Below the pieces are notes generated by a model. It saw nothing but the letters and a program-made list of their open reading frames with translations, searched no databases and was not told where the DNA came from. From Streptomyces sp. NBC_00663 (GTDB taxonomy: Bacteria > Actinomycetota > Actinomycetes > Streptomycetales > Streptomycetaceae), in NCBI RefSeq assembly GCF_036226885.1, contig NZ_CP109027.1:7564001-7628000 (forward strand): a stretch of DNA of 64,000 bases, read 5' to 3'. Position 1 is the stretch's first letter. Each line of letters starts with the position of its first letter. The position numbers and the translations under genes were made by a program. Positions 1-64,000 of the stretch are shown here, in pieces.

Positions 1-1089
1 GGCGGCGATCGCCCCGCCCTGCGGCCACACCACGTGCTGGGTGCCCGTGCCCTCGGGCAGGGTGTCGGCGCGGGCACAGAAGACGTCCACGAAGTCGTCC
101 GGCACACCGGTCAGATACTCGGCCGACCAGTAGTTCCGCAGCCCGGGCGGATCGTCGATCATGCACTGCACGTCCGCGTACGGCATCGTCCCGACGATCT
201 CCGACTCGTGCGGCAGCGCCAGCAGCGGCTGGGCGACCTTGCGCAGGTCCTCCTCGCCGCCCACGTACGTCAGCAACGCGCCGCACACCAGCGTGCCGAC
301 CAGGTGCGGCGGGACGAACTCCTCGGGCGGAGCCATGAAGAACAGCACGCCGCCGGCCGCCTCGTCGGGGCCGGACTCGATGACGTCACGGTAGGTGCGC
401 ACCACCTCCCCGCCGTGCTCGGGCCGGTACAGCAGCAGCGCGATGGAGAACTCCGGCAGTTCGTGCAGCCGGAGCGTGAGCGCGGTCGCGATACCGAAGT
501 TCCCGCCTCCGCCGTGCAGGGCCCAGAACAGCTCCGGGTGGTCGTCCGCGCTCGCGTGCACCTGACGGCCGTCGGCGGTGACCAGGTCGACGCCGAGGAG
601 GTTGTCGACGGCGAGTCCGCACCAGCGGTCCAGCCAGCCGGTGCCGCCCCCGAGGACGAACCCGCCGACGCCGGTGGTGGAGGCCCGGCCGCCGGTGGTG
701 GCGAGGCCGTGGGGCTGGCAGGCCCGGTCCAGGTCGCTCATCGTGGCCCCGCCAGCGATCCGTGCCGCCCGTACCGCGGGAGCGACGGTGACCGCCCGCA
801 TATGGCGCAGGTCGACGACCAGACCGCCGTCGTTCAGCGCCATCCCCGCCACACTGTGCCCGCCGCCGCGCACCGCGATCGGCAGGTCCAGGTCACGGCC
901 GAAGCGCACGGCCCGTACGACGTCGGCCTCGTCCACGCACTGGGCGATCACCGCCGGACGCCGGTCGATCATCGCGTTGAAGACGGTACGGGCCTCGTCG
1001 TAGCCCGAGTCCCCCGGGGCGAACACATCGCCGACCAGTTGCTCGCGGAGCGCGGTGAGCGCCGCGCCCGCCTTCGATGGGGAGGCCAT
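1..1089 (-). CDS. FAD-binding oxidoreductase, berberine-bridge-like (3' end cut off)
   Basis: Flavoprotein oxidoreductase of the FAD_binding_4/BBE group; substrate unknown. Reading from an ATG at 1089 there are 363 codons open to the left window edge, so the C-terminal part is missing. The N-terminal FAD domain is clear: AVRGGGHSVAG near residues 72-82 carries the histidine (about residue 78) used in this family for covalent attachment of the flavin, followed by the glycine-rich GGATMSDLD and GGFVLGGGTGWL segments. The start is the ATG giving MASPSKAGAAL. It is a single gene on the minus strand. Class call is firm; specific reaction cannot be given. Confidence 0.88.
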   Translation of the reverse strand, partial: MASPSKAGAALTALREQLVGDVFAPGDSGYDEARTVFNAMIDRRPAVIAQCVDEADVVRAVRFGRDLDLPIAVRGGGHSVAGMALNDGGLVVDLRHMRAVTVAPAVRAARIAGGATMSDLDRACQPHGLATTGGRASTTGVGGFVLGGGTGWLDRWCGLAVDNLLGVDLVTADGRQVHASADDHPELFWALHGGGGNFGIATALTLRLHELPEFSIALLLYRPEHGGEVVRTYRDVIESGPDEAAGGVLFFMAPPEEFVPPHLVGTLVCGALLTYVGGEEDLRKVAQPLLALPHESEIVGTMPYADVQCMIDDPPGLRNYWSAEYLTGVPDDFVDVFCARADTLPEGTGTQHVVWPQGGAIAA

Positions 1090-1244
1090 GAGGCGCCCCC
1101 TTCCGTGCAGGGGCAGATGGTTCCAGCGTAGGTGGGGCGGGGGCGCTGGTCCTGCCGGGGCGCGGGACGTCCCTGAATGGTCAGAAACGTTCAGGAACAG
1201 AAGCCGGTGTTTCCGCCGGACCTCGTCCGGTGCGGGCGACCGTG

Positions 1245-1280
1245 GCGTGCCGCGAGGCCCTGCGAGAGGCCGCGGCACGC
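1245..1280. terminator. Hairpin after GH15 gene
   Basis: Perfect 10-bp inverted repeat, GCGTGCCGCG and CGCGGCACGC, with a 16-nt loop. It lies 13 nt beyond the stop of the minus-strand GH15 gene and upstream of the FAD oxidoreductase start. There is no T run, which is normal for Streptomyces terminators. Confidence 0.55.
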
Positions 1281-1292
1281 CCGTGACGGGAA

Positions 1293-3119
1293 TCAGCCCC
1301 CGTACGCCCCCGACGCCGTCAGCCGCAGGGCCGTGTCGATCAGCGGGACGTGGCTGAAGGCCTGCGGGAAGTTGCCGACCTGGCGCTGGTTCACCGGGTC
1401 CCACTCCTCCGCGAGCAGTCCGAGGTCGTTGCGCAGGGCGAGGAGCTTCTCGAACAGCTTGCGGGCCTCGTCGACGCGGCCGATCATCGCGAGGTCGTCC
1501 GCCATCCAGAACGAGCAGGCCAGGAAGGCGCCCTCGTCACCGGGCAGCCCGTCGACACCCTCGCTGTCGCCCTCGGTCGGGTAGCGCAGGATGAAGCCGT
1601 CCGGCGTGGACAGCTCGCGCTGGATCGCCTCGATGGTGCCGATGACCCGCTTGTCGTCCGGCGGCAGGAAGCCCATCTGCGGGATCAGCAGCAGCGAGGC
1701 GTCCAGCTCCTGGGACCCGTACGACTGGGTGAAGGTGTTGCGCTCCTTGTCGTAACCCTTCTCACACACGTCCCGGTGGATGTCGTCGCGCAGCTCGCGC
1801 CAGCGCTCCAGCGGGCCGTCCGCGTCACCGGACTCGATGAGCTTGATCGTGCGGTCCACCGCCACCCAGGCCATGACCTTGGAGTGCACGAAGTGGCGGC
1901 GCGGGCCGCGCACCTCCCAGATGCCCTCGTCCGGCTCGTCCCAGTGGTCCTCCAGGTAGCGGATGAGCTTCAGCTGGAGCAGGGACGCGTAGTCGTTACG
2001 GGCCAGCCCGGTCATATGGGCGAGGTGCAGGGCCTCGGTGACCTCGCCGTACACGTCCAGCTGGAGCTGGTGGGCCGCGCCGTTGCCGACCCGGACCGGG
2101 GCGGAGTTCTCGTAGCCCGGCAGCCAGTCCAGCTCGGCCTCGCCCAGCTCCCGCTCACCCGCGATGCCGTACATGATCTGGAGGTTCTCGGGGTCGCCGG
2201 CGACCGCGCGCAGCAGCCACTCGCGCCAGGCGCGGGCCTCCTCGCGGTACCCGGTGCGCAGCAGCGAGGACAGGGTGATGGCCGCGTCACGGAGCCAGGT
2301 GTAGCGGTAGTCCCAGTTGCGGACGCCGCCGATGTCCTCGGGGAGGGAGGTCGTCGGGGCCGCGACGATGCCGCCGGTCGGGGCGTACGTCAGGGCCTTC
2401 AGCGTGATCAGGGAGCGGACGACGGCCTCGCGGTAGGGGCCGTGGTACGTACAGTGCTCGACCCACTCGCGCCAGAAGTCCTCGGTGAGTTCCAGGGACT
2501 GCTCCGGCTCGGGCAGCGGCGGCGCGTCCTTGTGCGAGGGCTGCCAGGAGATGGTGAAGGCGATCCGGTCACCCGGGGCGACCGTGAAGTCCGAGTACGT
2601 GGTCAGCGACTTGCCGTAGGTCTCGCAGTCGGTGTCGAACCACACAGAGTCCGGGCCCGCCACGGCGACCGTACGCCCCTCGTGCTTGTGCACCCACGGC
2701 ACGACCCGCCCGTACGAGAAACGCATCCTGAGGGCCGAGCGCATCGGGACGCGGCCCGAGACACCCTCCACGATCCGGATCAGCTGCGGCGCGCCGTCAC
2801 GCGGCGGCATGAAGTCGGTGATCCTGACCGTGCCGCGTGGGGTGTCCCACTCGGACTCCAGGATCAGCGAGTCGCCGCGGTAGGTGCGCCGGGCCGCGGT
2901 GGGCGGCTCGGCGTCGGCGGCATGCGCGGGCCCCAGGCGCCAGAAGCCGTGCTCCTCGGTGCCCAGCAGGCCGGCGAAGATGGCATGCGAGTCGAAGCGG
3001 GGCAGGCACAGCCAGTCCACTGTGCCGTCCCGGCAGACCAGGGCGGCGGTCTGCATGTCTCCGATGAGTGCGTAGTCTTCGATGCGCCCGGCCACGTGCA
3101 ACTCCAGTCGAACGGCCAC
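1293..3119 (-). CDS. Glycoside hydrolase family 15 (glucoamylase/trehalase-like)
   Basis: Cytoplasmic GH15 enzyme of about 608 residues; relatives hydrolyse alpha-glucosides, and some actinobacterial members are trehalases. The N-terminal trehalase-like domain (GRIEDYALIGDMQTAALV, then DGTVDWLCLPRFDS) is followed by the alpha/alpha-barrel signature GGVRNWDYRYTWLRDA near residue 264 and the C-terminal QAFSHVPLIDTAL. No signal peptide. I chose the GTG at 3119 because a GGGGG ribosome site lies about 5 nt upstream; the open frame continues to 3221 without support, and GTGs a few codons inside are possible. Whether it acts on trehalose or maltooligosaccharides cannot be told from sequence. Confidence 0.85.
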   Translation of the reverse strand: MAVRLELHVAGRIEDYALIGDMQTAALVCRDGTVDWLCLPRFDSHAIFAGLLGTEEHGFWRLGPAHAADAEPPTAARRTYRGDSLILESEWDTPRGTVRITDFMPPRDGAPQLIRIVEGVSGRVPMRSALRMRFSYGRVVPWVHKHEGRTVAVAGPDSVWFDTDCETYGKSLTTYSDFTVAPGDRIAFTISWQPSHKDAPPLPEPEQSLELTEDFWREWVEHCTYHGPYREAVVRSLITLKALTYAPTGGIVAAPTTSLPEDIGGVRNWDYRYTWLRDAAITLSSLLRTGYREEARAWREWLLRAVAGDPENLQIMYGIAGERELGEAELDWLPGYENSAPVRVGNGAAHQLQLDVYGEVTEALHLAHMTGLARNDYASLLQLKLIRYLEDHWDEPDEGIWEVRGPRRHFVHSKVMAWVAVDRTIKLIESGDADGPLERWRELRDDIHRDVCEKGYDKERNTFTQSYGSQELDASLLLIPQMGFLPPDDKRVIGTIEAIQRELSTPDGFILRYPTEGDSEGVDGLPGDEGAFLACSFWMADDLAMIGRVDEARKLFEKLLALRNDLGLLAEEWDPVNQRQVGNFPQAFSHVPLIDTALRLTASGAYGG

Positions 3120-3600
3120 GTCACCCCCTGGGGAAAAGGGGGCTGTCGCTAGTGCGGTCAAGGGGTCGTTGTTATGCGTCGTTGAGCGATGAAGCAAAGC
3201 AGTCGCTGTGCCGCTGGGCAAAACGACGATCTCTTCTCAACGAACTGACGAGCTCACGTTGTTCCGGGGGCGCACGGGCGGGGGGTGGTGCCGTGTTCCC
3301 GGCCGGGCTCGGCAGCGAATGTCCGAGCAGGATACGACGCACGTAGATGATCTGTGTGCCGCTCCGGGCAACGCGGATGGGCCGAACGGGTGAGCAGCCG
3401 GTGAGAAACCCGTGACGGGTGTGGGTCTGTGTCGGTGCGTGCGCGGAGCGTGGCCGGAAGCCATCCCCCCGAGGCGCTGATACCCTGGTAGCCCGTGGAC
3501 CGGTGGTGGACAAAACCCCCGACCGCAGCGACGGCGACGCCGGGAATCTCCGGTCACAGCGCCGCCCCGCACTCCAGATCGCGACCACGGGAGCCCCCTC
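3120..3600. promoter_or_regulatory. Divergent intergenic region, GH15 / pyrG
   Basis: Non-coding 481 bp between divergent genes; it must hold both promoters. Visible are a short inverted repeat ACCCGT-G-ACGGGT near 3408-3420 and a GATACCCT -10-like element just upstream of pyrG near 3480. I could not assign a convincing -35. No small gene with a good ribosome site was seen. Confidence 0.4.
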
Positions 3601-5274
<1,674 letters not shown>

Positions 5275-5292
5275 CACAACAGTTGTACGGTG

Positions 5293-5329
5293 GCCGGGGC
5301 GTTCGCATTCAACAGGCGGGCGCCCCGGC
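5293..5329 (+). terminator. Hairpin after pyrG
   Basis: Inverted repeat GCCGGGGCG and CGCCCCGGC (9 bp, 19-nt loop) followed by TTCTCTTT. It lies between pyrG and the NUDIX gene, so it may only partly separate them. Confidence 0.55.
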
Positions 5330-5360
5330 TTCTCTTTGAGCACGTGCGGAAGGACTGGGC

Positions 5361-5987
5361 ATGACGATCAAGGACACCCCCGAGGAGTGGGAGATCCGGG
5401 CGACGGAGACCCCCTTCGTGGGCAACAAGACCTCCGTCCGCACCGACGACGTGGTCATGCCCGACGGCAAGGTCGTCCGCCGTGACTACCAGGTCCACCC
5501 CGGCTCGGTCGGCGTCCTCGCCCTCGACGAGGAGGGCCGCGTGCTGCTGATCAGGCAGTACCGCCACCCGGTACGCCAGAAGCTGTGGGAGATCCCGGCC
5601 GGTCTGCTCGATGTGCCGGGTGAGAACCCGCTGCACGCGGCCCAGCGCGAGCTGTACGAGGAAGCCCACGTCAAGGCCGAGGACTGGCGGGTGCTGGCCG
5701 ACGTCTACACCACGGCCGGCGGCTGCGACGAGGCGGTGCGGATCTTCCTGGCCCGCGATCTTTCGGAGGCCGAGGGCGAGCGCTTCGAGGTGGAGCACGA
5801 GGAGATCGACCTGGAGTACGCGCGCGTGCCCCTCGACGAGCTCGTCCGGGGGGTCCTCGCGGGCGAGTTGCACAACAACTGCCTGGTGGTGGGCGTGCTT
5901 TCGCTGGTCGCCGCGCAGAACGGCGACGGCCTCGACGCCCTGCGCCCGGCGGACGCGCCGTGGCCGGCGCGTCCCTTCGAGTCCTGA
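5361..5987 (+). CDS. NUDIX hydrolase, ADP-ribose pyrophosphatase type
   Basis: Predicted to hydrolyse ADP-ribose or similar nucleoside diphosphate compounds. The Nudix box lies at about residues 80-102 (GLLDVPGE...RELYEEAHV), with the RE..EE metal-binding core intact and alanine in place of the usual glycine after EE. QYRHPVRQKLWEIPAGLL upstream is typical of the NudF/ADP-ribose group. 208 aa. The ATG has GGAAGGA about 10 nt upstream. In mycobacteria this gene also follows pyrG and precedes xerD; here no xerD follows. Confidence 0.9.
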   Translation: MTIKDTPEEWEIRATETPFVGNKTSVRTDDVVMPDGKVVRRDYQVHPGSVGVLALDEEGRVLLIRQYRHPVRQKLWEIPAGLLDVPGENPLHAAQRELYEEAHVKAEDWRVLADVYTTAGGCDEAVRIFLARDLSEAEGERFEVEHEEIDLEYARVPLDELVRGVLAGELHNNCLVVGVLSLVAAQNGDGLDALRPADAPWPARPFES

Positions 5988-6053
5988 ACGCTCCTGGTGT
6001 GACCATCGGTTGATCCGATCGGGCGACCTGCCCGCCGCGCTCCACCTGGAACG

Positions 6054-6082
6054 TTGCAGAGGGTGAACTACGCTCTGTAAAT
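6054..6082 (+). promoter_or_regulatory. Possible promoter of TPR ATPase gene
   Basis: TTGCAG and GTAAAT separated by 17 nt, about 55 nt upstream of the start codon. It is a moderate match only, chosen because it is the best hexamer pair in this gap. Confidence 0.35.
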
Positions 6083-6136
6083 GCCCGTTCGGAGTCCCGG
6101 CGGGCTTGCGCGTGCGGTGGGACGGGAGTGTGGCCC

Positions 6137-8200
6137 GTGACGGACCAGGCGGTGGACACGAGCGGCGTTCAGCTGTCGGCCGAGGGTCAATTCCTGGGCC
6201 GGAACAGAGAGTTGAAGGAGCTCCGCGCCGACATCGAGCGGGCGGGCCTCGACACCCTCTCCGGCAAGAAGGCCCCCCGCGCGCGCGTGCTGCTCATCGC
6301 GGGCCGGCCGGGCTCGGGCCGCACCGCCCTCGCCGAGGAGCTCGTACGACAGGTCGCGGACCGTTACGACGACGGGGTGCTCCGGGCGCGTCTGAGCGAG
6401 CCCGACGGCACCCCGGTCCCGGTCGAGCACACCGCCCGTGAGCTGCTCGCCGCCCTGGACCTGCCGACCCCGGCAGGCGCCGCCGAGGACGACCTCACGG
6501 CGGCGCTCCGCGAGGCCCTCGCCGACCGCAGCGCGCTGCTCCTGCTCGACGACGCGGTCACCGCCGACCAGGTCGACGCCCTCCTCCCGGACACCCCGGA
6601 CTGTCTGGTCGTCGCCGTGTCCGACGGCCCGCTCACCGGTATCTCCGACGTCCGCCCCTGCACCCTCGGCGGCCTCGACACCAAGTCCGCCCTGGAGCTG
6701 CTGACCCGGCACACCGGCTCGGTCCGCATCACCGTCGACCCCCGTGCCGCCGAGGGCCTCGTCGAGGTGTGCCAGGCCCAGCCCGCCGCCCTGACGATGG
6801 CCGGCGGCTGGCTCGCCGCCCGGCCGAAAGCCGCCGTCGCCGACCTCGCCAAGCATCTGCACGCCGAGGGCGACGAGGGGACGCCGCTGACCCGGGTCTT
6901 CCGCCTCGCCTACGGCTCCCTGCCCAGCCCCGCCGCCCGGGTACTGCGTCTGCTCTCCCTCGCCCCGGCCGGCCTGGTCGACCCGCACACCGCCTCCGCC
7001 CTCGCCGGCTGCTCGGTGGGCGGCGCCCGCACCACCCTGGACGACTTCGTCGCCCTCGGCCTGCTGCACTCCGTGGAGTCCCCGCTGCCGCAGTACGAGG
7101 TGCCGGCCTGTCTGCACCCCCTGCTGAAGTCCCTCGCCGAGACCCAGGACCGCCCCGCCGAGCTCCAGCTGGCCCGCGCCCGGATGCTGGAGCGCACGGT
7201 GCGGCTGCTCCAGTCCTGCCGTGCCATCACCGAGACGGACAACCCCGAGGCCCGCGAGAAGCTCCAGGGCATGCCCCGCTCCCTGCGCTTCCCCAGCCCC
7301 CGGGCTGCCGAGGAGTGGCTGCGCGTCCGCAGGCCCGCCCTGCTGGCCTCGGCGCGGCTCGCCGTCGCCGACGGGGAACTCGACACCCTCGCCAGACGGC
7401 TGATGTCCCAGCTGGTCAGGGCGATGGTCGCGCACTTCGGCACCCAGGCCGCGGCCCCCGACCTGTACGGCATCCACCGGCTCGTCCTCGATGTGGCCGA
7501 GCGCCGGGAGCTGCCCCGGGAGCAGGCGGCGGCGCTGCTGAACCTGGGCGATCTGGACGCCCAGACCGGGCGCACGGCCGACGCGCTCACCCGTTATCGG
7601 GCCGCGCTGGACGCCGGACGGGCGGCAAACGATCCGTATGCGACCGGCCGCGCGATGGAATCCGTAGGCGGCGCGCATCTGGAGCTCGGGGACTACGACC
7701 GGGCCGCCGACTGGTTCGGCCGCGCCCTCGCCCAGCGCCTGGCCCGCGACGAGCGCGCGGACGCCGCCCGGCTGTACGGGCGGATCGCCGCCGCCCACAC
7801 CTACGCGGGCCGGTACGGCGAGGCGCTGCGGAGCTGGCGGGCCGCGGTCGCCGGGTACCGCAAGGAGGGCGATGTGGCCGCCCACGCACGGGCGTTGAGC
7901 GAGGTGGCGCGGGTCCAGGAGTACGCAGGACGGCCCGAGGAATCGCTGCGCACCTGCCAGGAGGCCGTCGAGTGGGCGCGGCGCGCGGAGGACGCCCGGT
8001 TGCAGGCCGCGTTGCATCTGAGGCTCGCCGACACCCTGGACCACCTGGGCGATCCGGCCGCCGCGACGCTGCACCGGGGGGCCGCCGGGCGGCTGCTGGG
8101 GGAGGAGCTTTCGGAGCCGGAAGTGGAACCGGAGCGGCCTGATCCTTCGAAACAAGACGCTGATGCCTGCGAAATCCGTAGTACACCCGCAGAAGATTGA
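6137..8200 (+). CDS. STAND-like P-loop ATPase with TPR repeats
   Basis: Large predicted signalling ATPase (687 aa) of unknown function. After FLGRNRELKELR, typical of AAA_16/NB-ARC proteins, comes a Walker A variant GRPGSGRTAL (about residues 55-64) and a hydrophobic strand ending in acid, ALLLLDDAV. The middle is a helical winged region, and residues about 468-653 are tetratricopeptide repeats (LLNLGDLDAQTGRTADALTR, SVGGAHLELGDYDRAADW and later units). No DNA-binding domain or membrane segment is seen. The GTG at 6137 is preceded by GGGAG at 8 nt; a GTG at 6128 is in frame but lies on that site. It lies between the NUDIX gene and ald, where other actinobacteria keep xerD. Confidence 0.78.
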   Translation: MTDQAVDTSGVQLSAEGQFLGRNRELKELRADIERAGLDTLSGKKAPRARVLLIAGRPGSGRTALAEELVRQVADRYDDGVLRARLSEPDGTPVPVEHTARELLAALDLPTPAGAAEDDLTAALREALADRSALLLLDDAVTADQVDALLPDTPDCLVVAVSDGPLTGISDVRPCTLGGLDTKSALELLTRHTGSVRITVDPRAAEGLVEVCQAQPAALTMAGGWLAARPKAAVADLAKHLHAEGDEGTPLTRVFRLAYGSLPSPAARVLRLLSLAPAGLVDPHTASALAGCSVGGARTTLDDFVALGLLHSVESPLPQYEVPACLHPLLKSLAETQDRPAELQLARARMLERTVRLLQSCRAITETDNPEAREKLQGMPRSLRFPSPRAAEEWLRVRRPALLASARLAVADGELDTLARRLMSQLVRAMVAHFGTQAAAPDLYGIHRLVLDVAERRELPREQAAALLNLGDLDAQTGRTADALTRYRAALDAGRAANDPYATGRAMESVGGAHLELGDYDRAADWFGRALAQRLARDERADAARLYGRIAAAHTYAGRYGEALRSWRAAVAGYRKEGDVAAHARALSEVARVQEYAGRPEESLRTCQEAVEWARRAEDARLQAALHLRLADTLDHLGDPAAATLHRGAAGRLLGEELSEPEVEPERPDPSKQDADACEIRSTPAED

Positions 8201-8213
8201 TGCAATGAAAGGC

Positions 8214-8241
8214 TGGACAGCGGGAACACCTTCATTAGACT
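8214..8241 (+). promoter_or_regulatory. Probable ald promoter
   Basis: TGGACA (8214-8219) and TAGACT (8236-8241) with a 16-nt spacer, about 100 nt upstream of the alanine dehydrogenase start in an otherwise AT-richer patch. Confidence 0.5.
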
Positions 8242-8344
8242 GGCTCTGCCGCACCTTCTCCTGCGGTGTCTCCCGGTGTGCTCGTGCATGCCCGGGTATG
8301 TGTTCTATTGCCCCACATCCACTGAGCCAAGGACCGTGATCCAC

Positions 8345-9460
<1,116 letters not shown>

Positions 9461-9537
9461 GCCCCTGACCTCGCCGAACGGCTAAGTCACCTTTTCGTAA
9501 AGGCGATACGTCAACATGGCGTGTCAACGACGCGCAC

Positions 9538-9570
9538 CCGGCCGGACCTTGCCCGACAAGGTCCGGCCGG
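9538..9570 (+). terminator. Strong hairpin after ald
   Basis: Perfect 14-bp inverted repeat CCGGCCGGACCTTG / CAAGGTCCGGCCGG with a 5-nt loop, 77 nt after the ald stop. One of the two strongest intrinsic hairpins in the window; it separates ald from parA. Confidence 0.85.
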
Positions 9571-9728
9571 ATGTGTGTATGGTCACTTTGCGACTCTCGG
9601 TCAACTCGCCTCGAACGTAACCCTTTGGTCGATTCGCACACCCGTGAAACCTGCCGTGCGACGGCCGTACGCCCTTGACAGAGGGATGTTTCATTGCCGA
9701 CACATCGGGCCGGGTCCGGCGGATTGTG

Positions 9729-9758
9729 TTGCTGCGGACGCCCGACACGCCATAGAGT
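9729..9758 (+). promoter_or_regulatory. Probable parA promoter
   Basis: TTGCTG (9729-9734) and TAGAGT (9753-9758) with an 18-nt spacer, 72 nt upstream of the parA-like start. A second TTGACA at 9675-9680 lacks a good -10. The rest of 9571-9728 shows no gene and no parS-type GTTTCACGTGAAAC site. Confidence 0.5.
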
Positions 9759-9830
9759 CGCCGACTGTCGGCATGGTGCCACGCTGACCTGTCTAGAAGT
9801 TTCCTGGTCACCAAGGAGGTAAGACGACTT

Positions 9831-11009
9831 GTGAATGAGTCGACATTTTCTCCCGGGGGTGGTCAACCAGGAGTGCCGGTACGGGACCAGGGTCCCGCGG
9901 GGTTCGAGGCTGTCGGCTCCGTCGCGGTGCGCACCTTCGCAGCCCACCGGAGTCACCAGCAGACCCGCGTGACTCTGTCAGCACACCAGAGCATGGATGG
10001 CCATCACGTGAACGCCATGGCCGGCGACGGAAGTGGCGCGCCCCACAGCCAGTTCGCCGACTACGACGAACTGCCCGAGGGGCACTTCTACGACCCCGAC
10101 GCCGAGTACGAGCCCGACCCCGAGTACGCGGCCACGCTCGCTCCCGACGCTGCCCGTCAGCGCCGCGAGCGCATCGGCCCGACCGGTCGCCCGCTGCCGT
10201 ACTTCCCGATCCCGGGTCCGCTGACGGACCACGGGCCCGCGAAGATCATCGCGATGTGCAACCAGAAGGGCGGCGTCGGCAAGACCACGTCGACCATCAA
10301 CCTGGGTGCCGCCCTCGCGGAGTACGGACGCCGGGTGCTGCTCGTGGACTTCGACCCGCAGGGCGCGCTGTCGGTGGGACTCGGTGTCAACCCGATGGAG
10401 CTCGACCTCACCGTCTACAACCTGCTCATGGAGCGGGGCATGGCGGCCGACGAGGTCCTGCTGAAGACCGCGGTCCCCAACATGGACCTGCTGCCGAGCA
10501 ATATCGACTTGTCGGCGGCGGAGGTCCAGCTGGTCTCCGAGGTCGCGCGCGAGTCGACGCTCCAGCGTGCCCTGAAGCCGCTCATGGCCGACTACGACTA
10601 CATCGTGATCGACTGTCAGCCTTCACTGGGTCTGCTCACGGTCAACGCCCTGACGGCCGCGCACAAGGTGATAGTGCCTCTGGAGTGTGAGTTCTTCGCG
10701 CTGCGTGGTGTCGCCCTGCTGACGGAGACCATCGAGAAGGTCCAGGAGCGGCTCAACCCCGAGCTGGAGCTCGACGGCATCCTCGCCACGATGTACGACT
10801 CGCGCACGGTCCACAGTCGCGAGGTCCTGGCCCGGGTGGTCGAGGCGTTCGACGATCACGTCTACCACACGGTCATCGGACGCACGGTCCGCTTCCCGGA
10901 GACCACGGTCGCCGGCGAGCCGATCACCACGTACGCCTCCAACTCCGTCGGCGCCGCCGCCTACCGCCAGCTCGCCAGGGAGGTGCTCGCCCGGTGTCAC
11001 GCCGAGTGA
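9831..11009 (+). CDS. ParA/Soj-like chromosome-partitioning ATPase
   Basis: Deviant Walker ATPase. The P-loop KGGVGKTT starts at residue 146, Walker A' is LLVDFDPQGALSVG and Walker B is YDYIVIDCQPSLGLL. The first 140 or so residues are a low-complexity acidic extension (EYEPDPEYAA) before the conserved AKIIAMCNQKG. A near-perfect AAGGAGGT ribosome site 10 nt before GTG 9831 supports the long form; ATGs at 9993 and 10018 are weaker. No ParB lies nearby; instead the gene overlaps a small RHH-like protein and then scpA-scpB. This is the second, conserved ParA-like gene of actinobacteria, not the oriC parA. Confidence 0.92.
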   Translation: MNESTFSPGGGQPGVPVRDQGPAGFEAVGSVAVRTFAAHRSHQQTRVTLSAHQSMDGHHVNAMAGDGSGAPHSQFADYDELPEGHFYDPDAEYEPDPEYAATLAPDAARQRRERIGPTGRPLPYFPIPGPLTDHGPAKIIAMCNQKGGVGKTTSTINLGAALAEYGRRVLLVDFDPQGALSVGLGVNPMELDLTVYNLLMERGMAADEVLLKTAVPNMDLLPSNIDLSAAEVQLVSEVARESTLQRALKPLMADYDYIVIDCQPSLGLLTVNALTAAHKVIVPLECEFFALRGVALLTETIEKVQERLNPELELDGILATMYDSRTVHSREVLARVVEAFDDHVYHTVIGRTVRFPETTVAGEPITTYASNSVGAAAYRQLAREVLARCHAE

Positions 11010-11560
11010 GTCTGCCGGGGGCCGACGAACTCTTCCGTACGACAGGGGGAATGGCGCTCCAGCCGTCCACTCCACGACGGGGGGCCAACGGCGAAGCCCG
11101 GGTGCCCGCTCCCGCCGGCGAGAGCGACGGAACGGCGGCGGAGGACGCACCGCACTCCGTGCCCGCCCAGGGCGGGGACGGCGACGGGGCGGAGCACGTG
11201 GCCACGGAGCCGGCCGAGACCGGTGAGTCCCGCAGCCGGGGCACCGCGACGGAGCGCTCCGCACGACGTCAGGACACGCAGGAAGGTTCTGCCGCCGCAC
11301 CGCGCAAGCAGCGCGGTGGCGGCAGCAGGGCGCCCGCGCGCCGGCCCAGCGGCCGGGAGCGGCACGACGAGAAGATCACTGTGTACGTCTCTGCCGAGGA
11401 GCTCATGGACCTGGAGCACGCGCGTCTGGTGCTCCGCGGCGAGCACGGCCTGGCCGTCGACCGCGGGCGCATCGTCCGTGAGGCGGTCGCCGTGGTGCTG
11501 GCCGATCTGGAGTCCCGCGGGGACGCGAGCATCCTCGTACGACGGCTGCGCGGGCGGTAG
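10994..11560 (+). CDS. Basic protein with C-terminal ribbon-helix-helix-like domain
   Basis: 188-aa protein of unknown function. Residues 1-126 are disordered, rich in Glu, Ala, Arg and Gly. From about residue 127 there is a strand (KITVYVS), a helix (AEELMDLEHARLVLR) and a second helix (DRGRIVREAVAVVLADLE), the pattern of MetJ/Arc-type DNA-binding dimers. It starts inside the 3' end of parA (16-nt overlap; GTG 10994 lies 10 nt after AGGGAGG, and a GTG at 11006 would give a GTGA overlap), so the two are translationally coupled. Small RHH proteins are the DNA-binding partners of many plasmid ParA ATPases, so I infer a ParA partner role. The fold call is by eye. Confidence 0.7.
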   Translation: MSRRVSLPGADELFRTTGGMALQPSTPRRGANGEARVPAPAGESDGTAAEDAPHSVPAQGGDGDGAEHVATEPAETGESRSRGTATERSARRQDTQEGSAAAPRKQRGGGSRAPARRPSGRERHDEKITVYVSAEELMDLEHARLVLRGEHGLAVDRGRIVREAVAVVLADLESRGDASILVRRLRGR

Positions 11561-11578
11561 CGGTAGCCTGCGGAGGCC

Positions 11579-12538
11579 ATGACCTCGAACGACGCTCCCG
11601 TCCCCGCCTCCGGCGCCGCTGCCGGCCGCCGGCGTGTGCTGGGGCGGGGGCCGGGGGCGCCCGAGGCGCCTGAGCCCGTCGCGGTGGACGAACCGGTCGT
11701 GGTGGAAGAGCCGGTCGCGGAAGAACCCGACGACGGTGTCTTCAAGGTCCGGCTCGCCAACTTCGAAGGCCCCTTCGACCTGCTCCTCCAGCTGATCTCC
11801 AAGCACAAGCTGGACGTCACCGAGGTCGCGCTCTCCAAGGTCACCGACGAGTTCATGGCGCACATCCGGGCGATGGGCCCGGACTGGGACCTGGACCAGA
11901 CGACCGAGTTCCTCGTGGTGGCCGCCACACTGCTCGATCTCAAGGCCGCCCGGCTACTGCCCGCCGCCGAGGTCGAGGACGAGGCCGACCTCGCGCTGCT
12001 GGAGGCCCGTGACCTGCTCTTCGCGCGGCTGCTCCAGTACCGCGCGTACAAACAGATCGCGGACATCTTCAACCGCCGCCTCGACGACGAGGCCCGCCGC
12101 TACCCCCGTACCGTCGGCCTGGAACCGCACCACGCGGAGCTGCTGCCCGAGGTCGTCATCAGCATCGGCCCGGAGGGATTCGCCAAGCTCGCCGTGAAGG
12201 CGATGCAGCCCAAGCCCAAGCCGCAGGTGTACGTCGACCACATCCACGCGCCGCTGGTCAGCGTGCAGGAGCAGGCCGGGATCGTCGTCGCCCGGCTGAA
12301 GGAGCTCGGCGAGGCCAGCTTCCGGGCGCTCGTCGAGGACACCGACGACACCCTCACCGTCGTCGCCCGCTTCCTGGCGCTCCTTGAGCTGTACCGGGAG
12401 AAGGCCGTCGCGCTCGACCAGGAGACGGCCCTCGGGGATCTCATCGTGCGCTGGACCGGTGGCGCGGGGGAGCAGGCGCCGATGGTCACCGACGAGTTCG
12501 ACCGACCGCCCGAGCCGCCCAAGGAGGACAAGGCGTGA
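11579..12538 (+). CDS. scpA: Segregation and condensation protein A
   Basis: Kleisin subunit that bridges SMC heads in the bacterial condensin. The conserved N-terminal kleisin region FEGPFDLLLQLISKHKLDVT starts near residue 61 after a Pro/Glu-rich leader, and the domain continues with TEFLVVAATLLDLKAARLLP; the C-terminal winged-helix part is VVARFLALLELYREKAVAL. 319 aa. The ATG at 11579 has CGGAGG very close (2 nt), so the true start is uncertain. Its stop overlaps scpB by GTGA. Confidence 0.93.
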   Translation: MTSNDAPVPASGAAAGRRRVLGRGPGAPEAPEPVAVDEPVVVEEPVAEEPDDGVFKVRLANFEGPFDLLLQLISKHKLDVTEVALSKVTDEFMAHIRAMGPDWDLDQTTEFLVVAATLLDLKAARLLPAAEVEDEADLALLEARDLLFARLLQYRAYKQIADIFNRRLDDEARRYPRTVGLEPHHAELLPEVVISIGPEGFAKLAVKAMQPKPKPQVYVDHIHAPLVSVQEQAGIVVARLKELGEASFRALVEDTDDTLTVVARFLALLELYREKAVALDQETALGDLIVRWTGGAGEQAPMVTDEFDRPPEPPKEDKA

Positions 12539-13185
12539 GCGAGGAGACCACCGACGTCCCGGCCGGGCAGCGCACCGTCGCCGACCTCGATCTCAAGCCC
12601 GCGCTCGAGGCCGTCCTCATGGTCGTGGACGAGCCGGCGACCGAGGAGCATCTCGCGAAGATCCTCCAGCGGCCCAAGCGGCAGATCGCGGACGCGCTGC
12701 GGGAGCTGGCCGACGAGTACACGGTCCAGGGACGCGGTTTCGAGCTGCGGCTGATCGCCGGCGGCTGGCGTTTCTACTCCCGGCCCGAGTTCGCGGCGGC
12801 CGTCGAGGGCTTCGTCCTGGACGGCCAGCAGGCCCGGCTCACCCAGGCGGCGCTGGAGACGCTGGCGGTCGTCGCGTACCGCCAGCCGGTCAGCCGCAGC
12901 AGGGTCTCGGCGGTGCGCGGAGTGAACTGTGACGGGGTCATGCGCACCCTCCTCCAGCGGGGTCTGGTTCAGGAGGCGGGCACGGAACCCGAAACAGGTG
13001 CGATCCTGTACACGACGACGAACTACTTCCTGGAGCGGATGGGCCTGCGTGGCCTGGACGAGCTCCCGGAGCTCGCGCCCTTCCTCCCCGAGGCGGAGGC
13101 GATCGAGGCCGAGACACTGGAAGGGGTCCCGTCGTTCGATCCGGACGCTCCTGACGCGCCGGACGGCCACGACGCAGACGACTAG
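12535..13185 (+). CDS. scpB: Segregation and condensation protein B
   Basis: Winged-helix partner of ScpA in the SMC complex. LKPALEAVLMVVDEPATEE and LTQAALETLAVVAYRQPVSR followed by VRGVNCDGVMRTLLQRGLV are the two ScpB winged-helix modules. 216 aa, with an acidic C-terminal tail ending DDD-like. Begins at a GTG overlapping the scpA stop by 4 nt, so the two are co-translated. Confidence 0.95.
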   Translation: MSEETTDVPAGQRTVADLDLKPALEAVLMVVDEPATEEHLAKILQRPKRQIADALRELADEYTVQGRGFELRLIAGGWRFYSRPEFAAAVEGFVLDGQQARLTQAALETLAVVAYRQPVSRSRVSAVRGVNCDGVMRTLLQRGLVQEAGTEPETGAILYTTTNYFLERMGLRGLDELPELAPFLPEAEAIEAETLEGVPSFDPDAPDAPDGHDADD

Positions 13186-13196
13186 ACGGAAATGTG

Positions 13197-14318
13197 ATGC
13201 GAAGCAGCAGCGGCAGGAACAGCAGCGGAAACAACGGCGGGAGCCGTGGTGGCAACAGCGGCGGCCGCGGCGGGAGCAGCGGGGGCCGCGGTAACCACCG
13301 CGGTGCCGGGAACAACCGCGACGACAGCCAGGGCGGCCGGCCGAAGAAGCCCCGTCCCGAGGAGCGTCGCTACGACGTGGGCCCCGGCGCCTCCCCGGAG
13401 GGGCCGAAGACGGGGCGCGGCGCCTCGGCGCGCGGTGGCGCCAAGGGCGGGCCCAAGCAGGGCCAGGGCACCGGGCGCGGCCGTTGGGTGCCGGCGACCT
13501 CCCGTGAGTACGAGGCGCGTGCCGAGGAGCGCAACCGCGAGCGGTACGCGAACAAGAAGGACGTGAAGCTCCCCAAGACCTTCCCGGGCGCCGAGCAGGA
13601 GGGCGAGCGGCTGCAAAAGGTCCTCGCGCGCGCGGGCTACGGCTCGCGGCGGGCCTGCGAGGAGCTCATCGAGCAGGCGCGGGTCGAGGTCAACGGCGAG
13701 ATCGTCCTGGAGCAGGGCAAGCGCGTCGACACGGAGAAGGACGAGGTCAAGGTCGACGGTCTGACCGTGGCCACCCAGTCGTACCAGTTCTTCTCGCTGA
13801 ACAAGCCCGCCGGCGTCGTCTCCACCATGGAGGACAACGAGGGCCGTCAGTGCCTCGGCGACTACGTCACCAACCGGGAGACCCGGCTCTTCCACGTCGG
13901 GCGGCTCGACACCGAGACCGAGGGTGTCATCCTGCTCACCAACCACGGTGAGCTGGCGCACCGGCTGACCCACCCCCGGTACGGCGTGAAGAAGGTCTAC
14001 CTCGCGCACATCGTGGGTCCGATCCCGCGCGACCTGGGCAAGCGCCTCAAGGACGGCATCCAGCTGGACGACGGGTACGCGAAGGCGGACCACTTCCGGG
14101 TCGTCGAGCAGACCGGCAAGAACTACCTCGTCGAGGTCACCCTGCACGAGGGCCGCAAGCACATCGTGCGCCGGATGCTGGCCGAGGCCGGCTTCCCGGT
14201 CGACAAGCTGGTGCGCGTGGCCTTCGGCCCGATCACCCTGGGCGACCAGAAGTCGGGCTGGCTGCGGCGGCTGTCCAACACCGAGGTCGGCATGCTGATG
14301 CAGGAAGTCGACCTGTAG
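13197..14318 (+). CDS. rluB: 23S rRNA pseudouridine synthase, RsuA/RluB family
   Basis: Isomerises a uridine of 23S rRNA (position 2605 in E. coli for RluB). An unusual first 120 residues are Ser/Gly/Arg-rich low complexity. The S4 RNA-binding domain starts near residue 137 (RLQKVLARAGYGSRRACEEL), and the catalytic motif GRLDTETEGVILLTN, with the active-site Asp, is near residue 234. 373 aa. Start taken at ATG 13197 with GGAA upstream; the GTG at 13194 is directly adjacent. It lies 11 nt after scpB, giving parA-RHH-scpA-scpB-rluB as one operon, closed by a hairpin. Confidence 0.92.
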   Translation: MRSSSGRNSSGNNGGSRGGNSGGRGGSSGGRGNHRGAGNNRDDSQGGRPKKPRPEERRYDVGPGASPEGPKTGRGASARGGAKGGPKQGQGTGRGRWVPATSREYEARAEERNRERYANKKDVKLPKTFPGAEQEGERLQKVLARAGYGSRRACEELIEQARVEVNGEIVLEQGKRVDTEKDEVKVDGLTVATQSYQFFSLNKPAGVVSTMEDNEGRQCLGDYVTNRETRLFHVGRLDTETEGVILLTNHGELAHRLTHPRYGVKKVYLAHIVGPIPRDLGKRLKDGIQLDDGYAKADHFRVVEQTGKNYLVEVTLHEGRKHIVRRMLAEAGFPVDKLVRVAFGPITLGDQKSGWLRRLSNTEVGMLMQEVDL

Positions 14319-14332
14319 GTCATCTCGTACGA

Positions 14333-14366
14333 CGGCCGGTTCCGGATATTTCTCCGGGACCGGCCG
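14333..14366 (+). terminator. Hairpin after rluB
   Basis: 14-bp stem CGGCCGGTTCCGGA / TCCGGGACCGGCCG (one G-U pair) with a 6-nt loop, 14 nt after the rluB stop. It ends the parA-scpAB operon. Confidence 0.8.
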
Positions 14367-14420
14367 ATGCGTTTCGGCGCTCCCGCCGGTCTGTACCCCA
14401 CACGGACGAAGGGAGCAGAC

Positions 14421-14666
14421 ATGATGACCGCGACGGCGGACCAGGAGCACCGGGTACGGACGGCGGACGCGGCCGGCGCGACCGAGGATCCGCCCAGCAT
14501 GCCTCTGACGGCCCTGGAGAGCCGTGGGCGGCCTCCGCTGCCCTCGGGGCCGGAGAGCCCGCCAGGGGCGCCTGGGAAGCCGCTGAGGGGCCTCACGGCG
14601 GACGCGCCGGGGCATGGGCGGCTGTCGGACGCGCCCTCCTTCGGTCCGCCCGAGGTGTTGTCGTGA
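14421..14666 (+). CDS. Small proline-rich hypothetical protein
   Basis: 81-aa protein with no recognised domain. It is rich in Pro, Gly, Ala and Asp and looks disordered (PLPSGPESPPGAPG). ATG 14421 lies 7 nt after GGGAG, a good ribosome site, and the stop overlaps the next gene by GTGA. That coupling and codon use are the only evidence that it is real. Confidence 0.5.
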   Translation: MMTATADQEHRVRTADAAGATEDPPSMPLTALESRGRPPLPSGPESPPGAPGKPLRGLTADAPGHGRLSDAPSFGPPEVLS

Positions 14667-15208
14667 ACGCCGGGGAGCTGCTGGAGCGTTCGCTCGCCTA
14701 CGCGCTCGGGAGTGTCGCCGGGGCCGAGAACGCGGGCCTCGGCCGGGTCACGCCGTGCGCCGAGTGGGACTTGGGGGAACTGCTCGGCCATCTCGACGAC
14801 TCCCTGGAGGCGTTGTACGAGGGGCTCACCGGCGGACGGATCGGGCTGCTGCCGCACACCGACCGGGTCTGCGGGTTCCGCACCCGCGCGCGTGCCGTGC
14901 TCGGCGCCTGGGCGGCCGGACCGGGCGACGAGGTGCTGGTCGGTGAACGGCCGCTGGACGTGCGGGTGATGGGTGCGGTCGGCGCCGTCGAGATCGCCGT
15001 GCACGGCTGGGACGTCGCCCAGGCATGCGGCAGGCCGCGGCCCCTGCCGGCCGCCCTGGCCGCCGAGTTGCTGCCCGTGGCCCGGTGCGTGGTCGCGGCG
15101 GAGGACCGGGGAGTGAGGTTCGCCGAGCCGGTCGCGGTCGCGTCCTGCGTGCCGCCCGAGGTCCGGCTGCTGGCCTTCCTGGGGCGCCGCGATTCCCTCG
15201 CGGGGTGA
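14663..15208 (+). CDS. Mycothiol-dependent isomerase-fold protein (DinB/MDMPI-like)
   Basis: 181-aa member of the TIGR03086/maleylpyruvate-isomerase N-terminal superfamily, a four-helix metal-binding fold common in actinobacteria. TPCAEWDLGELLGHLDDS and the later EIAVHGWDVAQACG correspond to the two helices that carry the metal-ligand histidines. Start is the GTG overlapping the preceding stop. Function unknown; relatives act on mycothiol or small aromatic acids. Confidence 0.75.
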   Translation: MNAGELLERSLAYALGSVAGAENAGLGRVTPCAEWDLGELLGHLDDSLEALYEGLTGGRIGLLPHTDRVCGFRTRARAVLGAWAAGPGDEVLVGERPLDVRVMGAVGAVEIAVHGWDVAQACGRPRPLPAALAAELLPVARCVVAAEDRGVRFAEPVAVASCVPPEVRLLAFLGRRDSLAG

Positions 15209-15290
15209 TCCGGGCCGGGCGGGTCTCCTTTCCGGGGTGATCCGGGCCGGGCGGGTCTCCCTTGCGGGGGAATCCGGGCCCGGGCGTCAC
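15201..15290. repeat. Tandem repeat, 32-bp unit
   Basis: Two copies of a 32-bp unit (15201-15232 and 15233-15264) share the 20-nt core GTGATCCGGGCCGGGCGGGT, with only two or three differences at the unit ends. A third, decayed copy runs to about 15290. They start inside the last codons of the MDMPI-like gene and fill the space up to the convergent DUF72 stop. Confidence 0.8.
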
Positions 15291-16243
15291 CGCGTGCTGC
15301 GCGAGCCGGGCGACGCCGGAGGGGCGGGAGAGGCGGGAGGGGCGGGAGCGGCGGGGGCTGTGTCGGCGCCGGTCAGCAGACGCTGCATCGTCTCGGCGGC
15401 ACGGACGGCCGCAGTGCCGCAGCAGTTGTTGAACAGCACGTGGAGTGCGTCGACCCGCCCGGACAGGGAACGCAACCGGGGCAGCCACTCGGCGAGTTCG
15501 GCCTCCTGGTACGCGTACCGGAACCGGTCCTCCTTGCTCCCGGTGCCCCATGAGGCGCTGCGTCCGTGGAAGCGGACGACGGACAGCCGCGGCGAGGTGA
15601 CCGGAGCGACGGGCGGGATCGAGGAGGGGAGGCTCTGTGTCATGTCGACGGCCACGGCCGTCATGCCGTACCGGGCGAGCAGAGCGGCGGTCACGTCCGC
15701 CCACTCCCTGCGCCACCAGCCGGGATGCCGGAACTCCACGGAAATCGGCCACCCGGCGGTGCGTTCGGCGCACTCCCGCAGAAACGCCCCGGCCCACTGC
15801 CCGGGCCGGAACCATGGCGGGAACTGGAACAGCACACCGCCGAGCCGGCCGGCCGCCCGCAGTGGCTCGATCCCCTCGGTGAAGCGCGCCCACACCGCGT
15901 CGAGCACCGTCGGGTCCCGGGGGTCGGCGGGCAGCCCGTCCGGCATCACGGAACTCCGGGTCGGATGACCGGTGAGCAGCGAGAACGCCTTCACGTCGAA
16001 GACGAAGCCGGGCGGGGTGCGCTCGGCCCACAACGTGCTCGTGCGGGCGTCGGGCAGTGCGTAGTACGCCGAGTCGACCTCGACGACCGGGAACCGCCCG
16101 GCGTAGTGCCGCAGCCGTCCCTCGGCGTCCCGTCGCCCCGGCGGATACCAGCCGCTGCCGGTCAACGCCCGGTCCGTCCACGAACACGTGCCCACGAGGA
16201 TCTCGCCCATGTGGTTGCGGTTACCCGGGTTGTGCGAACCCAT
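15287..16243 (-). CDS. DUF72 family protein (YecE-like TIM barrel)
   Basis: Uncharacterised TIM-barrel protein, 318 aa. The family start EILVGTCSWTD and the middle motif GVLFQFPPWFRP with EFRHPGWW are clear, and the late HVLFNNCCGTAA is the conserved C-terminal strand. ATG 16243 has AGAGG 5 nt upstream; an internal ATG at 16210 begins right at the conserved part. The gene is divergent from an NrtR-type regulator and shares its palindromic operator, which suggests a link to NAD or ADP-ribose metabolism that the family does not otherwise show. Confidence 0.85.
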   Translation of the reverse strand: MGSHNPGNRNHMGEILVGTCSWTDRALTGSGWYPPGRRDAEGRLRHYAGRFPVVEVDSAYYALPDARTSTLWAERTPPGFVFDVKAFSLLTGHPTRSSVMPDGLPADPRDPTVLDAVWARFTEGIEPLRAAGRLGGVLFQFPPWFRPGQWAGAFLRECAERTAGWPISVEFRHPGWWRREWADVTAALLARYGMTAVAVDMTQSLPSSIPPVAPVTSPRLSVVRFHGRSASWGTGSKEDRFRYAYQEAELAEWLPRLRSLSGRVDALHVLFNNCCGTAAVRAAETMQRLLTGADTAPAAPAPPASPAPPASPGSRSTR

Positions 16244-16251
16244 CCCGCCTC

Positions 16252-16274
16252 TTTATAGTCGTACTGACTATTAA
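16252..16274. promoter_or_regulatory. Palindromic operator, likely NrtR-type
   Basis: ATAGTC-GTACT-GACTAT, a perfect 6-5-6 palindrome at 16255-16271, flanked by TT and AA. It sits between the divergent DUF72 and nrtR-like starts (9 nt from the first, 23 nt from the second), so it would cover both promoters. Spacing and AT-rich symmetry fit a homodimeric autoregulator. Confidence 0.7.
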
Positions 16275-16294
16275 TAGAGGGGGAGGGTGTGGCT

Positions 16295-17014
16295 GTGAGC
16301 GATTACGACAAGCACGCCTACGAACCCTTCGCCGTCACCGTCGATCTCGCCGTCCTCACCGTCCGCGAGGGCGCCCTGCACGTGCTGCTCGTCGAGCGCG
16401 GACAGGAGCCGTACGCCGGCCACTGGGCGCTGCCCGGCGGCTTCGTGCGGCCGGATGAGTCGGCCGAGACGGCCGCACGGCGTGAACTCGCCGAGGAGAC
16501 CGGCCTGTTCGACGTCTCCGGGCTGCACCTGGAGCAACTGCGGACCTACAGCGAGCCCGACCGTGACCCTCGGATGCGGGTCGTCTCCGTCGCCTTCGCC
16601 GCGCTGCTGCCCCACGCGCCCGAACCGCACGGCGGCAGCGACGCGGCCGACGCCCGCTGGGTGCCGTACGGCCAGGCCAGGCCGCTCGCCTTCGACCACG
16701 ACCGGATCCTGGCCGACGCCCATGAACGGGTCGGCGCCAAGCTCGAGTACAGCCGTCTCGCCACCGCCTTCTGCCCGGCCGAGTTCACCCTCGGCGAGCT
16801 CCAGCAGGTCTACGAGACGGTGTGGGGCACGACCCTCGACCGGCCCAACTTCCGCCGCAAGGTGCTCGCCACGCCCGGTTTCGTCGAACAGGTCCCCGGC
16901 GCCGCGAAGTTGACCGGCGGGCGCGGCAAACCGGCGGCGCTCTACCGCGCGGGACCTGCCACCGCCCTGCACCCGCCCCTCCTCCGACCGTCCCGGGAAG
17001 GACGCCCCGCATGA
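16295..17014 (+). CDS. NrtR-type Nudix/winged-helix transcriptional regulator
   Basis: 239-aa protein with an N-terminal Nudix domain and C-terminal winged helix, the layout of NrtR, which senses ADP-ribose and represses NAD-cofactor genes. The Nudix box at about residues 47-69 (GGFVRPDE...RELAEETGL) keeps all catalytic residues, so enzymatic activity is not excluded. The C-terminal FTLGELQQVYETVWG and RPNFRRKVL segments are typical of NrtR winged helices. GTG 16295 lies 8 nt after GGGAGG; a GTG at 16289 is nearly on top of it. Its stop overlaps the ADP-ribosylglycohydrolase start (ATGA). Confidence 0.85.
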   Translation: MSDYDKHAYEPFAVTVDLAVLTVREGALHVLLVERGQEPYAGHWALPGGFVRPDESAETAARRELAEETGLFDVSGLHLEQLRTYSEPDRDPRMRVVSVAFAALLPHAPEPHGGSDAADARWVPYGQARPLAFDHDRILADAHERVGAKLEYSRLATAFCPAEFTLGELQQVYETVWGTTLDRPNFRRKVLATPGFVEQVPGAAKLTGGRGKPAALYRAGPATALHPPLLRPSREGRPA

Positions 17015-18027
17015 CCGCCACCACCGTCAGGAAGCGCGCCGCGACCGGCACACTGATCGGGCTCGCCCTCGGGGACGCGCTCGGATTCCCGACCGAGTTC
17101 AACGACGTCCCGTCGATCCTCGCCAAGTGCGGGCCATGGCGGGAGATGCAGCTGCCGAAGCGGGCGTTCGTGTCCGACGACACGCAGATGACGCTGGCTC
17201 TCGGGCGCGGGCTGCGGAGCGCCATGGACCGGGGAGTGCTGGGTCCGGAGAGCATGGCGGCGGACGTGCGGCAGGAGTTCGTCGCATGGAACCGCTCCCC
17301 GGAGAACAACCGGGCGCCGGGCCGCACATGCATCACGGCATGCGATCTTCTGGAGCAGCCGGGGCTCTGGCAGGACGCCAGCCAGATCCACTCCAAGGGC
17401 TGCGGTGCCAACATGCGCGTCGCGCCCATCGGGCTCGCCCCGGGCCTCAGTGACGAACAGCGGTCCGGCGCCGCCCAGTTGCAGTCCGCGCTCACCCACG
17501 GGCACCCGACCGCCCTCGCCGCGTCCGACCTCACCGCGCACGCCGTACGGCTGCTCGCGCAAGGGGCCGAGCCGACCGGACTGGTCGGGCTGCTGCGGTC
17601 GTACGCCATCGAGAACCGCTCCCGCTACCACGAGCGCTGGCTCGGTGATCTGTGGACGCGGAGCCAGGACCCCTCGGCCGAGCACTTCATCGCGCGCGGC
17701 TGGGACGAGTGCCTGGCGATCCTGGACCGGCTGCGGGAAGCCGTCCGTACCGTCTCGCCGGAGACCGACCCGTGCCTCGCCACCGGCGAGGGGTGGATCG
17801 CCGAAGAGGCGCTGGCGACCGGGCTGTTGTGCTTCCTGCTCTTCGTCGACGAGCCGGTGACGGCCCTGCGCAGGGCCGCCTGCACGGCCGGGGACTCCGA
17901 CTCGATCGCCTGTCTGACGGGCGCGTTCGCGGGGGCGTACCACGGGGTTGACGCCTGGCCCGCCGAGTGGGCGGACCGGATCGAGTACCAGAGTGAGCTG
18001 GTGACGCTCGGCGCCCTGTGGGACTAG
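17011..18027 (+). CDS. ADP-ribosylglycohydrolase (DraG/ARH family)
   Basis: Predicted to remove ADP-ribose from proteins or small molecules. 338 aa; the family start GTLIGLALGDALGFPTEF and the magnesium-site motifs SDDTQMTLAL (about residue 55) and GDSDSIACLTGAFAGAYHG near the C-terminus are intact. Co-translated with the NrtR-type gene (ATGA overlap, ribosome site GGAAGGA), so an ADP-ribose-sensing regulator and an ADP-ribose-releasing enzyme form one unit. Confidence 0.92.
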   Translation: MTATTVRKRAATGTLIGLALGDALGFPTEFNDVPSILAKCGPWREMQLPKRAFVSDDTQMTLALGRGLRSAMDRGVLGPESMAADVRQEFVAWNRSPENNRAPGRTCITACDLLEQPGLWQDASQIHSKGCGANMRVAPIGLAPGLSDEQRSGAAQLQSALTHGHPTALAASDLTAHAVRLLAQGAEPTGLVGLLRSYAIENRSRYHERWLGDLWTRSQDPSAEHFIARGWDECLAILDRLREAVRTVSPETDPCLATGEGWIAEEALATGLLCFLLFVDEPVTALRRAACTAGDSDSIACLTGAFAGAYHGVDAWPAEWADRIEYQSELVTLGALWD

Positions 18028-18040
18028 GGGGCCGGAGGGA

Positions 18041-18454
18041 CTAGGCGAGTTGGATCGAGTCGCCGTCGACCTTGATCTTCTTCTCGGCCAGGGGCTGGGT
18101 TGCCGGCGGGTGGGCCACCGAGCCGTCCTTGATGCTGAACTTGCTGCCGTGGCAGTTGCAGTTGATGGTGCCGTCCGAGACGCTCGCCACCGGGCACTGC
18201 TGATGGGTGCAGATATTGGTGAAGGCCTTGAACTCGCCCTTCTCCGGCTGGGTGACGACGACCTTCTCGTCCTTGAAGATCTTGCCGCCGCCGACCGGGA
18301 TGTCGCTCGTCCTCGCCAACTCCGTACCGGCGGTCGCCTCGACCGTGTCGGAGCCGGAGTCGTTGTTGTCGCCGTACTCGCCGCACCCCACGGTGAACGC
18401 CGCCGCGCCCGTCGCGAGAAGCACCGAACGCCGCGTCGGGCCTTGCATCGTCAT
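18041..18454 (-). CDS. Exported Rieske [2Fe-2S] protein
   Basis: 137-aa Rieske protein. Cluster ligands are in CTHQQCPV and CNCHGSKF. The N-terminus has TRRSV, a hydrophobic stretch and VGCGEY, so it is exported either as a Tat substrate or as a lipoprotein, with the cysteine of VGCG as a possible lipid site. The start at 18454 overlaps the stop of the membrane-protein gene (ATGA); a second ATG is two codons later. Last gene of a three-gene unit; it probably carries electrons at the outer face of the membrane. Confidence 0.92.
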   Translation of the reverse strand: MTMQGPTRRSVLLATGAAAFTVGCGEYGDNNDSGSDTVEATAGTELARTSDIPVGGGKIFKDEKVVVTQPEKGEFKAFTNICTHQQCPVASVSDGTINCNCHGSKFSIKDGSVAHPPATQPLAEKKIKVDGDSIQLA

Positions 18455-19035
18455 GTCGTCACTCCGAACGTTCGGAAGAACCAGAGGGCGGAGGTCAGCC
18501 AGATGACCGTCAGCGTGGCGAACACAAGCCCGCCGACGATCGGCAGCAGCCAGTTGGGAAGGCGCTCCGAGCGGAGCAGGAGCATCTTGGCACTGAAGGC
18601 CCCGAAGAAGAAGCAACCCAGGAGGGAGTGCCAGAAAACGCGCGTTTCATACGTCTGACAGCCCAGCGCGTAGAGGCAGTGGACCGCGACCGGCACCGCC
18701 ACCAGGAAGGCCGCGCGGCCCGACCAGCGGTGCAGCGTCGAGGACCAGCTCGGGCCCGGCAGCCTGCCGTACATCATCAGCGCCGACGTGAACTGCACCA
18801 GCGCGAAGAAGACGGCGACCGTGGCCAGCCAGGACTTCACGGCACCCGTGCTGCTGAAGCCGGCGAGGTTGAAGGCGGTGCCCGCCGGGTCGTGGACCTT
18901 GCCGTACACACCGAGGGCGACCGCCACCGCGGCGGCCACCAGGGCCGGGATCAGATAGCGGGCCGGGCTCGGCCGGTGGTGGTCGGGCGGTGGACTCGGG
19001 AATCCCTGCGTGGCGGCGTTCGGGTCGACGGTCAT
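18451..19035 (-). CDS. Multi-spanning membrane protein (DUF6529-like), possible haem b carrier
   Basis: 194 aa with about five hydrophobic segments. Histidines occur in TLHRWSGRAAFL, VPVAVHCLYALGC and RVFWHSLLGCFFFG, placed near the membrane ends of three helices as in cytochrome b561-type proteins, so haem binding is plausible but inferred. I recall this family as DUF6529. It overlaps the Rieske gene by 4 nt, so the two are very likely partners in a small electron-transfer unit. Confidence 0.75.
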   Translation of the reverse strand: MTVDPNAATQGFPSPPPDHHRPSPARYLIPALVAAAVAVALGVYGKVHDPAGTAFNLAGFSSTGAVKSWLATVAVFFALVQFTSALMMYGRLPGPSWSSTLHRWSGRAAFLVAVPVAVHCLYALGCQTYETRVFWHSLLGCFFFGAFSAKMLLLRSERLPNWLLPIVGGLVFATLTVIWLTSALWFFRTFGVTT

Positions 19036-19059
19036 GTCGGCTCCCAGAGCTGAAGACGA

Positions 19060-19137
19060 GCGGGGCTGAGGGCGATCGGGTGTGAAGGCGGGCGGGGCTG
19101 AGCGCGAGCGGGGCCGAGGGCGGCGGGGTCGAGGGCG
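19060..19137. repeat. Degenerate tandem repeat, about 15-16 bp
   Basis: Four copies of GCGGGGYYGAGGGCG-like sequence at 19060, 19092, 19108 and 19123, filling the gap between the membrane-protein and secreted-protein genes. Confidence 0.6.
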
Positions 19138-19140
19138 GGG

Positions 19141-19803
19141 TCAGGGTGTGACGGGGCGGGCCGTGAGCTGCTGGCCCTCGATCGTCACCTCGCCCGTCGC
19201 CGGGTCGATCTCGGGGGCGGGGGAGGGCTTGCCGTTCTTGTCGAGGATGCCGACCTGGGTGCCGTCCTTCAGGACGATCCAGCCGCCGTCGAACTTCGCG
19301 TCGCGCACCGTGGCCGTCGCCCGGTACAGGCCGGACGGCTTGATCGCCTTGTCCGCGGTGAACGCGTAGTGCCCGCCGCCGATGTCGACGGTGCCGCTGA
19401 TCCGCTTGCCCCGCTTGAGCGTGCCGTTCAGCTCGGCGCCGCCCTTGCCGGTGAGTTTCATGGTGCCGTCGTCCTTTACGTCGCCCTTGAGCCATGACTC
19501 CTTGTCCCGGCCGTCGCAGAAGTAAGCGATCGCCCGGCCGTCACGCACGGAGACGGCGACCGCGGAGGAGTCGTCGTCCGTACGGCCCGCGTAGTCGGCG
19601 TTCGGGATCGGCGACTTCGAGGGTGACGGAGACGGCGACGGGGACTTCGTCGTGGGCGGCGGTGACGCCTTGGTGCCCGGCGACGGGGACTCCTCCACCG
19701 ACGCGGAGGTCTTCTTCTCGCCCGTCGTCGCGTTGAGCGACAGCATGAACAGGCCTAGCAGCAGACCCGCGAGAAGGGTGAGCAGCGGTCCGGAGCGCTT
19801 CAT
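19141..19803 (-). CDS. Membrane-anchored extracellular protein, unknown function
   Basis: 220 aa: an uncleaved or signal-type hydrophobic N-terminus (GPLLTLLAGLLLGLFML), a Pro/Ser/Lys spacer at about 30-65, and a globular region to the end with the pattern RAIAYFCDGRDKESWLKG. No known domain recognised. First gene of the unit with the membrane and Rieske genes, so it may belong to the same extracytoplasmic redox system. Distance to the next gene is 105 bp and holds only repeats. Confidence 0.7.
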   Translation of the reverse strand: MKRSGPLLTLLAGLLLGLFMLSLNATTGEKKTSASVEESPSPGTKASPPPTTKSPSPSPSPSKSPIPNADYAGRTDDDSSAVAVSVRDGRAIAYFCDGRDKESWLKGDVKDDGTMKLTGKGGAELNGTLKRGKRISGTVDIGGGHYAFTADKAIKPSGLYRATATVRDAKFDGGWIVLKDGTQVGILDKNGKPSPAPEIDPATGEVTIEGQQLTARPVTP

Positions 19804-19955
19804 GAAAGGGCCTCCCCCGAGGCGAGCTTCCTGCCATGAGAGCGGAGACGGGGCCCCGAGTCCAGGGGCGCATCGATGTGTTTTCTCCCCGAGTAGCGGA
19901 GCTGTGACCTTCGGGTGACATTGTCAGGGTCCGTACTCCCGAAAGGCTTTTGATC

Positions 19956-20360
19956 ATGGCGGGAAACGATCTCGGTGGCCTGCTGGGCAGCCTGCTCGGT
20001 TCGGGCAGCGGTTCCGGCGGGGGCAACATCCTGGGCGCGCTGCTCTCCGCCCTCGGCAAGCAGGGCGGCAACGGCGACAACCCGTTGGGCGGGCTGCTCG
20101 ACACCCTCGCCAAGTCGGGTCTCGCCGAGCAGAAGGAGTCCTGGCTCGGCAGCGGCGAGAACCAGTCGGTGACCGGCGCGCAGATCCAGCAGGCGCTGCC
20201 CGGCGACACCCTTCAGCAGGTCGCCGAGGAGGCGGGCGTCTCCCCGGACCGGGCCGCCGACGCGCTCGCCCAGGAGCTGCCGCGGGCCATCGACAGGATG
20301 ACCCCGAACGGCGAGGTGCCGGCGTCCCTGGAGGAACTCATCAAGCAGCAGTCGCCGTGA
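19956..20360 (+). CDS. DUF937/YidB-like protein
   Basis: 134-aa cytoplasmic protein. A Gly/Ser-rich N-terminus (LLGSLLGSGSGSGGG) leads to the YidB-type domain SVTGAQIQQALPGDTLQQVA, then AQELPRAIDRMTPNGEVP. Function unknown for the family. ATG 19956 lies 9 nt after GAAAGG. Single gene with its own upstream space (19804-19955), in which I see no clear promoter. Confidence 0.85.
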   Translation: MAGNDLGGLLGSLLGSGSGSGGGNILGALLSALGKQGGNGDNPLGGLLDTLAKSGLAEQKESWLGSGENQSVTGAQIQQALPGDTLQQVAEEAGVSPDRAADALAQELPRAIDRMTPNGEVPASLEELIKQQSP

Positions 20361-20460
20361 ACGGCCCCGGGTGTCTCAGGGGGCGGGCGCCCCGTCCCCA
20401 CCCCCCGCGGGCTGACTAGGCTGGATGTACCAGAGCCGTACATCAGCAAGGAGCATCGCC

Positions 20461-20829
20461 GTGGCGGTACGAGCGGTCCGGGGCGCCGTCCAGCTAGAGC
20501 GGGACGAGGCCGGTCACATGGACGAGCAGGTCGGAGCGCTGCTCACCGCCGTTCTGGAGCGGAACGACCTCACCGCGGACGACCTGATCAGCATCTGGTT
20601 CACGGCCACACCGGACCTGCACAGCGACTTCCCGGCCGCCGCGGCCCGCAAGCTCGGCAGCGGCTTCGCCGACGTACCGCTGATCTGCGCCCAGGAGCTC
20701 GACATCGAGGGCGCCATGCCGCGCGTCGTGCGGATCCTCGCGCACATCGAGTCCGACCGGCCCCGCGCCGAGATCAACCACGTCTACCTCGGTGCCGCCG
20801 CCGCTCTGCGCAAGGACATCGCCCAGTGA
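20461..20829 (+). CDS. aroH: Chorismate mutase, AroH type
   Basis: Converts chorismate to prephenate. 122 aa, the size of the trimeric AroH fold: VRAVRGAVQLERDEAGHM at the start carries the active-site Arg, and ISIWFTATPDLHSDFPAAAAR and the C-terminal INHVYLGAA are family signatures. GTG 20461 lies 7 nt after AAGGAG. Its stop overlaps tyrA (GTGA), so the two consecutive steps towards tyrosine and phenylalanine are co-translated. Confidence 0.95.
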   Translation: MAVRAVRGAVQLERDEAGHMDEQVGALLTAVLERNDLTADDLISIWFTATPDLHSDFPAAAARKLGSGFADVPLICAQELDIEGAMPRVVRILAHIESDRPRAEINHVYLGAAAALRKDIAQ

Positions 20830-21911
20830 GAACCGCACTCGTCATCGGCACCGGCCTCATCGGCACCTCCGCCGCGCTGGCGCTCGTGAGCCGGGGCGTC
20901 ACCGTCCACCTCGCCGACCACGATCCCGAGCAGGCCCGTACCGCCGCAGCTCTCGGTGCCGGCACCGACGAGGCGCCCGAGGGGCCCGTCGACCTCGCGA
21001 TCGTCGCCGCCCCGCCCGCCCATGTGGCCGGCGTGCTCGCCGACGCCATGCGCCGGGAGGTGGCCCGTGGCTACATCGACGTGGCCAGCGTCAAGGGCGG
21101 CCCGCGCCGTGAGCTGGAGGCCCTCGGCCTCGACCTGTCGTCGTACATCGGCACGCACCCCATGTCGGGGCGTGAGAAGTCCGGCCCGCTGGCCGCCTCC
21201 GGTGACCTCTTCGAGGGCCGCCCGTGGGTGCTGACGCCGACCCGGGACACCGACACCGAGGTGCTGAACCTCGCCCTGGAGCTGGTCTCGCACTGCCGTG
21301 CGGTGCCGGTGGTCATGGACGCCGACGCCCACGACCGCGCGGTGGCGCTGGTCTCCCACATGCCGCACCTCGTCTCCAACATGGTCGCCGCGCGTCTGGA
21401 GAACGCCGAGGAGTCCGCCGTACGGCTGTGCGGGCAGGGCATCCGTGACGTGACCCGGATCGCCGCCTCCGAGCCCCTGATGTGGGTGGACATCCTGTCC
21501 GCGAACCCCGGGCCGGTCGCCGACCTGCTCTCCGACGTCGCCGCCGACCTGGAGGAGACGGTGCAGGCCCTGCGCGGGTTGCAGTCCTCGGACGAGGCCG
21601 AGCGCGGCAAGGGTGCCGTCGGCATCCAGGACATCCTGCGGCGTGGGAAGGCCGGCCAGGTGCGGGTACCCGGTAAGCACGGCTCGGCGCCACGGTCGTA
21701 CGAGATCGTCGCCGTCCTCATCGACGACCAGCCCGGTCAGCTGGCCCGCATCTTCGCGGACGCGGGACGGGCCGGGGTCAACGTCGAGGATGTCCGCATC
21801 GAGCACGCGACCGGACAACAGGCCGGTCTGGTGCAGCTGATGGTGGAGCCGCAGGCGGCGCCCGTACTGACCGCGGCGCTGCGGGAGCGGGGCTGGTCCA
21901 TTCGGCAGTGA
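20826..21911 (+). CDS. tyrA: Prephenate dehydrogenase with ACT domain
   Basis: Oxidative decarboxylation of prephenate to 4-hydroxyphenylpyruvate for tyrosine. 361 aa: Rossmann motif VIGTGLIGTSAAL at residues 6-18, catalytic region GTHPMSGREKSGP, and a C-terminal ACT domain (IVAVLIDDQPGQLARIFADA) that usually gives tyrosine feedback control. Starts at a GTG overlapping aroH. Confidence 0.95.
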   Translation: MRTALVIGTGLIGTSAALALVSRGVTVHLADHDPEQARTAAALGAGTDEAPEGPVDLAIVAAPPAHVAGVLADAMRREVARGYIDVASVKGGPRRELEALGLDLSSYIGTHPMSGREKSGPLAASGDLFEGRPWVLTPTRDTDTEVLNLALELVSHCRAVPVVMDADAHDRAVALVSHMPHLVSNMVAARLENAEESAVRLCGQGIRDVTRIAASEPLMWVDILSANPGPVADLLSDVAADLEETVQALRGLQSSDEAERGKGAVGIQDILRRGKAGQVRVPGKHGSAPRSYEIVAVLIDDQPGQLARIFADAGRAGVNVEDVRIEHATGQQAGLVQLMVEPQAAPVLTAALRERGWSIRQ

Positions 21912-22019
21912 GTGCTCCGGCCCTCCGCCCGTAAGGAGGCCGCCGACGAGCCAGTACCCTTGTGCGGGGCCCTCGCGCGCCCCGCACCCCACCACACCGC
22001 ACCAGGAAGGTGTCCCCCC

Positions 22020-22706
22020 GTGGAAAACGGCGCCGCCCAGCCCGTGATCGTCGCCATCGACGGTCCCTCCGGCACCGGCAAGTCGAGCACGTCGAAGGCC
22101 GTTGCCGCGCAGCTCGGTCTGAGCTACCTGGACACCGGCGCCCAGTACCGGGCGATCACGTGGTGGATGGTGACCAATGGGATCGACATCGAGGACCCGA
22201 CCGCGATCGCCGCCGTGGCGGGCAAGGCGGAGATCGTCTCCGGCGACGACCCGGCCGACCCGACGATCACCGTCGACGGCACCGACGTCGCCGCCGCGAT
22301 CCGCACCCAGGAGGTCACCTCCAAGGTCAGCGCCGTGAGCGCGGTGCCCGAGGTGCGGGCCCGGATCACCGAGCTACAGCGCTCGATCGCCGCCGGCGCG
22401 GAGAAGGGCATCGTCGTCGAGGGCCGGGACATCGGTACGACCGTGCTGCCCGACGCCGACCTCAAGATCTTCCTCACCGCCTCGCCGGAGGCGCGTGCCG
22501 CCCGCCGCAGCGGTGAGCTCAAGGGCGCCGACGTCCACGCCACCCGCGAGGCCCTGATCAAGCGGGACGCGGCCGACTCCTCCCGCAAGACCTCGCCGCT
22601 CGCCAAGGCGGACGACGCGGTGGAGGTGGACACCACCGAGCTCACGCTCGCGCAGGTCATCGAGTGCGTCGTCACCCTCGTCGAGGAGAAGCGGGCCGGG
22701 AAGTGA
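22020..22706 (+). CDS. cmk: Cytidylate kinase
   Basis: Phosphorylates CMP and dCMP. 228 aa with P-loop IDGPSGTGKSSTSK, the nucleotide-site YLDTGAQYRAIT and EGRDIGTTVLPDADLKIFL. GTG 22020 lies 9 nt after AGGAAGG. Its stop overlaps the acyltransferase gene (GTGA); cmk-plsC-der is a conserved actinobacterial trio. Confidence 0.96.
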   Translation: MENGAAQPVIVAIDGPSGTGKSSTSKAVAAQLGLSYLDTGAQYRAITWWMVTNGIDIEDPTAIAAVAGKAEIVSGDDPADPTITVDGTDVAAAIRTQEVTSKVSAVSAVPEVRARITELQRSIAAGAEKGIVVEGRDIGTTVLPDADLKIFLTASPEARAARRSGELKGADVHATREALIKRDAADSSRKTSPLAKADDAVEVDTTELTLAQVIECVVTLVEEKRAGK

Positions 22707-23347
22707 CCGCACCCTCCCTGCGGGGCGCCGAGGTCGGGCGGCGTATCGGCGTCGGCCTGATGTACGGGCTGTGGAAGCCGCGCGTGCTCGGCGCCTGGAA
22801 GGTGCCCGCGGCCGGGCCGGTGATCTTCGCCGTCAACCACTCCCACAACATCGACGGCCCGATGGTCATGGGCGTCGCGCCCCGGCCGACGCACTTCCTG
22901 ATCAAGAAGGAAGCGTTCATCGGCCCGCTCGACCCGTTCCTGCTCGGCATCGGCCAGGTCAAGGTCGACCGCTCGGGCACCGACCGCACGGCCATCACCC
23001 AGGCGCTCGACGTCCTGTCGGCCGGCGGCGTCCTCGGTATCTTCCCGGAGGGCACCCGGGGCGAGGGCGACTTCGCCGCGCTGCGCGCCGGGCTCGCGTA
23101 CTTCGCGGTCCGCAGCGGCGCCCCGATCGTCCCGATCGCCGTACTGGGAAGTTCCGAGCGGCGGGGACGGTTGATAAAGGCGCTGCCTCCGTTGCGCAGC
23201 CGCGTCGACGTGGTCTTCGGTGACCCGTTCGAGGCGGGCGACGGCTCCGGGCGGCGCACCCGCAAGGCGCTCGACGAAGCGACCGAGCGCATCCAGAAGC
23301 AGCTCACCGTGCACCTGGAAAACGCCAGGCGCCTGACCGGGCGCTAG
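22703..23347 (+). CDS. 1-acyl-glycerol-3-phosphate acyltransferase (PlsC-like)
   Basis: Predicted phospholipid-synthesis acyltransferase, 214 aa. The catalytic block NHSHNID (the NHx4D motif with Asp) and the FPEGTRGEG block are both present, and VPIAVLGSSERRGR follows as in LPLAT proteins. Begins at a GTG overlapping cmk by 4 nt; der starts 80 nt later. Confidence 0.9.
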   Translation: MTAPSLRGAEVGRRIGVGLMYGLWKPRVLGAWKVPAAGPVIFAVNHSHNIDGPMVMGVAPRPTHFLIKKEAFIGPLDPFLLGIGQVKVDRSGTDRTAITQALDVLSAGGVLGIFPEGTRGEGDFAALRAGLAYFAVRSGAPIVPIAVLGSSERRGRLIKALPPLRSRVDVVFGDPFEAGDGSGRRTRKALDEATERIQKQLTVHLENARRLTGR

Positions 23348-23426
23348 GCGACACTAAGTAGTGGATCAATCCGGAGAAACCGGCCGGTCCACCGATCACC
23401 ACGATGAACGACGAGGTACGGACTTC

Positions 23427-24905
23427 ATGAACGACCACATCCACTCCGAGGGCTCTTTCGCAGAGCACGACCACGGAGCGCTTGGCGATGCCGAGTACGC
23501 GGAGTTCATGGAGCTCGCCGCGGAAGAGGGCTTCGACCTCGAGGACGTCGAGGGCGCGATCGAGGCGGCCGGTCACGGGCCGCTGCCCGTGCTCGCCGTC
23601 GTCGGCCGGCCGAACGTCGGCAAGTCGACGCTCGTCAACCGCATCATCGGGCGCCGCGAGGCCGTCGTCGAGGACAAGCCCGGCGTCACCCGCGACCGGG
23701 TCACCTACGAGGCCGAGTGGGCGGGCCGCCGCTTCAAGGTCGTCGACACCGGCGGCTGGGAGCAGGACGTCCTCGGCATCGACGCCTCCGTCGCCGCCCA
23801 GGCCGAGTACGCGATCGAGGCCGCCGACGCCGTCGTCTTCGTCGTCGACGCCAAGGTGGGTGCCACGGACACCGACGAGGCGGTCGTACGACTGCTGCGC
23901 AAGGCCGGCAAGCCGGTGGTGCTCGCCGCCAACAAGGTCGACGGCCAGAGCGGCGAGTCCGACGCGGCCTACCTGTGGGCCCTCGGCCTCGGCGAGCCGC
24001 ACCCCATCTCCGCGCTGCACGGCCGCGGCACCGGCGACATGCTGGACGCCGTCCTGGAGGCCCTGCCCGAGGCCCCCGAGCAGACCTTCGGCACCGCCGT
24101 CGGCGGCCCGCGCCGCATCGCCCTCATCGGCCGCCCGAACGTCGGCAAGTCCTCGCTGCTGAACAAGGTGGCGAACGAGGAGCGCGTCGTCGTCAACGAA
24201 CTCGCGGGCACCACCCGTGACCCGGTCGACGAGCTGATCGAACTCGGCGGCGTCACCTGGAAGTTCGTCGACACCGCCGGTATCCGCAAGCGCGTCCACC
24301 TCCAGCAGGGCGCCGACTATTACGCCTCGCTGCGCACCGCCGCCGCCGTCGAGAAGGCCGAGGTGGCGGTCATCCTGATCGACGCCTCCGAGAACATCTC
24401 CGTCCAGGACCAGCGCATCGTCACCATGGCGGTCGACGCGGGCCGCGCGATCGTCCTCGCCTACAACAAGTGGGACACCCTCGACGAGGAGCGCCGCTAC
24501 TACCTGGAGCGGGAGATCGAGACCGAGCTCGGCCAGGTCGCCTGGGCGCCCCGGGTCAATGTGTCGGCGCGCACCGGCCGCCACATGGAGAAGCTGGTCC
24601 CGGCGATCGAGACGGCCCTGGCGGGCTGGGAGACGCGCGTCCCCACCGGCCGTCTGAACGCCTTCCTCGGTGAGCTGGTCGCCGCCCACCCGCACCCGAT
24701 CCGCGGCGGCAAGCAGCCCCGCATCCTCTTCGGCACCCAGGCCGGCACCAAGCCCCCGCGGTTCGTGCTCTTCGCCTCCGGCTTCATCGAGGCGGGCTAC
24801 CGCCGCTTCATCGAGCGCCGACTGCGCGAGGAGTTCAGCTTCGAGGGCACCCCGATCCACATCTCCGTGCGGGTGCGCGAGAAGCGCGGCAACAAGAAGA
24901 AGTAG
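23427..24905 (+). CDS. der: Ribosome-biogenesis GTPase Der (EngA)
   Basis: Double-GTPase needed for 50S assembly. Two G domains each with GRPNVGKS and DTGGW/DTAGIR switch motifs, and a C-terminal KH-like domain ending in basic KRGNKKK. ATG 23427 has GAGGT 9 nt upstream and gives 492 aa including an acidic 50-residue leader; a GTG at 23361 in the same frame is unsupported by a ribosome site. Confidence 0.96.
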
Positions 24906-24919
24906 GCGTACGGCATACG

Positions 24920-24953
24920 AAAGGGCGGCTCCCACAGTGGGGAGTCGCCCTTT
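24920..24953. terminator. Bidirectional terminator, der / convergent gene
   Basis: 14-bp stem AAAGGGCGGCTCCC / GGGAGTCGCCCTTT (one G-U pair) with a 6-nt loop. AAA and TTT at the stem ends make it work in both directions between the convergent der and the hypothetical gene. Confidence 0.88.
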
Positions 24954-24962
24954 CGTGTTTCC

Positions 24963-25358
24963 TCAGAGGCCCCGGCGCCGGCCCGGCGGCAGTGCCGGCA
25001 CGTGCTGCACCATCGTGCCGTGCTGCCCGACCTGCCCGACGCGCTGCCACTGCGACTGCTGCTGGCCGACGCGGGCGCTGTTCGCGCCCGCGCTGTAGGC
25101 GCTGTACGAGCTGCTGAACGACCCCGGCCGGTGCCCGCCGTACGACTCCGAGCCCTGGGCGAGGTTCCCGAAGGCGATGAAGTCCAGCTCGTCCTCGCCG
25201 CTGCGGTCACCCGGCAGCGTCCGGAAGGACTTGACGTACTCGGCGTAGAGCGTGTCGTAGATCGGCGTGGCCGAGGGACCGCCGAGCGGGTCCGGAGTCG
25301 ACCGCGCCGAGGGGATCGACTGGAAGGGCGGGCGGCGGGGAACTTCGTATGCGTGCAC
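24963..25358 (-). CDS. Hypothetical protein, Ser/Tyr/Gln-rich
   Basis: 131 aa, no recognised domain. The conserved-looking part is TPIYDTLYAEYVKSFRTLPGDRSGEDELDFIAFGN; the C-terminal half is low complexity (SFSSSYSAYSAG, then Gln/Val-rich) and ends in basic residues. Start assigned to GTG 25358, for which I see no ribosome site; the true start may be internal. Confidence 0.55.
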   Translation of the reverse strand: MHAYEVPRRPPFQSIPSARSTPDPLGGPSATPIYDTLYAEYVKSFRTLPGDRSGEDELDFIAFGNLAQGSESYGGHRPGSFSSSYSAYSAGANSARVGQQQSQWQRVGQVGQHGTMVQHVPALPPGRRRGL

Positions 25359-25424
25359 GTATGTCCAAACGACCGCAGTCTTCAGGGGATGCGGGCGCGT
25401 TCAGGGTGCACAGGGGCGTCGGGG

Positions 25425-26207
25425 TCACGTCCCCGCGAGCGGCAGTGCGGAGGCGACCAACTTGCCGTTGGCGGCTGCCTTGTCGATGGCGTCCCGCAGC
25501 AGGTCCTCCCGCGGCTGACGCCCGATCGACCCCACCGGCGCCGCGAACATCAGCACCTGCTGGTGCTTGTTGGCTGCGGCCCGCCAGCTCTCGGTGACCT
25601 GGAGCGGCTGATGCGCCTGCCACCAGGCCACCGGCTGACCGCCGTTGGCCGAGGGCTGGAGCACCGCGTGCAGCTGACCCATGGCCAGCAGCACCGACCA
25701 GCCGTGCAGCACCGGCGGCACCTCGGACAGTTCGGTGACCGGCATGAACCCCTGCTCGATGAGGAGCGGCAGGAAGTCGTCGCCGGCGCCGGTCGCGCCC
25801 GGGCGCACGATCGGCCCGGTCGGCTCGACCACGAGCGCCGGGTGCAACTCCCCGGCGATCAGTACGAGTCCGCTGGTGACGCCGAGCACCGCCTGCTCGG
25901 GGACGACCTTGTCGGGGTCCAGGTCGACGGAGTCGCCGGTGATGGACTTCACCGCTCCCTGGAGCTGCTCCTCGGTGACCTGGACGACCTGCGAGGGCAG
26001 ACAGGTGGCGTGGGCGAAGGCGAGGACGGCGGTCTCGTCACCGATGAACAGGACGGTGCTGGTGCGCTCCGCTTCGGAGTCGCCGGGGGTGCGGCAGGAC
26101 GTGCAGTCGTAACTGCCGGGGGCGTTGTCTCCGGCGAGCAGCCGGTCGGCCTCTTCGTCGCCGATCTCGGCGCGAACTTCGTCGCTGACGTCGAGCAAGC
26201 GCGGCAC
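25425..26207 (-). CDS. Conserved hypothetical protein with CxxC motif
   Basis: 260 aa, cytoplasmic. An N-terminal CTSCRTPGD pair of cysteines could bind zinc; the remainder is alternating strands such as AVLGVTSGLVLIAGELHPALVVEP. I do not recognise the family. GTG 26207 lies about 8 nt after GAGGGAG. It precedes the 131-aa hypothetical gene by 66 nt in the same direction. Confidence 0.7.
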   Translation of the reverse strand: MPRLLDVSDEVRAEIGDEEADRLLAGDNAPGSYDCTSCRTPGDSEAERTSTVLFIGDETAVLAFAHATCLPSQVVQVTEEQLQGAVKSITGDSVDLDPDKVVPEQAVLGVTSGLVLIAGELHPALVVEPTGPIVRPGATGAGDDFLPLLIEQGFMPVTELSEVPPVLHGWSVLLAMGQLHAVLQPSANGGQPVAWWQAHQPLQVTESWRAAANKHQQVLMFAAPVGSIGRQPREDLLRDAIDKAAANGKLVASALPLAGT

Positions 26208-27825
<1,618 letters not shown>

Positions 27826-27829
<4 letters not shown>

Positions 27830-30570
27830 GCGGGGCTCTCCTGGGTGCCGAGGGCGCCGAGGGTGCCGAGGGTGTCGAGCACGTGCTCGGGCGGGCCGGA
27901 CGCGATGACGCGGCCCGCGGCCATGACGTGGACGACGTCCGCGAGGTCGGCCACCAGGTCGAGGTCGTGCTCGACGACGAGCAGGGCGGTGCCGTCGGCG
28001 GCGAGGGCCTTCAGAACGCGGGCCAGCGCGGCCACTTCGGCGGTGTCGAGGCCGGCGGCGGGTTCGTCGAGGAGGAGGACGTGGGGGCTGCCGGCGAGGG
28101 CGCGGGCGAGTTCCACGCGGCGGAGGGTGCCGGTGGGGAGGTCGGCGGCGGGGAGGGCACGGAGGGGGCCGTCCAGGGCGAGGAGTCTGAGGGCGTGGTG
28201 GGTGGCGGTTTCCGGGTCGGGGACGTGGCTCTGTTCGGCGCCCACGCGGACGTTGTCGGCGATGGTGAGGGAGGGGAAGACGGCGAGCTGCTGGAAGGTG
28301 CGGGTGATGCCGAGGCGGGTGCGGGCGTGGGCGGGGAGGTGGGTGATGTCCTGGTCGGCGTAGCGGACCTGGCCGTGGGTGGGGTGGTGGGTGCCGGCGA
28401 GGCAGTTGAAGAGGGTGGTCTTGCCGGCGCCGTTGGGGCCGACGACGGCGGTGATGCGGCCGGGGTGGACGGTGAGGTCGATGCCGTCGAGGGCGGTGAA
28501 GGTGTCGTAGCGGGCTGTGAGGTGGTGGGTGGTGAGCGCGCGGCCTGCGGCCGCGATGTGTTTCCCACCAGCACCGCCCGTGCGGCTCTCGTGGTCGGGT
28601 GCGGGTGGCCCTTGCGGGGGTTGAGCGCCGTTGGCGGGTGCGGGTGCGGGTGCTGGTGCGTTGTGGTTGGCGGGCGTGTCGTGCGTGTTGGTGGCCGCGG
28701 TCGTCGTTCGCTGTTTCGGGGTTCTCAGGCGTCTCCGCACCTCCACGCCCATCGGCGTCAGCCCCACCGCCCCCCGCGCCCGCAGCCGCCCCACCCCCGC
28801 CAGCAGTGCCTCGTACGGTCCGCCGGGGAAGCGGCCCACCAGTACCGCCAGCACCCCGATCAGGGCCGCCGCCACCCCGCCCCTCGCCCCCGCGTCCAGG
28901 CCCACCAGCAGGGCCGCCGCGGTCAGGGCGCCCAGGGTGCTGTCGGCGCCCAGGACCATGACCGCGGCGAACCAGAGCAGGCCGCGGACGGGGTCGAAGG
29001 CGCCGGGGTCGAAGGCGCGTACGCCCATGCCGAGCATGCCGCCGCCCAGGGCCGCCAGCGCCGCGCCCGCGACGAACGCCAGGAGCTTCAGGGACGGGAC
29101 CTGGACGCCCGCCGCCGAAGCGCCCGCCTCGTGGTCCCTCATCGCCGCCAGGGCCCGGCCCGTACGGCCCGTGCGGAGCAGGCGGGTCGCCCACAGGGCC
29201 GCCGCCAGCAGCGCCAACTCCAGGACGTAGTAGGCGCGGTCGCCCTCGAAGCCCGCCGGGCGGCCCAGGGACAGGCCCGCCGTGGCGTACGGCTGGGCGA
29301 AGACGAAGCGGCTCACCCCCACGCCCACCGCGAAGGTCGCCAGCGCCAGGGCCAGGCCACGGCGGGTGATCGCGGGCCAGCCGGTCAGGAGGCCCAGGGG
29401 GGCGACGAGGAGGACCGCCAGGGCGAGGGCGGGGAGTTCCGGCAGTCCGGGCATGCCCGGAAAGCGGCCCGCCGCCAGCAGGGCCGTGAAGAGGGCGCCC
29501 AGGCCCGCGTACGCCGCCTGGCCGAGCGAGATCTGGCCGCCCCTGCCCGTGACCACCACCAGCGACAGCAGCACCACCCCCAGCGCCGGCACCTGCACCG
29601 ACGTATGCAGGTCCGAGCCCGCGAAACCCAGCGGGAGGAGGAACAGCACCACCGCCACGATCCACGCGCCCGGCGGCGTCGGCACGCGCGCGGTGGCCGT
29701 GCGGGGGAGGGCGTCCCGGGTGCCGACGCGGGGGAGGGCCAGGGCGGCGAGCAGCAGGGCCACCACGAAGAGGTTCGCGCCGACCGCCTGGAGCAGCGGT
29801 TCGGCCCAGCCGGGCGGGTGCAGACGGGTCAGCTGGCTCTGGCCCACCCCGATCGCCAGCGCGACCAGGACCGCCAGCGGCAGGCTGCGCATGCGGGCCG
29901 CCACCGCGACGGCCACCACTTCCATGACCAGCAGCGGGAGGCCGTACGGGTCCAGGCGCACGTACGGCGCCAGCAGCACGCCCGTCAGGCCCGCCGTGAA
30001 CGACCCGAACGCCCAGCCCGCCGCCGCCACCCGGTCCGCGTCGATCCCGCCCAGCACGGCCAGCTGACGGTCGTCCACGACCGCGCGCAGCTCACGGCCG
30101 AAGCGCGTCCAGCGGATCACCGCGCCCACGCCCGCCGCGAGGACCAGCACGACCGCCAACTGGCCCCAGGGGTCCGAGGACACCAGCTCCGGCGCGTCGT
30201 CCCGCGCGCCCTGGCCCCACAGCAGCGCGGCCCCGCCCACCAGCAGCACGAAGACCCCGATGGAGGCGACAAGGGTCTGCGCCGGGTCGCCGCCGAGGAC
30301 CGACAGGGGCCGGAAGACCCAGCGTTCCAGGGCCACTCCGAGGCCCGGGGCCAGCAGCAACAGGGTCACCGCCGCCCCCGCCCACAACGGCCAGCCCCAC
30401 TCGACCACGCACTGCCGCAGCACATACGCGCACCCCATGGCGATCGCCCCGTGCGCGAAATTGAGGACGCCCGTCGCGCGGTACGTCACGATCAGGCCGA
30501 TCCCGGTCAGCGCGGCGGCGCTGCCGACCGAGAGACCGGCGAGCGTGAGGTCGTAGGTGAGGGACGACAT
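27826..30570 (-). CDS. LivH-LivM-LivG fusion: two permeases and an ATPase in one protein
   Basis: 914-aa predicted Liv-type ABC transporter core. Residues about 1-290 are LivH (TYRATGVLNFAHGAIAMG), about 300-600 LivM (VVTGRGGQISLGQAAYAGLG), both polytopic. A Thr/Ala/Pro-rich linker (about 610-670) joins them to a LivG ATPase with Walker A GPNGAGKTTLF, TRTFQQLAVFPSLT and Walker B LLLDEPAAGLD; its signature is the divergent LPTGTLRRVELARAL. ATG 30570 is 13 nt after the upstream stop. No ATG or GTG occurs in frame between the LivM end and the ATPase, so a separate LivG start is unlikely. The linker DNA is a copy of a dispersed intergenic repeat. Substrate is inferred from family only. Confidence 0.9.
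28561..28644. repeat. Dispersed repeat, copy A (inside livHMG linker)
   Basis: About 84 bp, similar over its whole length to 55728-55812 (roughly three quarters identical by eye) and less so to 41153-41235. Shared blocks are GCACCGCCCGTGC, GTGCGGGTGGCCC and GCCGTTGGCGG. The other two copies lie between genes; this one is translated as the linker of the triple fusion. Confidence 0.75.
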
Positions 30571-30583
30571 CGGCCGCGGGGCT

Positions 30584-31066
30584 TCAGTCGGTCTCTTCGG
30601 CGGGTTCGCAGATGGGGCAGGCACCCAGCTCGCCACTGGCCACCAGCTTCGCGTCCACCGGCACGGCCGCCACCTTCCCGGCCACCAGGGGACAGTCCGC
30701 GCGATGCCACAGAGTGCCGCCCGGCACCATCAGCAGGTCGCCGCTGATCGCGAGGGGAGCCGTGGCCGGCTCCGCGGGAGTCTCCGGCTCGGCGGCCACC
30801 AGGAGGTCGTACAGCTCCGCCACGCGCGCGGTGGCGAGCGTGTCCCGGCCGTGGGCCAGCAGGACCGCGCCGGCGACGATCAGCGCGGCGCCGGGGACCG
30901 TGCAGGAGGCCAGGTAGGGCAGCTGGCGTTCGGCGAAACGCTCGCCGGAGACGCCGTACCAGCCGAGGACGCACAGCACCGCGCCCGCGGCGAGCGCGGT
31001 CCAGCCGGCCCACTGGACGGGCTGCACGGTCCGCAGTCGGGCTGTCCGCATCTCTGGCTCCCACAT
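30584..31066 (-). CDS. Two-helix membrane protein with Cys/His cluster
   Basis: 160 aa: two hydrophobic segments (WAGWTALAAGAVLCVLGWYG and SCTVPGAALIVAGAVLLAHG), then a cytoplasmic domain with WHRADCPLVAGK and GACPICEP, a His/Cys set that looks like a zinc ribbon of the type also seen in Ada-like metal sites. ATG 31066 has AGGGA 7 nt upstream. It precedes livHMG by 13 nt, so it is the first gene of that operon; a role in the transporter is possible but not shown. Confidence 0.75.
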   Translation of the reverse strand: MWEPEMRTARLRTVQPVQWAGWTALAAGAVLCVLGWYGVSGERFAERQLPYLASCTVPGAALIVAGAVLLAHGRDTLATARVAELYDLLVAAEPETPAEPATAPLAISGDLLMVPGGTLWHRADCPLVAGKVAAVPVDAKLVASGELGACPICEPAEETD

Positions 31067-31182
31067 GTCGCGTCCCTGGCTGTCTGTCCAAGTCGGCCAA
31101 TCTTTTGCACTATGCCTTCTGGAAGCTGACCCTGAAAGCACCGGGCGCGCATGGCCCGGACCGACACCCGGTGGTGAGCCAG

Positions 31183-31734
31183 ATGGTTCTCGGGAGCGAC
31201 CGCACATGGGGGAACGGCAGCCGAGGGCTGGTGGCGATGGTGTTCGTCCTCGCCGCGTCCCTCACGGCGTGCAGCGACGACAGCGGCGGCGGCAGCGACA
31301 GCCCGCCGCCCAGCCCGGTCCCGGAGACGACGACGAGCGCGCCCGCCAGTCCGTCCGTGAGCGGGCCGGCCGACGAGGCGGCGGCCGAGAAGGAGGTCAA
31401 GGAGAACTGGCAGAAGTTCTTCGACCCCAAGACGTCCACCAAGGAGAAGCAGGCCGTTCTGGAGAACGGCGACAAGATGGGGCCCGTCCTGGCGGCGTTC
31501 AGCGGCGACGACCGCGGTGGACAGGTCGAGGCGCAGGTCACCAAGGTGGAGTTCACCTCGCCGTCCGAGGCGACCGTGACGTACACCCTGCTCCTGAACG
31601 GCGCGACCGCCCTGCCGGACGCCTCCGGGAAGGCCGTGGAGCAGGACGGCACCTGGAAGGTGTCCGTCACGACGCTGTGCGCCCTGGTCCAGCTGAGCGG
31701 GAATGCGACGGCGTCGGCCCTGCCGGGCTGCTGA
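31183..31734 (+). CDS. Lipoprotein, Mtb12-like domain possible
   Basis: 183 aa with lipobox LAASLTAC, a Ser/Pro/Thr spacer and a small globular domain (KENWQKFFDPKTSTKEKQAV, then alternating strands ending TLCALVQL). The domain resembles the NTF2-like domain of mycobacterial low-molecular-weight antigens, a weak by-eye match. ATG 31183 is chosen; GTGs at 31171/31174 are possible. Its end overlaps the substrate-binding gene by 32 nt, and it diverges from the livHMG operon. Confidence 0.65.
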   Translation: MVLGSDRTWGNGSRGLVAMVFVLAASLTACSDDSGGGSDSPPPSPVPETTTSAPASPSVSGPADEAAAEKEVKENWQKFFDPKTSTKEKQAVLENGDKMGPVLAAFSGDDRGGQVEAQVTKVEFTSPSEATVTYTLLLNGATALPDASGKAVEQDGTWKVSVTTLCALVQLSGNATASALPGC

Positions 31735-33001
31735 GGCCGCGGCCGTGGTGCTGCTGCTCGCCCTGACGACGGCGTGCGGCAGCAGGCTCCCGGAGAGCGA
31801 CTTCGAGCACGGCGAACGGACCACGCCGGCCCAGGACGCCGCCCCGATCCGCGTCGGCATCGTCACCAGCGCCACCAGCCCGGTCGGCGGCGACGCCTTC
31901 ACCGGGCCCCGCGACGGCGCCAAGGCGTACTTCGCCCGTCTCAACGCGCGTGGGGGCATCGGCGGCCGCCCGGTCGAGGTGCGGGAGTGCGACGACGGCG
32001 GCAGCGGCGTCGGCAACAACACCTGTGTGCACCGGCTGATCGAGGAGGAGAACGTGGTGGCCCTCGTCGCCACCACGTCCCTCGACTACGCGGGCGCCTC
32101 CCGCGTCTCCCACGCGCGCGTGCCCGACATCGGCGGCCAGCCCATCGGCGACGCGTACGACACCTGGCCGCACCTCTACGGCATCTACGGCAGCCTCGCG
32201 CCCCGCGACGGCACCACCGGCTGGGACGGACGGCAGTACGGCGGCACCGAGGTCTACCGGTACTTCAAGCGCGAGCAAGGGGCCCGTACGGCCGCCGTCG
32301 TCTCGTACAACCAGGCCGCGTCCGCCGCCTACGCCCGGCTCGTCGTCCAGGGGCTGAAGGCCGAGGGGTACGACGTCGTGACCGAGCAGGTCGACTTCGC
32401 GCTGCCCAACTTCCGTGCCGTCGCGGCCGATCTGAAGGACCGGGGCGTCGACCTCCTGTTCGACGCCATCGACTCGCACGGCAACGCCCAGCTGTGCGAG
32501 GCCATGGACGACGTGGGCGCCCAGGTCACCGCCAAGGTCACCAACGTGCAGAACTGGACCTCCACCGTCCCCGACGACTACAAGGACTCCCCGCACTGCC
32601 GCAACGCCCTGTGGGCCACCGGGTCCAGCCGCAACTACGAGGACACCGGCGAGGCGGCGGTACGGGAGTTCCGGGACGCCACCGAGAGCCTCACCACGCA
32701 CTCCCAGTGGCAGCTGGAGGGGTGGGCGGCCGCCATGTGGTTCACGGATGCCGCCACCGCGTGTGCCAAGGAGCGGAGCGGTGTCACGCGCGCGTGTGTC
32801 GACGGGTTCATGAACCGCAGCGAGGACTACACCGCCGACGGGCTGCTGCTCCCGGTCCGGTTCGAACGGCTGGCCGAGCCGCCGAAGACCCGCCGGACCT
32901 GTCTGTCCGTGGCCCGCTGGCAGGACGGGAAGGGGTGGGTCGCGCAGGGAGACATGAACGACACCTGTTTCGAGGTGCCGCAGCTTTCCTATCGCCAGTA
33001 A
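31703..33001 (+). CDS. livK: Branched-chain amino-acid-type substrate-binding lipoprotein
   Basis: 432-aa periplasmic-binding-protein type I lipoprotein. Signal with RRRRPCR, a hydrophobic core and lipobox LALTTAC; then IRVGIVTSATSPVGGDAFTG, ARGGIGGRPVEVRECDD and GVDLLFDAI, as in LivK/ANF-receptor proteins. It carries several extra cysteines. It is divergent from livHMG-livF and is the obvious receptor for that transporter. Translationally coupled to the preceding lipoprotein gene. Confidence 0.88.
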   Translation: MRRRRPCRAAEAAAVVLLLALTTACGSRLPESDFEHGERTTPAQDAAPIRVGIVTSATSPVGGDAFTGPRDGAKAYFARLNARGGIGGRPVEVRECDDGGSGVGNNTCVHRLIEEENVVALVATTSLDYAGASRVSHARVPDIGGQPIGDAYDTWPHLYGIYGSLAPRDGTTGWDGRQYGGTEVYRYFKREQGARTAAVVSYNQAASAAYARLVVQGLKAEGYDVVTEQVDFALPNFRAVAADLKDRGVDLLFDAIDSHGNAQLCEAMDDVGAQVTAKVTNVQNWTSTVPDDYKDSPHCRNALWATGSSRNYEDTGEAAVREFRDATESLTTHSQWQLEGWAAAMWFTDAATACAKERSGVTRACVDGFMNRSEDYTADGLLLPVRFERLAEPPKTRRTCLSVARWQDGKGWVAQGDMNDTCFEVPQLSYRQ

Positions 33002-33065
33002 GGCAACCAAAGGGCAAAGTCACGGGTCTCATCAGGAAGCACAGCCGAGGAAGGATCCGTACCGC

Positions 33066-33422
33066 ATGACAACGTTGGCCCGGCCGACGGCACCCCTGCG
33101 TGCCGACTGCATCGCCGACTCCGCGGGCGGGCTGACCTTCGACGTCTCCGGGGACGGGAGGGGCGGCGCCGCCCACCTCGTGCTGCGCCGGCGCGACGGG
33201 CACGAGGAGGTCTTCCTGCCGCTGACCCCGGCCGCCGACGGCAGGCTGCGCGCGGCCCTGCCGAGCAGCGTCGGCCTGCCGGAGGGCTGCTGGGACGCCT
33301 ACGCACGCGTGGACGACGGCGAGCGGCGGCTGATGCCCGGCCTGATGGACCTGCGGGCCGCCGACGCCCGGGTCCCGTACGAGACCCGGCACGGCAACCT
33401 CAGCCTGCGCTGCGGGAGGTAG
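33066..33422 (+). CDS. Hypothetical protein
   Basis: 118 aa, soluble, mostly strand-like (LTFDVSGDGRGGAAHLVLRR, EEVFLPLTPAADGRLRAALP), which suggests an Ig-like beta-sandwich. No family recognised. ATG 33066 has GAGGAAGG about 12 nt upstream. It follows livK by 64 nt in the same direction. Confidence 0.65.
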   Translation: MTTLARPTAPLRADCIADSAGGLTFDVSGDGRGGAAHLVLRRRDGHEEVFLPLTPAADGRLRAALPSSVGLPEGCWDAYARVDDGERRLMPGLMDLRAADARVPYETRHGNLSLRCGR

Positions 33423-33472
33423 CGGCCCCTTGCGGACCGCGGCTGTCCGCGAGCGCTGGCAGACTCGGCCCC

Positions 33473-34513
33473 ATGTTGGAGACCTCGGCACGACTTCTGC
33501 GCCTGCTCTCGCTCCTCCAGGCCCACCGCGAATGGTCCGGCGCCGATCTCGCCGGCCGCCTCGGCGTCACCCCGCGTACCGTGCGCCGGGACGTGGACCG
33601 GCTGCGTGAGCTGGGCTACCCCGTCAACGCCAGCCCCGGCACCGGCGGCGGCTACCAGCTGGGCGCCGGAGCCGAGCTGCCGCCGCTGCTGCTGGACGAC
33701 GACGAGGCCGTCGCCGTGGCGGTCGGCCTGCGCACGGCCGCCGGGCAGGGCATCGAGGGCATCGGCGAGACGTCGGTGCGGGCCCTCGCCAAGCTGGAGC
33801 AGGTCCTGCCGAACCGGCTGCGCCGCCGCGTGGGCGCCCTGAACGCCTTCACCGTGCCGATGTTGCGCGGCCCGCAGCCCGGTGCCGTCGACCCGGCCGT
33901 GCTGACCGAGCTGGCCCACCTGTGCCGGGACGCGGAGCGGCTGCGCTTCGAGTACAGCGACCACGCAGGCACCCCGACCCGGCGTACCGTCGAGCCGCAC
34001 CGCCTGGTGTGCACGGAACGCCGCTGGTACCTGGTCGCCTGGGACCTCGACCGCGACGACTGGCGGACCTTCCGCGTCGACCGCGTCACGCCCAGGCCGC
34101 CGCACGGCCCCCGCTTCACCCCGCGCACCCCGCCCGCCGAGGACCTCGCCGCGTATGTCTCCCGAGGCGTCTCCACGCGCGCGTACGCCGCCCATGCCGT
34201 CGTCCGGCTGCTGGTGCCCCTGGAGGAGGCCGCCGAGCGGATCTCACCGAGCGCCGGACAGCTGGAGGCCGACGGACCCGACGCCTGCCTCCTGCACACC
34301 GGGGCCGCGAGCCTCGACGTGATGGTCATTCACGTGATGATGACGGGCTTCGAGTTCGAGGTGCTGGAGCCCGCCGAGCTGACCGAGGCGATCAGGACGG
34401 CTCACGGTCGGCTTGCTCGCTCTCTGGCTCGGGCTGAGGAGCGAACGCCGCGTACCGCGGATGGTGCAGATCGAACGCCGGGGACTCGGAGCGGATCCGC
34501 GGCAGCGTCGTGA
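33473..34513 (+). CDS. HTH/WYL-domain transcriptional regulator
   Basis: 346 aa. N-terminal winged helix ([20 protein letters not shown], then [19 protein letters not shown]), then the WYL domain with [19 protein letters not shown] and a C-terminal WCX extension. WYL domains sense ligands, often nucleic-acid-related ones. The last 40 residues ([16 protein letters not shown]) have no family similarity and are antisense to the end of ctaD (122-bp overlap), which looks like a lost earlier stop. Confidence 0.88.
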
Positions 34514-36083
34514 AGTTGTGCCGGGGCGGCGGGCAGGACGTCGCCCACTCCAGCGAACGGCCGTAGCCCCAGGGGTCGTCGGTCTCGACCTTCTCGCCGT
34601 ACTTGGCGGTCTTCCAGACGTTGTAGAGGAACGGCAGCGTCGAGATGCCGAGCAGGAACGCGCCGATCGTCGAGACCGTGTTGAGGGCGGTGAACCCGTC
34701 GGCGGCGAGATAGTCGGCGTACCGGCGCGGCATGCCCTCCGCGCCCAGCCAGTGCTGCACCAGGAACGTGGTGTGGAACCCGACGAACAGCGTCCAGAAC
34801 TGGATCTTCCCGAGCCGTTCGTCGAGCATCTTGCCGGTGAACTTGGGCCACCAGAAGTAAAAGCCGCCGAAGATCGCGAAGACGACCGTGCCGAACACGA
34901 CGTAGTGGAAGTGCGCGACGACGAAGTACGAGTCGGAGACATGGAAGTCCAGCGGCGGGGACGCCAGGATCACCCCGGTCAGACCGCCGAACAGGAACGT
35001 CACCAGGAAGCCGCACGACCACAGCATCGGGGTCTCGAAGGACAGCGAGCCCTTCAGCATGGTGCCGATCCAGTTGAAGAACTTCACGCCCGTCGGCACG
35101 GCGATGAGGAACGTCATGAACGAGAAGAACGGCAGCAGCACCGCGCCCGTGACGAACATGTGGTGCGCCCACACCACGATCGACAGACCGGTGATGGCCA
35201 TCGTCGCGCCGATCAGCGTCAGATAGCCGAACAGCGGCTTGCGGCTGAAGACCGGCAGGATCTCCGTGATGATCCCGAAGAACGGCAGCGCGATGATGTA
35301 GACCTCGGGATGCCCGAAGAACCAGAACAGGTGCTGCCACAGCAGCGCCCCGCCGTTGGCCGACGCGAACACCTGTGAGCCGAACCGGCGATCCGCCTCC
35401 AGCACCAGCAGCGCGGCCGCGAGCACCGGGAACGCCATCAGGATCAGGATCGACGTGAACAGCGTGTTCCAGGTGAAGATCGGCATCCGGAACATCGTCA
35501 TCCCGGGCGCGCGCATCCCGATGATCGTGGTGATGAAGTTGACCGCGCCGAGGATGGTGCCGAAGCCGGCCAGCGCGAGCCCCATGATCCACAGGTCCGC
35601 GCCGACGCCGGGCGAGCGTTCCATGCTGTTGAGCGGCGCGTAGGCGAACCAGCCGAAGGCGGCGGGCCCGGACGGCACGAGCAGTGAGCCCAGCACGATG
35701 AGCCCGCCGAACAGGAAGAACCAGTACGACAGCATGTTCAGCCGGGGGAACGCCACGTCCGGCGCGCCGATCTGCAACGGCATCAGCTCGTTGGCGAAGC
35801 CCGCGAAGCTCGGCGTCGCGAACAGCAGCAGCATGATCGTGCCGTGCATGGTGAACAGCTGGTTGAACTGCTGGTTGTCCAGGAGTTGCAGGCCCGGCCG
35901 GGCGAGTTCGGCGCGCATCAGCAGCGCCATGACCCCGCCGATCAGGAAGAACACGAACGACGTGATCAGGTAGAGATGACCGATCTTCTTGTGGTCGGTG
36001 GTGGTCAGCCAGTCGACGACGACCTTGCCGTGGTTCCTGGTCCGCACGGGTCGCTCCGTCGTGTGCACGGTCTGGGTGCCCAT
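34392..36083 (-). CDS. ctaD: Cytochrome c oxidase subunit I (aa3 type)
   Basis: Catalytic subunit of the haem-copper oxidase, 563 aa, 12 membrane helices. Ligand motifs are intact: [12 protein letters not shown] (haem a), [17 protein letters not shown] (CuB His and cross-linked Tyr), WAHHMFVTG (CuB) and [13 protein letters not shown] (haem a3 and a). ATG 36083 chosen at the conserved MGTQTV start, with AAGGGG 10 nt upstream; ATGs up to 36278 are in frame. No ctaC, ctaE, ctaF or qcr genes are adjacent, so this is a stand-alone, probably second, copy. Confidence 0.95.
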
Positions 36084-36496
36084 CGCTCGTTCGCCCCTTC
36101 GCTCGTCGCGTCCCGGGTCAGCCGTCATGATGCTCGCGTCGCCGCGCACCGCGACAGGGGGCGTGCGGGGGTTCTGTGCGCGAAGCGTGTTTTTCTTATG
36201 CGGTGTCAGCTTCTGTGACGCTGTGTCGAATCGGAATGGAAAGGCCCCGGAGGCGCATGCCCCGGAACCTTTCCGCACCTTTCCGTCTCGTTATTCGAGG
36301 AGTGATCACGACACGCGGGAATTACGTTCGATTGCGCGCGGAAGGCGTAGGGAACCGCCCGTTCGTGTGACACGGGCCGAGGGAAACGACTGTCGGGATC
36401 CTGTGACAGAAGCGTGACCGGAGAGGGATCAGCTACCCACCGTGTCCTGCTCCTGTTCTCTGGCCCGGGCGCGCGCCGAGGGCCTAGCGTGGCCGT
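36084..36496. promoter_or_regulatory. Divergent intergenic region, ctaD / I78 inhibitor
   Basis: 413 bp. It must hold the ctaD promoter and that of the I78 gene; the stretch 36180-36310 is AT-richer than its surroundings. I see no gene with a credible ribosome site and no clear operator. Confidence 0.35.
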
Positions 36497-36712
36497 ATGG
36501 CACCGATACCGAAACCGCCCGCCGAACCCCATGACAACCCGGACGCCTATGTGGGCCTGGAGCAGGCCAGGGCCGAACGGCTCGCGCGCGAGAAGGGCTG
36601 GTCCACGGTCCGTTCGCTGCCCCCCGGAGCGATCATCACGATGGAGTACCGGAGCGGTCGCCTGAACTTCGAGGTGAAGGACGGGCGGGTGGCGCGCTCC
36701 TGGAAGGGCTGA
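36497..36712 (+). CDS. Proteinase inhibitor I78 family protein
   Basis: 71 aa, cytoplasmic or exported without a recognisable signal. GLEQARAERLAREKGWSTVR, LPPGAIITMEYRSGRLNFEV and the terminal VARSWKG match the I78 inhibitor fold. A single short gene closed by a strong hairpin. Target protease unknown. Confidence 0.82.
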   Translation: MAPIPKPPAEPHDNPDAYVGLEQARAERLAREKGWSTVRSLPPGAIITMEYRSGRLNFEVKDGRVARSWKG

Positions 36713-36719
36713 CCCACGA

Positions 36720-36755
36720 CGACGGCCCCCACTCGGTGAGGAGTGGGGGCCGTCG
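36720..36755. terminator. Strong hairpin after I78 gene
   Basis: Perfect 14-bp stem GACGGCCCCCACTC / GAGTGGGGGCCGTC (15 bp with the next pair), loop GGTGAG, 8 nt after the stop. It also lies just beyond the convergent PAP2 gene end. Confidence 0.9.
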
Positions 36756-36801
36756 CTGCGGGGTGGGTGTGTGCGTACCGTCCCCGCTGTCCGCCGGTGG
36801 C

Positions 36802-37797
36802 CTATCCGCCTGTCAGGGGGCGGGCCGCCGAGGTCGTGCCGCGTGCGACGCGGTCGGGATGGGGTGGCCGGCGCGGGCCGACCGGGGTGACCGGGGTGCG
36901 CTCCGAGCGGGCCGTGTGCGGGCCCGGCGCCAGATAGGCGGGCGCCCGGGTCGAGCGGGCCGCGGGCTCGCTCTGCGGAGCGGTGCGCGGCTTGACCGGC
37001 AACGGGACCTCGACGGGCTTGACGGCCGTGGGCACGGCGCGGCGGGCCCGCCGGCGGTCGCGCAGGTCGAAGAGCGCGGTCTCGGTGCGGGTGATGAGGG
37101 GCTCGCACCAGGGCAGGGCCAGCAGGACCAGCAGGCCCGCGGTCCAGCCGAGCATGACATCGCTCAGCCAGTGCGTACCCAGGTAGACGGTGGCGAGGCC
37201 GACGCCGAGCGAGGTCACCGCGGAGACCGCGGACAGCCATCTGCGGGCTCTCGGGGTGGAGGCCAGATAGGCCAGGATGCCCCAGGTGACCACGGCGTTC
37301 GCGGTGTGGCCGCTGGGAAATATATCGCCGCCCAGACCCATCTCGTTCGCGCCGATGGTGGTCGCGTAGTGCGGTCCGAGACGGCCCATGCCGAGCTTGG
37401 CGGCGCCGACGGTGATGTTCAGCAGCAGCAGTGAGGCGCCCAGGGTGAGCATCGGGCGCAGCGTGTGCTGCCGCCAGGAACGCCAGCCCAGCCAGGCCGC
37501 GACCATCACCGCGGTCGGGCCGCGCTGGCCGAGCACCACGTAGTAGTCCACGAACCAGTGGATCTCCGACCACTGCTGGTACGGCCGGAAGAACATGACC
37601 TGCCAGTCCAGCCGGACCAGCCACGACGTGTCCACCACGAGCCACACGATCGCCAGATAGAACAGCAGGGTTCCGGCGAGCAGCGCGACCCGGTGCCGGG
37701 ACATCTTCGGCACGTCGAGGTGAGCCGGTCGTTCCGGCTCACGGTCGAGTCTGGTGAACACCCGGTCCAGACGGGTGAGGTTTCGTTCGGTACGCAC
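36802..37797 (-). CDS. PAP2-family membrane phosphatase
   Basis: About 331 aa with six membrane helices. The acid-phosphatase motifs are KLGMGRLGP (first motif), IFPSGHTANAVV (second, PSGH) and VYLGTHWLSDVMLG (third, with catalytic His). Substrate likely an isoprenoid or lipid phosphate. The C-terminal 100 residues are a basic, Pro-rich cytoplasmic tail. GTG 37797 is tentative, without a clear ribosome site; the open frame reaches 37908. Confidence 0.85.
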   Translation of the reverse strand: MRTERNLTRLDRVFTRLDREPERPAHLDVPKMSRHRVALLAGTLLFYLAIVWLVVDTSWLVRLDWQVMFFRPYQQWSEIHWFVDYYVVLGQRGPTAVMVAAWLGWRSWRQHTLRPMLTLGASLLLLNITVGAAKLGMGRLGPHYATTIGANEMGLGGDIFPSGHTANAVVTWGILAYLASTPRARRWLSAVSAVTSLGVGLATVYLGTHWLSDVMLGWTAGLLVLLALPWCEPLITRTETALFDLRDRRRARRAVPTAVKPVEVPLPVKPRTAPQSEPAARSTRAPAYLAPGPHTARSERTPVTPVGPRRPPHPDRVARGTTSAARPLTGG

Positions 37798-38008
37798 CCA
37801 ATCGACGTTACAGCGAGTGAGCTCAGTTCCCGGTCGAATCCACGGCTTTGTGATGACGATGTGATGTGGGATTCCTCTCAGGGAGAGGTTTATTTCCGAG
37901 GAATCCACAATCGGGTCGCGCTCGTCCCTTCAATTCCTTTGATCATTCCGGGTCGCGGTTTATTGCCGCTTATGAATTCGTTCACCGAATCATGGGGTGG
38001 AATTCTCC

Positions 38009-38027
38009 CGGCGCTCATCGGGCGCCG
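38009..38027 (-). terminator. Short hairpin after glycosyltransferase gene
   Basis: CGGCGC / GCGCCG, 6-bp stem with a 7-nt loop, starting 9 nt after the minus-strand stop at 38036. Weak. The remaining space to the PAP2 start (37798-38008) shows no gene. Confidence 0.4.
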
Positions 38028-38035
38028 CGAGACGA

Positions 38036-39295
38036 TCATGGCGGGCCCGAGCCGTTCAGCCAGAACGCCCCGTACACCGCCGATACCAGGGCGACACCGG
38101 CCGTCACCAGGGCCGACCTGGACGTCCGCAGCCGCGCCAGGGCCAGGGCGAGAGGCAGCAGCAGGGGGAAGGCGGGCAGCAGAAGGCGTGGTTTCGAGCC
38201 GAAGTAGCTCGACGCGCACAGGGCGAGGGCGGTGACGGCACCGGCGTACACCAGGAGCGCCAGCGGCTGGCCCTGTCGTACACAGACGACGTAGAGCCAC
38301 ACCACGAGCCCGACGCCGACGATCAGACCGACGCCCGCGAGGGCCGAGGGGAACGACGTGAACTTGTCGGCGACGAAGCGGGCGAAGGCGTAGCCGCCGT
38401 CGAAGCCGTTGCGCCAGCCCGCCTGGACGTCGAGATAGCCGAGGGGGCCCTTGCCGGTGCGGTGGCCGACCCACAGGACGTAGCCGGCGGCGCCGAGAGG
38501 GGCGAGGAGCATGCCGAGGGCGCGGCGCCAGGCCGGTGCGCTCCCTCCTGTCCCGTCGGCGGTGGGGCTGGGGGCGCGTTCCGGGTCCCGGGCGCCCTGC
38601 GCGGCGGCCGCGCTTCGGTTCCGCCCGAACGAGGTAGCGGCGGCGCCCGTGGTGGCCCGGTCCCGTAGGAACGCGGCGATGCCCGCCGCCCACACCGCCG
38701 CGACCACCGCGAGCCCCACCGGGCGGGTCAGGCCCGCCAGGGCCGCCAGGGTGCCCGCGGTCAGCCAGCGGCCGGTCAGGACGGCGTACAGCGACCAGGC
38801 GGCGAGCGCGGTGAACAGTGACTCGCTGTACGCCATCGACTGCACGATCCCGACCGGCAGCAGCGCCCAGACCAGCACGGCACAGACCCCGGCCCGGCGC
38901 CCGTACACCTGGTCCGCCACCGCGAAGATCCCCCAGGCCGCGGCGAGCGAGGCGAGCAGGCTGACGGCGAAGCCGGCGTCGGCGTACGACAGGGGAGTCA
39001 CCGCCGCGACGCCCCGCTCCAGCCACGGCAGGAGCGGGAAGAAGGCCAGGTTCGAGTGCACATCGCCGTTGGGGAGCCGGACCTCGTAGCCGTACCCCAG
39101 CTCGGCGACCCTCGTGTACCAGAGGGAGTCCCAGCGTGCCGTCAGCAGCGTGTACGCGCTCTTGTCGCGCGCCGCGCTCCACAGGGCCAGCGCGAGCAGG
39201 CCCAGGGCGCGGACGGCCGCGTACCCGAGGAGGGCCGGGGCCGCGCGGCGCAGGGCGTTGCCGGGCGGCGCCACGCGCGTCTCAAGATCGGTCAC
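38036..39295 (-). CDS. GT-C mannosyltransferase-like membrane protein
   Basis: About 419 aa, ten or so membrane helices. LLTARWDSLWYTRVAELGY places the Asp-containing first loop of GT-C enzymes that use polyprenyl-phosphate sugars, and SMAYSESLFTALAAWSLYAV plus GLTRPVG match PIG-V-type mannosyltransferases. A Pro/Ala-rich cytoplasmic insert lies at about residues 225-260. GTG 39295 chosen as giving a normal N-terminus. Confidence 0.8.
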   Translation of the reverse strand: MTDLETRVAPPGNALRRAAPALLGYAAVRALGLLALALWSAARDKSAYTLLTARWDSLWYTRVAELGYGYEVRLPNGDVHSNLAFFPLLPWLERGVAAVTPLSYADAGFAVSLLASLAAAWGIFAVADQVYGRRAGVCAVLVWALLPVGIVQSMAYSESLFTALAAWSLYAVLTGRWLTAGTLAALAGLTRPVGLAVVAAVWAAGIAAFLRDRATTGAAATSFGRNRSAAAAQGARDPERAPSPTADGTGGSAPAWRRALGMLLAPLGAAGYVLWVGHRTGKGPLGYLDVQAGWRNGFDGGYAFARFVADKFTSFPSALAGVGLIVGVGLVVWLYVVCVRQGQPLALLVYAGAVTALALCASSYFGSKPRLLLPAFPLLLPLALALARLRTSRSALVTAGVALVSAVYGAFWLNGSGPP

Positions 39296-39555
39296 GGGCC
39301 TGATTATCGAACGCCCGGTGAACCGCGAGCGCCGCAGGGGCGTGTTCGCGGGGGAGGGGCAGTGGCGTACGCCACACGTGTTCTCCGCGGAGTGTGAGAG
39401 GTCCACCACTTGGCCGAGGCGCGAACTCGCGTACGCTGACGTGTCACTCGCCTTCGTTGCGCGGGCCGGAGAACACCGCTCCTCCGGCCGAGATCATGGG
39501 GAGTCCCCACCCCATGTGCCCGCCGAACGCGAGGGAACATCTGGGAGGTACGTAC

Positions 39556-41151
39556 ATGTCCGGGACGACCACGGCCGCCGCAGCGCTGCGCCGTCGGGCG
39601 GCCGGGGCCGGTGCCAACCGCTGGGTCGTCCTCGTCGTCCTCTGTGTGAGCCTGCTCCTGGTCGCGGTCGACGCGACCGTGCTGCATGTGGCGGTCCCCG
39701 CCGTCACCGAGGACCTCAAGCCCGGCGCGATAGAGCTGCTCTGGATCGTCGACGTCTACCCCCTCGTCTGCGCCTCGCTGCTGATCCTCTTCGGCACGCT
39801 CGGCGACAAGGTCGGCCGCAGACGCGTTCTCCTGCTCGGTTACGCCCTCTTCGGCGTCGCCTCCGGCCTGGCCGCCCTCGCCGACAACGCCCAGGTGCTG
39901 ATCTTCGCGCGGGCGCTGCTCGGTGTCGGCGGCGCGATGATCATGCCCGCGACGCTGTCGATCCTCCGCCAGGTCTTCCCCGACCGGCGCGAGCGGGCGC
40001 TCGCGATCGGCATCTGGAGCGCGGTGGCCGCGGTCGGCGCGGCGGTCGGGCCCCTGCTCGGCGGTTTCCTCCTCGAACACTTCTGGTGGGGCTCGGTCTT
40101 CCTGGTCAACATCCCGCTGATGCTGGTCAGCCTGCCGGTCGGGCGGCTGCTGCTGCCCGAGTCGAAGGGCAGCGGCCGGGGACCCTGGGACGTGGTCGGC
40201 GCGCTGATGGCCGCGGCCGGTCTGTTCGGCGTCGTGCTGGGCGTGAAGCGGCTCGGTGGCGGCGAGCTCGACGAGATCACCGCGGTGCCGCTGGTGCTGG
40301 GCGCGGTGCTGCTGGTTCTTTTCGTACGACGACAAAGGCGCCGTACGCATCCGCTGGTGGACCTGCGGATGTTCGCGCGGCCCGCCTTCTCCACCTCCGT
40401 GTGCTGCATCGTGCTGGCGATGCTCGCGCTGGTGGGCCTTGAGCTGATCGCGGCGCAGTATCTCCAGCTGGTGCTGGGGCTCTCACCGCTGGAGACGGGG
40501 TTGCGGCTGCTGCCGCTGACCGTCGCGGCGATGGCGTCGGGCCTTGCCGGGGCGCGGATGCTGCGCCGGTTCGGGCCGCGGCGGATGGTGTGCTTCGGGT
40601 TCTGTCTGACGGCCGTCTCGGTGCTGACGCTGCTCGCGATGGGCGGCGAGGACAACGCGCCGCTGCTGCTGTTCGGGTTCGTGCTGCTCGGGTTCGGTCT
40701 TGAGACGACGCTGTTCGGGGCGTACGAGTCGATGCTGAGCGAGGCTCCGGTGGAGCAGGCCGGCGGGGCGGCGGCGATCGGGGAGACGTCGTACCAACTG
40801 GGCGCGGGCATCGGGATCGCGTTGCTCGGCAGTGTGATGAACGCGGCGTACACGCCTGGACTGTCGTCCGTGCAGGGGGTGCCGGAGTCGGCCTCCGTGG
40901 CGGCGGGGCATTCGCTGGGCGAGGCGTACGAGGTGGCCGGGCGGTTGGGTGGGTCCGCCGGGGAGGCCCTGCGTCAGACGGCTCGGGACTGCTTCGTGCA
41001 CGGGCTGCATGTGACGTTGCTGGTGAGTGCGGGGTTGTTGCTGCTGGGGGCGGTGATGGCGTTGCGGTTGCCGCGGGTGATGCAGTGCGAGGCGATGCCG
41101 GTTGAGGTTCCGGCGCCCAGGGACGTCATGGAGTCCCGCGTCTCCGCGTAG
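39556..41151 (+). CDS. MFS transporter, DHA2 family (14 helices)
   Basis: Proton-coupled multidrug-type exporter, 531 aa. Motif A GDKVGRRRVLLLG, motif B ALLGVGGAMIMPATLS and motif C-like GAAVGPLLGGFLLE are clear, with 14 hydrophobic segments and the DHA2 start LLVAVDATVLHVAVPAV. ATG 39556 has GGGAGG 7 nt upstream. No TetR or MarR gene adjoins it. The 260 bp upstream hold no other gene. Confidence 0.92.
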   Translation: MSGTTTAAAALRRRAAGAGANRWVVLVVLCVSLLLVAVDATVLHVAVPAVTEDLKPGAIELLWIVDVYPLVCASLLILFGTLGDKVGRRRVLLLGYALFGVASGLAALADNAQVLIFARALLGVGGAMIMPATLSILRQVFPDRRERALAIGIWSAVAAVGAAVGPLLGGFLLEHFWWGSVFLVNIPLMLVSLPVGRLLLPESKGSGRGPWDVVGALMAAAGLFGVVLGVKRLGGGELDEITAVPLVLGAVLLVLFVRRQRRRTHPLVDLRMFARPAFSTSVCCIVLAMLALVGLELIAAQYLQLVLGLSPLETGLRLLPLTVAAMASGLAGARMLRRFGPRRMVCFGFCLTAVSVLTLLAMGGEDNAPLLLFGFVLLGFGLETTLFGAYESMLSEAPVEQAGGAAAIGETSYQLGAGIGIALLGSVMNAAYTPGLSSVQGVPESASVAAGHSLGEAYEVAGRLGGSAGEALRQTARDCFVHGLHVTLLVSAGLLLLGAVMALRLPRVMQCEAMPVEVPAPRDVMESRVSA

Positions 41152-41152
41152 C

Positions 41153-41235
41153 TCTCCCACTCGCGCACCGCCCGTTACTGCCAACTGGAGGGTGGGCGTT
41201 TCCTGTGGGGGTGCCTCGCCGTTGGCGGCTGCGGG
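41153..41235. repeat. Dispersed repeat, copy B (after MFS gene)
   Basis: Begins 2 nt after the MFS stop. Shares with copies A and C the blocks CTCCCACTCGCGCACCGCCCGT at the left and TGTGGGGGTGCCTCGCC, TTGGCGGCTGCGGG at the right; the middle is decayed. The ends can pair and may act as a terminator. Confidence 0.65.
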
Positions 41236-41258
41236 TAGTAACGTCAGGGACCAGTCGT

Positions 41259-41275
41259 AACTAGCGGTGCTAGTT
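41259..41275. promoter_or_regulatory. Palindromic operator before acyl-CoA dehydrogenase
   Basis: AACTAGC-GGT-GCTAGTT, perfect 7-3-7 palindrome, 22 nt upstream of the start codon and just before GGAGGG. Its position would block transcription start or elongation. The symmetry fits a TetR-family dimer, but no such gene lies nearby. Confidence 0.65.
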
Positions 41276-41297
41276 TTCTGTGTCGGAGGGTGTTGCC

Positions 41298-42488
41298 ATG
41301 TCTGGGGCCTCGAAGCTGCCGCCGTTCGATCCCGCCGATCCGCTCGGTATCGATGATCTGCTCGAACCCGAGGATCTGGCCGTTCGCGACACCGTGCGGG
41401 CCTGGGCCGCGGACCGGGTGCTGCCCTATGTCGCGGAGTGGTACGAGAGCGGGGAACTGCCCGGGATCCGCGAGCTCGCCCGGGAGCTCGGCGGGATCGG
41501 CGCGCTCGGGATGTCGCTCGACGGGTACGGGTGTGCCGGGGCCAGCGCGGTGCAGTACGGGCTTGCTTGTCTGGAGCTGGAGGCCGCCGACTCCGGGATC
41601 CGGTCTCTTGTCTCCGTGCAGGGCTCCCTCGCCATGTACGCCATTCATCGGTTCGGGAGCGAGGAGCAGAAGCAGGCCTGGCTGCCGCGCATGGCCGCCG
41701 GTGAGGTCATCGGCTGCTTCGGGCTGACCGAGCCCGACCACGGGTCCGACCCCGCGTCCATGCGGACGCACGCGAAGCGGGACGGCTCGGACTGGGTGCT
41801 CAACGGGCGCAAGATGTGGATCACCAACGGGTCCGTCGCCGGGGTCGCCGTGGTGTGGGCGCAGACGGACGAGGGCGTTCGCGGGTTCGTCGTCCCCACC
41901 GACAGCCCTGGATTCTCCGCGCCCGAGATCAAGCACAAGTGGTCACTGCGGGCGTCGGTCACCAGCGAGCTCGTGCTCGATGACGTACGGCTGCCCGCGG
42001 ATGCCGTGCTGCCGGAGGTCGTCGGGCTCAAGGGGCCGCTGAGCTGTCTGTCGCACGCCCGGTACGGGATCGTGTGGGGCGCGATGGGGGCCGCGCGGAG
42101 TTGTCTGGAGACCGCTGTCGCGTACGCGAAGACGCGGGAGCAGTTCGGGCGGCCCATCGGCGGGTTCCAGCTGACCCAGGCCAAGCTCGCCGACATGGCG
42201 GTCGAACTGCACAAGGGGATTCTGCTCGCCCATCATCTGGGGCGGCGCATGGACGCCGGCCGCCTGCGTCCCGAGCAGGTCAGCTTCGGCAAGCTCAACA
42301 ACGTACGTGAGGCCATCGAGATCTGCCGGACCTCGCGGACCATCCTCGGTGCCAACGGGATCTCCCTCGAATACCCCGTCATGCGGCACGCGACGAATCT
42401 GGAGTCGGTGCTGACGTACGAGGGGACCGTCGAGATGCACCAACTGGTACTGGGCAAGGCGCTCACCGGGCTGGACGCCTTCCGGTGA
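41298..42488 (+). CDS. Acyl-CoA dehydrogenase, glutaryl-CoA dehydrogenase-like
   Basis: FAD enzyme of 396 aa. Beyond the general fold (CFGLTEPDHGSDP, MWITNGSVAGVAVVWA) it follows human glutaryl-CoA dehydrogenase closely: SGIRSLVSVQGSLAMYAIH has the Arg that binds the glutaryl carboxylate, SLRASVTSELVLDDV and LGANGISLEYPVMRHATNLE match, and the catalytic Glu is in LTYEGTVEMHQLVLG. ATG 41298 has GGAGGG 8 nt upstream. Likely lysine or tryptophan breakdown. Confidence 0.9.
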   Translation: MSGASKLPPFDPADPLGIDDLLEPEDLAVRDTVRAWAADRVLPYVAEWYESGELPGIRELARELGGIGALGMSLDGYGCAGASAVQYGLACLELEAADSGIRSLVSVQGSLAMYAIHRFGSEEQKQAWLPRMAAGEVIGCFGLTEPDHGSDPASMRTHAKRDGSDWVLNGRKMWITNGSVAGVAVVWAQTDEGVRGFVVPTDSPGFSAPEIKHKWSLRASVTSELVLDDVRLPADAVLPEVVGLKGPLSCLSHARYGIVWGAMGAARSCLETAVAYAKTREQFGRPIGGFQLTQAKLADMAVELHKGILLAHHLGRRMDAGRLRPEQVSFGKLNNVREAIEICRTSRTILGANGISLEYPVMRHATNLESVLTYEGTVEMHQLVLGKALTGLDAFR

Positions 42489-42499
42489 ACCCTGCGCGG

Positions 42500-42524
42500 G
42501 GCAGGGCCGGTGAGCGGCCCTGCC
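42500..42524. terminator. Hairpin between acyl-CoA dehydrogenase and sflA-like gene
   Basis: Perfect 10-bp stem GGCAGGGCCG / CGGCCCTGCC with a 5-nt loop, between convergent stops at 42488 and 42525. It can end both transcripts. Confidence 0.8.
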
Positions 42525-42965
42525 TCAGCTCTGGTTGAAGAAACCGTCCGTGCGGTGCGCGGCCGGGTCGCCGTTCACGATCTCCGTGTTGGCGGGGGTC
42601 AGCAGGAAGACGCGGGTCGAGACACGCTCGATCGAACCACGCAGTCCGAAGATCAGGCCGGCCGCGAAGTCGACGACACGCTTGGCGTCGGCCGCTTCCA
42701 TCGCGGTCAGGTTCATGATGACGGGAACCCCGTCCCGGAAGAGCTCGCCGATGGCGCGCGCGTCCCGGAAGCTGTCCGGGGTGACCGTCCCGATGCGACG
42801 GCCCTTCTCCTCGGCCACGTCCGAGGCCACCTTGACCCGGGGGTCGGTGACCCAGGCATCCCCGGCCTCGGTCCCTTCGGAGTATCCGTCGTCGTCGTAG
42901 TAACGCTCGTCATCGTTGTCGTCAACGAGGCCCAGCCAGGCACTCGCCTTGCGCACCGATCCCAT
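42525..42965 (-). CDS. sflA: SepF-like cell-division protein (SflA type)
   Basis: 146 aa. The C-terminal SepF domain is complete: [40 protein letters not shown] and [11 protein letters not shown]. The N-terminus [15 protein letters not shown] is the membrane-binding helix, followed by an Asp-rich linker. It is not in a division cluster, so it is a paralogue rather than the main sepF. Streptomyces has two such paralogues, sflA and sflB; the neighbourhood fits sflA. SepF-like proteins act with FtsZ at the membrane. Confidence 0.85.
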
Positions 42966-43256
42966 GGACGCCTCCTCTCACAGCGGTCTGTTTTGCTTTC
43001 CGCATCCCTATGGTCATCCATGATGCGGACGTCACGCCAAGTGGATAGACGCCGCGCGGGGGGTTTGTGACGGTACTGGTGCACAGCGAATCCGTACAGA
43101 GCCCGGGTGCCCCAAGGGTCGTTTCCCATACGGCTGCTGACTGTGAGTGAAATATGATTCTTCACGGCGTATGGGTGAGGTACGGGGCGTACGGGTGAAC
43201 GGGGCAGTCGATACGATGCCGCCGCTGAACGTCGTACGCACCACGGGGGGATCGCC

Positions 43257-44465
43257 ATGTTCGGAATTGTCAGGCCCTGCCGTCATCGGCTCGGCGAGAG
43301 TCTCAAGACCCAGTGGATGGCGCATTTGTGCGGGCTGTGTCTCGCGCTGCGCAAGGATCACGGACAGTTTGCGCGAATCGTCACCAACTATGACGGGCTG
43401 CTCATATCGGTTCTGACGGAGGCTCAGGCGCTGCCGGAGGCCGGTGGGGGGAGGCGTACGGCGGGGCCCTGTCCCTTGCGCGGAATGCGTACCGCCTCCG
43501 TCGCCAGCGGTGAGGGGGCACGGCTCTCCGCCGCCGTCTCGCTGGTGCTCGCCTCGGCCAAGGTCCGGGACCATGTCGCCGACGGGGACGGGCTGCTGGC
43601 CCGCAAGCCGGTCGCGCTCGCGGCGCGCCGGGTCGCGTCGAGCTGGGGTGCGGCGGGGGCTCGTAGTGGATCCGCCGTCGGGTTCGACACCGCCGTGCTC
43701 GTCGACGCGGTCGACCGGCAGCTCGGCATCGAGACGCTCGCCGGGCCCGGGACGCCGATCCTGACCGTGACCGAACCGACCGAGACCGCGACCGCTGCGG
43801 CCTTCGCGCACACGGCCGTTCTGGCCGGACGGCCGGGCAACGCCGCACCGCTCGCCGAGGCCGGAGGGCTCTTCGGGCGGCTCGCGCATCTGCTGGACGC
43901 CGTGGAGGACAGGGAAACTGACGCCGCGTCGGGTGCCTGGAACCCGCTGACGGCCACGGGGACCTCCCTGACGGAGGCGCGGCGGCTCGCCGATGACGCC
44001 GTGCACGGGATCCGGCTGGCGTTGCGGGAGGTGGCCTGGGGGTCTGGGGTCTCCCCAGAAAGGCACAGCGCCGACGCGAAACTGGCGCATGTGCTGCTCG
44101 TGCATGAGCTGCGGGGGTCCGTGGACCGGGCCTTCGGTTCGGCGTCGTGCGGGCACGGGGGCGGCACGGCGGTCATGTCCTCGCCGTACGCGCCGCCCGG
44201 GCCCGGTGGTCCGGGGGTCCCGCCGCCCCCGGAGCCGCCCCGCCGGGACCGGCGTGGGCTGCTCGCGGGGTGTGCGGTGTGGATGGGGCTCGCCTGCACC
44301 TGCCAGATGTGCTGCGGGACCTTCGAGGACCCGTGGAGCCGGCAGCGGCGGGAAGGGCTGTGCAGCGGGTCCGACTGCGGGGACTGCTGTGACTGTTGCA
44401 GCTGCTGTGAGGGCTGCGGCGACTGCTGTGACGGGTGCGACTGCGGCTGTGACTGCGGGTGCTGA
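43257..44465 (+). CDS. DUF5685 protein with cysteine-rich C-terminal tail
   Basis: 402 aa of unknown function. The family start MFGIVRPCRHRLGESL and AHLCGLCLALRKDHGQ contain conserved Cys/His that could bind metal. The long middle is helical and Ala-rich. After a Pro/Gly linker comes GCAVWMGLACTCQMCCGTF, then a tail with 16 cysteines in the last 34 or so residues, alternating with Gly and Asp (DCCDCCSCCEGCGDCC) and ending in Cys. ATG 43257 follows GGGGGG. The 291 bp upstream hold no other gene. Confidence 0.8.
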   Translation: MFGIVRPCRHRLGESLKTQWMAHLCGLCLALRKDHGQFARIVTNYDGLLISVLTEAQALPEAGGGRRTAGPCPLRGMRTASVASGEGARLSAAVSLVLASAKVRDHVADGDGLLARKPVALAARRVASSWGAAGARSGSAVGFDTAVLVDAVDRQLGIETLAGPGTPILTVTEPTETATAAAFAHTAVLAGRPGNAAPLAEAGGLFGRLAHLLDAVEDRETDAASGAWNPLTATGTSLTEARRLADDAVHGIRLALREVAWGSGVSPERHSADAKLAHVLLVHELRGSVDRAFGSASCGHGGGTAVMSSPYAPPGPGGPGVPPPPEPPRRDRRGLLAGCAVWMGLACTCQMCCGTFEDPWSRQRREGLCSGSDCGDCCDCCSCCEGCGDCCDGCDCGCDCGC

Positions 44466-44499
44466 TGTGACGTCAGCCCTCAGTCCCCACCCCTCGGTC

Positions 44500-45444
44500 T
44501 CAGTCCTTCAGCTCGGGTGGTGAGATCTCCGACTTGGTGATCGCCGAGCCCGTCGTACCCCACTTCTTGAGGATCCTGGCGTACGTCCCGTCCTCGATCA
44601 GCTTGTTCACCGCCGCCTGGAACGCCGGCGTCAGCTTCGTGTCCTTCTTGAAGGCGAAGCCGACGTCCAGGCGGTGGTACTCGTTGAGGAACTTCACGCC
44701 GCTCTGGTGGGCCACGGCGTAGCGCAGACCGTTGATGGTGGACATCACCACATCGCTGCGGCCCTGCTGGAGCGAGGACCAGATGGCGCCCTGCTCGTTG
44801 TAGGTCTGCACCTGGTACGCCTTGTCGCCGGCGTCCGTGCACAGGTGCTTGTTCTCCTCCAGCGTCGCCTCGAAGGTGGTGCCCGCGCCGGTCGCGACGT
44901 TCAGACCGCACAGCTGCTTGAGGTCGGTCACCTTGGTGAGCTTGCTGTCCTCGCGGGTGGCGAAGCCCTGGCCGTCGTTGATGTAGGTGACGAAGTCGAT
45001 CGTCCTGCGGCGCTCGTCGGTCACACCGAAGTTGCCGACGCCCAGGTCGTACTTGCCGCTGTCGAGGGCGGGGAGGATCGCCTCGAAGCTCGCCTGCTGG
45101 GTCTTGAGTTCGATGCCGAGCACCTTGGCGACGGCGTTCGCGAAGTCGACGTCCTGGCCCACAAGCGTCTTGCCGTCGTCCAGGATCGAGGTGCCCGGGG
45201 GCTGACCCGAGACGCTGACCGCGAGGGTGAGGCTCGTGGTGCCGGACGGCAGCAACTCGGCCGCCGCCGCGTCCTTCTTGATGGCGGAGACGACGTCCCT
45301 GGTGGGGATCTCGTCGGACTTCGCCGCGGCGTTCACGGCGTCGTCGTCGCTGCCGGAGCCGCACGCGGTGAGGAGCAACGTCGCCGCGGAGATCGCGACA
45401 AAGGGGGCTATCAGTCTGTTTCGGGCGCGCGAAGGCGTACGCAT
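44500..45444 (-). CDS. Amino-acid ABC transporter substrate-binding lipoprotein (family 3)
   Basis: 314 aa. Lipobox LLLTACG after a basic N-terminus; then the family-3 binding fold with LVGQDVDFANAVAKVLGIEL, LDSGKYDLGVGNFGVTDERR and the C-terminal KLIEDGTYARILKKWG. ATG 45444 has AGGAGA about 10 nt upstream. It is the receptor for the divergent permease/ATPase. A leader peptide and terminator hairpin precede it, pointing to cysteine-controlled expression and so to a sulfur-containing substrate rather than glutamate. Confidence 0.9.
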   Translation of the reverse strand: MRTPSRARNRLIAPFVAISAATLLLTACGSGSDDDAVNAAAKSDEIPTRDVVSAIKKDAAAAELLPSGTTSLTLAVSVSGQPPGTSILDDGKTLVGQDVDFANAVAKVLGIELKTQQASFEAILPALDSGKYDLGVGNFGVTDERRRTIDFVTYINDGQGFATREDSKLTKVTDLKQLCGLNVATGAGTTFEATLEENKHLCTDAGDKAYQVQTYNEQGAIWSSLQQGRSDVVMSTINGLRYAVAHQSGVKFLNEYHRLDVGFAFKKDTKLTPAFQAAVNKLIEDGTYARILKKWGTTGSAITKSEISPPELKD

Positions 45445-45559
45445 GGCGGGACTGTCTCCTGTGAGCGAGGAAAGCGCTGAGTGAGGGGAGGGCGCGTGTG
45501 AAGGCGAGGAAGGAGAAAGGGAGAAGGTGAAGCCGGTGAAGCCGGTGAACGCGCAAAAG

Positions 45560-45580
45560 GCGCCCCGGTCACCGGGGCGC
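45560..45580 (-). terminator. Attenuator hairpin between leader peptide and binding-protein gene
   Basis: Perfect inverted repeat GCGCCCCGGT-G-ACCGGGGCGC read on the minus strand, followed directly by CTTTTGCGC. It lies 14 nt after the leader-peptide stop and 115 nt before the gene. A GC stem plus T run between a leader peptide and its gene is the layout of transcription attenuation. Confidence 0.75.
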
Positions 45581-45593
45581 GCAGGGGGTCAGC

Positions 45594-45665
45594 TCAACAG
45601 GAAGAGGACCACACGCGACCGAGGTCGATGTGGGAGCGCTTGACCAGCCACTGCTGTGGATGCAT
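45594..45665 (-). CDS. Leader peptide of the actinobacterial sulfur-gene type
   Basis: 23 codons, too short for standard gene finding. From ATG 45665 it reads MHPQQWLVKR, then SHIDLGRVW and ends SSSC just before TGA. LVKRSHIDLGRV is the conserved core of the short putative leader peptides found upstream of sulfate, cysteine and methionine-related genes in Streptomyces, and those often end in cysteine. A ribosome waiting at the final Cys codon when cysteine is short could prevent the following hairpin from forming. Confidence 0.85.
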   Translation of the reverse strand: MHPQQWLVKRSHIDLGRVWSSSC

Positions 45666-45736
45666 GGGCCAAGTGGAACAGGCATCCGGTGGTGCGTCAA
45701 CTGACCTGAGACGTACGGCTCACAGTGTGGACAGCC

Positions 45737-45767
45737 TTGACAGCGAGGGGAAATGGCCCCGTAGTCT
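45737..45767 (+). promoter_or_regulatory. Probable promoter of permease operon
   Basis: TTGACA (45737-45742) and TAGTCT (45762-45767), spacer 19 nt, about 65 nt upstream of the permease start. On the other strand CAGTTGACGCACC near 45690-45702 is the likely -35 area for the leader transcript. Confidence 0.5.
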
Positions 45768-45832
45768 CGAAAGGCGGCCCTGCTGAGGGGCTCGGCCGTA
45801 TGTGAAGGCGTCTGTCCACACGGAGCTTTCGC

Positions 45833-46690
45833 ATGTCCTCCGACACCCTCGCCAAAGCCCCCGCCGCCCCGGACCTACCCGAGGACGCGGGTTCCCTGCG
45901 GATCGTCCCGCAGCGCCGACCCGGTCAGTGGGCCGCCGCCGTCGCCGTCCTGGTGCTGCTCGCTCTCGCCGTCAACTCGGTCCTGCGCAACGACGCGTTC
46001 CAATGGGACGTCGTCGCCGACTACTTCACCTCGCGGTCCGTGCTGCGCGGCCTGTGGCTCACCCTCTGGCTGACCGCCGTGGTCATGGTGCTCGGCTTCG
46101 CCCTCGGCACCCTGCTCGCCGCGGCCAGACTGTCCGCCAACCCCGTGCTGAGAAGCGTCAGTTGGGGGTACGTCTGGCTGTTCCGGTCGATCCCGATCCT
46201 GGTGCAGCTGCTGCTGTGGTTCAACATCGGGGCGCTGTACCCGCAGATCCTCGGCGTGAAGACCGTCGATCTGCTCGGCCCTGTCACCGTCGCCGTCATC
46301 GGGCTCACCCTGCACGAGGCCGCCTATGCCGCCGAGGTGGTGCGCGGCGGCATCCTCTCCGTCGACCGGGGGCAGATCGAGGCCGCGCAGGCGCTCGGGC
46401 TGGGCCGGGTGCGTCGCTGGTGGCGGATCGTGCTCCCGCAGGCGATGCGCTCCATCGTGCCGCCCGCCGGGAACATGCTGATCGGCACCCTGAAGGGCAC
46501 CTCCATCGTCAGCGTCATCGCCGTACAGGACCTGCTCTACTCGGTGCAGCTCGTCTACCACCGCACCTACGAGGTCATCCCGCTGCTGATGGTGGCCACC
46601 GTCTGGTACACCGTCGTCACCTCGGTGCTCAGCGTCGGCCAGTACTACCTGGAGCGGTACTACGCGCGCGGCTCGGAGACGGCGCGATGA
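45833..46690 (+). CDS. Amino-acid ABC transporter permease
   Basis: 285-aa permease of the polar-amino-acid (HisMQ) family with five or six helices. The GxW LWLTLWLTAVVMVLGF start, LFRSIPILVQLLLWFN, and the ATPase-contact EAA loop EAAQALGLGRVRRWWRIVLPQA are typical, as is YTVVTSVLSVGQYYLERYYA at the end. ATG 45833 has GGAG 7 nt upstream. First gene of a tight five-gene operon (ATGA overlap with the next). Confidence 0.92.
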   Translation: MSSDTLAKAPAAPDLPEDAGSLRIVPQRRPGQWAAAVAVLVLLALAVNSVLRNDAFQWDVVADYFTSRSVLRGLWLTLWLTAVVMVLGFALGTLLAAARLSANPVLRSVSWGYVWLFRSIPILVQLLLWFNIGALYPQILGVKTVDLLGPVTVAVIGLTLHEAAYAAEVVRGGILSVDRGQIEAAQALGLGRVRRWWRIVLPQAMRSIVPPAGNMLIGTLKGTSIVSVIAVQDLLYSVQLVYHRTYEVIPLLMVATVWYTVVTSVLSVGQYYLERYYARGSETAR

Positions 46691-48462
46691 GCCGGGGCAC
46701 GCTGGTGATCGTCGGGGCCGGGCCGCGGGGGACCGGTCTGATCGAGCGGATCGCCGCCAACGCGCCCGAGCTGTACGCCGGTTCGGGCCTGTCCGACGAA
46801 GGCTTCGACATTCATTTGGTGGACCCGCACCCGCCCGGCGCCGGCCGCATCTGGCGGGAGGCCCAGTCGCCGCTGCTGTGGATGAACTCGCACGCCGAGG
46901 ACGTCACCATGTTCACCGACGAGACGGTGACCATGGAGGGCCCTGTGCGCCCCGGGCCCACCCTGCACGAGTGGGCCGGCATCGACGGCGCCACCTTCGC
47001 CGACCGGCAGCTCCAGGGCTCCTATCTGCGCTGGGTGCACGAGCGGGCGGTGGCGGACCTGCCGGACGGCATCCGCGTCCACCACCACCCACGGCGCGCC
47101 CTGCGGATCAGCGGTCCGCGCGAGGGACGTCAGCAGGTGTGGCTGGAGGGCCGCCCACGCCCGCTGCTCGCCGACCTGGTCGTGCTCGCCCTCGGCCATC
47201 TGGACGCCGAACTGGATGATGAACAGGGTGAGTTGGCGGCCTACGCCGATGCGCACGGGCTCGTCCACCTCCCGCCCGACTTCACCGCCGACAGCGACCT
47301 GTCCGCGCTGGCACCCGGCGAGCCGGTCCTCGTCCGGGGCTTCGGGCTGGCCTTCGTCGACCTGATGGTGCTGCTCACCGAGGGGCGCGGCGGACACTAC
47401 GAGGGGGACACCTATGTGCCCTCGGGGCGGGAGCCGGTGCTGTACGTCGGGTCGCGGCGCGGAGTGCCGTACCACTCGAAGATCGGGTACGAGTGGACCG
47501 GCGAACGCCCGCCGCTGCCCCGGTTCTTCGGTCCTGCCGAGGTGGATCAACTGCTCGCGCTCCCTGGCGGGTTCGACTTCCGGCGGGACGTGTGGCCGCT
47601 GGTGGAGAAGGAACTGGGGTTCGCCCACTACCACCGGCTCTTCGATGTCCACCCCGAACGGACCTCTGTCGCCTGGGCGGACTTCGAGGAGAAGTACACG
47701 GCGGCCGAAGGCGAGGCGGAGATCCGGGCGCTGGTGGCGTCCGCCGTGCCCGATCCCGCCGACCGGCTGGACCTGGCGGCGCTCGACCGGCCCCTGGAGG
47801 GGATGCGGTACGGGTCGTACGAGGAGTTCCAGGTAGGGCTTCGGGGGTATGTGGAGCGGGATCTGAGCCGACGTCATGATCCGTCGTACAGTCCGGACTT
47901 GGCGGTCTTTCTCGGGCTGCTCTCCGTCTACGGGCAGCTGATCCGGCTCGGCGGTGTCCCGTCCTGGTGGCACGGCTTCTTCAGTTATCTGGCCTCCGGG
48001 CCGCCCGGGCCCCGGCTGCGGCAGCTGCTCGCCCTCTCGCGGGCCGGTGTCCTGAAGTTCGTGGGCGCCGACATGAGTGTCACCGCCGAGGACGGGGTGT
48101 TCCGGGCGGCGAGCGCGACCGTGCCGGGAGCCTTCGTCGAGGCGCGGGCGCTGGTCGAGGCGCGGCTGCCGGAGCCCACCGTCGGGCGGGCCCGGGACAC
48201 GCTGCTGCGTGAGCTGTACGCCGACGGGGCCGCCGAGACGCCCGACGGGCTGCTCCGGGTCGACCCCGCCGACGGGCGGATCCTCGACCGGAACGGCCGG
48301 CCGCATCCCCGGCGCTTCGCCCTCGGCCCCTACACCGACGGCCGTACCCCCGGCGCCTTCACCCGGCCCCGCACCGGCGGACCCGCGTTCCGGCAGAACG
48401 ACGCGACCGCGCGGGCGGCACTGCTGTTCCTGGGGGCGCAGGCCGGGCGGGCGGCGGCGTGA
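46687..48462 (+). CDS. FAD/NAD(P)-binding protein, pfam13454-like
   Basis: 591 aa. The N-terminal dinucleotide fold is TLVIVGAGPRGTGLIERIA, followed by DIHLVDPHPPGAGRIW and the second motif LVVLALGHLDAELDDE; GFGLAFVDLMVLLTEGRGG is also characteristic of this group. Relatives occur beside siderophore, sulfur and amino-acid genes, with unclear reactions. It is embedded between the permease and ATPase of one transporter, so it should act on the imported compound or supply reduced flavin to the two downstream monooxygenases; this role is inferred. Confidence 0.82.
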   Translation: MSRGTLVIVGAGPRGTGLIERIAANAPELYAGSGLSDEGFDIHLVDPHPPGAGRIWREAQSPLLWMNSHAEDVTMFTDETVTMEGPVRPGPTLHEWAGIDGATFADRQLQGSYLRWVHERAVADLPDGIRVHHHPRRALRISGPREGRQQVWLEGRPRPLLADLVVLALGHLDAELDDEQGELAAYADAHGLVHLPPDFTADSDLSALAPGEPVLVRGFGLAFVDLMVLLTEGRGGHYEGDTYVPSGREPVLYVGSRRGVPYHSKIGYEWTGERPPLPRFFGPAEVDQLLALPGGFDFRRDVWPLVEKELGFAHYHRLFDVHPERTSVAWADFEEKYTAAEGEAEIRALVASAVPDPADRLDLAALDRPLEGMRYGSYEEFQVGLRGYVERDLSRRHDPSYSPDLAVFLGLLSVYGQLIRLGGVPSWWHGFFSYLASGPPGPRLRQLLALSRAGVLKFVGADMSVTAEDGVFRAASATVPGAFVEARALVEARLPEPTVGRARDTLLRELYADGAAETPDGLLRVDPADGRILDRNGRPHPRRFALGPYTDGRTPGAFTRPRTGGPAFRQNDATARAALLFLGAQAGRAAA

Positions 48463-48546
48463 CAGTGGCCGTTCGGCGGCTTGGAAGCGGCCGTTTTCGG
48501 CGGCCTGGCACCCCCCTCACCACTACTTCTGCGAGGAACCCCACCC

Positions 48547-49308
48547 ATGACCGTCATGGTCGACATCAGGTCCGTCCACAAGAGCTTCGGCTCCCTGGAA
48601 GTGCTCAAGGGCATCGACCTCACCGTGCGCGCCGGCGAGGTCACCGTGATCCTCGGTCCGTCCGGCTCCGGCAAGTCGACGCTGCTGCGCACCATCAACC
48701 ACCTGGAGAAGGTGGACGGCGGCGCGATCAGCGTGGACGGGGCGCTGATCGGCTACCGGCGCTCGGGCGACCGGCTGTACGAGCTGCCCGAGCGCGAGGT
48801 GCTCCGGCAGCGCACTCACATCGGCTTCGTCTTCCAGAACTTCAACCTCTTCCCGCACCTCACCGTGCTGGACAACGTCATCGAAGCGCCCGTCTCCGCG
48901 CTGAAGCGCCCCCGCAAGGAGGCCGTCGCGAGCGCGCGCAAGCTGCTCGACCGGGTCGGGCTCGCCGAGAAGGCCGACGCCTACCCCCGTCAGCTCTCCG
49001 GCGGACAGCAGCAGCGGGTCGCCATCGCGCGGGCGCTCGCGCTGGAGCCGAAGCTGCTGCTGTTCGACGAGCCGACGTCCGCGCTCGACCCGGAGCTGGT
49101 CGGTGAAGTCCTCGACGTCATCAAGGACCTGGCCCATCAGGGCACGACGATGATCGTCGTCACGCACGAGATCGGGTTCGCCCGGGAGGTCGCCGACACG
49201 GTGGTGTTCATGGACGACGGACGGATCGTCGAACAGGGCCCGCCGGGCGAGGTACTGGACAACCCGCGGCACGACCGCACGCGGGCCTTCCTCTCGAAGG
49301 TGCTGTGA
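48547..49308 (+). CDS. Amino-acid ABC transporter ATP-binding protein
   Basis: 253 aa, polar-amino-acid (GlnQ-type) ATPase. Walker A GPSGSGKST, FVFQNFNLFPHLTVLDNVIE, signature LSGGQQQRVAIARALALEP, Walker B LLLFDEPTSALDPE and the H-loop VVTHEIGFARE are intact. ATG 48547 has GAGGAA 10 nt upstream; an ATG at 48556 is possible. It follows the FAD gene by 84 nt, and its stop overlaps the next start. Confidence 0.94.
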   Translation: MTVMVDIRSVHKSFGSLEVLKGIDLTVRAGEVTVILGPSGSGKSTLLRTINHLEKVDGGAISVDGALIGYRRSGDRLYELPEREVLRQRTHIGFVFQNFNLFPHLTVLDNVIEAPVSALKRPRKEAVASARKLLDRVGLAEKADAYPRQLSGGQQQRVAIARALALEPKLLLFDEPTSALDPELVGEVLDVIKDLAHQGTTMIVVTHEIGFAREVADTVVFMDDGRIVEQGPPGEVLDNPRHDRTRAFLSKVL

Positions 49309-50357
49309 TGCTGCATCTCTCCGCCGCCGTCGACCAGCCGTCCGTGTACGACGCCGCCTCCTACGTCGACCTGGCCCGCCTCGCCGAGCACGGCGTCCTC
49401 GACTTCGTGACGCTGGACGACACCTTCGCCCGCCCCGGCCCCGACGCCCTGTCCGTGCTGTCGCGGGCCGCCCCCGCCACCAGCCGCGTCGGCCTCGTCC
49501 CGACCGTCACCACCACACACACCGAGCCCTTCCACGTCCAGGCCGCCGTCGCCACCCTCGACTGGGTCAGCCGGGGCCGGGCGGGCTGGCGGCTCGATGT
49601 CTCCACGACCGAGGGCGAGGCCCGGCTCTTCGGTCGCCGGCACGCCGCCCCCGCCGAGGAGCTGTGGCGGGAGGCCGGTGAAGTGGCCGACGTGGCCGCG
49701 CGGTTGTGGGACAGCTGGGAGGACGACGCCGAGATCCGGGACGTGCAGACCGGCCGCTTCATCGACCGGGACAAGCTGCACCACGTCGACTTCGAGGGCT
49801 CGGGCTTCTCGGTCAGGGGCCCCTCGATCGTGCCCCGGCCCCCGCAGGGTCACCCCGTCCGGGTCGTCGACGCCACCGAGGGGCACGCCCGGCGCACCGC
49901 CGCACGGTACGCCGACGTGGCGCTGGTGCGGGTGGCGAACGCCGCACAGGCCGGTGCCGTACGCGACCAACTCCGCAAGGACGCCGCCCGGTTCGGCCGG
50001 AACCCCGATGAGCTGCGGGTGCTTGTGAGCCTCCTCGCCGACCTCGGCGACGGGGAGCACGCGGCCGAGCCGGGCCACGGCGGAGGCGGCCCCCGGCAGA
50101 CCGCGCAGGGCCCGCTGTACCGGGGCGGCCCCGTCGACCTCGCCGAGCTGATCGCCTCCTGGCACGCGGCCGGTGCCGTGGACGGTTTCCACCTCACGCC
50201 CGCCGCACCCCGCCGTGACCTGGAACGCCTGGTCAACGGCACGGTTCCGCTGCTCCAGCACCGGGGCCTGTTCCGCACCTTCTATCCGGGCAGCACGCTC
50301 CGGGAGCACCTGGGTCTCGCCCGGCCCGCCAACCAGTACGCGGGGGACGCCTCATGA
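49308..50357 (+). CDS. Luciferase-like flavin monooxygenase 1
   Basis: 349-aa LLM-class flavin-dependent oxidoreductase (TIM barrel). VLDFVTLDDTFARPGPDAL, RVGLVPTVTTTHTEPFHVQ, TLDWVSRGRAGWRLDVST and AEELWREAGEV match the SsuD/NtaA branch, which hydroxylates sulfonates, thioethers or amines using reduced FMN. Starts at ATG 49308 touching the ATPase stop (or GTG 49305) and overlaps the next gene by ATGA. A His/Gly-rich insert lies at about residues 250-265. Confidence 0.88.
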   Translation: MLHLSAAVDQPSVYDAASYVDLARLAEHGVLDFVTLDDTFARPGPDALSVLSRAAPATSRVGLVPTVTTTHTEPFHVQAAVATLDWVSRGRAGWRLDVSTTEGEARLFGRRHAAPAEELWREAGEVADVAARLWDSWEDDAEIRDVQTGRFIDRDKLHHVDFEGSGFSVRGPSIVPRPPQGHPVRVVDATEGHARRTAARYADVALVRVANAAQAGAVRDQLRKDAARFGRNPDELRVLVSLLADLGDGEHAAEPGHGGGGPRQTAQGPLYRGGPVDLAELIASWHAAGAVDGFHLTPAAPRRDLERLVNGTVPLLQHRGLFRTFYPGSTLREHLGLARPANQYAGDAS

Positions 50358-51646
50358 AGAAGCAGATCCATCTGGCCGCCCACTTCCCGGGCGTCAACAA
50401 CACCACCGTATGGGCCGATCCGCGGTCGAGGTCCCAGATCGAGTTCTCCTCCTTCGAGCATCTCGCCCGCACCGCCGAGCGCGGGCTGTTCGACTTCTTC
50501 TTCCTCGCGGAAGGGTTGCGGCTGCGCGAACACAAGGGCCGGGTCCATGACTTGGACGTGGTCGGGCGGCCGGAGTCCCTCACCGTGCTGAACGCGCTCG
50601 CCGCCGTCACCGAACGGCTGGGGCTCGCCGCGACGGTCAACGCGACCTTCAACGAGCCGTACGAACTGGCCCGCAGACTGGCCACCCTCGACCATCTCAG
50701 CGGGGGCCGGGCCGCCTGGAACGTGGTGACCTCCTCCGACGCCTTCACCGGCGAGAACTTCCGGCGCGGCGGCTTCCTCGACCCGGCCGAGCGGTATACG
50801 CGGGCCGCCGAATTCGTCGCCACGGCACGGGAGTTGTGGGACTCCTGGACGCCGGACGGCGTGTCCCGCCCGTTCGCGCACCGGGGGCGGCACTTCGACA
50901 TCGCGGGCGAGTTCACCGTGCCGCGCTCGCCGCAGGGGCATCCGGTCGTCATCCAGGCCGGGGACTCCGACGAGGGGCGGGAGTTCGCGGCGGCCACCGC
51001 CGACGTGATCTTCACGCGGCAGAGTTCGCTGGAGGCGGGGAAGGCCTTCTACGCCGATGTGAAGAGGCGGCTCGCCAAGTACGGCCGCGCGCACGACGAT
51101 CTGAAGATCCTGCCCGGCGTCTCCGTCGTCCTCGGCGACAGCGCCGCCGACGCGCGTGAGAAGGCCGCCGAGATCAGGCGGCAGCAGACCTCTCCGCAGA
51201 ACGCGATCCTCACGCTGGAGCAGATCTGGGGCACCGACCTCTCCGCGTACGACCCGGACGGACCGCTGCCCGACATCGATCCGGTGCCGGAACCGACGCT
51301 CACCCAGGGGCGGACCCGGCGCGGTGACACCGTGGCGATCGCCGAGAAGTGGCGGGCGCTCGCGCAGGAGAAGGGGCTGTCGATCCGGGAGACCGTGATC
51401 GAGGCGGGCGGCCGGCAGGCCTTCGTCGGCACCCCGCAGGCCATCGCCGCCGAACTCGACGCGTTCGTGCAGGCCGACGCCGCCGACGGCTTCATCCTCG
51501 TACCGCATCTCACCCCCGGCGGACTCGACGAGTTCGTGGACCGGGTGGTGCCGCTGCTCCAGGAGCGCGGGGTCTTCCGCACGGAATACGAGGGCACCAC
51601 CCTGCGCTCCCACCTCGGGCTCACGGAACCGTCGGGGAAAGGCTGA
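50354..51646 (+). CDS. Luciferase-like flavin monooxygenase 2, NtaA/SnaA/DszA type
   Basis: 430 aa. HLAAHFPGVNNTTVWADPRS, FDFFFLAEGLRL, ATLDHLSGGRAAWNVVTSSD and FRRGGFLDPAERYTRAAEFV are signatures of the NTA monooxygenase family, whose members cleave C-S or C-N bonds (DszA, SnaA, YxeK, YtnJ). Last gene of the operon, co-translated with monooxygenase 1. In Bacillus subtilis, genes of this family sit with amino-acid ABC transporters in operons for S-substituted cysteines, the closest known analogy. Confidence 0.92.
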   Translation: MKKQIHLAAHFPGVNNTTVWADPRSRSQIEFSSFEHLARTAERGLFDFFFLAEGLRLREHKGRVHDLDVVGRPESLTVLNALAAVTERLGLAATVNATFNEPYELARRLATLDHLSGGRAAWNVVTSSDAFTGENFRRGGFLDPAERYTRAAEFVATARELWDSWTPDGVSRPFAHRGRHFDIAGEFTVPRSPQGHPVVIQAGDSDEGREFAAATADVIFTRQSSLEAGKAFYADVKRRLAKYGRAHDDLKILPGVSVVLGDSAADAREKAAEIRRQQTSPQNAILTLEQIWGTDLSAYDPDGPLPDIDPVPEPTLTQGRTRRGDTVAIAEKWRALAQEKGLSIRETVIEAGGRQAFVGTPQAIAAELDAFVQADAADGFILVPHLTPGGLDEFVDRVVPLLQERGVFRTEYEGTTLRSHLGLTEPSGKG

Positions 51647-51656
51647 TCAAGGGGGC

Positions 51657-52247
51657 ATGTACTGGCCGGAGGACCATCCGGACGGCCGGCTCCCGGGCAT
51701 CCCGGGGAACTGGCGGATCGACGGCGACGCGGTGCTGGTCACGGCCGACGGGACCGACGGGCTGACCCTGGACGGGCGGCCGGTGAGCAGTGAGACGCGG
51801 CTCGGCACGGACGGGGGCACCTCGTGTTCGGCGAGCGGCAGTTGGTGGTGCTGGTCCGCGAAGGGGCCTGGGGCGTACGGGACTTCGCCCCCGCCCCGAG
51901 GCGCGCCGCGCCTTCCGGGGCATCGAGGCCACGCCGTACGATCCGCGCTGGTCGGTGCCGGGGCGCTTCACCCCGTACGGCGAACACCGCACCGCACGCT
52001 CCTGGTGACGGTCGAGGCGGACGGCATTCTGTGGGCTGTTTTCGGCGATACGGCGAGTGGGACGAGCAGGTTCCGTTTCCGGTTTCTGCGGCCCGCCGCA
52101 TCGGACGGCGAGGGGCGGACGGCGGTCGACTTCAGCCGGGTGCTGCTGCCGCCCCGTGCCTTCGCCGACCACTTCATCTGCCTCTTCCCGCCGCCCGGCA
52201 ACACCCTGGACGCAGCCGTCGAGGCGGGGGAGTGGAACCTCGGCTGA
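51657..52247 (+). pseudogene. DUF1684 protein, frameshifted remnant
   Basis: The open frame begins like a DUF1684 protein (MYWPEDHPDGRLPGIPGNWR... and LTLDGRPVSSETRLGTDGG). The conserved continuation then appears in other frames: FGERQLVVLVREGAWGVRDF in frame 2 from about 51825, EARRAFRGIEATPYDPRWSV in frame 1 from about 51896, and [19 protein letters not shown] back in the first frame from about 51998. About 25 family residues are missing between EHRT and TLLV. So at least three shifts or deletions have occurred and no intact protein can be made. Confidence 0.8.
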
Positions 52248-52458
52248 GCGATGGCCAACTCTTGGCCAGGTCATGGGTGGTTCAAAGGTTGACGGCCGAA
52301 AGGCGCCCTTGCGTCTACCGGTCGTTCGGCCGAATACTCCCCCTCAGCGCTTGTCAGGGGCACGGCTTGTTCGGAATCCGGACATTCGGGGCCCCTGGCT
52401 GCGCCTCACGGGCCCCGACCCCACGCGGGCCCCCGACCTCCCTGGGAGGGAACGAAAA

Positions 52459-53361
52459 GTGAGGATCAAGCGCACCACCCCCCGCAGCGGCATCACGAGA
52501 CGGACCCGGCTGATCGCCGTCTCCACCGGACTCGTGGCCGCCGCCGCGATCGCGATCCCCAACGCGAGCGCCTCGGACGTCTCCACGTTCAGCACCGCAC
52601 AGCTCAAGAGCGCCAACAACTCGGTGCTCAAGGCCGATATCCCGGGCACCGCCTGGGCGGTCGACAGCAAGACCAACCGCGTCGTCGTCACCGTCGACAG
52701 CACGGTCTCCAAGGCGGAGATCGCCAAGATCAAGCGGCAGGCCGGCGCCAACGCCGGTGCGCTGACGATCAAGAAGACCGCGGGCACGTTCCAGAAGCTG
52801 ATCTCCGGCGGCGACGCCATCTATGCGAGTAGCTGGCGCTGCTCGCTCGGCTTCAACGTCCAGGACAGCAGCGGCAACTACTACTTCCTGACCGCCGGTC
52901 ACTGCACCGACGGCGCGGGCACCTGGTGGTCGAACTCGTCCCACTCGACCACGCTCGGCACCACCGCGGGCTCCAGCTTCCCGACCAACGACTACGGCAT
53001 CGTGCGCTACACGAACACCTCGGTCACCAAGTCGGGTGCCGTGGGCAGCCAGGACATCGCCAGTGCCGCCACGCCTTCCGTCGGTACCACGGTGTACCGT
53101 CGCGGCTCCACCACGGGCACGCACAGCGGCCGGGTCACCGCCCTCAACGCGACCGTCAACTACGGCGGCGGCGACATCGTCTACGGCATGATCCAGACCA
53201 CGGTCTGCGCCGAGCCCGGCGACTCCGGCGGCCCGCTGTACGGCGGCACCGTCGCCTACGGTCTGACCTCCGGAGGCAGTGGCAACTGCACCTCCGGCGG
53301 CACGACGTTCTTCCAGCCGGTCACCGAGGCGCTGAGCGCGTACGGAGTCCACGTCTACTAG
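52459..53361 (+). CDS. Secreted chymotrypsin-like serine protease (SGPA/B type)
   Basis: 300-aa preproprotease very close to Streptomyces griseus protease B. Signal peptide to about residue 40 ([20 protein letters not shown]), propeptide to about 115, mature enzyme from [19 protein letters not shown]. Catalytic His in FLTAGHC, Asp in TNDYGIVRY, Ser in [14 protein letters not shown] 52459 has GGGAGG about 9 nt upstream. Upstream 52248-52458 shows no other gene; TTGACG near 52289 is a possible -35. Confidence 0.95.
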
Positions 53362-53397
53362 ACACCGGACCCCGGCCGGCAGTCACCCAGCGTTCAC

Positions 53398-53430
53398 GAG
53401 CCCCCGTACGCGACTCGCGTGCGGGGGCTC
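53398..53430 (+). terminator. Strong hairpin after protease gene
   Basis: 15-bp stem GAGCCCCCGTACGCG / CGCGTGCGGGGGCTC with one mismatch and a 3-nt loop, 36 nt after the stop. Confidence 0.85.
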
Positions 53431-53512
53431 CCCCTTGGCCGTACGACGGAGTTACCTTCGTAGTGCAGGCAGTACTCCCTGTGGACGCCCACGTCGGACC
53501 CTGGGGGCCGTG

Positions 53513-54385
53513 ATGGTCGAGGAGCTGGTGGCGGCCGGAGTGACGCTGGCGTCCGCCGGGGTGGTGTACGCGATAGCCGCGGCGCGGGTCGTCAAGCAGT
53601 ACGAACGGGGCGTGGTGTTCCGCCTCGGAAAGCTCCGGCCGGATGTGCGCGGGCCCGGGTTCACCATGATCGTCCCGGGGGTCGACAAGCTCCGTAAGGT
53701 CAACATGCAGATCGTGACCATGCCGGTGCCCGCGCAGGAGGGGATCACCCGGGACAACGTCACGGTGCGGGTCGACGCCGTCGTCTACTTCAAGGTGACC
53801 GCGCCGGCCGAGGCGATCGTGCGGGTCGAGGACTACCGGTTCGCCGTCTCGCAGATGGCGCAGACCTCGCTCAGGTCCATCATCGGCAAGAGCGAGCTGG
53901 ACGATCTGCTCGCCGACCGCGAGAAGCTCAACCAGGGGCTGGAGCTGATGATCGACAGCCCGGCCGTGGAGTGGGGCGTGACGATCGACCGGGTCGAGAT
54001 CAAGGACGTCTCCCTGCCCGAGACCATGAAGCGCTCCATGGCCCGGCAGGCCGAGGCCGACCGGGAGCGGCGGGCCCGGGTCATCAACGCCGACGCGGAG
54101 CTCCAGGCGTCGAAGAAGCTCGCCGAGGCCGCCAAGGAGATGTCCGAGCAGCCGGCGGCCCTCCAACTGCGGCTGCTCCAGACGGTGGTGGCGGTGGCGG
54201 CCGAGAAGAACTCCACGCTGGTGTTGCCGTTCCCGGTGGAGCTGCTGCGGTTCCTGGAGAAGGCGCAGCAGGGGGTGGCGGTGCCCCCGCCGCCACCGGT
54301 CGCGCAACCGGTGCAGGAGCAACTCCCGGCTCCCCAGCCTCGTTTGGATCCGGACCCGGAGGGGTCGAATTCCGGACAGGACTAG
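53513..54385 (+). CDS. SPFH/stomatin-like membrane protein
   Basis: 290 aa. One N-terminal membrane helix (VTLASAGVVYAIAAARVV), then the SPFH domain (KQYERGVVFRLGKLRPDVRG, DNVTVRVDAVVYFKV, QTSLRSIIGKSELDDLL) and a coiled-coil region (KRSMARQAEADRERRARVIN), ending in a Pro-rich tail. Members form ring-like scaffolds in membrane microdomains. ATG 53513; a GTG directly before it is possible. No NfeD partner gene lies next to it. A weak hairpin CCTCAC/GTGAGG follows at 54387-54404. Confidence 0.92.
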   Translation: MVEELVAAGVTLASAGVVYAIAAARVVKQYERGVVFRLGKLRPDVRGPGFTMIVPGVDKLRKVNMQIVTMPVPAQEGITRDNVTVRVDAVVYFKVTAPAEAIVRVEDYRFAVSQMAQTSLRSIIGKSELDDLLADREKLNQGLELMIDSPAVEWGVTIDRVEIKDVSLPETMKRSMARQAEADRERRARVINADAELQASKKLAEAAKEMSEQPAALQLRLLQTVVAVAAEKNSTLVLPFPVELLRFLEKAQQGVAVPPPPPVAQPVQEQLPAPQPRLDPDPEGSNSGQD

Positions 54386-54618
54386 ACCTCACGGGCTGGT
54401 GAGGAGTTACTCGCTCGTAGTGTTTGCAGTGTGAATTCCCCTGGTCTGACTGTTCGCGGTCAAGGCTAGGGGGGCGTGCAATCGCGTTCTACGCGCGTCC
54501 GGAAGTCAACCTTGTGCACTGCCTGTGGAGTTCGGAAGAGTAGGCGCTCGTCAACCAGCCTTCCGGCCCACGAGGTCCCCACAACCGACCGGGCCGACCC
54601 CCCACAGGAGGACGCGAG

Positions 54619-55701
54619 TTGAAGCACCGACGCATACCCAGGCGGCGGGCCGCCGCGGCAGGTGCGGGCATCGCCGCACTGGTCGCCGCGGGAGTCACCT
54701 TCCAGACTGCGAACGCCAGTGAGTCCGCGAACAGCCCCGAGCCGAAGGTCCTTTCGGTCCTCGCGGCCGGAAACCTCGCCTCGACGCTCGACAAGGAGCT
54801 CGGCGCCGACGCGGCGGGAACGTACTACGACGCGAAGAGCAAGGCGCTCGTCGTCAACGTCCTCGACGAGACAGCTGCCTCGGTCGTCGAGGAGGCAGGC
54901 GCGAAGGCCCGGGTCGTGGAGAACTCCCTCGCCGAGCTCAGAGGCGCCCGTACGACCCTCAAGGACGACGCGACCATCCCGGGCACGTCCTGGGCGACCG
55001 ACCCGACCACCAACAAGGTCGTCGTCACCGCCGACCGCACGGTCTCCGACGCCGAGTGGGCCAAGCTCACGAAGGTCGTCGACGGGCTCGGGGCGACAGC
55101 GGAACTCCAGCGCACGAAGGGGGAGTTCAAGCCCTTCATCGCCGGTGGCGACGCCATCACCGGCGGCAGCGGGCGGTGCTCGCTCGGGTTCAACGTGACC
55201 AAGGGCGGCGAGCCGTACTTCCTCACCGCCGGGCACTGCACGGAGGCGATCTCGACCTGGGCGGACTCCAGCGGTACGCAGATCGGCACCAACGAGTCGT
55301 CCAGCTTCCCGGACAACGACTTCGGGCTGGTCAAGTACACCGCGGACGTCGACCACCCGAGCGAGGTGGACCTCTACAACGGGTCCGCGCAGGCGATCAG
55401 CGGGGCGGCCGAGGCGACGGTCGGGATGAAGGTCACCCGGAGCGGGTCGACCACGCAGGTTCATGACGGGACCGTCACCGGGCTGGACGCCACCGTGAAC
55501 TACGGCAACGGGGACATCGTCAACGGGCTGATCCAGACCGATGTGTGCGCGGAGCCGGGGGACAGTGGCGGGTCGCTGTTCTCGGGGAGCAACGCGATCG
55601 GGCTGACGTCGGGGGGTAGCGGTGACTGCACCTCCGGTGGGGAGACGTTCTTCCAGCCGGTGACGGAGGCTCTGTCGGCCACCGGTACGTCTATCGGCTG
55701 A
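54619..55701 (+). CDS. Secreted serine protease with long propeptide (SGPC/D, alpha-lytic type)
   Basis: 360-aa preproprotease. Signal peptide to about residue 35, an alpha-lytic-type propeptide ([40 protein letters not shown]) to about 170, mature part from [20 protein letters not shown]. Triad: His in FLTAGHC, Asp in DNDFGLVKY, Ser in [14 protein letters not shown] 54619 lies 7 nt after AGGAGG. Long propeptides of this kind assist folding. The 233-bp upstream region holds no other gene. Confidence 0.94.
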
Positions 55702-55727
55702 CCGTGCGCTGTGGTGCGGGTGGTTTG

Positions 55728-55812
55728 TTCTCCCGCCCGCACCGCCCGTGCACCTTTCGTCGTCGAGTGCGGGTGGCCCCTGTGGGGGTCGCCCGCCGTC
55801 GGCGGCTGCGGG
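55728..55812. repeat. Dispersed repeat, copy C (after protease gene)
   Basis: The best-preserved copy. Left block CCCGCCCGCACCGCCCGTGC, right block GCCGTCGGCGGCTGCGGG; the ends can pair (CCCGCA/TGCGGG) and GGTGCGGG just upstream pairs with CCCGCACC. Lies between convergent genes and may act as a bidirectional terminator. Confidence 0.75.
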
Positions 55813-55826
55813 CCGGTCAAGGCCTG

Positions 55827-56876
55827 CTACGGCGCCTGGGTCGGCAGGGGTTCGTCTTCTCGCCGTGCACGGAACACCGACGCCCCCAGCGTGATCGCGA
55901 TGCCGGCCGCCGCCCATGCCGACAGGACCAGCAGGGCGCCGGTCGTGTCGTTGCCCTTGAAGTACGCGATCGAGCGGGCCGCCCAGGTGCCCGCGCCCGG
56001 CGGCAGTGCCGGGCCGATCGCCTTCCAGAACGGCGGCAGCATCGGCAGCGGGAAGGCGCCGCCCGCGCTCGGGTTGCCGGCGATCACCACGAGCAGGATC
56101 GCCAGGCCGATGCCGACCACCCCGAACATGCCCTGGAGGGCCAGGGTCGCCGCCCCCACCGCGAAGGTGACCAGCGCGCCGAGCCCCCAGAAGGCCATGA
56201 CGCTGCCGGGCAGCGCGTCCAGGATCGGTCCCACGATCACCGCGCCGCCGAGCCCGCCGACGATCGACACCAGTGCCATCACGACCAGCCGGATCACCGC
56301 GCGGCGCGGGTTGGCGGGCCGGGCGCCGGTGCTGATCGCCAGGATCGAGGCGGTCAGATAGCCGCCGACGCACCAGCCGACCACGACATAGAACGACGAG
56401 AGGCCGTCGAAGTCGGTGGCGGAGGCCGGGGCCACGTCCACCGTCCGGATGCTCCGCTGCTGGGAGGCCTCCAGGGCGGTGAGGTACTTCTCCAGGGTGG
56501 TGGCGAGGACGGTGCCGCCGCCGCTCGCGACCAGAAGCGTGTCCTTCGCCCCGGTGGCATTGATGATCAGCGCTCCGTCGATGTCCCGGTTCATGATCTG
56601 CTTCCGGGCCGTCGCCGCGTCGGTCACCGTGCGCGGGTCCAGGGGTGAGCCGGGCAGCTGATCCAGCCGGGTCACCGCCTGCTGGGCGGCGGCCCGCGGC
56701 GCCACCACCCCGAAGGGCACGTCCTTCGGCCTCGGATCGTGCAGGGCCCCCACATAGGAGGCGATGAACAGCAGCTGGAGGGCGAGCGCACCGAGGACGA
56801 GCAGTGTGGCCCGTGGCGTGACCGCGTCCTTCACCTCGGCGAGAAAACCGCCGTTCTGGGTGCTGTTCTGTGTCAT
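55827..56876 (-). CDS. ABC-2/YhgE-like membrane protein (DUF3533 type)
   Basis: 349 aa: one N-terminal helix (LLVLGALALQLLFIASYVGA), an extracytoplasmic domain (DVPFGVVAPRAAAQQAV, MNRDIDGALIINATG) and five C-terminal helices, the layout of YhgE/Pip and DUF3533 proteins. It probably works in export or in cell-envelope functions; no ATPase is adjacent. ATG 56876 is the natural start. Confidence 0.75.
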   Translation of the reverse strand: MTQNSTQNGGFLAEVKDAVTPRATLLVLGALALQLLFIASYVGALHDPRPKDVPFGVVAPRAAAQQAVTRLDQLPGSPLDPRTVTDAATARKQIMNRDIDGALIINATGAKDTLLVASGGGTVLATTLEKYLTALEASQQRSIRTVDVAPASATDFDGLSSFYVVVGWCVGGYLTASILAISTGARPANPRRAVIRLVVMALVSIVGGLGGAVIVGPILDALPGSVMAFWGLGALVTFAVGAATLALQGMFGVVGIGLAILLVVIAGNPSAGGAFPLPMLPPFWKAIGPALPPGAGTWAARSIAYFKGNDTTGALLVLSAWAAAGIAITLGASVFRARREDEPLPTQAP

Positions 56877-56981
56877 GTCCCCACAGTCCGAGGTGGCGGG
56901 CGTTTCCGCAGGTGGGAGGCGGCCGAACGGTTGTCGTACACGGGTTCGATTTTTGGTCTATGGTGGGGGTGAGGCAGTTGG

Positions 56982-56993
56982 GAACTGATGTTC
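56982..56993. promoter_or_regulatory. LexA (SOS) box upstream of dnaE2
   Basis: GAAC-TGAT-GTTC, perfect match to the actinobacterial/Bacillus LexA core GAAC-N4-GTTC, ending 16 nt before the chosen dnaE2 start. A TATGGT -10-like element lies just upstream near 56959. Confidence 0.85.
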
Positions 56994-57009
56994 GAAAATG
57001 GAGGCGCGG

Positions 57010-60000
57010 GTGTCAGGGTTCACGCATCTGCACACCGTCTCCGGGTTCTCCCTGCGCTACGGCGCCTCCCACCCGGAGCGGCTCGCCGAGCGTGCCGCCG
57101 AGCGGGGTATGGACGCCCTCGCCCTCACCGACCGCGACACCCTCGCGGGCACGGTCCGCTTCGCCAAGGCCTGCGCCAAGGCGGGGGTGCGGCCGCTGTT
57201 CGGCGCCGAACTGGCCGTCGAGGAGTACGAGCCCGTACGACAGGAGCACCGTCGCGCCCCCGTCCGCGGCGGCGCCTTCATCGACGAGTCGACACCCCGC
57301 GTCACCTTCCTCGCCCGGGACGGTGCCCGCGGCTGGGCCGACCTGTGCCGCTTGGTGACCACCGTCCACACCGCCCCCGACACCCCCCTGCTGTCCTGGG
57401 CCGAGAACCACGGCGACGGCCTGACCGTCCTGCTCGGCCCCGACTCCGACGTCGGCCGCGCCCTCGCCGCCGGCCGCCCCGACCGGGCCGCCCGGCTCCT
57501 CGCCCCCTGGCGGGAGCGGTACGGCGACGCCCTGCGCCTGGAGACCGTCTGGCACGGCCGCAAGGGCACCGGGCCCGGCTCCCTGCGGCTGGCCGCCCGC
57601 ACCGTCGGCTTCGCCGCCGAGCAGCGCGTACGTCCCGTGCTCGGCAACGCCGTCCGGTACGCCGACCCCGGGCAGGGCCCGGTCGCCGACGTCCTGGACG
57701 CCGCCCGCCGGCTCGTCCCCGTGGGCGCAGGCAAGGAGCTGGACTCCGGCGAGGCCTGGCTCAAGGACGCGCCCGCCATGCTGGCGGCGGCCGAGCGGAT
57801 CGTGGAGGCCGCGGGGTTCAGGCGCGACACCGCGCACCGGCTCCTCGACCAGACCCGGGCGACGGCCGCCGAGTGCCTGGTCGACCCCGAGGACGACCTC
57901 GGCATCGGCACCGTCCACTTCCCCGAACCGCACCTCGTCGGCGCCGACCGCCGCACCGCCCAGCGCACCCTCGCCTCGCGGGCGGCGGCCGGGATGGTGC
58001 GGAAGGGCTACGCCGGCCGGTACGCCTACTGGGAGCGGATGCATCAGGAGCTGGACATCATCGCCCACCACGGCTTCGCCTCCTACTTCCTGACGGTCGC
58101 TCAAGTGGTGGACGACGTACGGGAGATGGGCATCCGGGTGGCCGCGCGCGGCTCCGGAGCGGGGTCCCTCGTCAACCACCTCCTCGGGATCGCCCACGCC
58201 GACCCGGTCGAGCACGGGCTGCTGATGGAGCGGTTCCTGTCCAAACGGCGGCTGGTGCTGCCCGACATCGACATCGACGTGGAGTCCGCGCGGCGCCTGG
58301 AGGTCTACCGCGCGATCATCGGCCGGTTCGGCACCGAGCGGGTCGCGACGGTCGCGATGCCCGAGACGTACCGGGTACGGCACGCGGTCCGGGACGTGGG
58401 CGCGGCCCTGTCCATGGACCCCGCCGACATCGACCGCATCGCCAAGTCCTTCCCGCACATCCGGGCCCGTGACGCCCGCGCGGCACTGGAGGAGCTGCCC
58501 GAACTCCGTTCTCTGGCAGGGGAGAAGGACAGATACGGGCGGCTGTGGGAGCTGGTCGAGGCCCTCGACGCCCTCCCGCGCGGCGTCGCCATGCACCCGT
58601 GCGGGGTGCTCCTCTCCGACGCCTCCCTGCTGAGCCGTACGCCGGTCATGCCGACCAGCGGCGAGGGCTTTCCCATGTCGCAGTTCGACAAGGACGACGT
58701 CGAGGACCTCGGGCTGCTCAAGCTCGATGTGCTCGGCGTGCGGATGCAGTCGGCGATGGCGCACGCGGTCGCGGAGGTGGCGCGGGCGACGGGGGAGAGG
58801 GTCGACATCGACGCGATCGCCCCCGGGGACCCGGCGACGTATCAACTCATCCGGTCCACCGAGACGTTGGGCTGCTTCCAGATCGAGTCGCCGGGTCAGC
58901 GGGACCTGGTGGGCAGGCTCCAGCCGGCCACCTTCCACGACCTCGTCGTCGACATCTCCCTCTTCCGGCCCGGTCCGGTCGCCGCCGACATGGTGCGGCC
59001 GTTCATCGAGGCACGGCACGGACGGGCGCCCGTCAGGTATCCGCACCCGGATCTGGCGGAGCCGCTGAAGGGGACGTACGGGGTCGTCGTCTTCCACGAG
59101 CAGATCATCGACATCGTCGACATCATGACCGGCTGCGGACGCGGCGAGGCGGACCGGGTACGGCGCGGGCTGTCCGACCCGGAGTCGCAGGGACGGATCC
59201 GGTTCTGGTTCGCGCAGCACGCGGCGGCCCGGGGCTATGACGCGGAAACGATTCAGCGGACCTGGGAGATCATCGAGGCCTTCGGCTCGTACGGCTTCTG
59301 CAAGGCGCACGCCGTCGCCTTCGCCGTCCCCACCTATCAGTCGGCGTGGCTGAAGGCGCATCACCCGGCCGCCTTCTATGCCGGGCTGCTCACGCACGAC
59401 CCCGGGATGTATCCGAAGCGGCTGCTGCTGGCGGACGCGCGGCGGCGCGGGGTGCCGATCCTGCCGTTGGACGTGAACCGGTCGGCGGTCGCTCACCGGA
59501 TCGAACTGGTGTCTGATTCGGGGTTGTGGGGGCTCCGGCTGGCGCTCTCCGACGTGCACGGCATCAGTGAGGCCGAGGCGGCACGGATCGCGGACGGGCA
59601 GCCGTACGCCTCGCTCCTCGACTTCTGGGAGCGGGCGCGCCCGAGCAGGCCGCTGGCCGGGCGGCTCGCGCAGGTCGGGGCGTTGGACGCCTTCGGCGCC
59701 AACCGGCGTGATCTGCAACTGCACCTGACCGAGCTGCACCGGGGCGCCCGGGGCGGCGGCGGGGGCCAACTCCCGCTGGCCGGCGGGCGGAAGACCGCGT
59801 CCGCCGGACTGCCCGACCTCTCCTCCGCCGAGAAGCTCAGCGCCGAGCTGGGCGTGCTGTCCATGGACGCCTCGCGCAACCTCATGGACGACCACCGGGA
59901 GTTCCTGGGCGAGCTGGGCGTGATCGACGCGCGCCGGCTGCGGGAGGCGCGGCACGGGGAGACGGTCCTCGTCGCCGGTGCCAAGGCGGCCACCCAGACG

Positions 60001-60420
60001 CCGCCGATCCGGTCCGGCAAGCGGGTCATCTTCTCCACCCTGGACGACGGCACCGGCCTGGTCGACCTCGCCTTCTTCGACGACTCCCACGACGCCTGCG
60101 CCCACACCGTCTTCCACTCCTGGCTGCTGCTGGTGCGCGGCACGGTGCAGCGACGCGGCCCGCGCAGCCTCAGCGTGGTGGGCACCGCCGCCTGGAACCT
60201 CGCCGAACTCGTCGAACTCCGCGCCGAGCGGGGCCTCGACGCGGTGGCGGCACGGCTGGCGGAGCCCGTGCCGGAAGCCACCGGGGATTCCACCGGCGGC
60301 CGGCGCATCCAGATGCCGACGGGATACGAACTGCATCCGTGGGCCGATCTGCGACCTGCGGGTCAAGAGCCTTCACAGGCAAGGAAGTTGTGGCACCAGA
60401 GCCCGGGGAGTGCGGGATGA
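57010..60420 (+). CDS. dnaE2: Error-prone DNA polymerase III alpha subunit DnaE2
   Basis: SOS-induced translesion polymerase, about 1136 aa. PHP domain at the start (FTHLHTVSGFSLRYGASHPE), polymerase core with GSGAGSLVNHLLGIAHADPV, the catalytic VLPDIDIDVES, PMSQFDKDDVEDLGLLKLD and CFQIESPGQRDL, then HhH and OB-fold parts. GTG 57010 has GGAGG 5 nt upstream; the ATG at 56998 lies on that site. The SOS box upstream and the length without a gamma-type C-terminus separate it from replicative DnaE. Its stop overlaps the next gene (ATGA). Confidence 0.93.
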   Translation: MSGFTHLHTVSGFSLRYGASHPERLAERAAERGMDALALTDRDTLAGTVRFAKACAKAGVRPLFGAELAVEEYEPVRQEHRRAPVRGGAFIDESTPRVTFLARDGARGWADLCRLVTTVHTAPDTPLLSWAENHGDGLTVLLGPDSDVGRALAAGRPDRAARLLAPWRERYGDALRLETVWHGRKGTGPGSLRLAARTVGFAAEQRVRPVLGNAVRYADPGQGPVADVLDAARRLVPVGAGKELDSGEAWLKDAPAMLAAAERIVEAAGFRRDTAHRLLDQTRATAAECLVDPEDDLGIGTVHFPEPHLVGADRRTAQRTLASRAAAGMVRKGYAGRYAYWERMHQELDIIAHHGFASYFLTVAQVVDDVREMGIRVAARGSGAGSLVNHLLGIAHADPVEHGLLMERFLSKRRLVLPDIDIDVESARRLEVYRAIIGRFGTERVATVAMPETYRVRHAVRDVGAALSMDPADIDRIAKSFPHIRARDARAALEELPELRSLAGEKDRYGRLWELVEALDALPRGVAMHPCGVLLSDASLLSRTPVMPTSGEGFPMSQFDKDDVEDLGLLKLDVLGVRMQSAMAHAVAEVARATGERVDIDAIAPGDPATYQLIRSTETLGCFQIESPGQRDLVGRLQPATFHDLVVDISLFRPGPVAADMVRPFIEARHGRAPVRYPHPDLAEPLKGTYGVVVFHEQIIDIVDIMTGCGRGEADRVRRGLSDPESQGRIRFWFAQHAAARGYDAETIQRTWEIIEAFGSYGFCKAHAVAFAVPTYQSAWLKAHHPAAFYAGLLTHDPGMYPKRLLLADARRRGVPILPLDVNRSAVAHRIELVSDSGLWGLRLALSDVHGISEAEAARIADGQPYASLLDFWERARPSRPLAGRLAQVGALDAFGANRRDLQLHLTELHRGARGGGGGQLPLAGGRKTASAGLPDLSSAEKLSAELGVLSMDASRNLMDDHREFLGELGVIDARRLREARHGETVLVAGAKAATQTPPIRSGKRVIFSTLDDGTGLVDLAFFDDSHDACAHTVFHSWLLLVRGTVQRRGPRSLSVVGTAAWNLAELVELRAERGLDAVAARLAEPVPEATGDSTGGRRIQMPTGYELHPWADLRPAGQEPSQARKLWHQSPGSAG

Positions 60421-61385
60421 CCATCCTCTGCGTACGTTTCCAGCTGCCGCCGGCGCACGAGGCGGCCCTGCCGGGGCTGCTCGGCCTGCTCGAGGACTTC
60501 ACGCCCGTCGTGGAGGCGCTGCCACCGGACGGGGCGCTGGCCGATCTGCGGGGCGCCGAACGGTACTTCGGGCGCGACGCCGTCGAGCTGGCCTCGGTGA
60601 TCCGGGTCCGCGCCCTCGCCCACCACGGCGTCGACTGCGCGATCGGTGCCGGTCCCGGCCCGATGCTGGCCCGCATGGCGCTGCGGGACGCCCGGCCCGG
60701 GGTGACCCGCGCGGTGACCGAGGGGGAGGTGGCCGACTTCCTCGCCGGGAAGCCGGTGGCCGCGCTCCCCGGCGTGGGCACGGCCACCGCCCGCACCCTG
60801 TGCGAGTACGGCCTCGACACCCTCGGCCGGGTCGCCGCCGCCCCCCTGTCCACGCTCCAGCGCCTGGTCGGCGCGAAGGCGGGCCGCGAACTGCACGAGA
60901 AGGCGGGCGGTGTCGACCGCGGCCGGGTGGTCCCGAACGCCGTGTCGAGGTCCCTGGCCACCGAACGCCCCTTCGACCGCGACGAGTTGGACCCCGACCG
61001 GCACCGCCGCGCTCTGCTCGCCGCCGCCGGTGAACTGGGCGCCCGGCTCCGCGCCGTCGACAAGGTCTGCGGCACCCTGACCCTCACCGTGCGCTACGCC
61101 GACCGCTCCTCGACGACCCGCACCCGCACCCTGAAGGAGCCCACCGCCCACTCGGCCGCGCTGACCAGGACGGCCTACGAGATGTACGAGGCGCTCGGCC
61201 TCCAGCGCGCCCGGGTCCGCGCCATCGCCCTGCGCGCCGAGGCGCTCGGCCCCGCCGAACAGGCCTCCCATCAGCTCACCTTCGACCCCGTCGACGAGAA
61301 GCTGCGCCGTATCGAGGAGGTCGCGGACCGGGCGCGGGCCAAGTTCGGGCCGCACGCGGTGATGCCGGGGACGCTGGCGGCGTAA
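60417..61385 (+). CDS. Y-family polymerase-like protein without catalytic acids (ImuB-like)
   Basis: 322 aa. From FLAGKPVAALPGVGTATART onward it has the HhH and little-finger parts of DinB/ImuB proteins (YGLDTLGRVA, TLKEPTAHSAALTRTAYEMY). The N-terminus TILCVRFQLPPAHEAAL lacks the DxD motif and GALADLRGAERYFG replaces the SxDE motif, so it should not polymerise. HQLTFDPVDEK near the end could be a beta-clamp-binding motif. Co-translated with dnaE2, it probably serves as the adaptor of the DnaE2 mutasome. No imuA-like gene is present here. Confidence 0.8.
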   Translation: MTILCVRFQLPPAHEAALPGLLGLLEDFTPVVEALPPDGALADLRGAERYFGRDAVELASVIRVRALAHHGVDCAIGAGPGPMLARMALRDARPGVTRAVTEGEVADFLAGKPVAALPGVGTATARTLCEYGLDTLGRVAAAPLSTLQRLVGAKAGRELHEKAGGVDRGRVVPNAVSRSLATERPFDRDELDPDRHRRALLAAAGELGARLRAVDKVCGTLTLTVRYADRSSTTRTRTLKEPTAHSAALTRTAYEMYEALGLQRARVRAIALRAEALGPAEQASHQLTFDPVDEKLRRIEEVADRARAKFGPHAVMPGTLAA

Positions 61386-61403
61386 CGCCCCTTTCTCCTG
61401 GGC

Positions 61404-61778
61404 TCAGTTGGCCCACGGCGGGGTGATGACCGTGCCGTCGGCCATCGTCGCCGACAGGCCGATGGACGTGGTGACCCAGGTGACAGCGGTCTCGTCGGTC
61501 GGGTTCTCGACGCTCAGCGTCGCGCCGGGGTTGACGATCACCGTGTCGCCCGGGGTGAGCCGGTGGGTGTCGCCGTCGAGGGTGATCAGGAGTGCGCCGG
61601 CGAGGAGGTGGAGGATCTCCTCACGGTTCACCGTGTGCGCGGGCGCCTTGGTCCCCGCCGGGATCTCACCGCGCCAGGCGCACAGCTCCTTGCTGCCGGT
61701 GAGGGGAGTGGCGTACGAGACGAACCGGGCGCCGTGGATCTCGTGGGTGACGGCTGCGGACGGGTGGATGACTGGCAT
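61404..61778 (-). CDS. Small cupin-domain protein
   Basis: 124-aa single cupin. EIPAGTKAPAHTVNREEILHLL carries the first cupin motif and GDTVIVNPGATLSVENPTD the second. Function open; such proteins are often binding or detoxifying enzymes. ATG 61778 chosen at the conserved start, with GGGGG upstream. Divergent from a MarR gene with two operators between them. Confidence 0.82.
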   Translation of the reverse strand: MPVIHPSAAVTHEIHGARFVSYATPLTGSKELCAWRGEIPAGTKAPAHTVNREEILHLLAGALLITLDGDTHRLTPGDTVIVNPGATLSVENPTDETAVTWVTTSIGLSATMADGTVITPPWAN

Positions 61779-61809
61779 GAGTACCCCCGGAGTGGACGAT
61801 CGGAAGATG

Positions 61810-61854
61810 GTCAAGCAACTTGACTATGTGCTCCTATGGTCAAGCTGATTGACC
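61810..61854. promoter_or_regulatory. Two palindromic MarR-type operators
   Basis: GTCAAG-CAA-CTTGAC (61810-61824) and GGTCAA-GCTGA-TTGACC (61838-61854). Their centres are 29 nt apart, about three helical turns, in the 104-bp space between the divergent cupin and marR genes. Confidence 0.8.
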
Positions 61855-61882
61855 AATTCGTCAAGGGTGTTTCAATGCGGGG

Positions 61883-62326
61883 GTGCAGAACTCCGAAGCC
61901 CTCGCCCTGACCGCCGTCCTGCTCGCCGCCGCGGGTGAGCTGACGCAGCGCATCAATGACGGTGTCGTCGCGCGCGGGTTCGACGCGCGGCCCGCCTACG
62001 GGTTCGCGTTCACCCGGCTCTCCGCGGGCGGCGCCACGGCCACCGAGCTCGCCGCGCACCTCGGGGTGACCAAGCAGGCCGCCAGTCAGCTCGTCGACGA
62101 CCTGGTGCGCAAGGGGTATGCGGAGCGGCGGGCGCATCCCGGGGACGCGCGGGCCCGGCTCGTCGTGCTGACCGAGCGGGGCTGGGCGTGCACGCGGGCC
62201 GCCGAGGAGGCCGCCGCGGACGCCGTCCGGCCGTGGGTCGAACTGCTCGGTGAGGGTGAAGTGCGGGCGTTGCGTGATCAATTGGCGCGTATCGCGCCCT
62301 ATGGTCCGATCAGGCCCGCCTGGTGA
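61883..62326 (+). CDS. MarR-family transcriptional regulator
   Basis: 147 aa. The winged helix is GATATELAAHLGVTKQAASQ, then LVDDLVRKGYAERRAHPGDA with the Asp-Arg of the wing (DARARLVVLTERG). GTG 61883 is the start of the family-like region, though its ribosome site is poor. Likely represses itself and the divergent cupin gene through the two palindromes between them. Confidence 0.9.
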   Translation: MQNSEALALTAVLLAAAGELTQRINDGVVARGFDARPAYGFAFTRLSAGGATATELAAHLGVTKQAASQLVDDLVRKGYAERRAHPGDARARLVVLTERGWACTRAAEEAAADAVRPWVELLGEGEVRALRDQLARIAPYGPIRPAW

Positions 62327-62436
62327 CGGTTCCTCTGTAGTCCCGCTCGTCTCCGGCTAGCGCTGGAAGTTTTTACTGGCGCGTAACTTCACAACTGCAC
62401 TACCCGTCCGTAACTTGACGAGTGAACAGCATCCTC

Positions 62437-62450
62437 GTGATCCGGATCAC
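62437..62450. promoter_or_regulatory. Crp-like palindrome upstream of lipase
   Basis: GTGA-TCCGGA-TCAC, perfect palindrome followed by A, matching the Crp core TGTGA-N6-TCACA except for the first base. 48 nt upstream of the lipase start; TTGACG at 62415-62420 may be the -35. Confidence 0.45.
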
Positions 62451-62498
62451 AGGGCGTAAGGCCATCGCAACTCCCTTGAGCCGCAAGGAGATCACCCG

Positions 62499-63359
62499 AT
62501 GCTGCCCTGGAAACGACTGCTCAGACCCCTGACCGCGCTGCTGCTGACCGCCACGGTCGCCGTCGTCCCCGCCACCGCCGCCCACGCCGCCGACGCCCCC
62601 CACTCCGGCTGGAACGACTTCTCCTGCAAGCCCTCCACCACCCATCCCCGCCCCGTCGTCCTGGTGCACGGCACCCTCGGCAACTCCGTCGACAACTGGC
62701 TCGGCCTCGCGCCCTACCTGGAGAACCGCGACTACTGCGTCTACTCCCTCGACTACGGCCAACTCCCCGGCGTCCCCGTCTTCAACGGCCTCGGCCCCGT
62801 CGACAAGTCGGCCCAGCAGCTCTCCGCCTTCGTCGACAAGGTGCTCGCCGCGACCGGCGCCGCCGAGACCGATGTCGTCGGCCACTCGCAGGGCGGCATG
62901 ATGCCCCGCTACTACCTCAAGTTCCTCGGCGGAGCCGCCAAGGTGAACGCCCTCGTCGGCATCGCGCCCAGCAACCACGGCACCACCCTCAACGGCCTCA
63001 CCCACCTGCTGCCGTACTTCCCCGGCGCCGCCGACCTGCTCTCCACCAGCACCCCCGCCCTCGCCGACCAGGTCGCCGGCTCCCCCCTCCTCACCAAGCT
63101 CAACGAGGGCGGCGACACCGTCCCCGGCGTCACGTACACGGTCCTCGCCACGAAGTACGACGAGGTCGTGACGCCCTACCGGAGCCAGTTCCTCAGCGGC
63201 ACCGGCGTCCGCAACGTCGTCCTCCAGGACCTGTGCCCGCTCGATCTCTCCGAGCACGTGGCGATCGGCCTGTTCAGCCTGATCGCCTTCCACGAGGTGG
63301 CCAACGCGCTCGACCCGGCGCACGCCACACCGACGACCTGCGCCTCGGTCCTCGGATAA
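62499..63359 (+). CDS. Secreted triacylglycerol lipase (class 2, alpha/beta hydrolase)
   Basis: 286 aa. Signal peptide with RLLRPLTALLLTATVAVVPA, cleavage near AHAADA; oxyanion-hole region VVLVHGTLGNSVDNW and nucleophile elbow DVVGHSQGGMMPRYY. The His in SEHVAIG and Asp in KYDEVVTPY probably complete the triad; four cysteines (SCK, YCV, LCP, TCA) suggest two disulphides. ATG 62499 has AAGGAG 8 nt upstream. Confidence 0.93.
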   Translation: MLPWKRLLRPLTALLLTATVAVVPATAAHAADAPHSGWNDFSCKPSTTHPRPVVLVHGTLGNSVDNWLGLAPYLENRDYCVYSLDYGQLPGVPVFNGLGPVDKSAQQLSAFVDKVLAATGAAETDVVGHSQGGMMPRYYLKFLGGAAKVNALVGIAPSNHGTTLNGLTHLLPYFPGAADLLSTSTPALADQVAGSPLLTKLNEGGDTVPGVTYTVLATKYDEVVTPYRSQFLSGTGVRNVVLQDLCPLDLSEHVAIGLFSLIAFHEVANALDPAHATPTTCASVLG

Positions 63360-63367
63360 CGCACGGC

Positions 63368-63404
63368 CGGGGTCTGTCCGACCTGAGCCGCCGGACAGAC
63401 CCCG
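63368..63404. terminator. Strong hairpin between lipase and convergent gene
   Basis: 13-bp stem with GGGGTCTGTCCG / CGGACAGACCCC and an 11-nt loop, 8 nt after the lipase stop and 26 nt from the convergent stop. Confidence 0.85.
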
Positions 63405-63429
63405 CCCCCCGTAGTGGCCGCGACAGGCC

Positions 63430-64000
63430 CTAACGGCCGTGCCCGCCACCGCTCACCGCACGCCGCCGCACCGACCCGAAGAGGATCGCCGCGCCGGCCG
63501 CGAGGACGGCCGCGCCGCCCATCGCGACATACGCCGTGCCGCTGTCGCCGCCCGTCTCGGCGAGGTCCTCCGTGGCGCCGGCCGCCTTCACATCGGTGAC
63601 CGGGCTCGACTCCGGAGCCGTGGCCGGCTCGGCCGAGGTGGACGCGTCCTGGTCGCCGTGCCCGCCGTGCTCGACGGTGGACCGGTCGGCGCCGTCCTCG
63701 ATCTGCTCCTCGGAGGGGGCGGAGGCGCTGGGAGCGGGCGACGCGGTGCTGCCCGAACCGGAACCGCTGCCGCCGCCGTATGTCACGTCCGAGCAGGAGT
63801 AGAACGCCTCCGGGCTGTCCGAGCGCTGCCAGACCGCGTACAGCAACTGGGCGCCGGAGCGCTCCGGGAGGGTGCCGGAGAACGTGTAGTAGCCGTTCGC
63901 CGCGACCGGGTCGGTGGCCGTCGCCACCGGGTGGGCCAGGTCCAGGTCGTCCCAGGCGAGCGGCTGCGTCGGGTCGTACCCCTGCTTGGTGACGTACACC
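63430..64000 (-). CDS. Sortase-anchored chitin-binding AA10 (LPMO) protein, 5' part cut off
   Basis: C-terminal 190 codons, open to the right edge. YYTFSGTLPERSGAQLLYAVWQ and SPEAFYSCSDVTYG are the end of an AA10 lytic polysaccharide monooxygenase catalytic domain. A Gly/Ser/Pro/Glu linker follows, then LAETG, a hydrophobic helix (AYVAMGGAAVLAAGAAIL) and RRRA, a sortase sorting signal. So the enzyme is fixed to the cell wall instead of released. The N-terminal His is outside the window. Confidence 0.9.
   Translation of the reverse strand, partial: VYVTKQGYDPTQPLAWDDLDLAHPVATATDPVAANGYYTFSGTLPERSGAQLLYAVWQRSDSPEAFYSCSDVTYGGGSGSGSGSTASPAPSASAPSEEQIEDGADRSTVEHGGHGDQDASTSAEPATAPESSPVTDVKAAGATEDLAETGGDSGTAYVAMGGAAVLAAGAAILFGSVRRRAVSGGGHGR

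Follow-up and report, generated by a model that had tools for sequence, protein, structure and literature searches.

A leader peptide with a conserved TGT cysteine codon: a candidate cysteine-responsive attenuator upstream of an amino-acid-type importer gene in Streptomyces

In Streptomyces sp. NBC_00663, a gene for a family-3 (amino-acid type) ABC substrate-binding protein is preceded by a 23-codon leader ORF whose single Cys codon, TGT, directly adjoins the stop codon, and whose coding sequence doubles as an RNA hairpin. Judging from its codon choice, its hairpins, its promoter geometry, the C-rich tract that follows it and its sulfur-related gene context, this leader is probably part of an attenuation RNA that responds to cysteine. 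The window, a 64,000-nt stretch of DNA, holds the leader ORF, a 9-bp GC hairpin and the binding-protein gene in this order on the minus strand (Table 1), as the initial annotation had described and as direct reading bears out. The gene starts 149 nt past the leader stop, and the gap between stop and hairpin, previously given as 14 nt, is 13 nt.

The leader, its relatives and its gene neighbourhood

Conservation of the peptide at orthologous loci had been named beforehand as a check, and it was found: named genomes contained 353 relatives, and all of the best 80 (72-96% identity) carry the leader. Of these 80 loci, 79 bear the label Streptomyces and one Kitasatospora; they comprise 38 different leader DNA sequences, and the ATG occupies the identical codon, nine codons ahead of the core Arg, in every locus. 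The nearest named relative is a Streptomyces with a binding protein that is 96% identical. Tails of these orthologous peptides read SSSC in 46, SCSC in 28 and SASC in 6, the window leader having one Cys. Of 121 genomes belonging to the genus, 72 match a codon-degenerate pattern for the core HID(F/L)GRVW, and none matches the reversed pattern. Among the binding-protein hits obtained from 61 genomes, the best 30 were examined: a leader was located within 1.5 kb upstream of 11, all of at least 63% identity, and was not found within that distance of the remaining 19 (at most 61% identity), one of which (G007) has a related leader about 2 kb upstream.

At more distant loci, too, a related leader can lie about 2 kb from the binding-protein gene. 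Five of these loci (L404-L406, L409 and L410) have two leaders each, of which one precedes the binding-protein or permease region and the other lies close to where the FAD gene ends; L409 and L410 each have one leader with the core HIDFCRVC, which disrupts the hairpin within the ORF. One importer-type leader, L133, has a frameshift just ahead of the Cys codon, resulting in a peptide that lacks Cys and the usual stop. A search of window positions 44400-46000 against Rfam returned no match at E values up to 1.

Table 1. Features of the leader locus, with positions in the window
Feature	Position	Strand	Basis or detail
Family-3 (amino-acid type) ABC substrate-binding protein	44500..45444	-	PF00497, 98.5 bits
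C-rich, G-poor stretch after stop, candidate Rho loading region, overlaps hairpin	45474..45583	-	C-G skew 0.264
GC hairpin, terminator-like, 9 bp, GCGCCCCGG-TGA-CCGGGGCGC, then CTTTTG	45560..45580	-	read directly
Leader ORF, MHPQQWLVKRSHIDLGRVWSSSC, 23 codons	45594..45665	-	read directly; ATG at 45665, TGA at 45596-45594
Key Cys codon TGT, putative regulatory codon	45597..45599	-	conserved TGT in orthologues and generic leaders
In-ORF RNA hairpin, CCACAUCGAC / CUCG loop / GUCG-(bulge C)-GUGUGG	45609..45633	-	MFE and centroid folds
-10-like TCCACT at -12 to -7	45672..45677	-	94-100% per base in 80 named loci
-35-like TTGACG, 35-30 nt ahead of ATG	45695..45700	-	each base at least 90% in 80 named loci
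Divergent ABC permease, amino-acid type	45833..46690	+	PF00528; TIGR01726 above cut-off
FAD/NAD(P)-binding protein	46687..48414	+	PF13454
ABC ATPase, best model cystine TcyN	48481..49308	+	333.5 bits (cut-off 406)
LLM-class monooxygenase 1	49305..50357	+	PF00296
LLM-class FMN monooxygenase 2, NtaA/DmoA family	50354..51646	+	TIGR03860 above cut-off

By its sequence, the leader is of a known actinobacterial kind, the Cys leaders that stand before sulfur genes, and falls into a subfamily of its own. The peptide core L-x-x-R-x-H-x-D-L-x-R...C is common to two family models, NF042934 ('putative leader peptide', cis_reg_atten) and NF042936 (Ms4527A); the window leader scored 17 bits against the former (14.7 bits in the genome search; curated cut-off 27), with its core motif aligned through the last model position, the Cys, and 21.1 bits against the latter (curated cut-off 45). 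With NF042934 it shares the core, the Cys near the stop and a sulfur-gene context, sulfur genes standing behind several members, and it differs, as a rule, from the generic members in its HID(F/L)GRVW core, its in-ORF RNA hairpin and the downstream hairpin found in about half of its orthologues. Sixteen leader-like ORFs with this core lie in the source genome, 15 of them possessing the key Cys. Pfam assignments for genes behind these sister leaders include a ThiS-like protein (followed, by reading, by a cysteine synthase-like ORF), cysteine dioxygenase, sulfite reductase, rhodanese, LLM monooxygenases, a transporter permease, flavin reductase and TauD, which supports the leader kind and the sulfur context that the initial annotation had put forward; for others, a 2OG oxygenase, a sugar-type binding protein, a ROK protein and a GST-like protein, the tie to sulfur is less clear. 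In the leader-like ORFs L035/L265 (one place), L249 and L261 the key Cys is replaced by Gly (GGC or GGG), and one of them precedes a GST-like gene. A loose DNA pattern for the core was dropped for the source genome, where it gave thousands of chance matches and the control behaved alike, and the family model was used instead.

Mycobacterial polycysteine leaderless sORFs (Ms4527A, NF042936), which have a forerunner in Shell 2015 (PMC4633059), are described as cysteine-responsive in PMC13236596 and PMC9094748, and a citing paper there speaks of translation attenuation. The Ms4527A type is leaderless and resembles the window leader in being a short ORF with Cys codons by the stop that stands before sulfur genes; the window leader, which is predicted to be leaderless, differs from it in having one Cys (C-S-C in some orthologues) and no Cys run. 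The relevant sections of Seliverstov 2005 (PMC1262725) present Cys leaders without terminators before cys operons and suggest Rho; these, too, are small ORFs whose Cys codons lie close to the stop, they carry Cys runs in Mycobacterium, Propionibacterium and Bifidobacterium, and no Streptomyces Cys case appears in those sections. A reannotation of S. lividans (PMC8079986) reports, in its section on the subject, eight leader peptides, none assigned there to Cys; the metL given there has three Cys towards its end. In the open-licence literature we found no paper on Cys leaders of Streptomyces or on how the Streptomyces form works. The leader family is widespread (NF042934 matches in 61/61 genomes of the genus and 110/148 of the class).

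The initial annotation had also suggested a sulfur substrate for the importer, and we consider this plausible from the gene content, in which an amino-acid-type importer is linked to two LLM monooxygenases. Among the 68 named loci that are long enough, the permease and FAD genes are present in 68, the ATPase and first LLM genes in 63 and the second LLM gene in 40. Cystine TcyL is the second-best model for the permease, below its cut-off; against a cystine assignment, the cystine model ranks only third for the binding protein and is likewise below cut-off. Ahead of the permease start, 69/80 named orthologues (L267-L346) carry GTGTGAAGGC followed by CACGGAGYYYTY, which could fold over the start codon of the permease gene and its ribosome-binding site, and at 45798-45835 (+) the window has a looser variant.

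The promoter elements of the leader are strongly conserved (Table 1), and their geometry predicts a leaderless transcript that probably starts at the ATG itself. A Shine-Dalgarno sequence is absent from the consensus of the 80 named loci, and a generic promoter/terminator scan found neither element. Between the back-to-back promoters, at 45707-45724 of the window, lies a TGTGAG-N8-CTCA inverted repeat, a possible regulator site that recurs in many orthologues.

Codon choice and the hairpin within the ORF

The key Cys codon is TGT almost without exception. This held for 80/80 named orthologues (best 80 of 353), in which the next base is always T, for 100/100 of those among 101 HID(F/L)GRVW leaders that have a Cys (the other being the frameshifted L133) and for 95/96 of the generic leaders with a Cys at this place (99 distinct leaders, with TGT 95, TGC 1 and not Cys 3; the motif filter kept 102/106 loci, and those dropped include L043, TGT by reading). 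In predicted genes of the same loci, called by a GC-at-third-position rule, TGT accounts for 545/3397 Cys codons (16%); this rule, in place of annotation, also served to call genes behind the sister leaders and at the leader-only loci described below. The leaders are related and the counts are therefore not independent; within the source genome alone, 15/15 diverged leaders agree on TGT while adjoining synonymous sites vary. Other Cys codons in the generic leaders are TGC 108 times and TGT 34 times, with TGC 33 versus TGT 2 at position 6 (six codons past the first core Arg), and the Cys-rich ones lean to TGT near the key codon (10/27 at position 11 and 4/9 at position 12, two codons and one codon ahead of the key, respectively). 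A Cys directly after the key codon is TGC in 19/21 HID(F/L)GRVW leaders. Speaking against specificity for the key site, TGT also encodes the extra Cys that precedes it by two codons (15/15 in HID(F/L)GRVW leaders and 28/28 in named orthologues).

The base after the key TGT is restricted as well. It is C in 72, T in 20, A in 3 and G in none of 95 generic leaders, and G is also never seen in 57 importer-type leaders (some counts for this type use 57 of 59) or 35 RD-type leaders, as against 212/545 TGT codons in genes. As far as we have searched, a near-invariant TGT key codon whose next base is never G is new, and in the open-licence literature we came across no paper that treats the choice of UGU in Cys leaders.

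We infer that UGU may be the slowest Cys step, through wobble pairing and a pyrimidine 3' neighbour. A limited search of the genome found one tRNA-Cys(GCA), which probably reads both Cys codons. Selective charging of isoacceptors, for which the theory is given in PMC1183508, would not explain a UGU fixed against a strong genome bias if one tRNA-Cys reads both codons. The notion that codon speed sets the sensitivity of an attenuator becomes testable by a single base change. We further propose, tentatively and with the odds against it, that a 'slow codon' rule, UGU followed by a pyrimidine, holds across the class and raises sensitivity, and that the leader is, jointly with this, a self-standing cysteine-gauge RNA (promoter, translated tetraloop-hairpin leader, UGU sensor and terminator) acting beyond the adjacent gene.

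Conservation of the peptide raises the alternative that the nascent chain itself arrests the ribosome in response to free cysteine or another sulfur compound, with UGU as a pausing codon only. TnaC senses tryptophan by such nascent-peptide arrest, and R, D and R stand 13, 9 and 6 residues before the Cys in 99/99 generic leaders, with H conserved in 76/99 and L in 90/99. The motif filter behind these 99 leaders, however, requires the first R and limits the residues allowed at the D, L and second R positions, and the conservation may be partly at the RNA level; we regard such sensing by peptide arrest as unlikely.

The coding sequence of the core is frozen beyond what the peptide demands. In the 81 matches to HID(F/L)GRVW, which allowed all synonymous codons and were counted by reading, CAC, ATC, GAC and GTG were each used in 81, TTC in 75 or CTC in 6, and GGT in 79, so that synonymous sites are frozen except at the Arg wobble and at two Gly codons. 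GGT makes up only 10.6% of Gly codons in genes and is kept in all of the best 80 of 353 named relatives. This codon set is what the stem CCACAUCGAC/GUCG-n-GUGUGG demands, with a YUCG loop and one free bulge. Between 54 and 58 of the 58 distinct sequences keep canonical pairing at each stem pair. With pairs this invariant, true covariation is scarce, and the case for the hairpin rests on the frozen synonymous sites. Of 200 shuffles of the window's leader region, 192 fold less well than the native sequence (z -2.17). By reading, the full stem was absent from all five D-(L/F)-G-R leaders checked outside the subfamily, and the in-ORF stem thus looks like a subfamily trait. As far as searched, a YUCG-loop RNA hairpin hidden in peptide code is new.

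At the DNA level the same hairpin is an inverted repeat, and the frozen block could in principle be an operator for a protein, with the ORF secondary. One arm of the repeat, however, has a free unpaired base, the loop keeps the form of a YUCG RNA tetraloop, and conservation extends to TGT and the reading frame, all of which make an operator very improbable.

The downstream RNA and the proposed mechanism

The initial annotation had placed a hairpin with a T run before the gene and had proposed attenuation by cysteinyl-tRNA supply. The hairpin part of this claim stands well above chance: a hairpin of at least 6 bp occurs in 44/77 distinct orthologous segments versus 12.2 ± 2.9 in dinucleotide shuffles, with stems that vary in both arms. 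The T run does not fare as well. In the window it consists of four T preceded by one C, and among the 44 hairpin segments at least five T in the next nine bases were found in 2, the longest T run being 4, so that a real U tract is absent; the hairpin itself is missing in 33/77 segments. With slightly different segment limits the hairpin was present in 46/79, starting 16-25 nt past the first base of the key codon in 41/46. Of 33 RD-type leaders, 13 have its start at 19-21 nt, and the RD-type total of 15 is not clearly above shuffles (11.8 ± 2.4). As a family-wide feature the hairpin was rejected, with 29/95 generic leaders against 23/94 in a control window, both above shuffles.

The classical form of this proposal, an intrinsic-terminator attenuator in which tRNA-Cys is sensed through a terminator/antiterminator switch, draws on the variable stems of this hairpin and its set distance from UGU. 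It is weakened by the missing U tract, by the third of segments and more that lack the hairpin and by the fact that no competing antiterminator pairing was seen on reading the fold and the alignment, and we think it improbable. The RNA past the leader stop is, in contrast to other intergenic RNA, C-rich and G-poor: the C-G skew averages 0.261 in 68 orthologous leaders (those of the 80 named loci of at least 15 kb) versus 0.003 in 424 other 5' intergenic stretches, 0/424 of which reach the leader median. Because there is no real U tract, the hairpin is partial and the post-leader RNA is C-rich, we lean with modest confidence to Rho-type termination, helped by the hairpin in some species. A terminator-like hairpin that lacks a real U tract and is followed by a C-rich tract is new as far as we have searched.

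In the tna operon of E. coli, a ribosome stalled at the end of the TnaC leader shields a Rho site, and the signal is high free tryptophan. The window leader, with its C-rich, G-poor region just past the leader stop as in a TnaC-like system, would work in a similar way but with low Cys-tRNA as the signal. Transcription would begin at the leader ATG, and the ribosome would read 22 codons before the nascent peptide and the slow UGU rendered the final step sensitive to Cys-tRNA. The in-ORF hairpin could act as a pause signal, letting the ribosome catch up with RNA polymerase. When cysteine is ample, the ribosome would pass UGU and be released at the adjoining stop, exposing the downstream RNA with its GC hairpin (in about half of orthologues) and its C-rich, Rho-type tract, and the transcript would end after about 110 nt or slightly later. 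When cysteine is short, a ribosome held on UGU would cover this RNA, and transcription would enter the binding-protein gene.

Two further points weigh against this cysteine-responsive attenuation. The leader has a single Cys codon and no run, and a ribosome on UGU, given its footprint, stops a few nt short of the downstream hairpin, so that stalled and released ribosomes would not obviously differ in their effect on the hairpin.

Leaders standing without the binding-protein gene

Among 59 importer-type leaders, the binding-protein gene stands behind 40, an LLM gene behind 1, and in 18 the binding-protein gene is absent, three of these having sepF 401-552 nt behind on the same strand; here, as in the checks of fetched loci that follow, the genes looked for were the nine window genes. 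As these 59 were found through an intact leader, we made a leader-independent comparison from orthologues of the FAD protein. In 121 genomes there are 52 such orthologues of at least 64% identity, and the leader pattern lies within 2 kb of 52/52, FAD and leader coordinates being compared by reading. No binding-protein orthologue adjoins the leader in 18/52 of these loci, which were fetched, and the key codon is TGT in 18/18; for the other 34, importer presence is inferred from spacing or earlier hits. Among the 18, G017 keeps the permease, in G036 the leader precedes the FAD gene, and five (L353, L360 and L397-L399) have another ABC set in the divergent operon. Where the FAD protein is more distant (52-58% identity; eight loci), 5 loci match the leader pattern, 2 have the HIDFCRVC variant, and in 1 no leader was found at that place. 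A leader and promoter that remain intact where the binding-protein orthologue is absent (18/52 loci) are new as far as we have searched.

In 32 leader-only loci, chosen for their leader, TGT and GGT are kept in all, and TTGAC is in place in 51/51 fetched loci. Orphan status played a part in choosing these 51, a selection from which the comparison of 52 loci alone is exempt. Promoter decay in orphan leaders was considered and rejected, the apparent decay being one-base offsets. The hairpin was at its usual place in 12/32 leader-only loci versus 11/19 with the gene. In a survey of neighbours that looked for nine window genes, the next window gene at the 32 loci was the convergent DUF5685 gene in 24, sepF on the leader strand in 6, the FAD gene in 1 and none in 1, and 5 of the 32 have a coding-like ORF in the gap. 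On a tree of FAD proteins (78 rows, 19 leader-only) the leader-only label changes at least 16 times, 8 of them forced by well-supported branches, and is no more clustered than when shuffled. Since the leader lies between importer genes, losses, if such they were, would each have spared it.

This pattern speaks for a leader that acts on its own, its transcript of about 110 nt or its peptide also working at another site, either in trans or at the divergent operon of FAD and LLM sulfur genes: the leader persists near every FAD orthologue, with codons and promoter preserved, through repeated changes of the label. Against it, no target was found. Pairing of the leader to the ribosome-binding site of the divergent permease, seen in the window, was rejected, the complementarity being present in only 2/80 orthologues. 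The losses could also have happened not long ago, or species may exchange the locus by recombination, the label being no more clustered than when shuffled. The other ABC sets at 5 of the 18 loci, the sepF, FAD and coding-like ORFs behind some of the 32 leaders, the lower share of hairpins there and the 3 of 8 distant FAD loci without the pattern likewise count against autonomy, which we hold to be rather unlikely. The leader-only loci may reflect a relic, recombination of the locus or a role beyond the importer, the last of which seems clearly less likely than not. Leaders kept without a gene in cis would point to a free-standing RNA or peptide regulator in sulfur uptake that derives from an attenuator.

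In the window, the DUF5685 protein is encoded at 43257-44465 (+), convergent to the binding-protein gene, and has a very Cys-rich tail. At leader-only loci, readthrough from the leader would run antisense to the DUF5685 gene.
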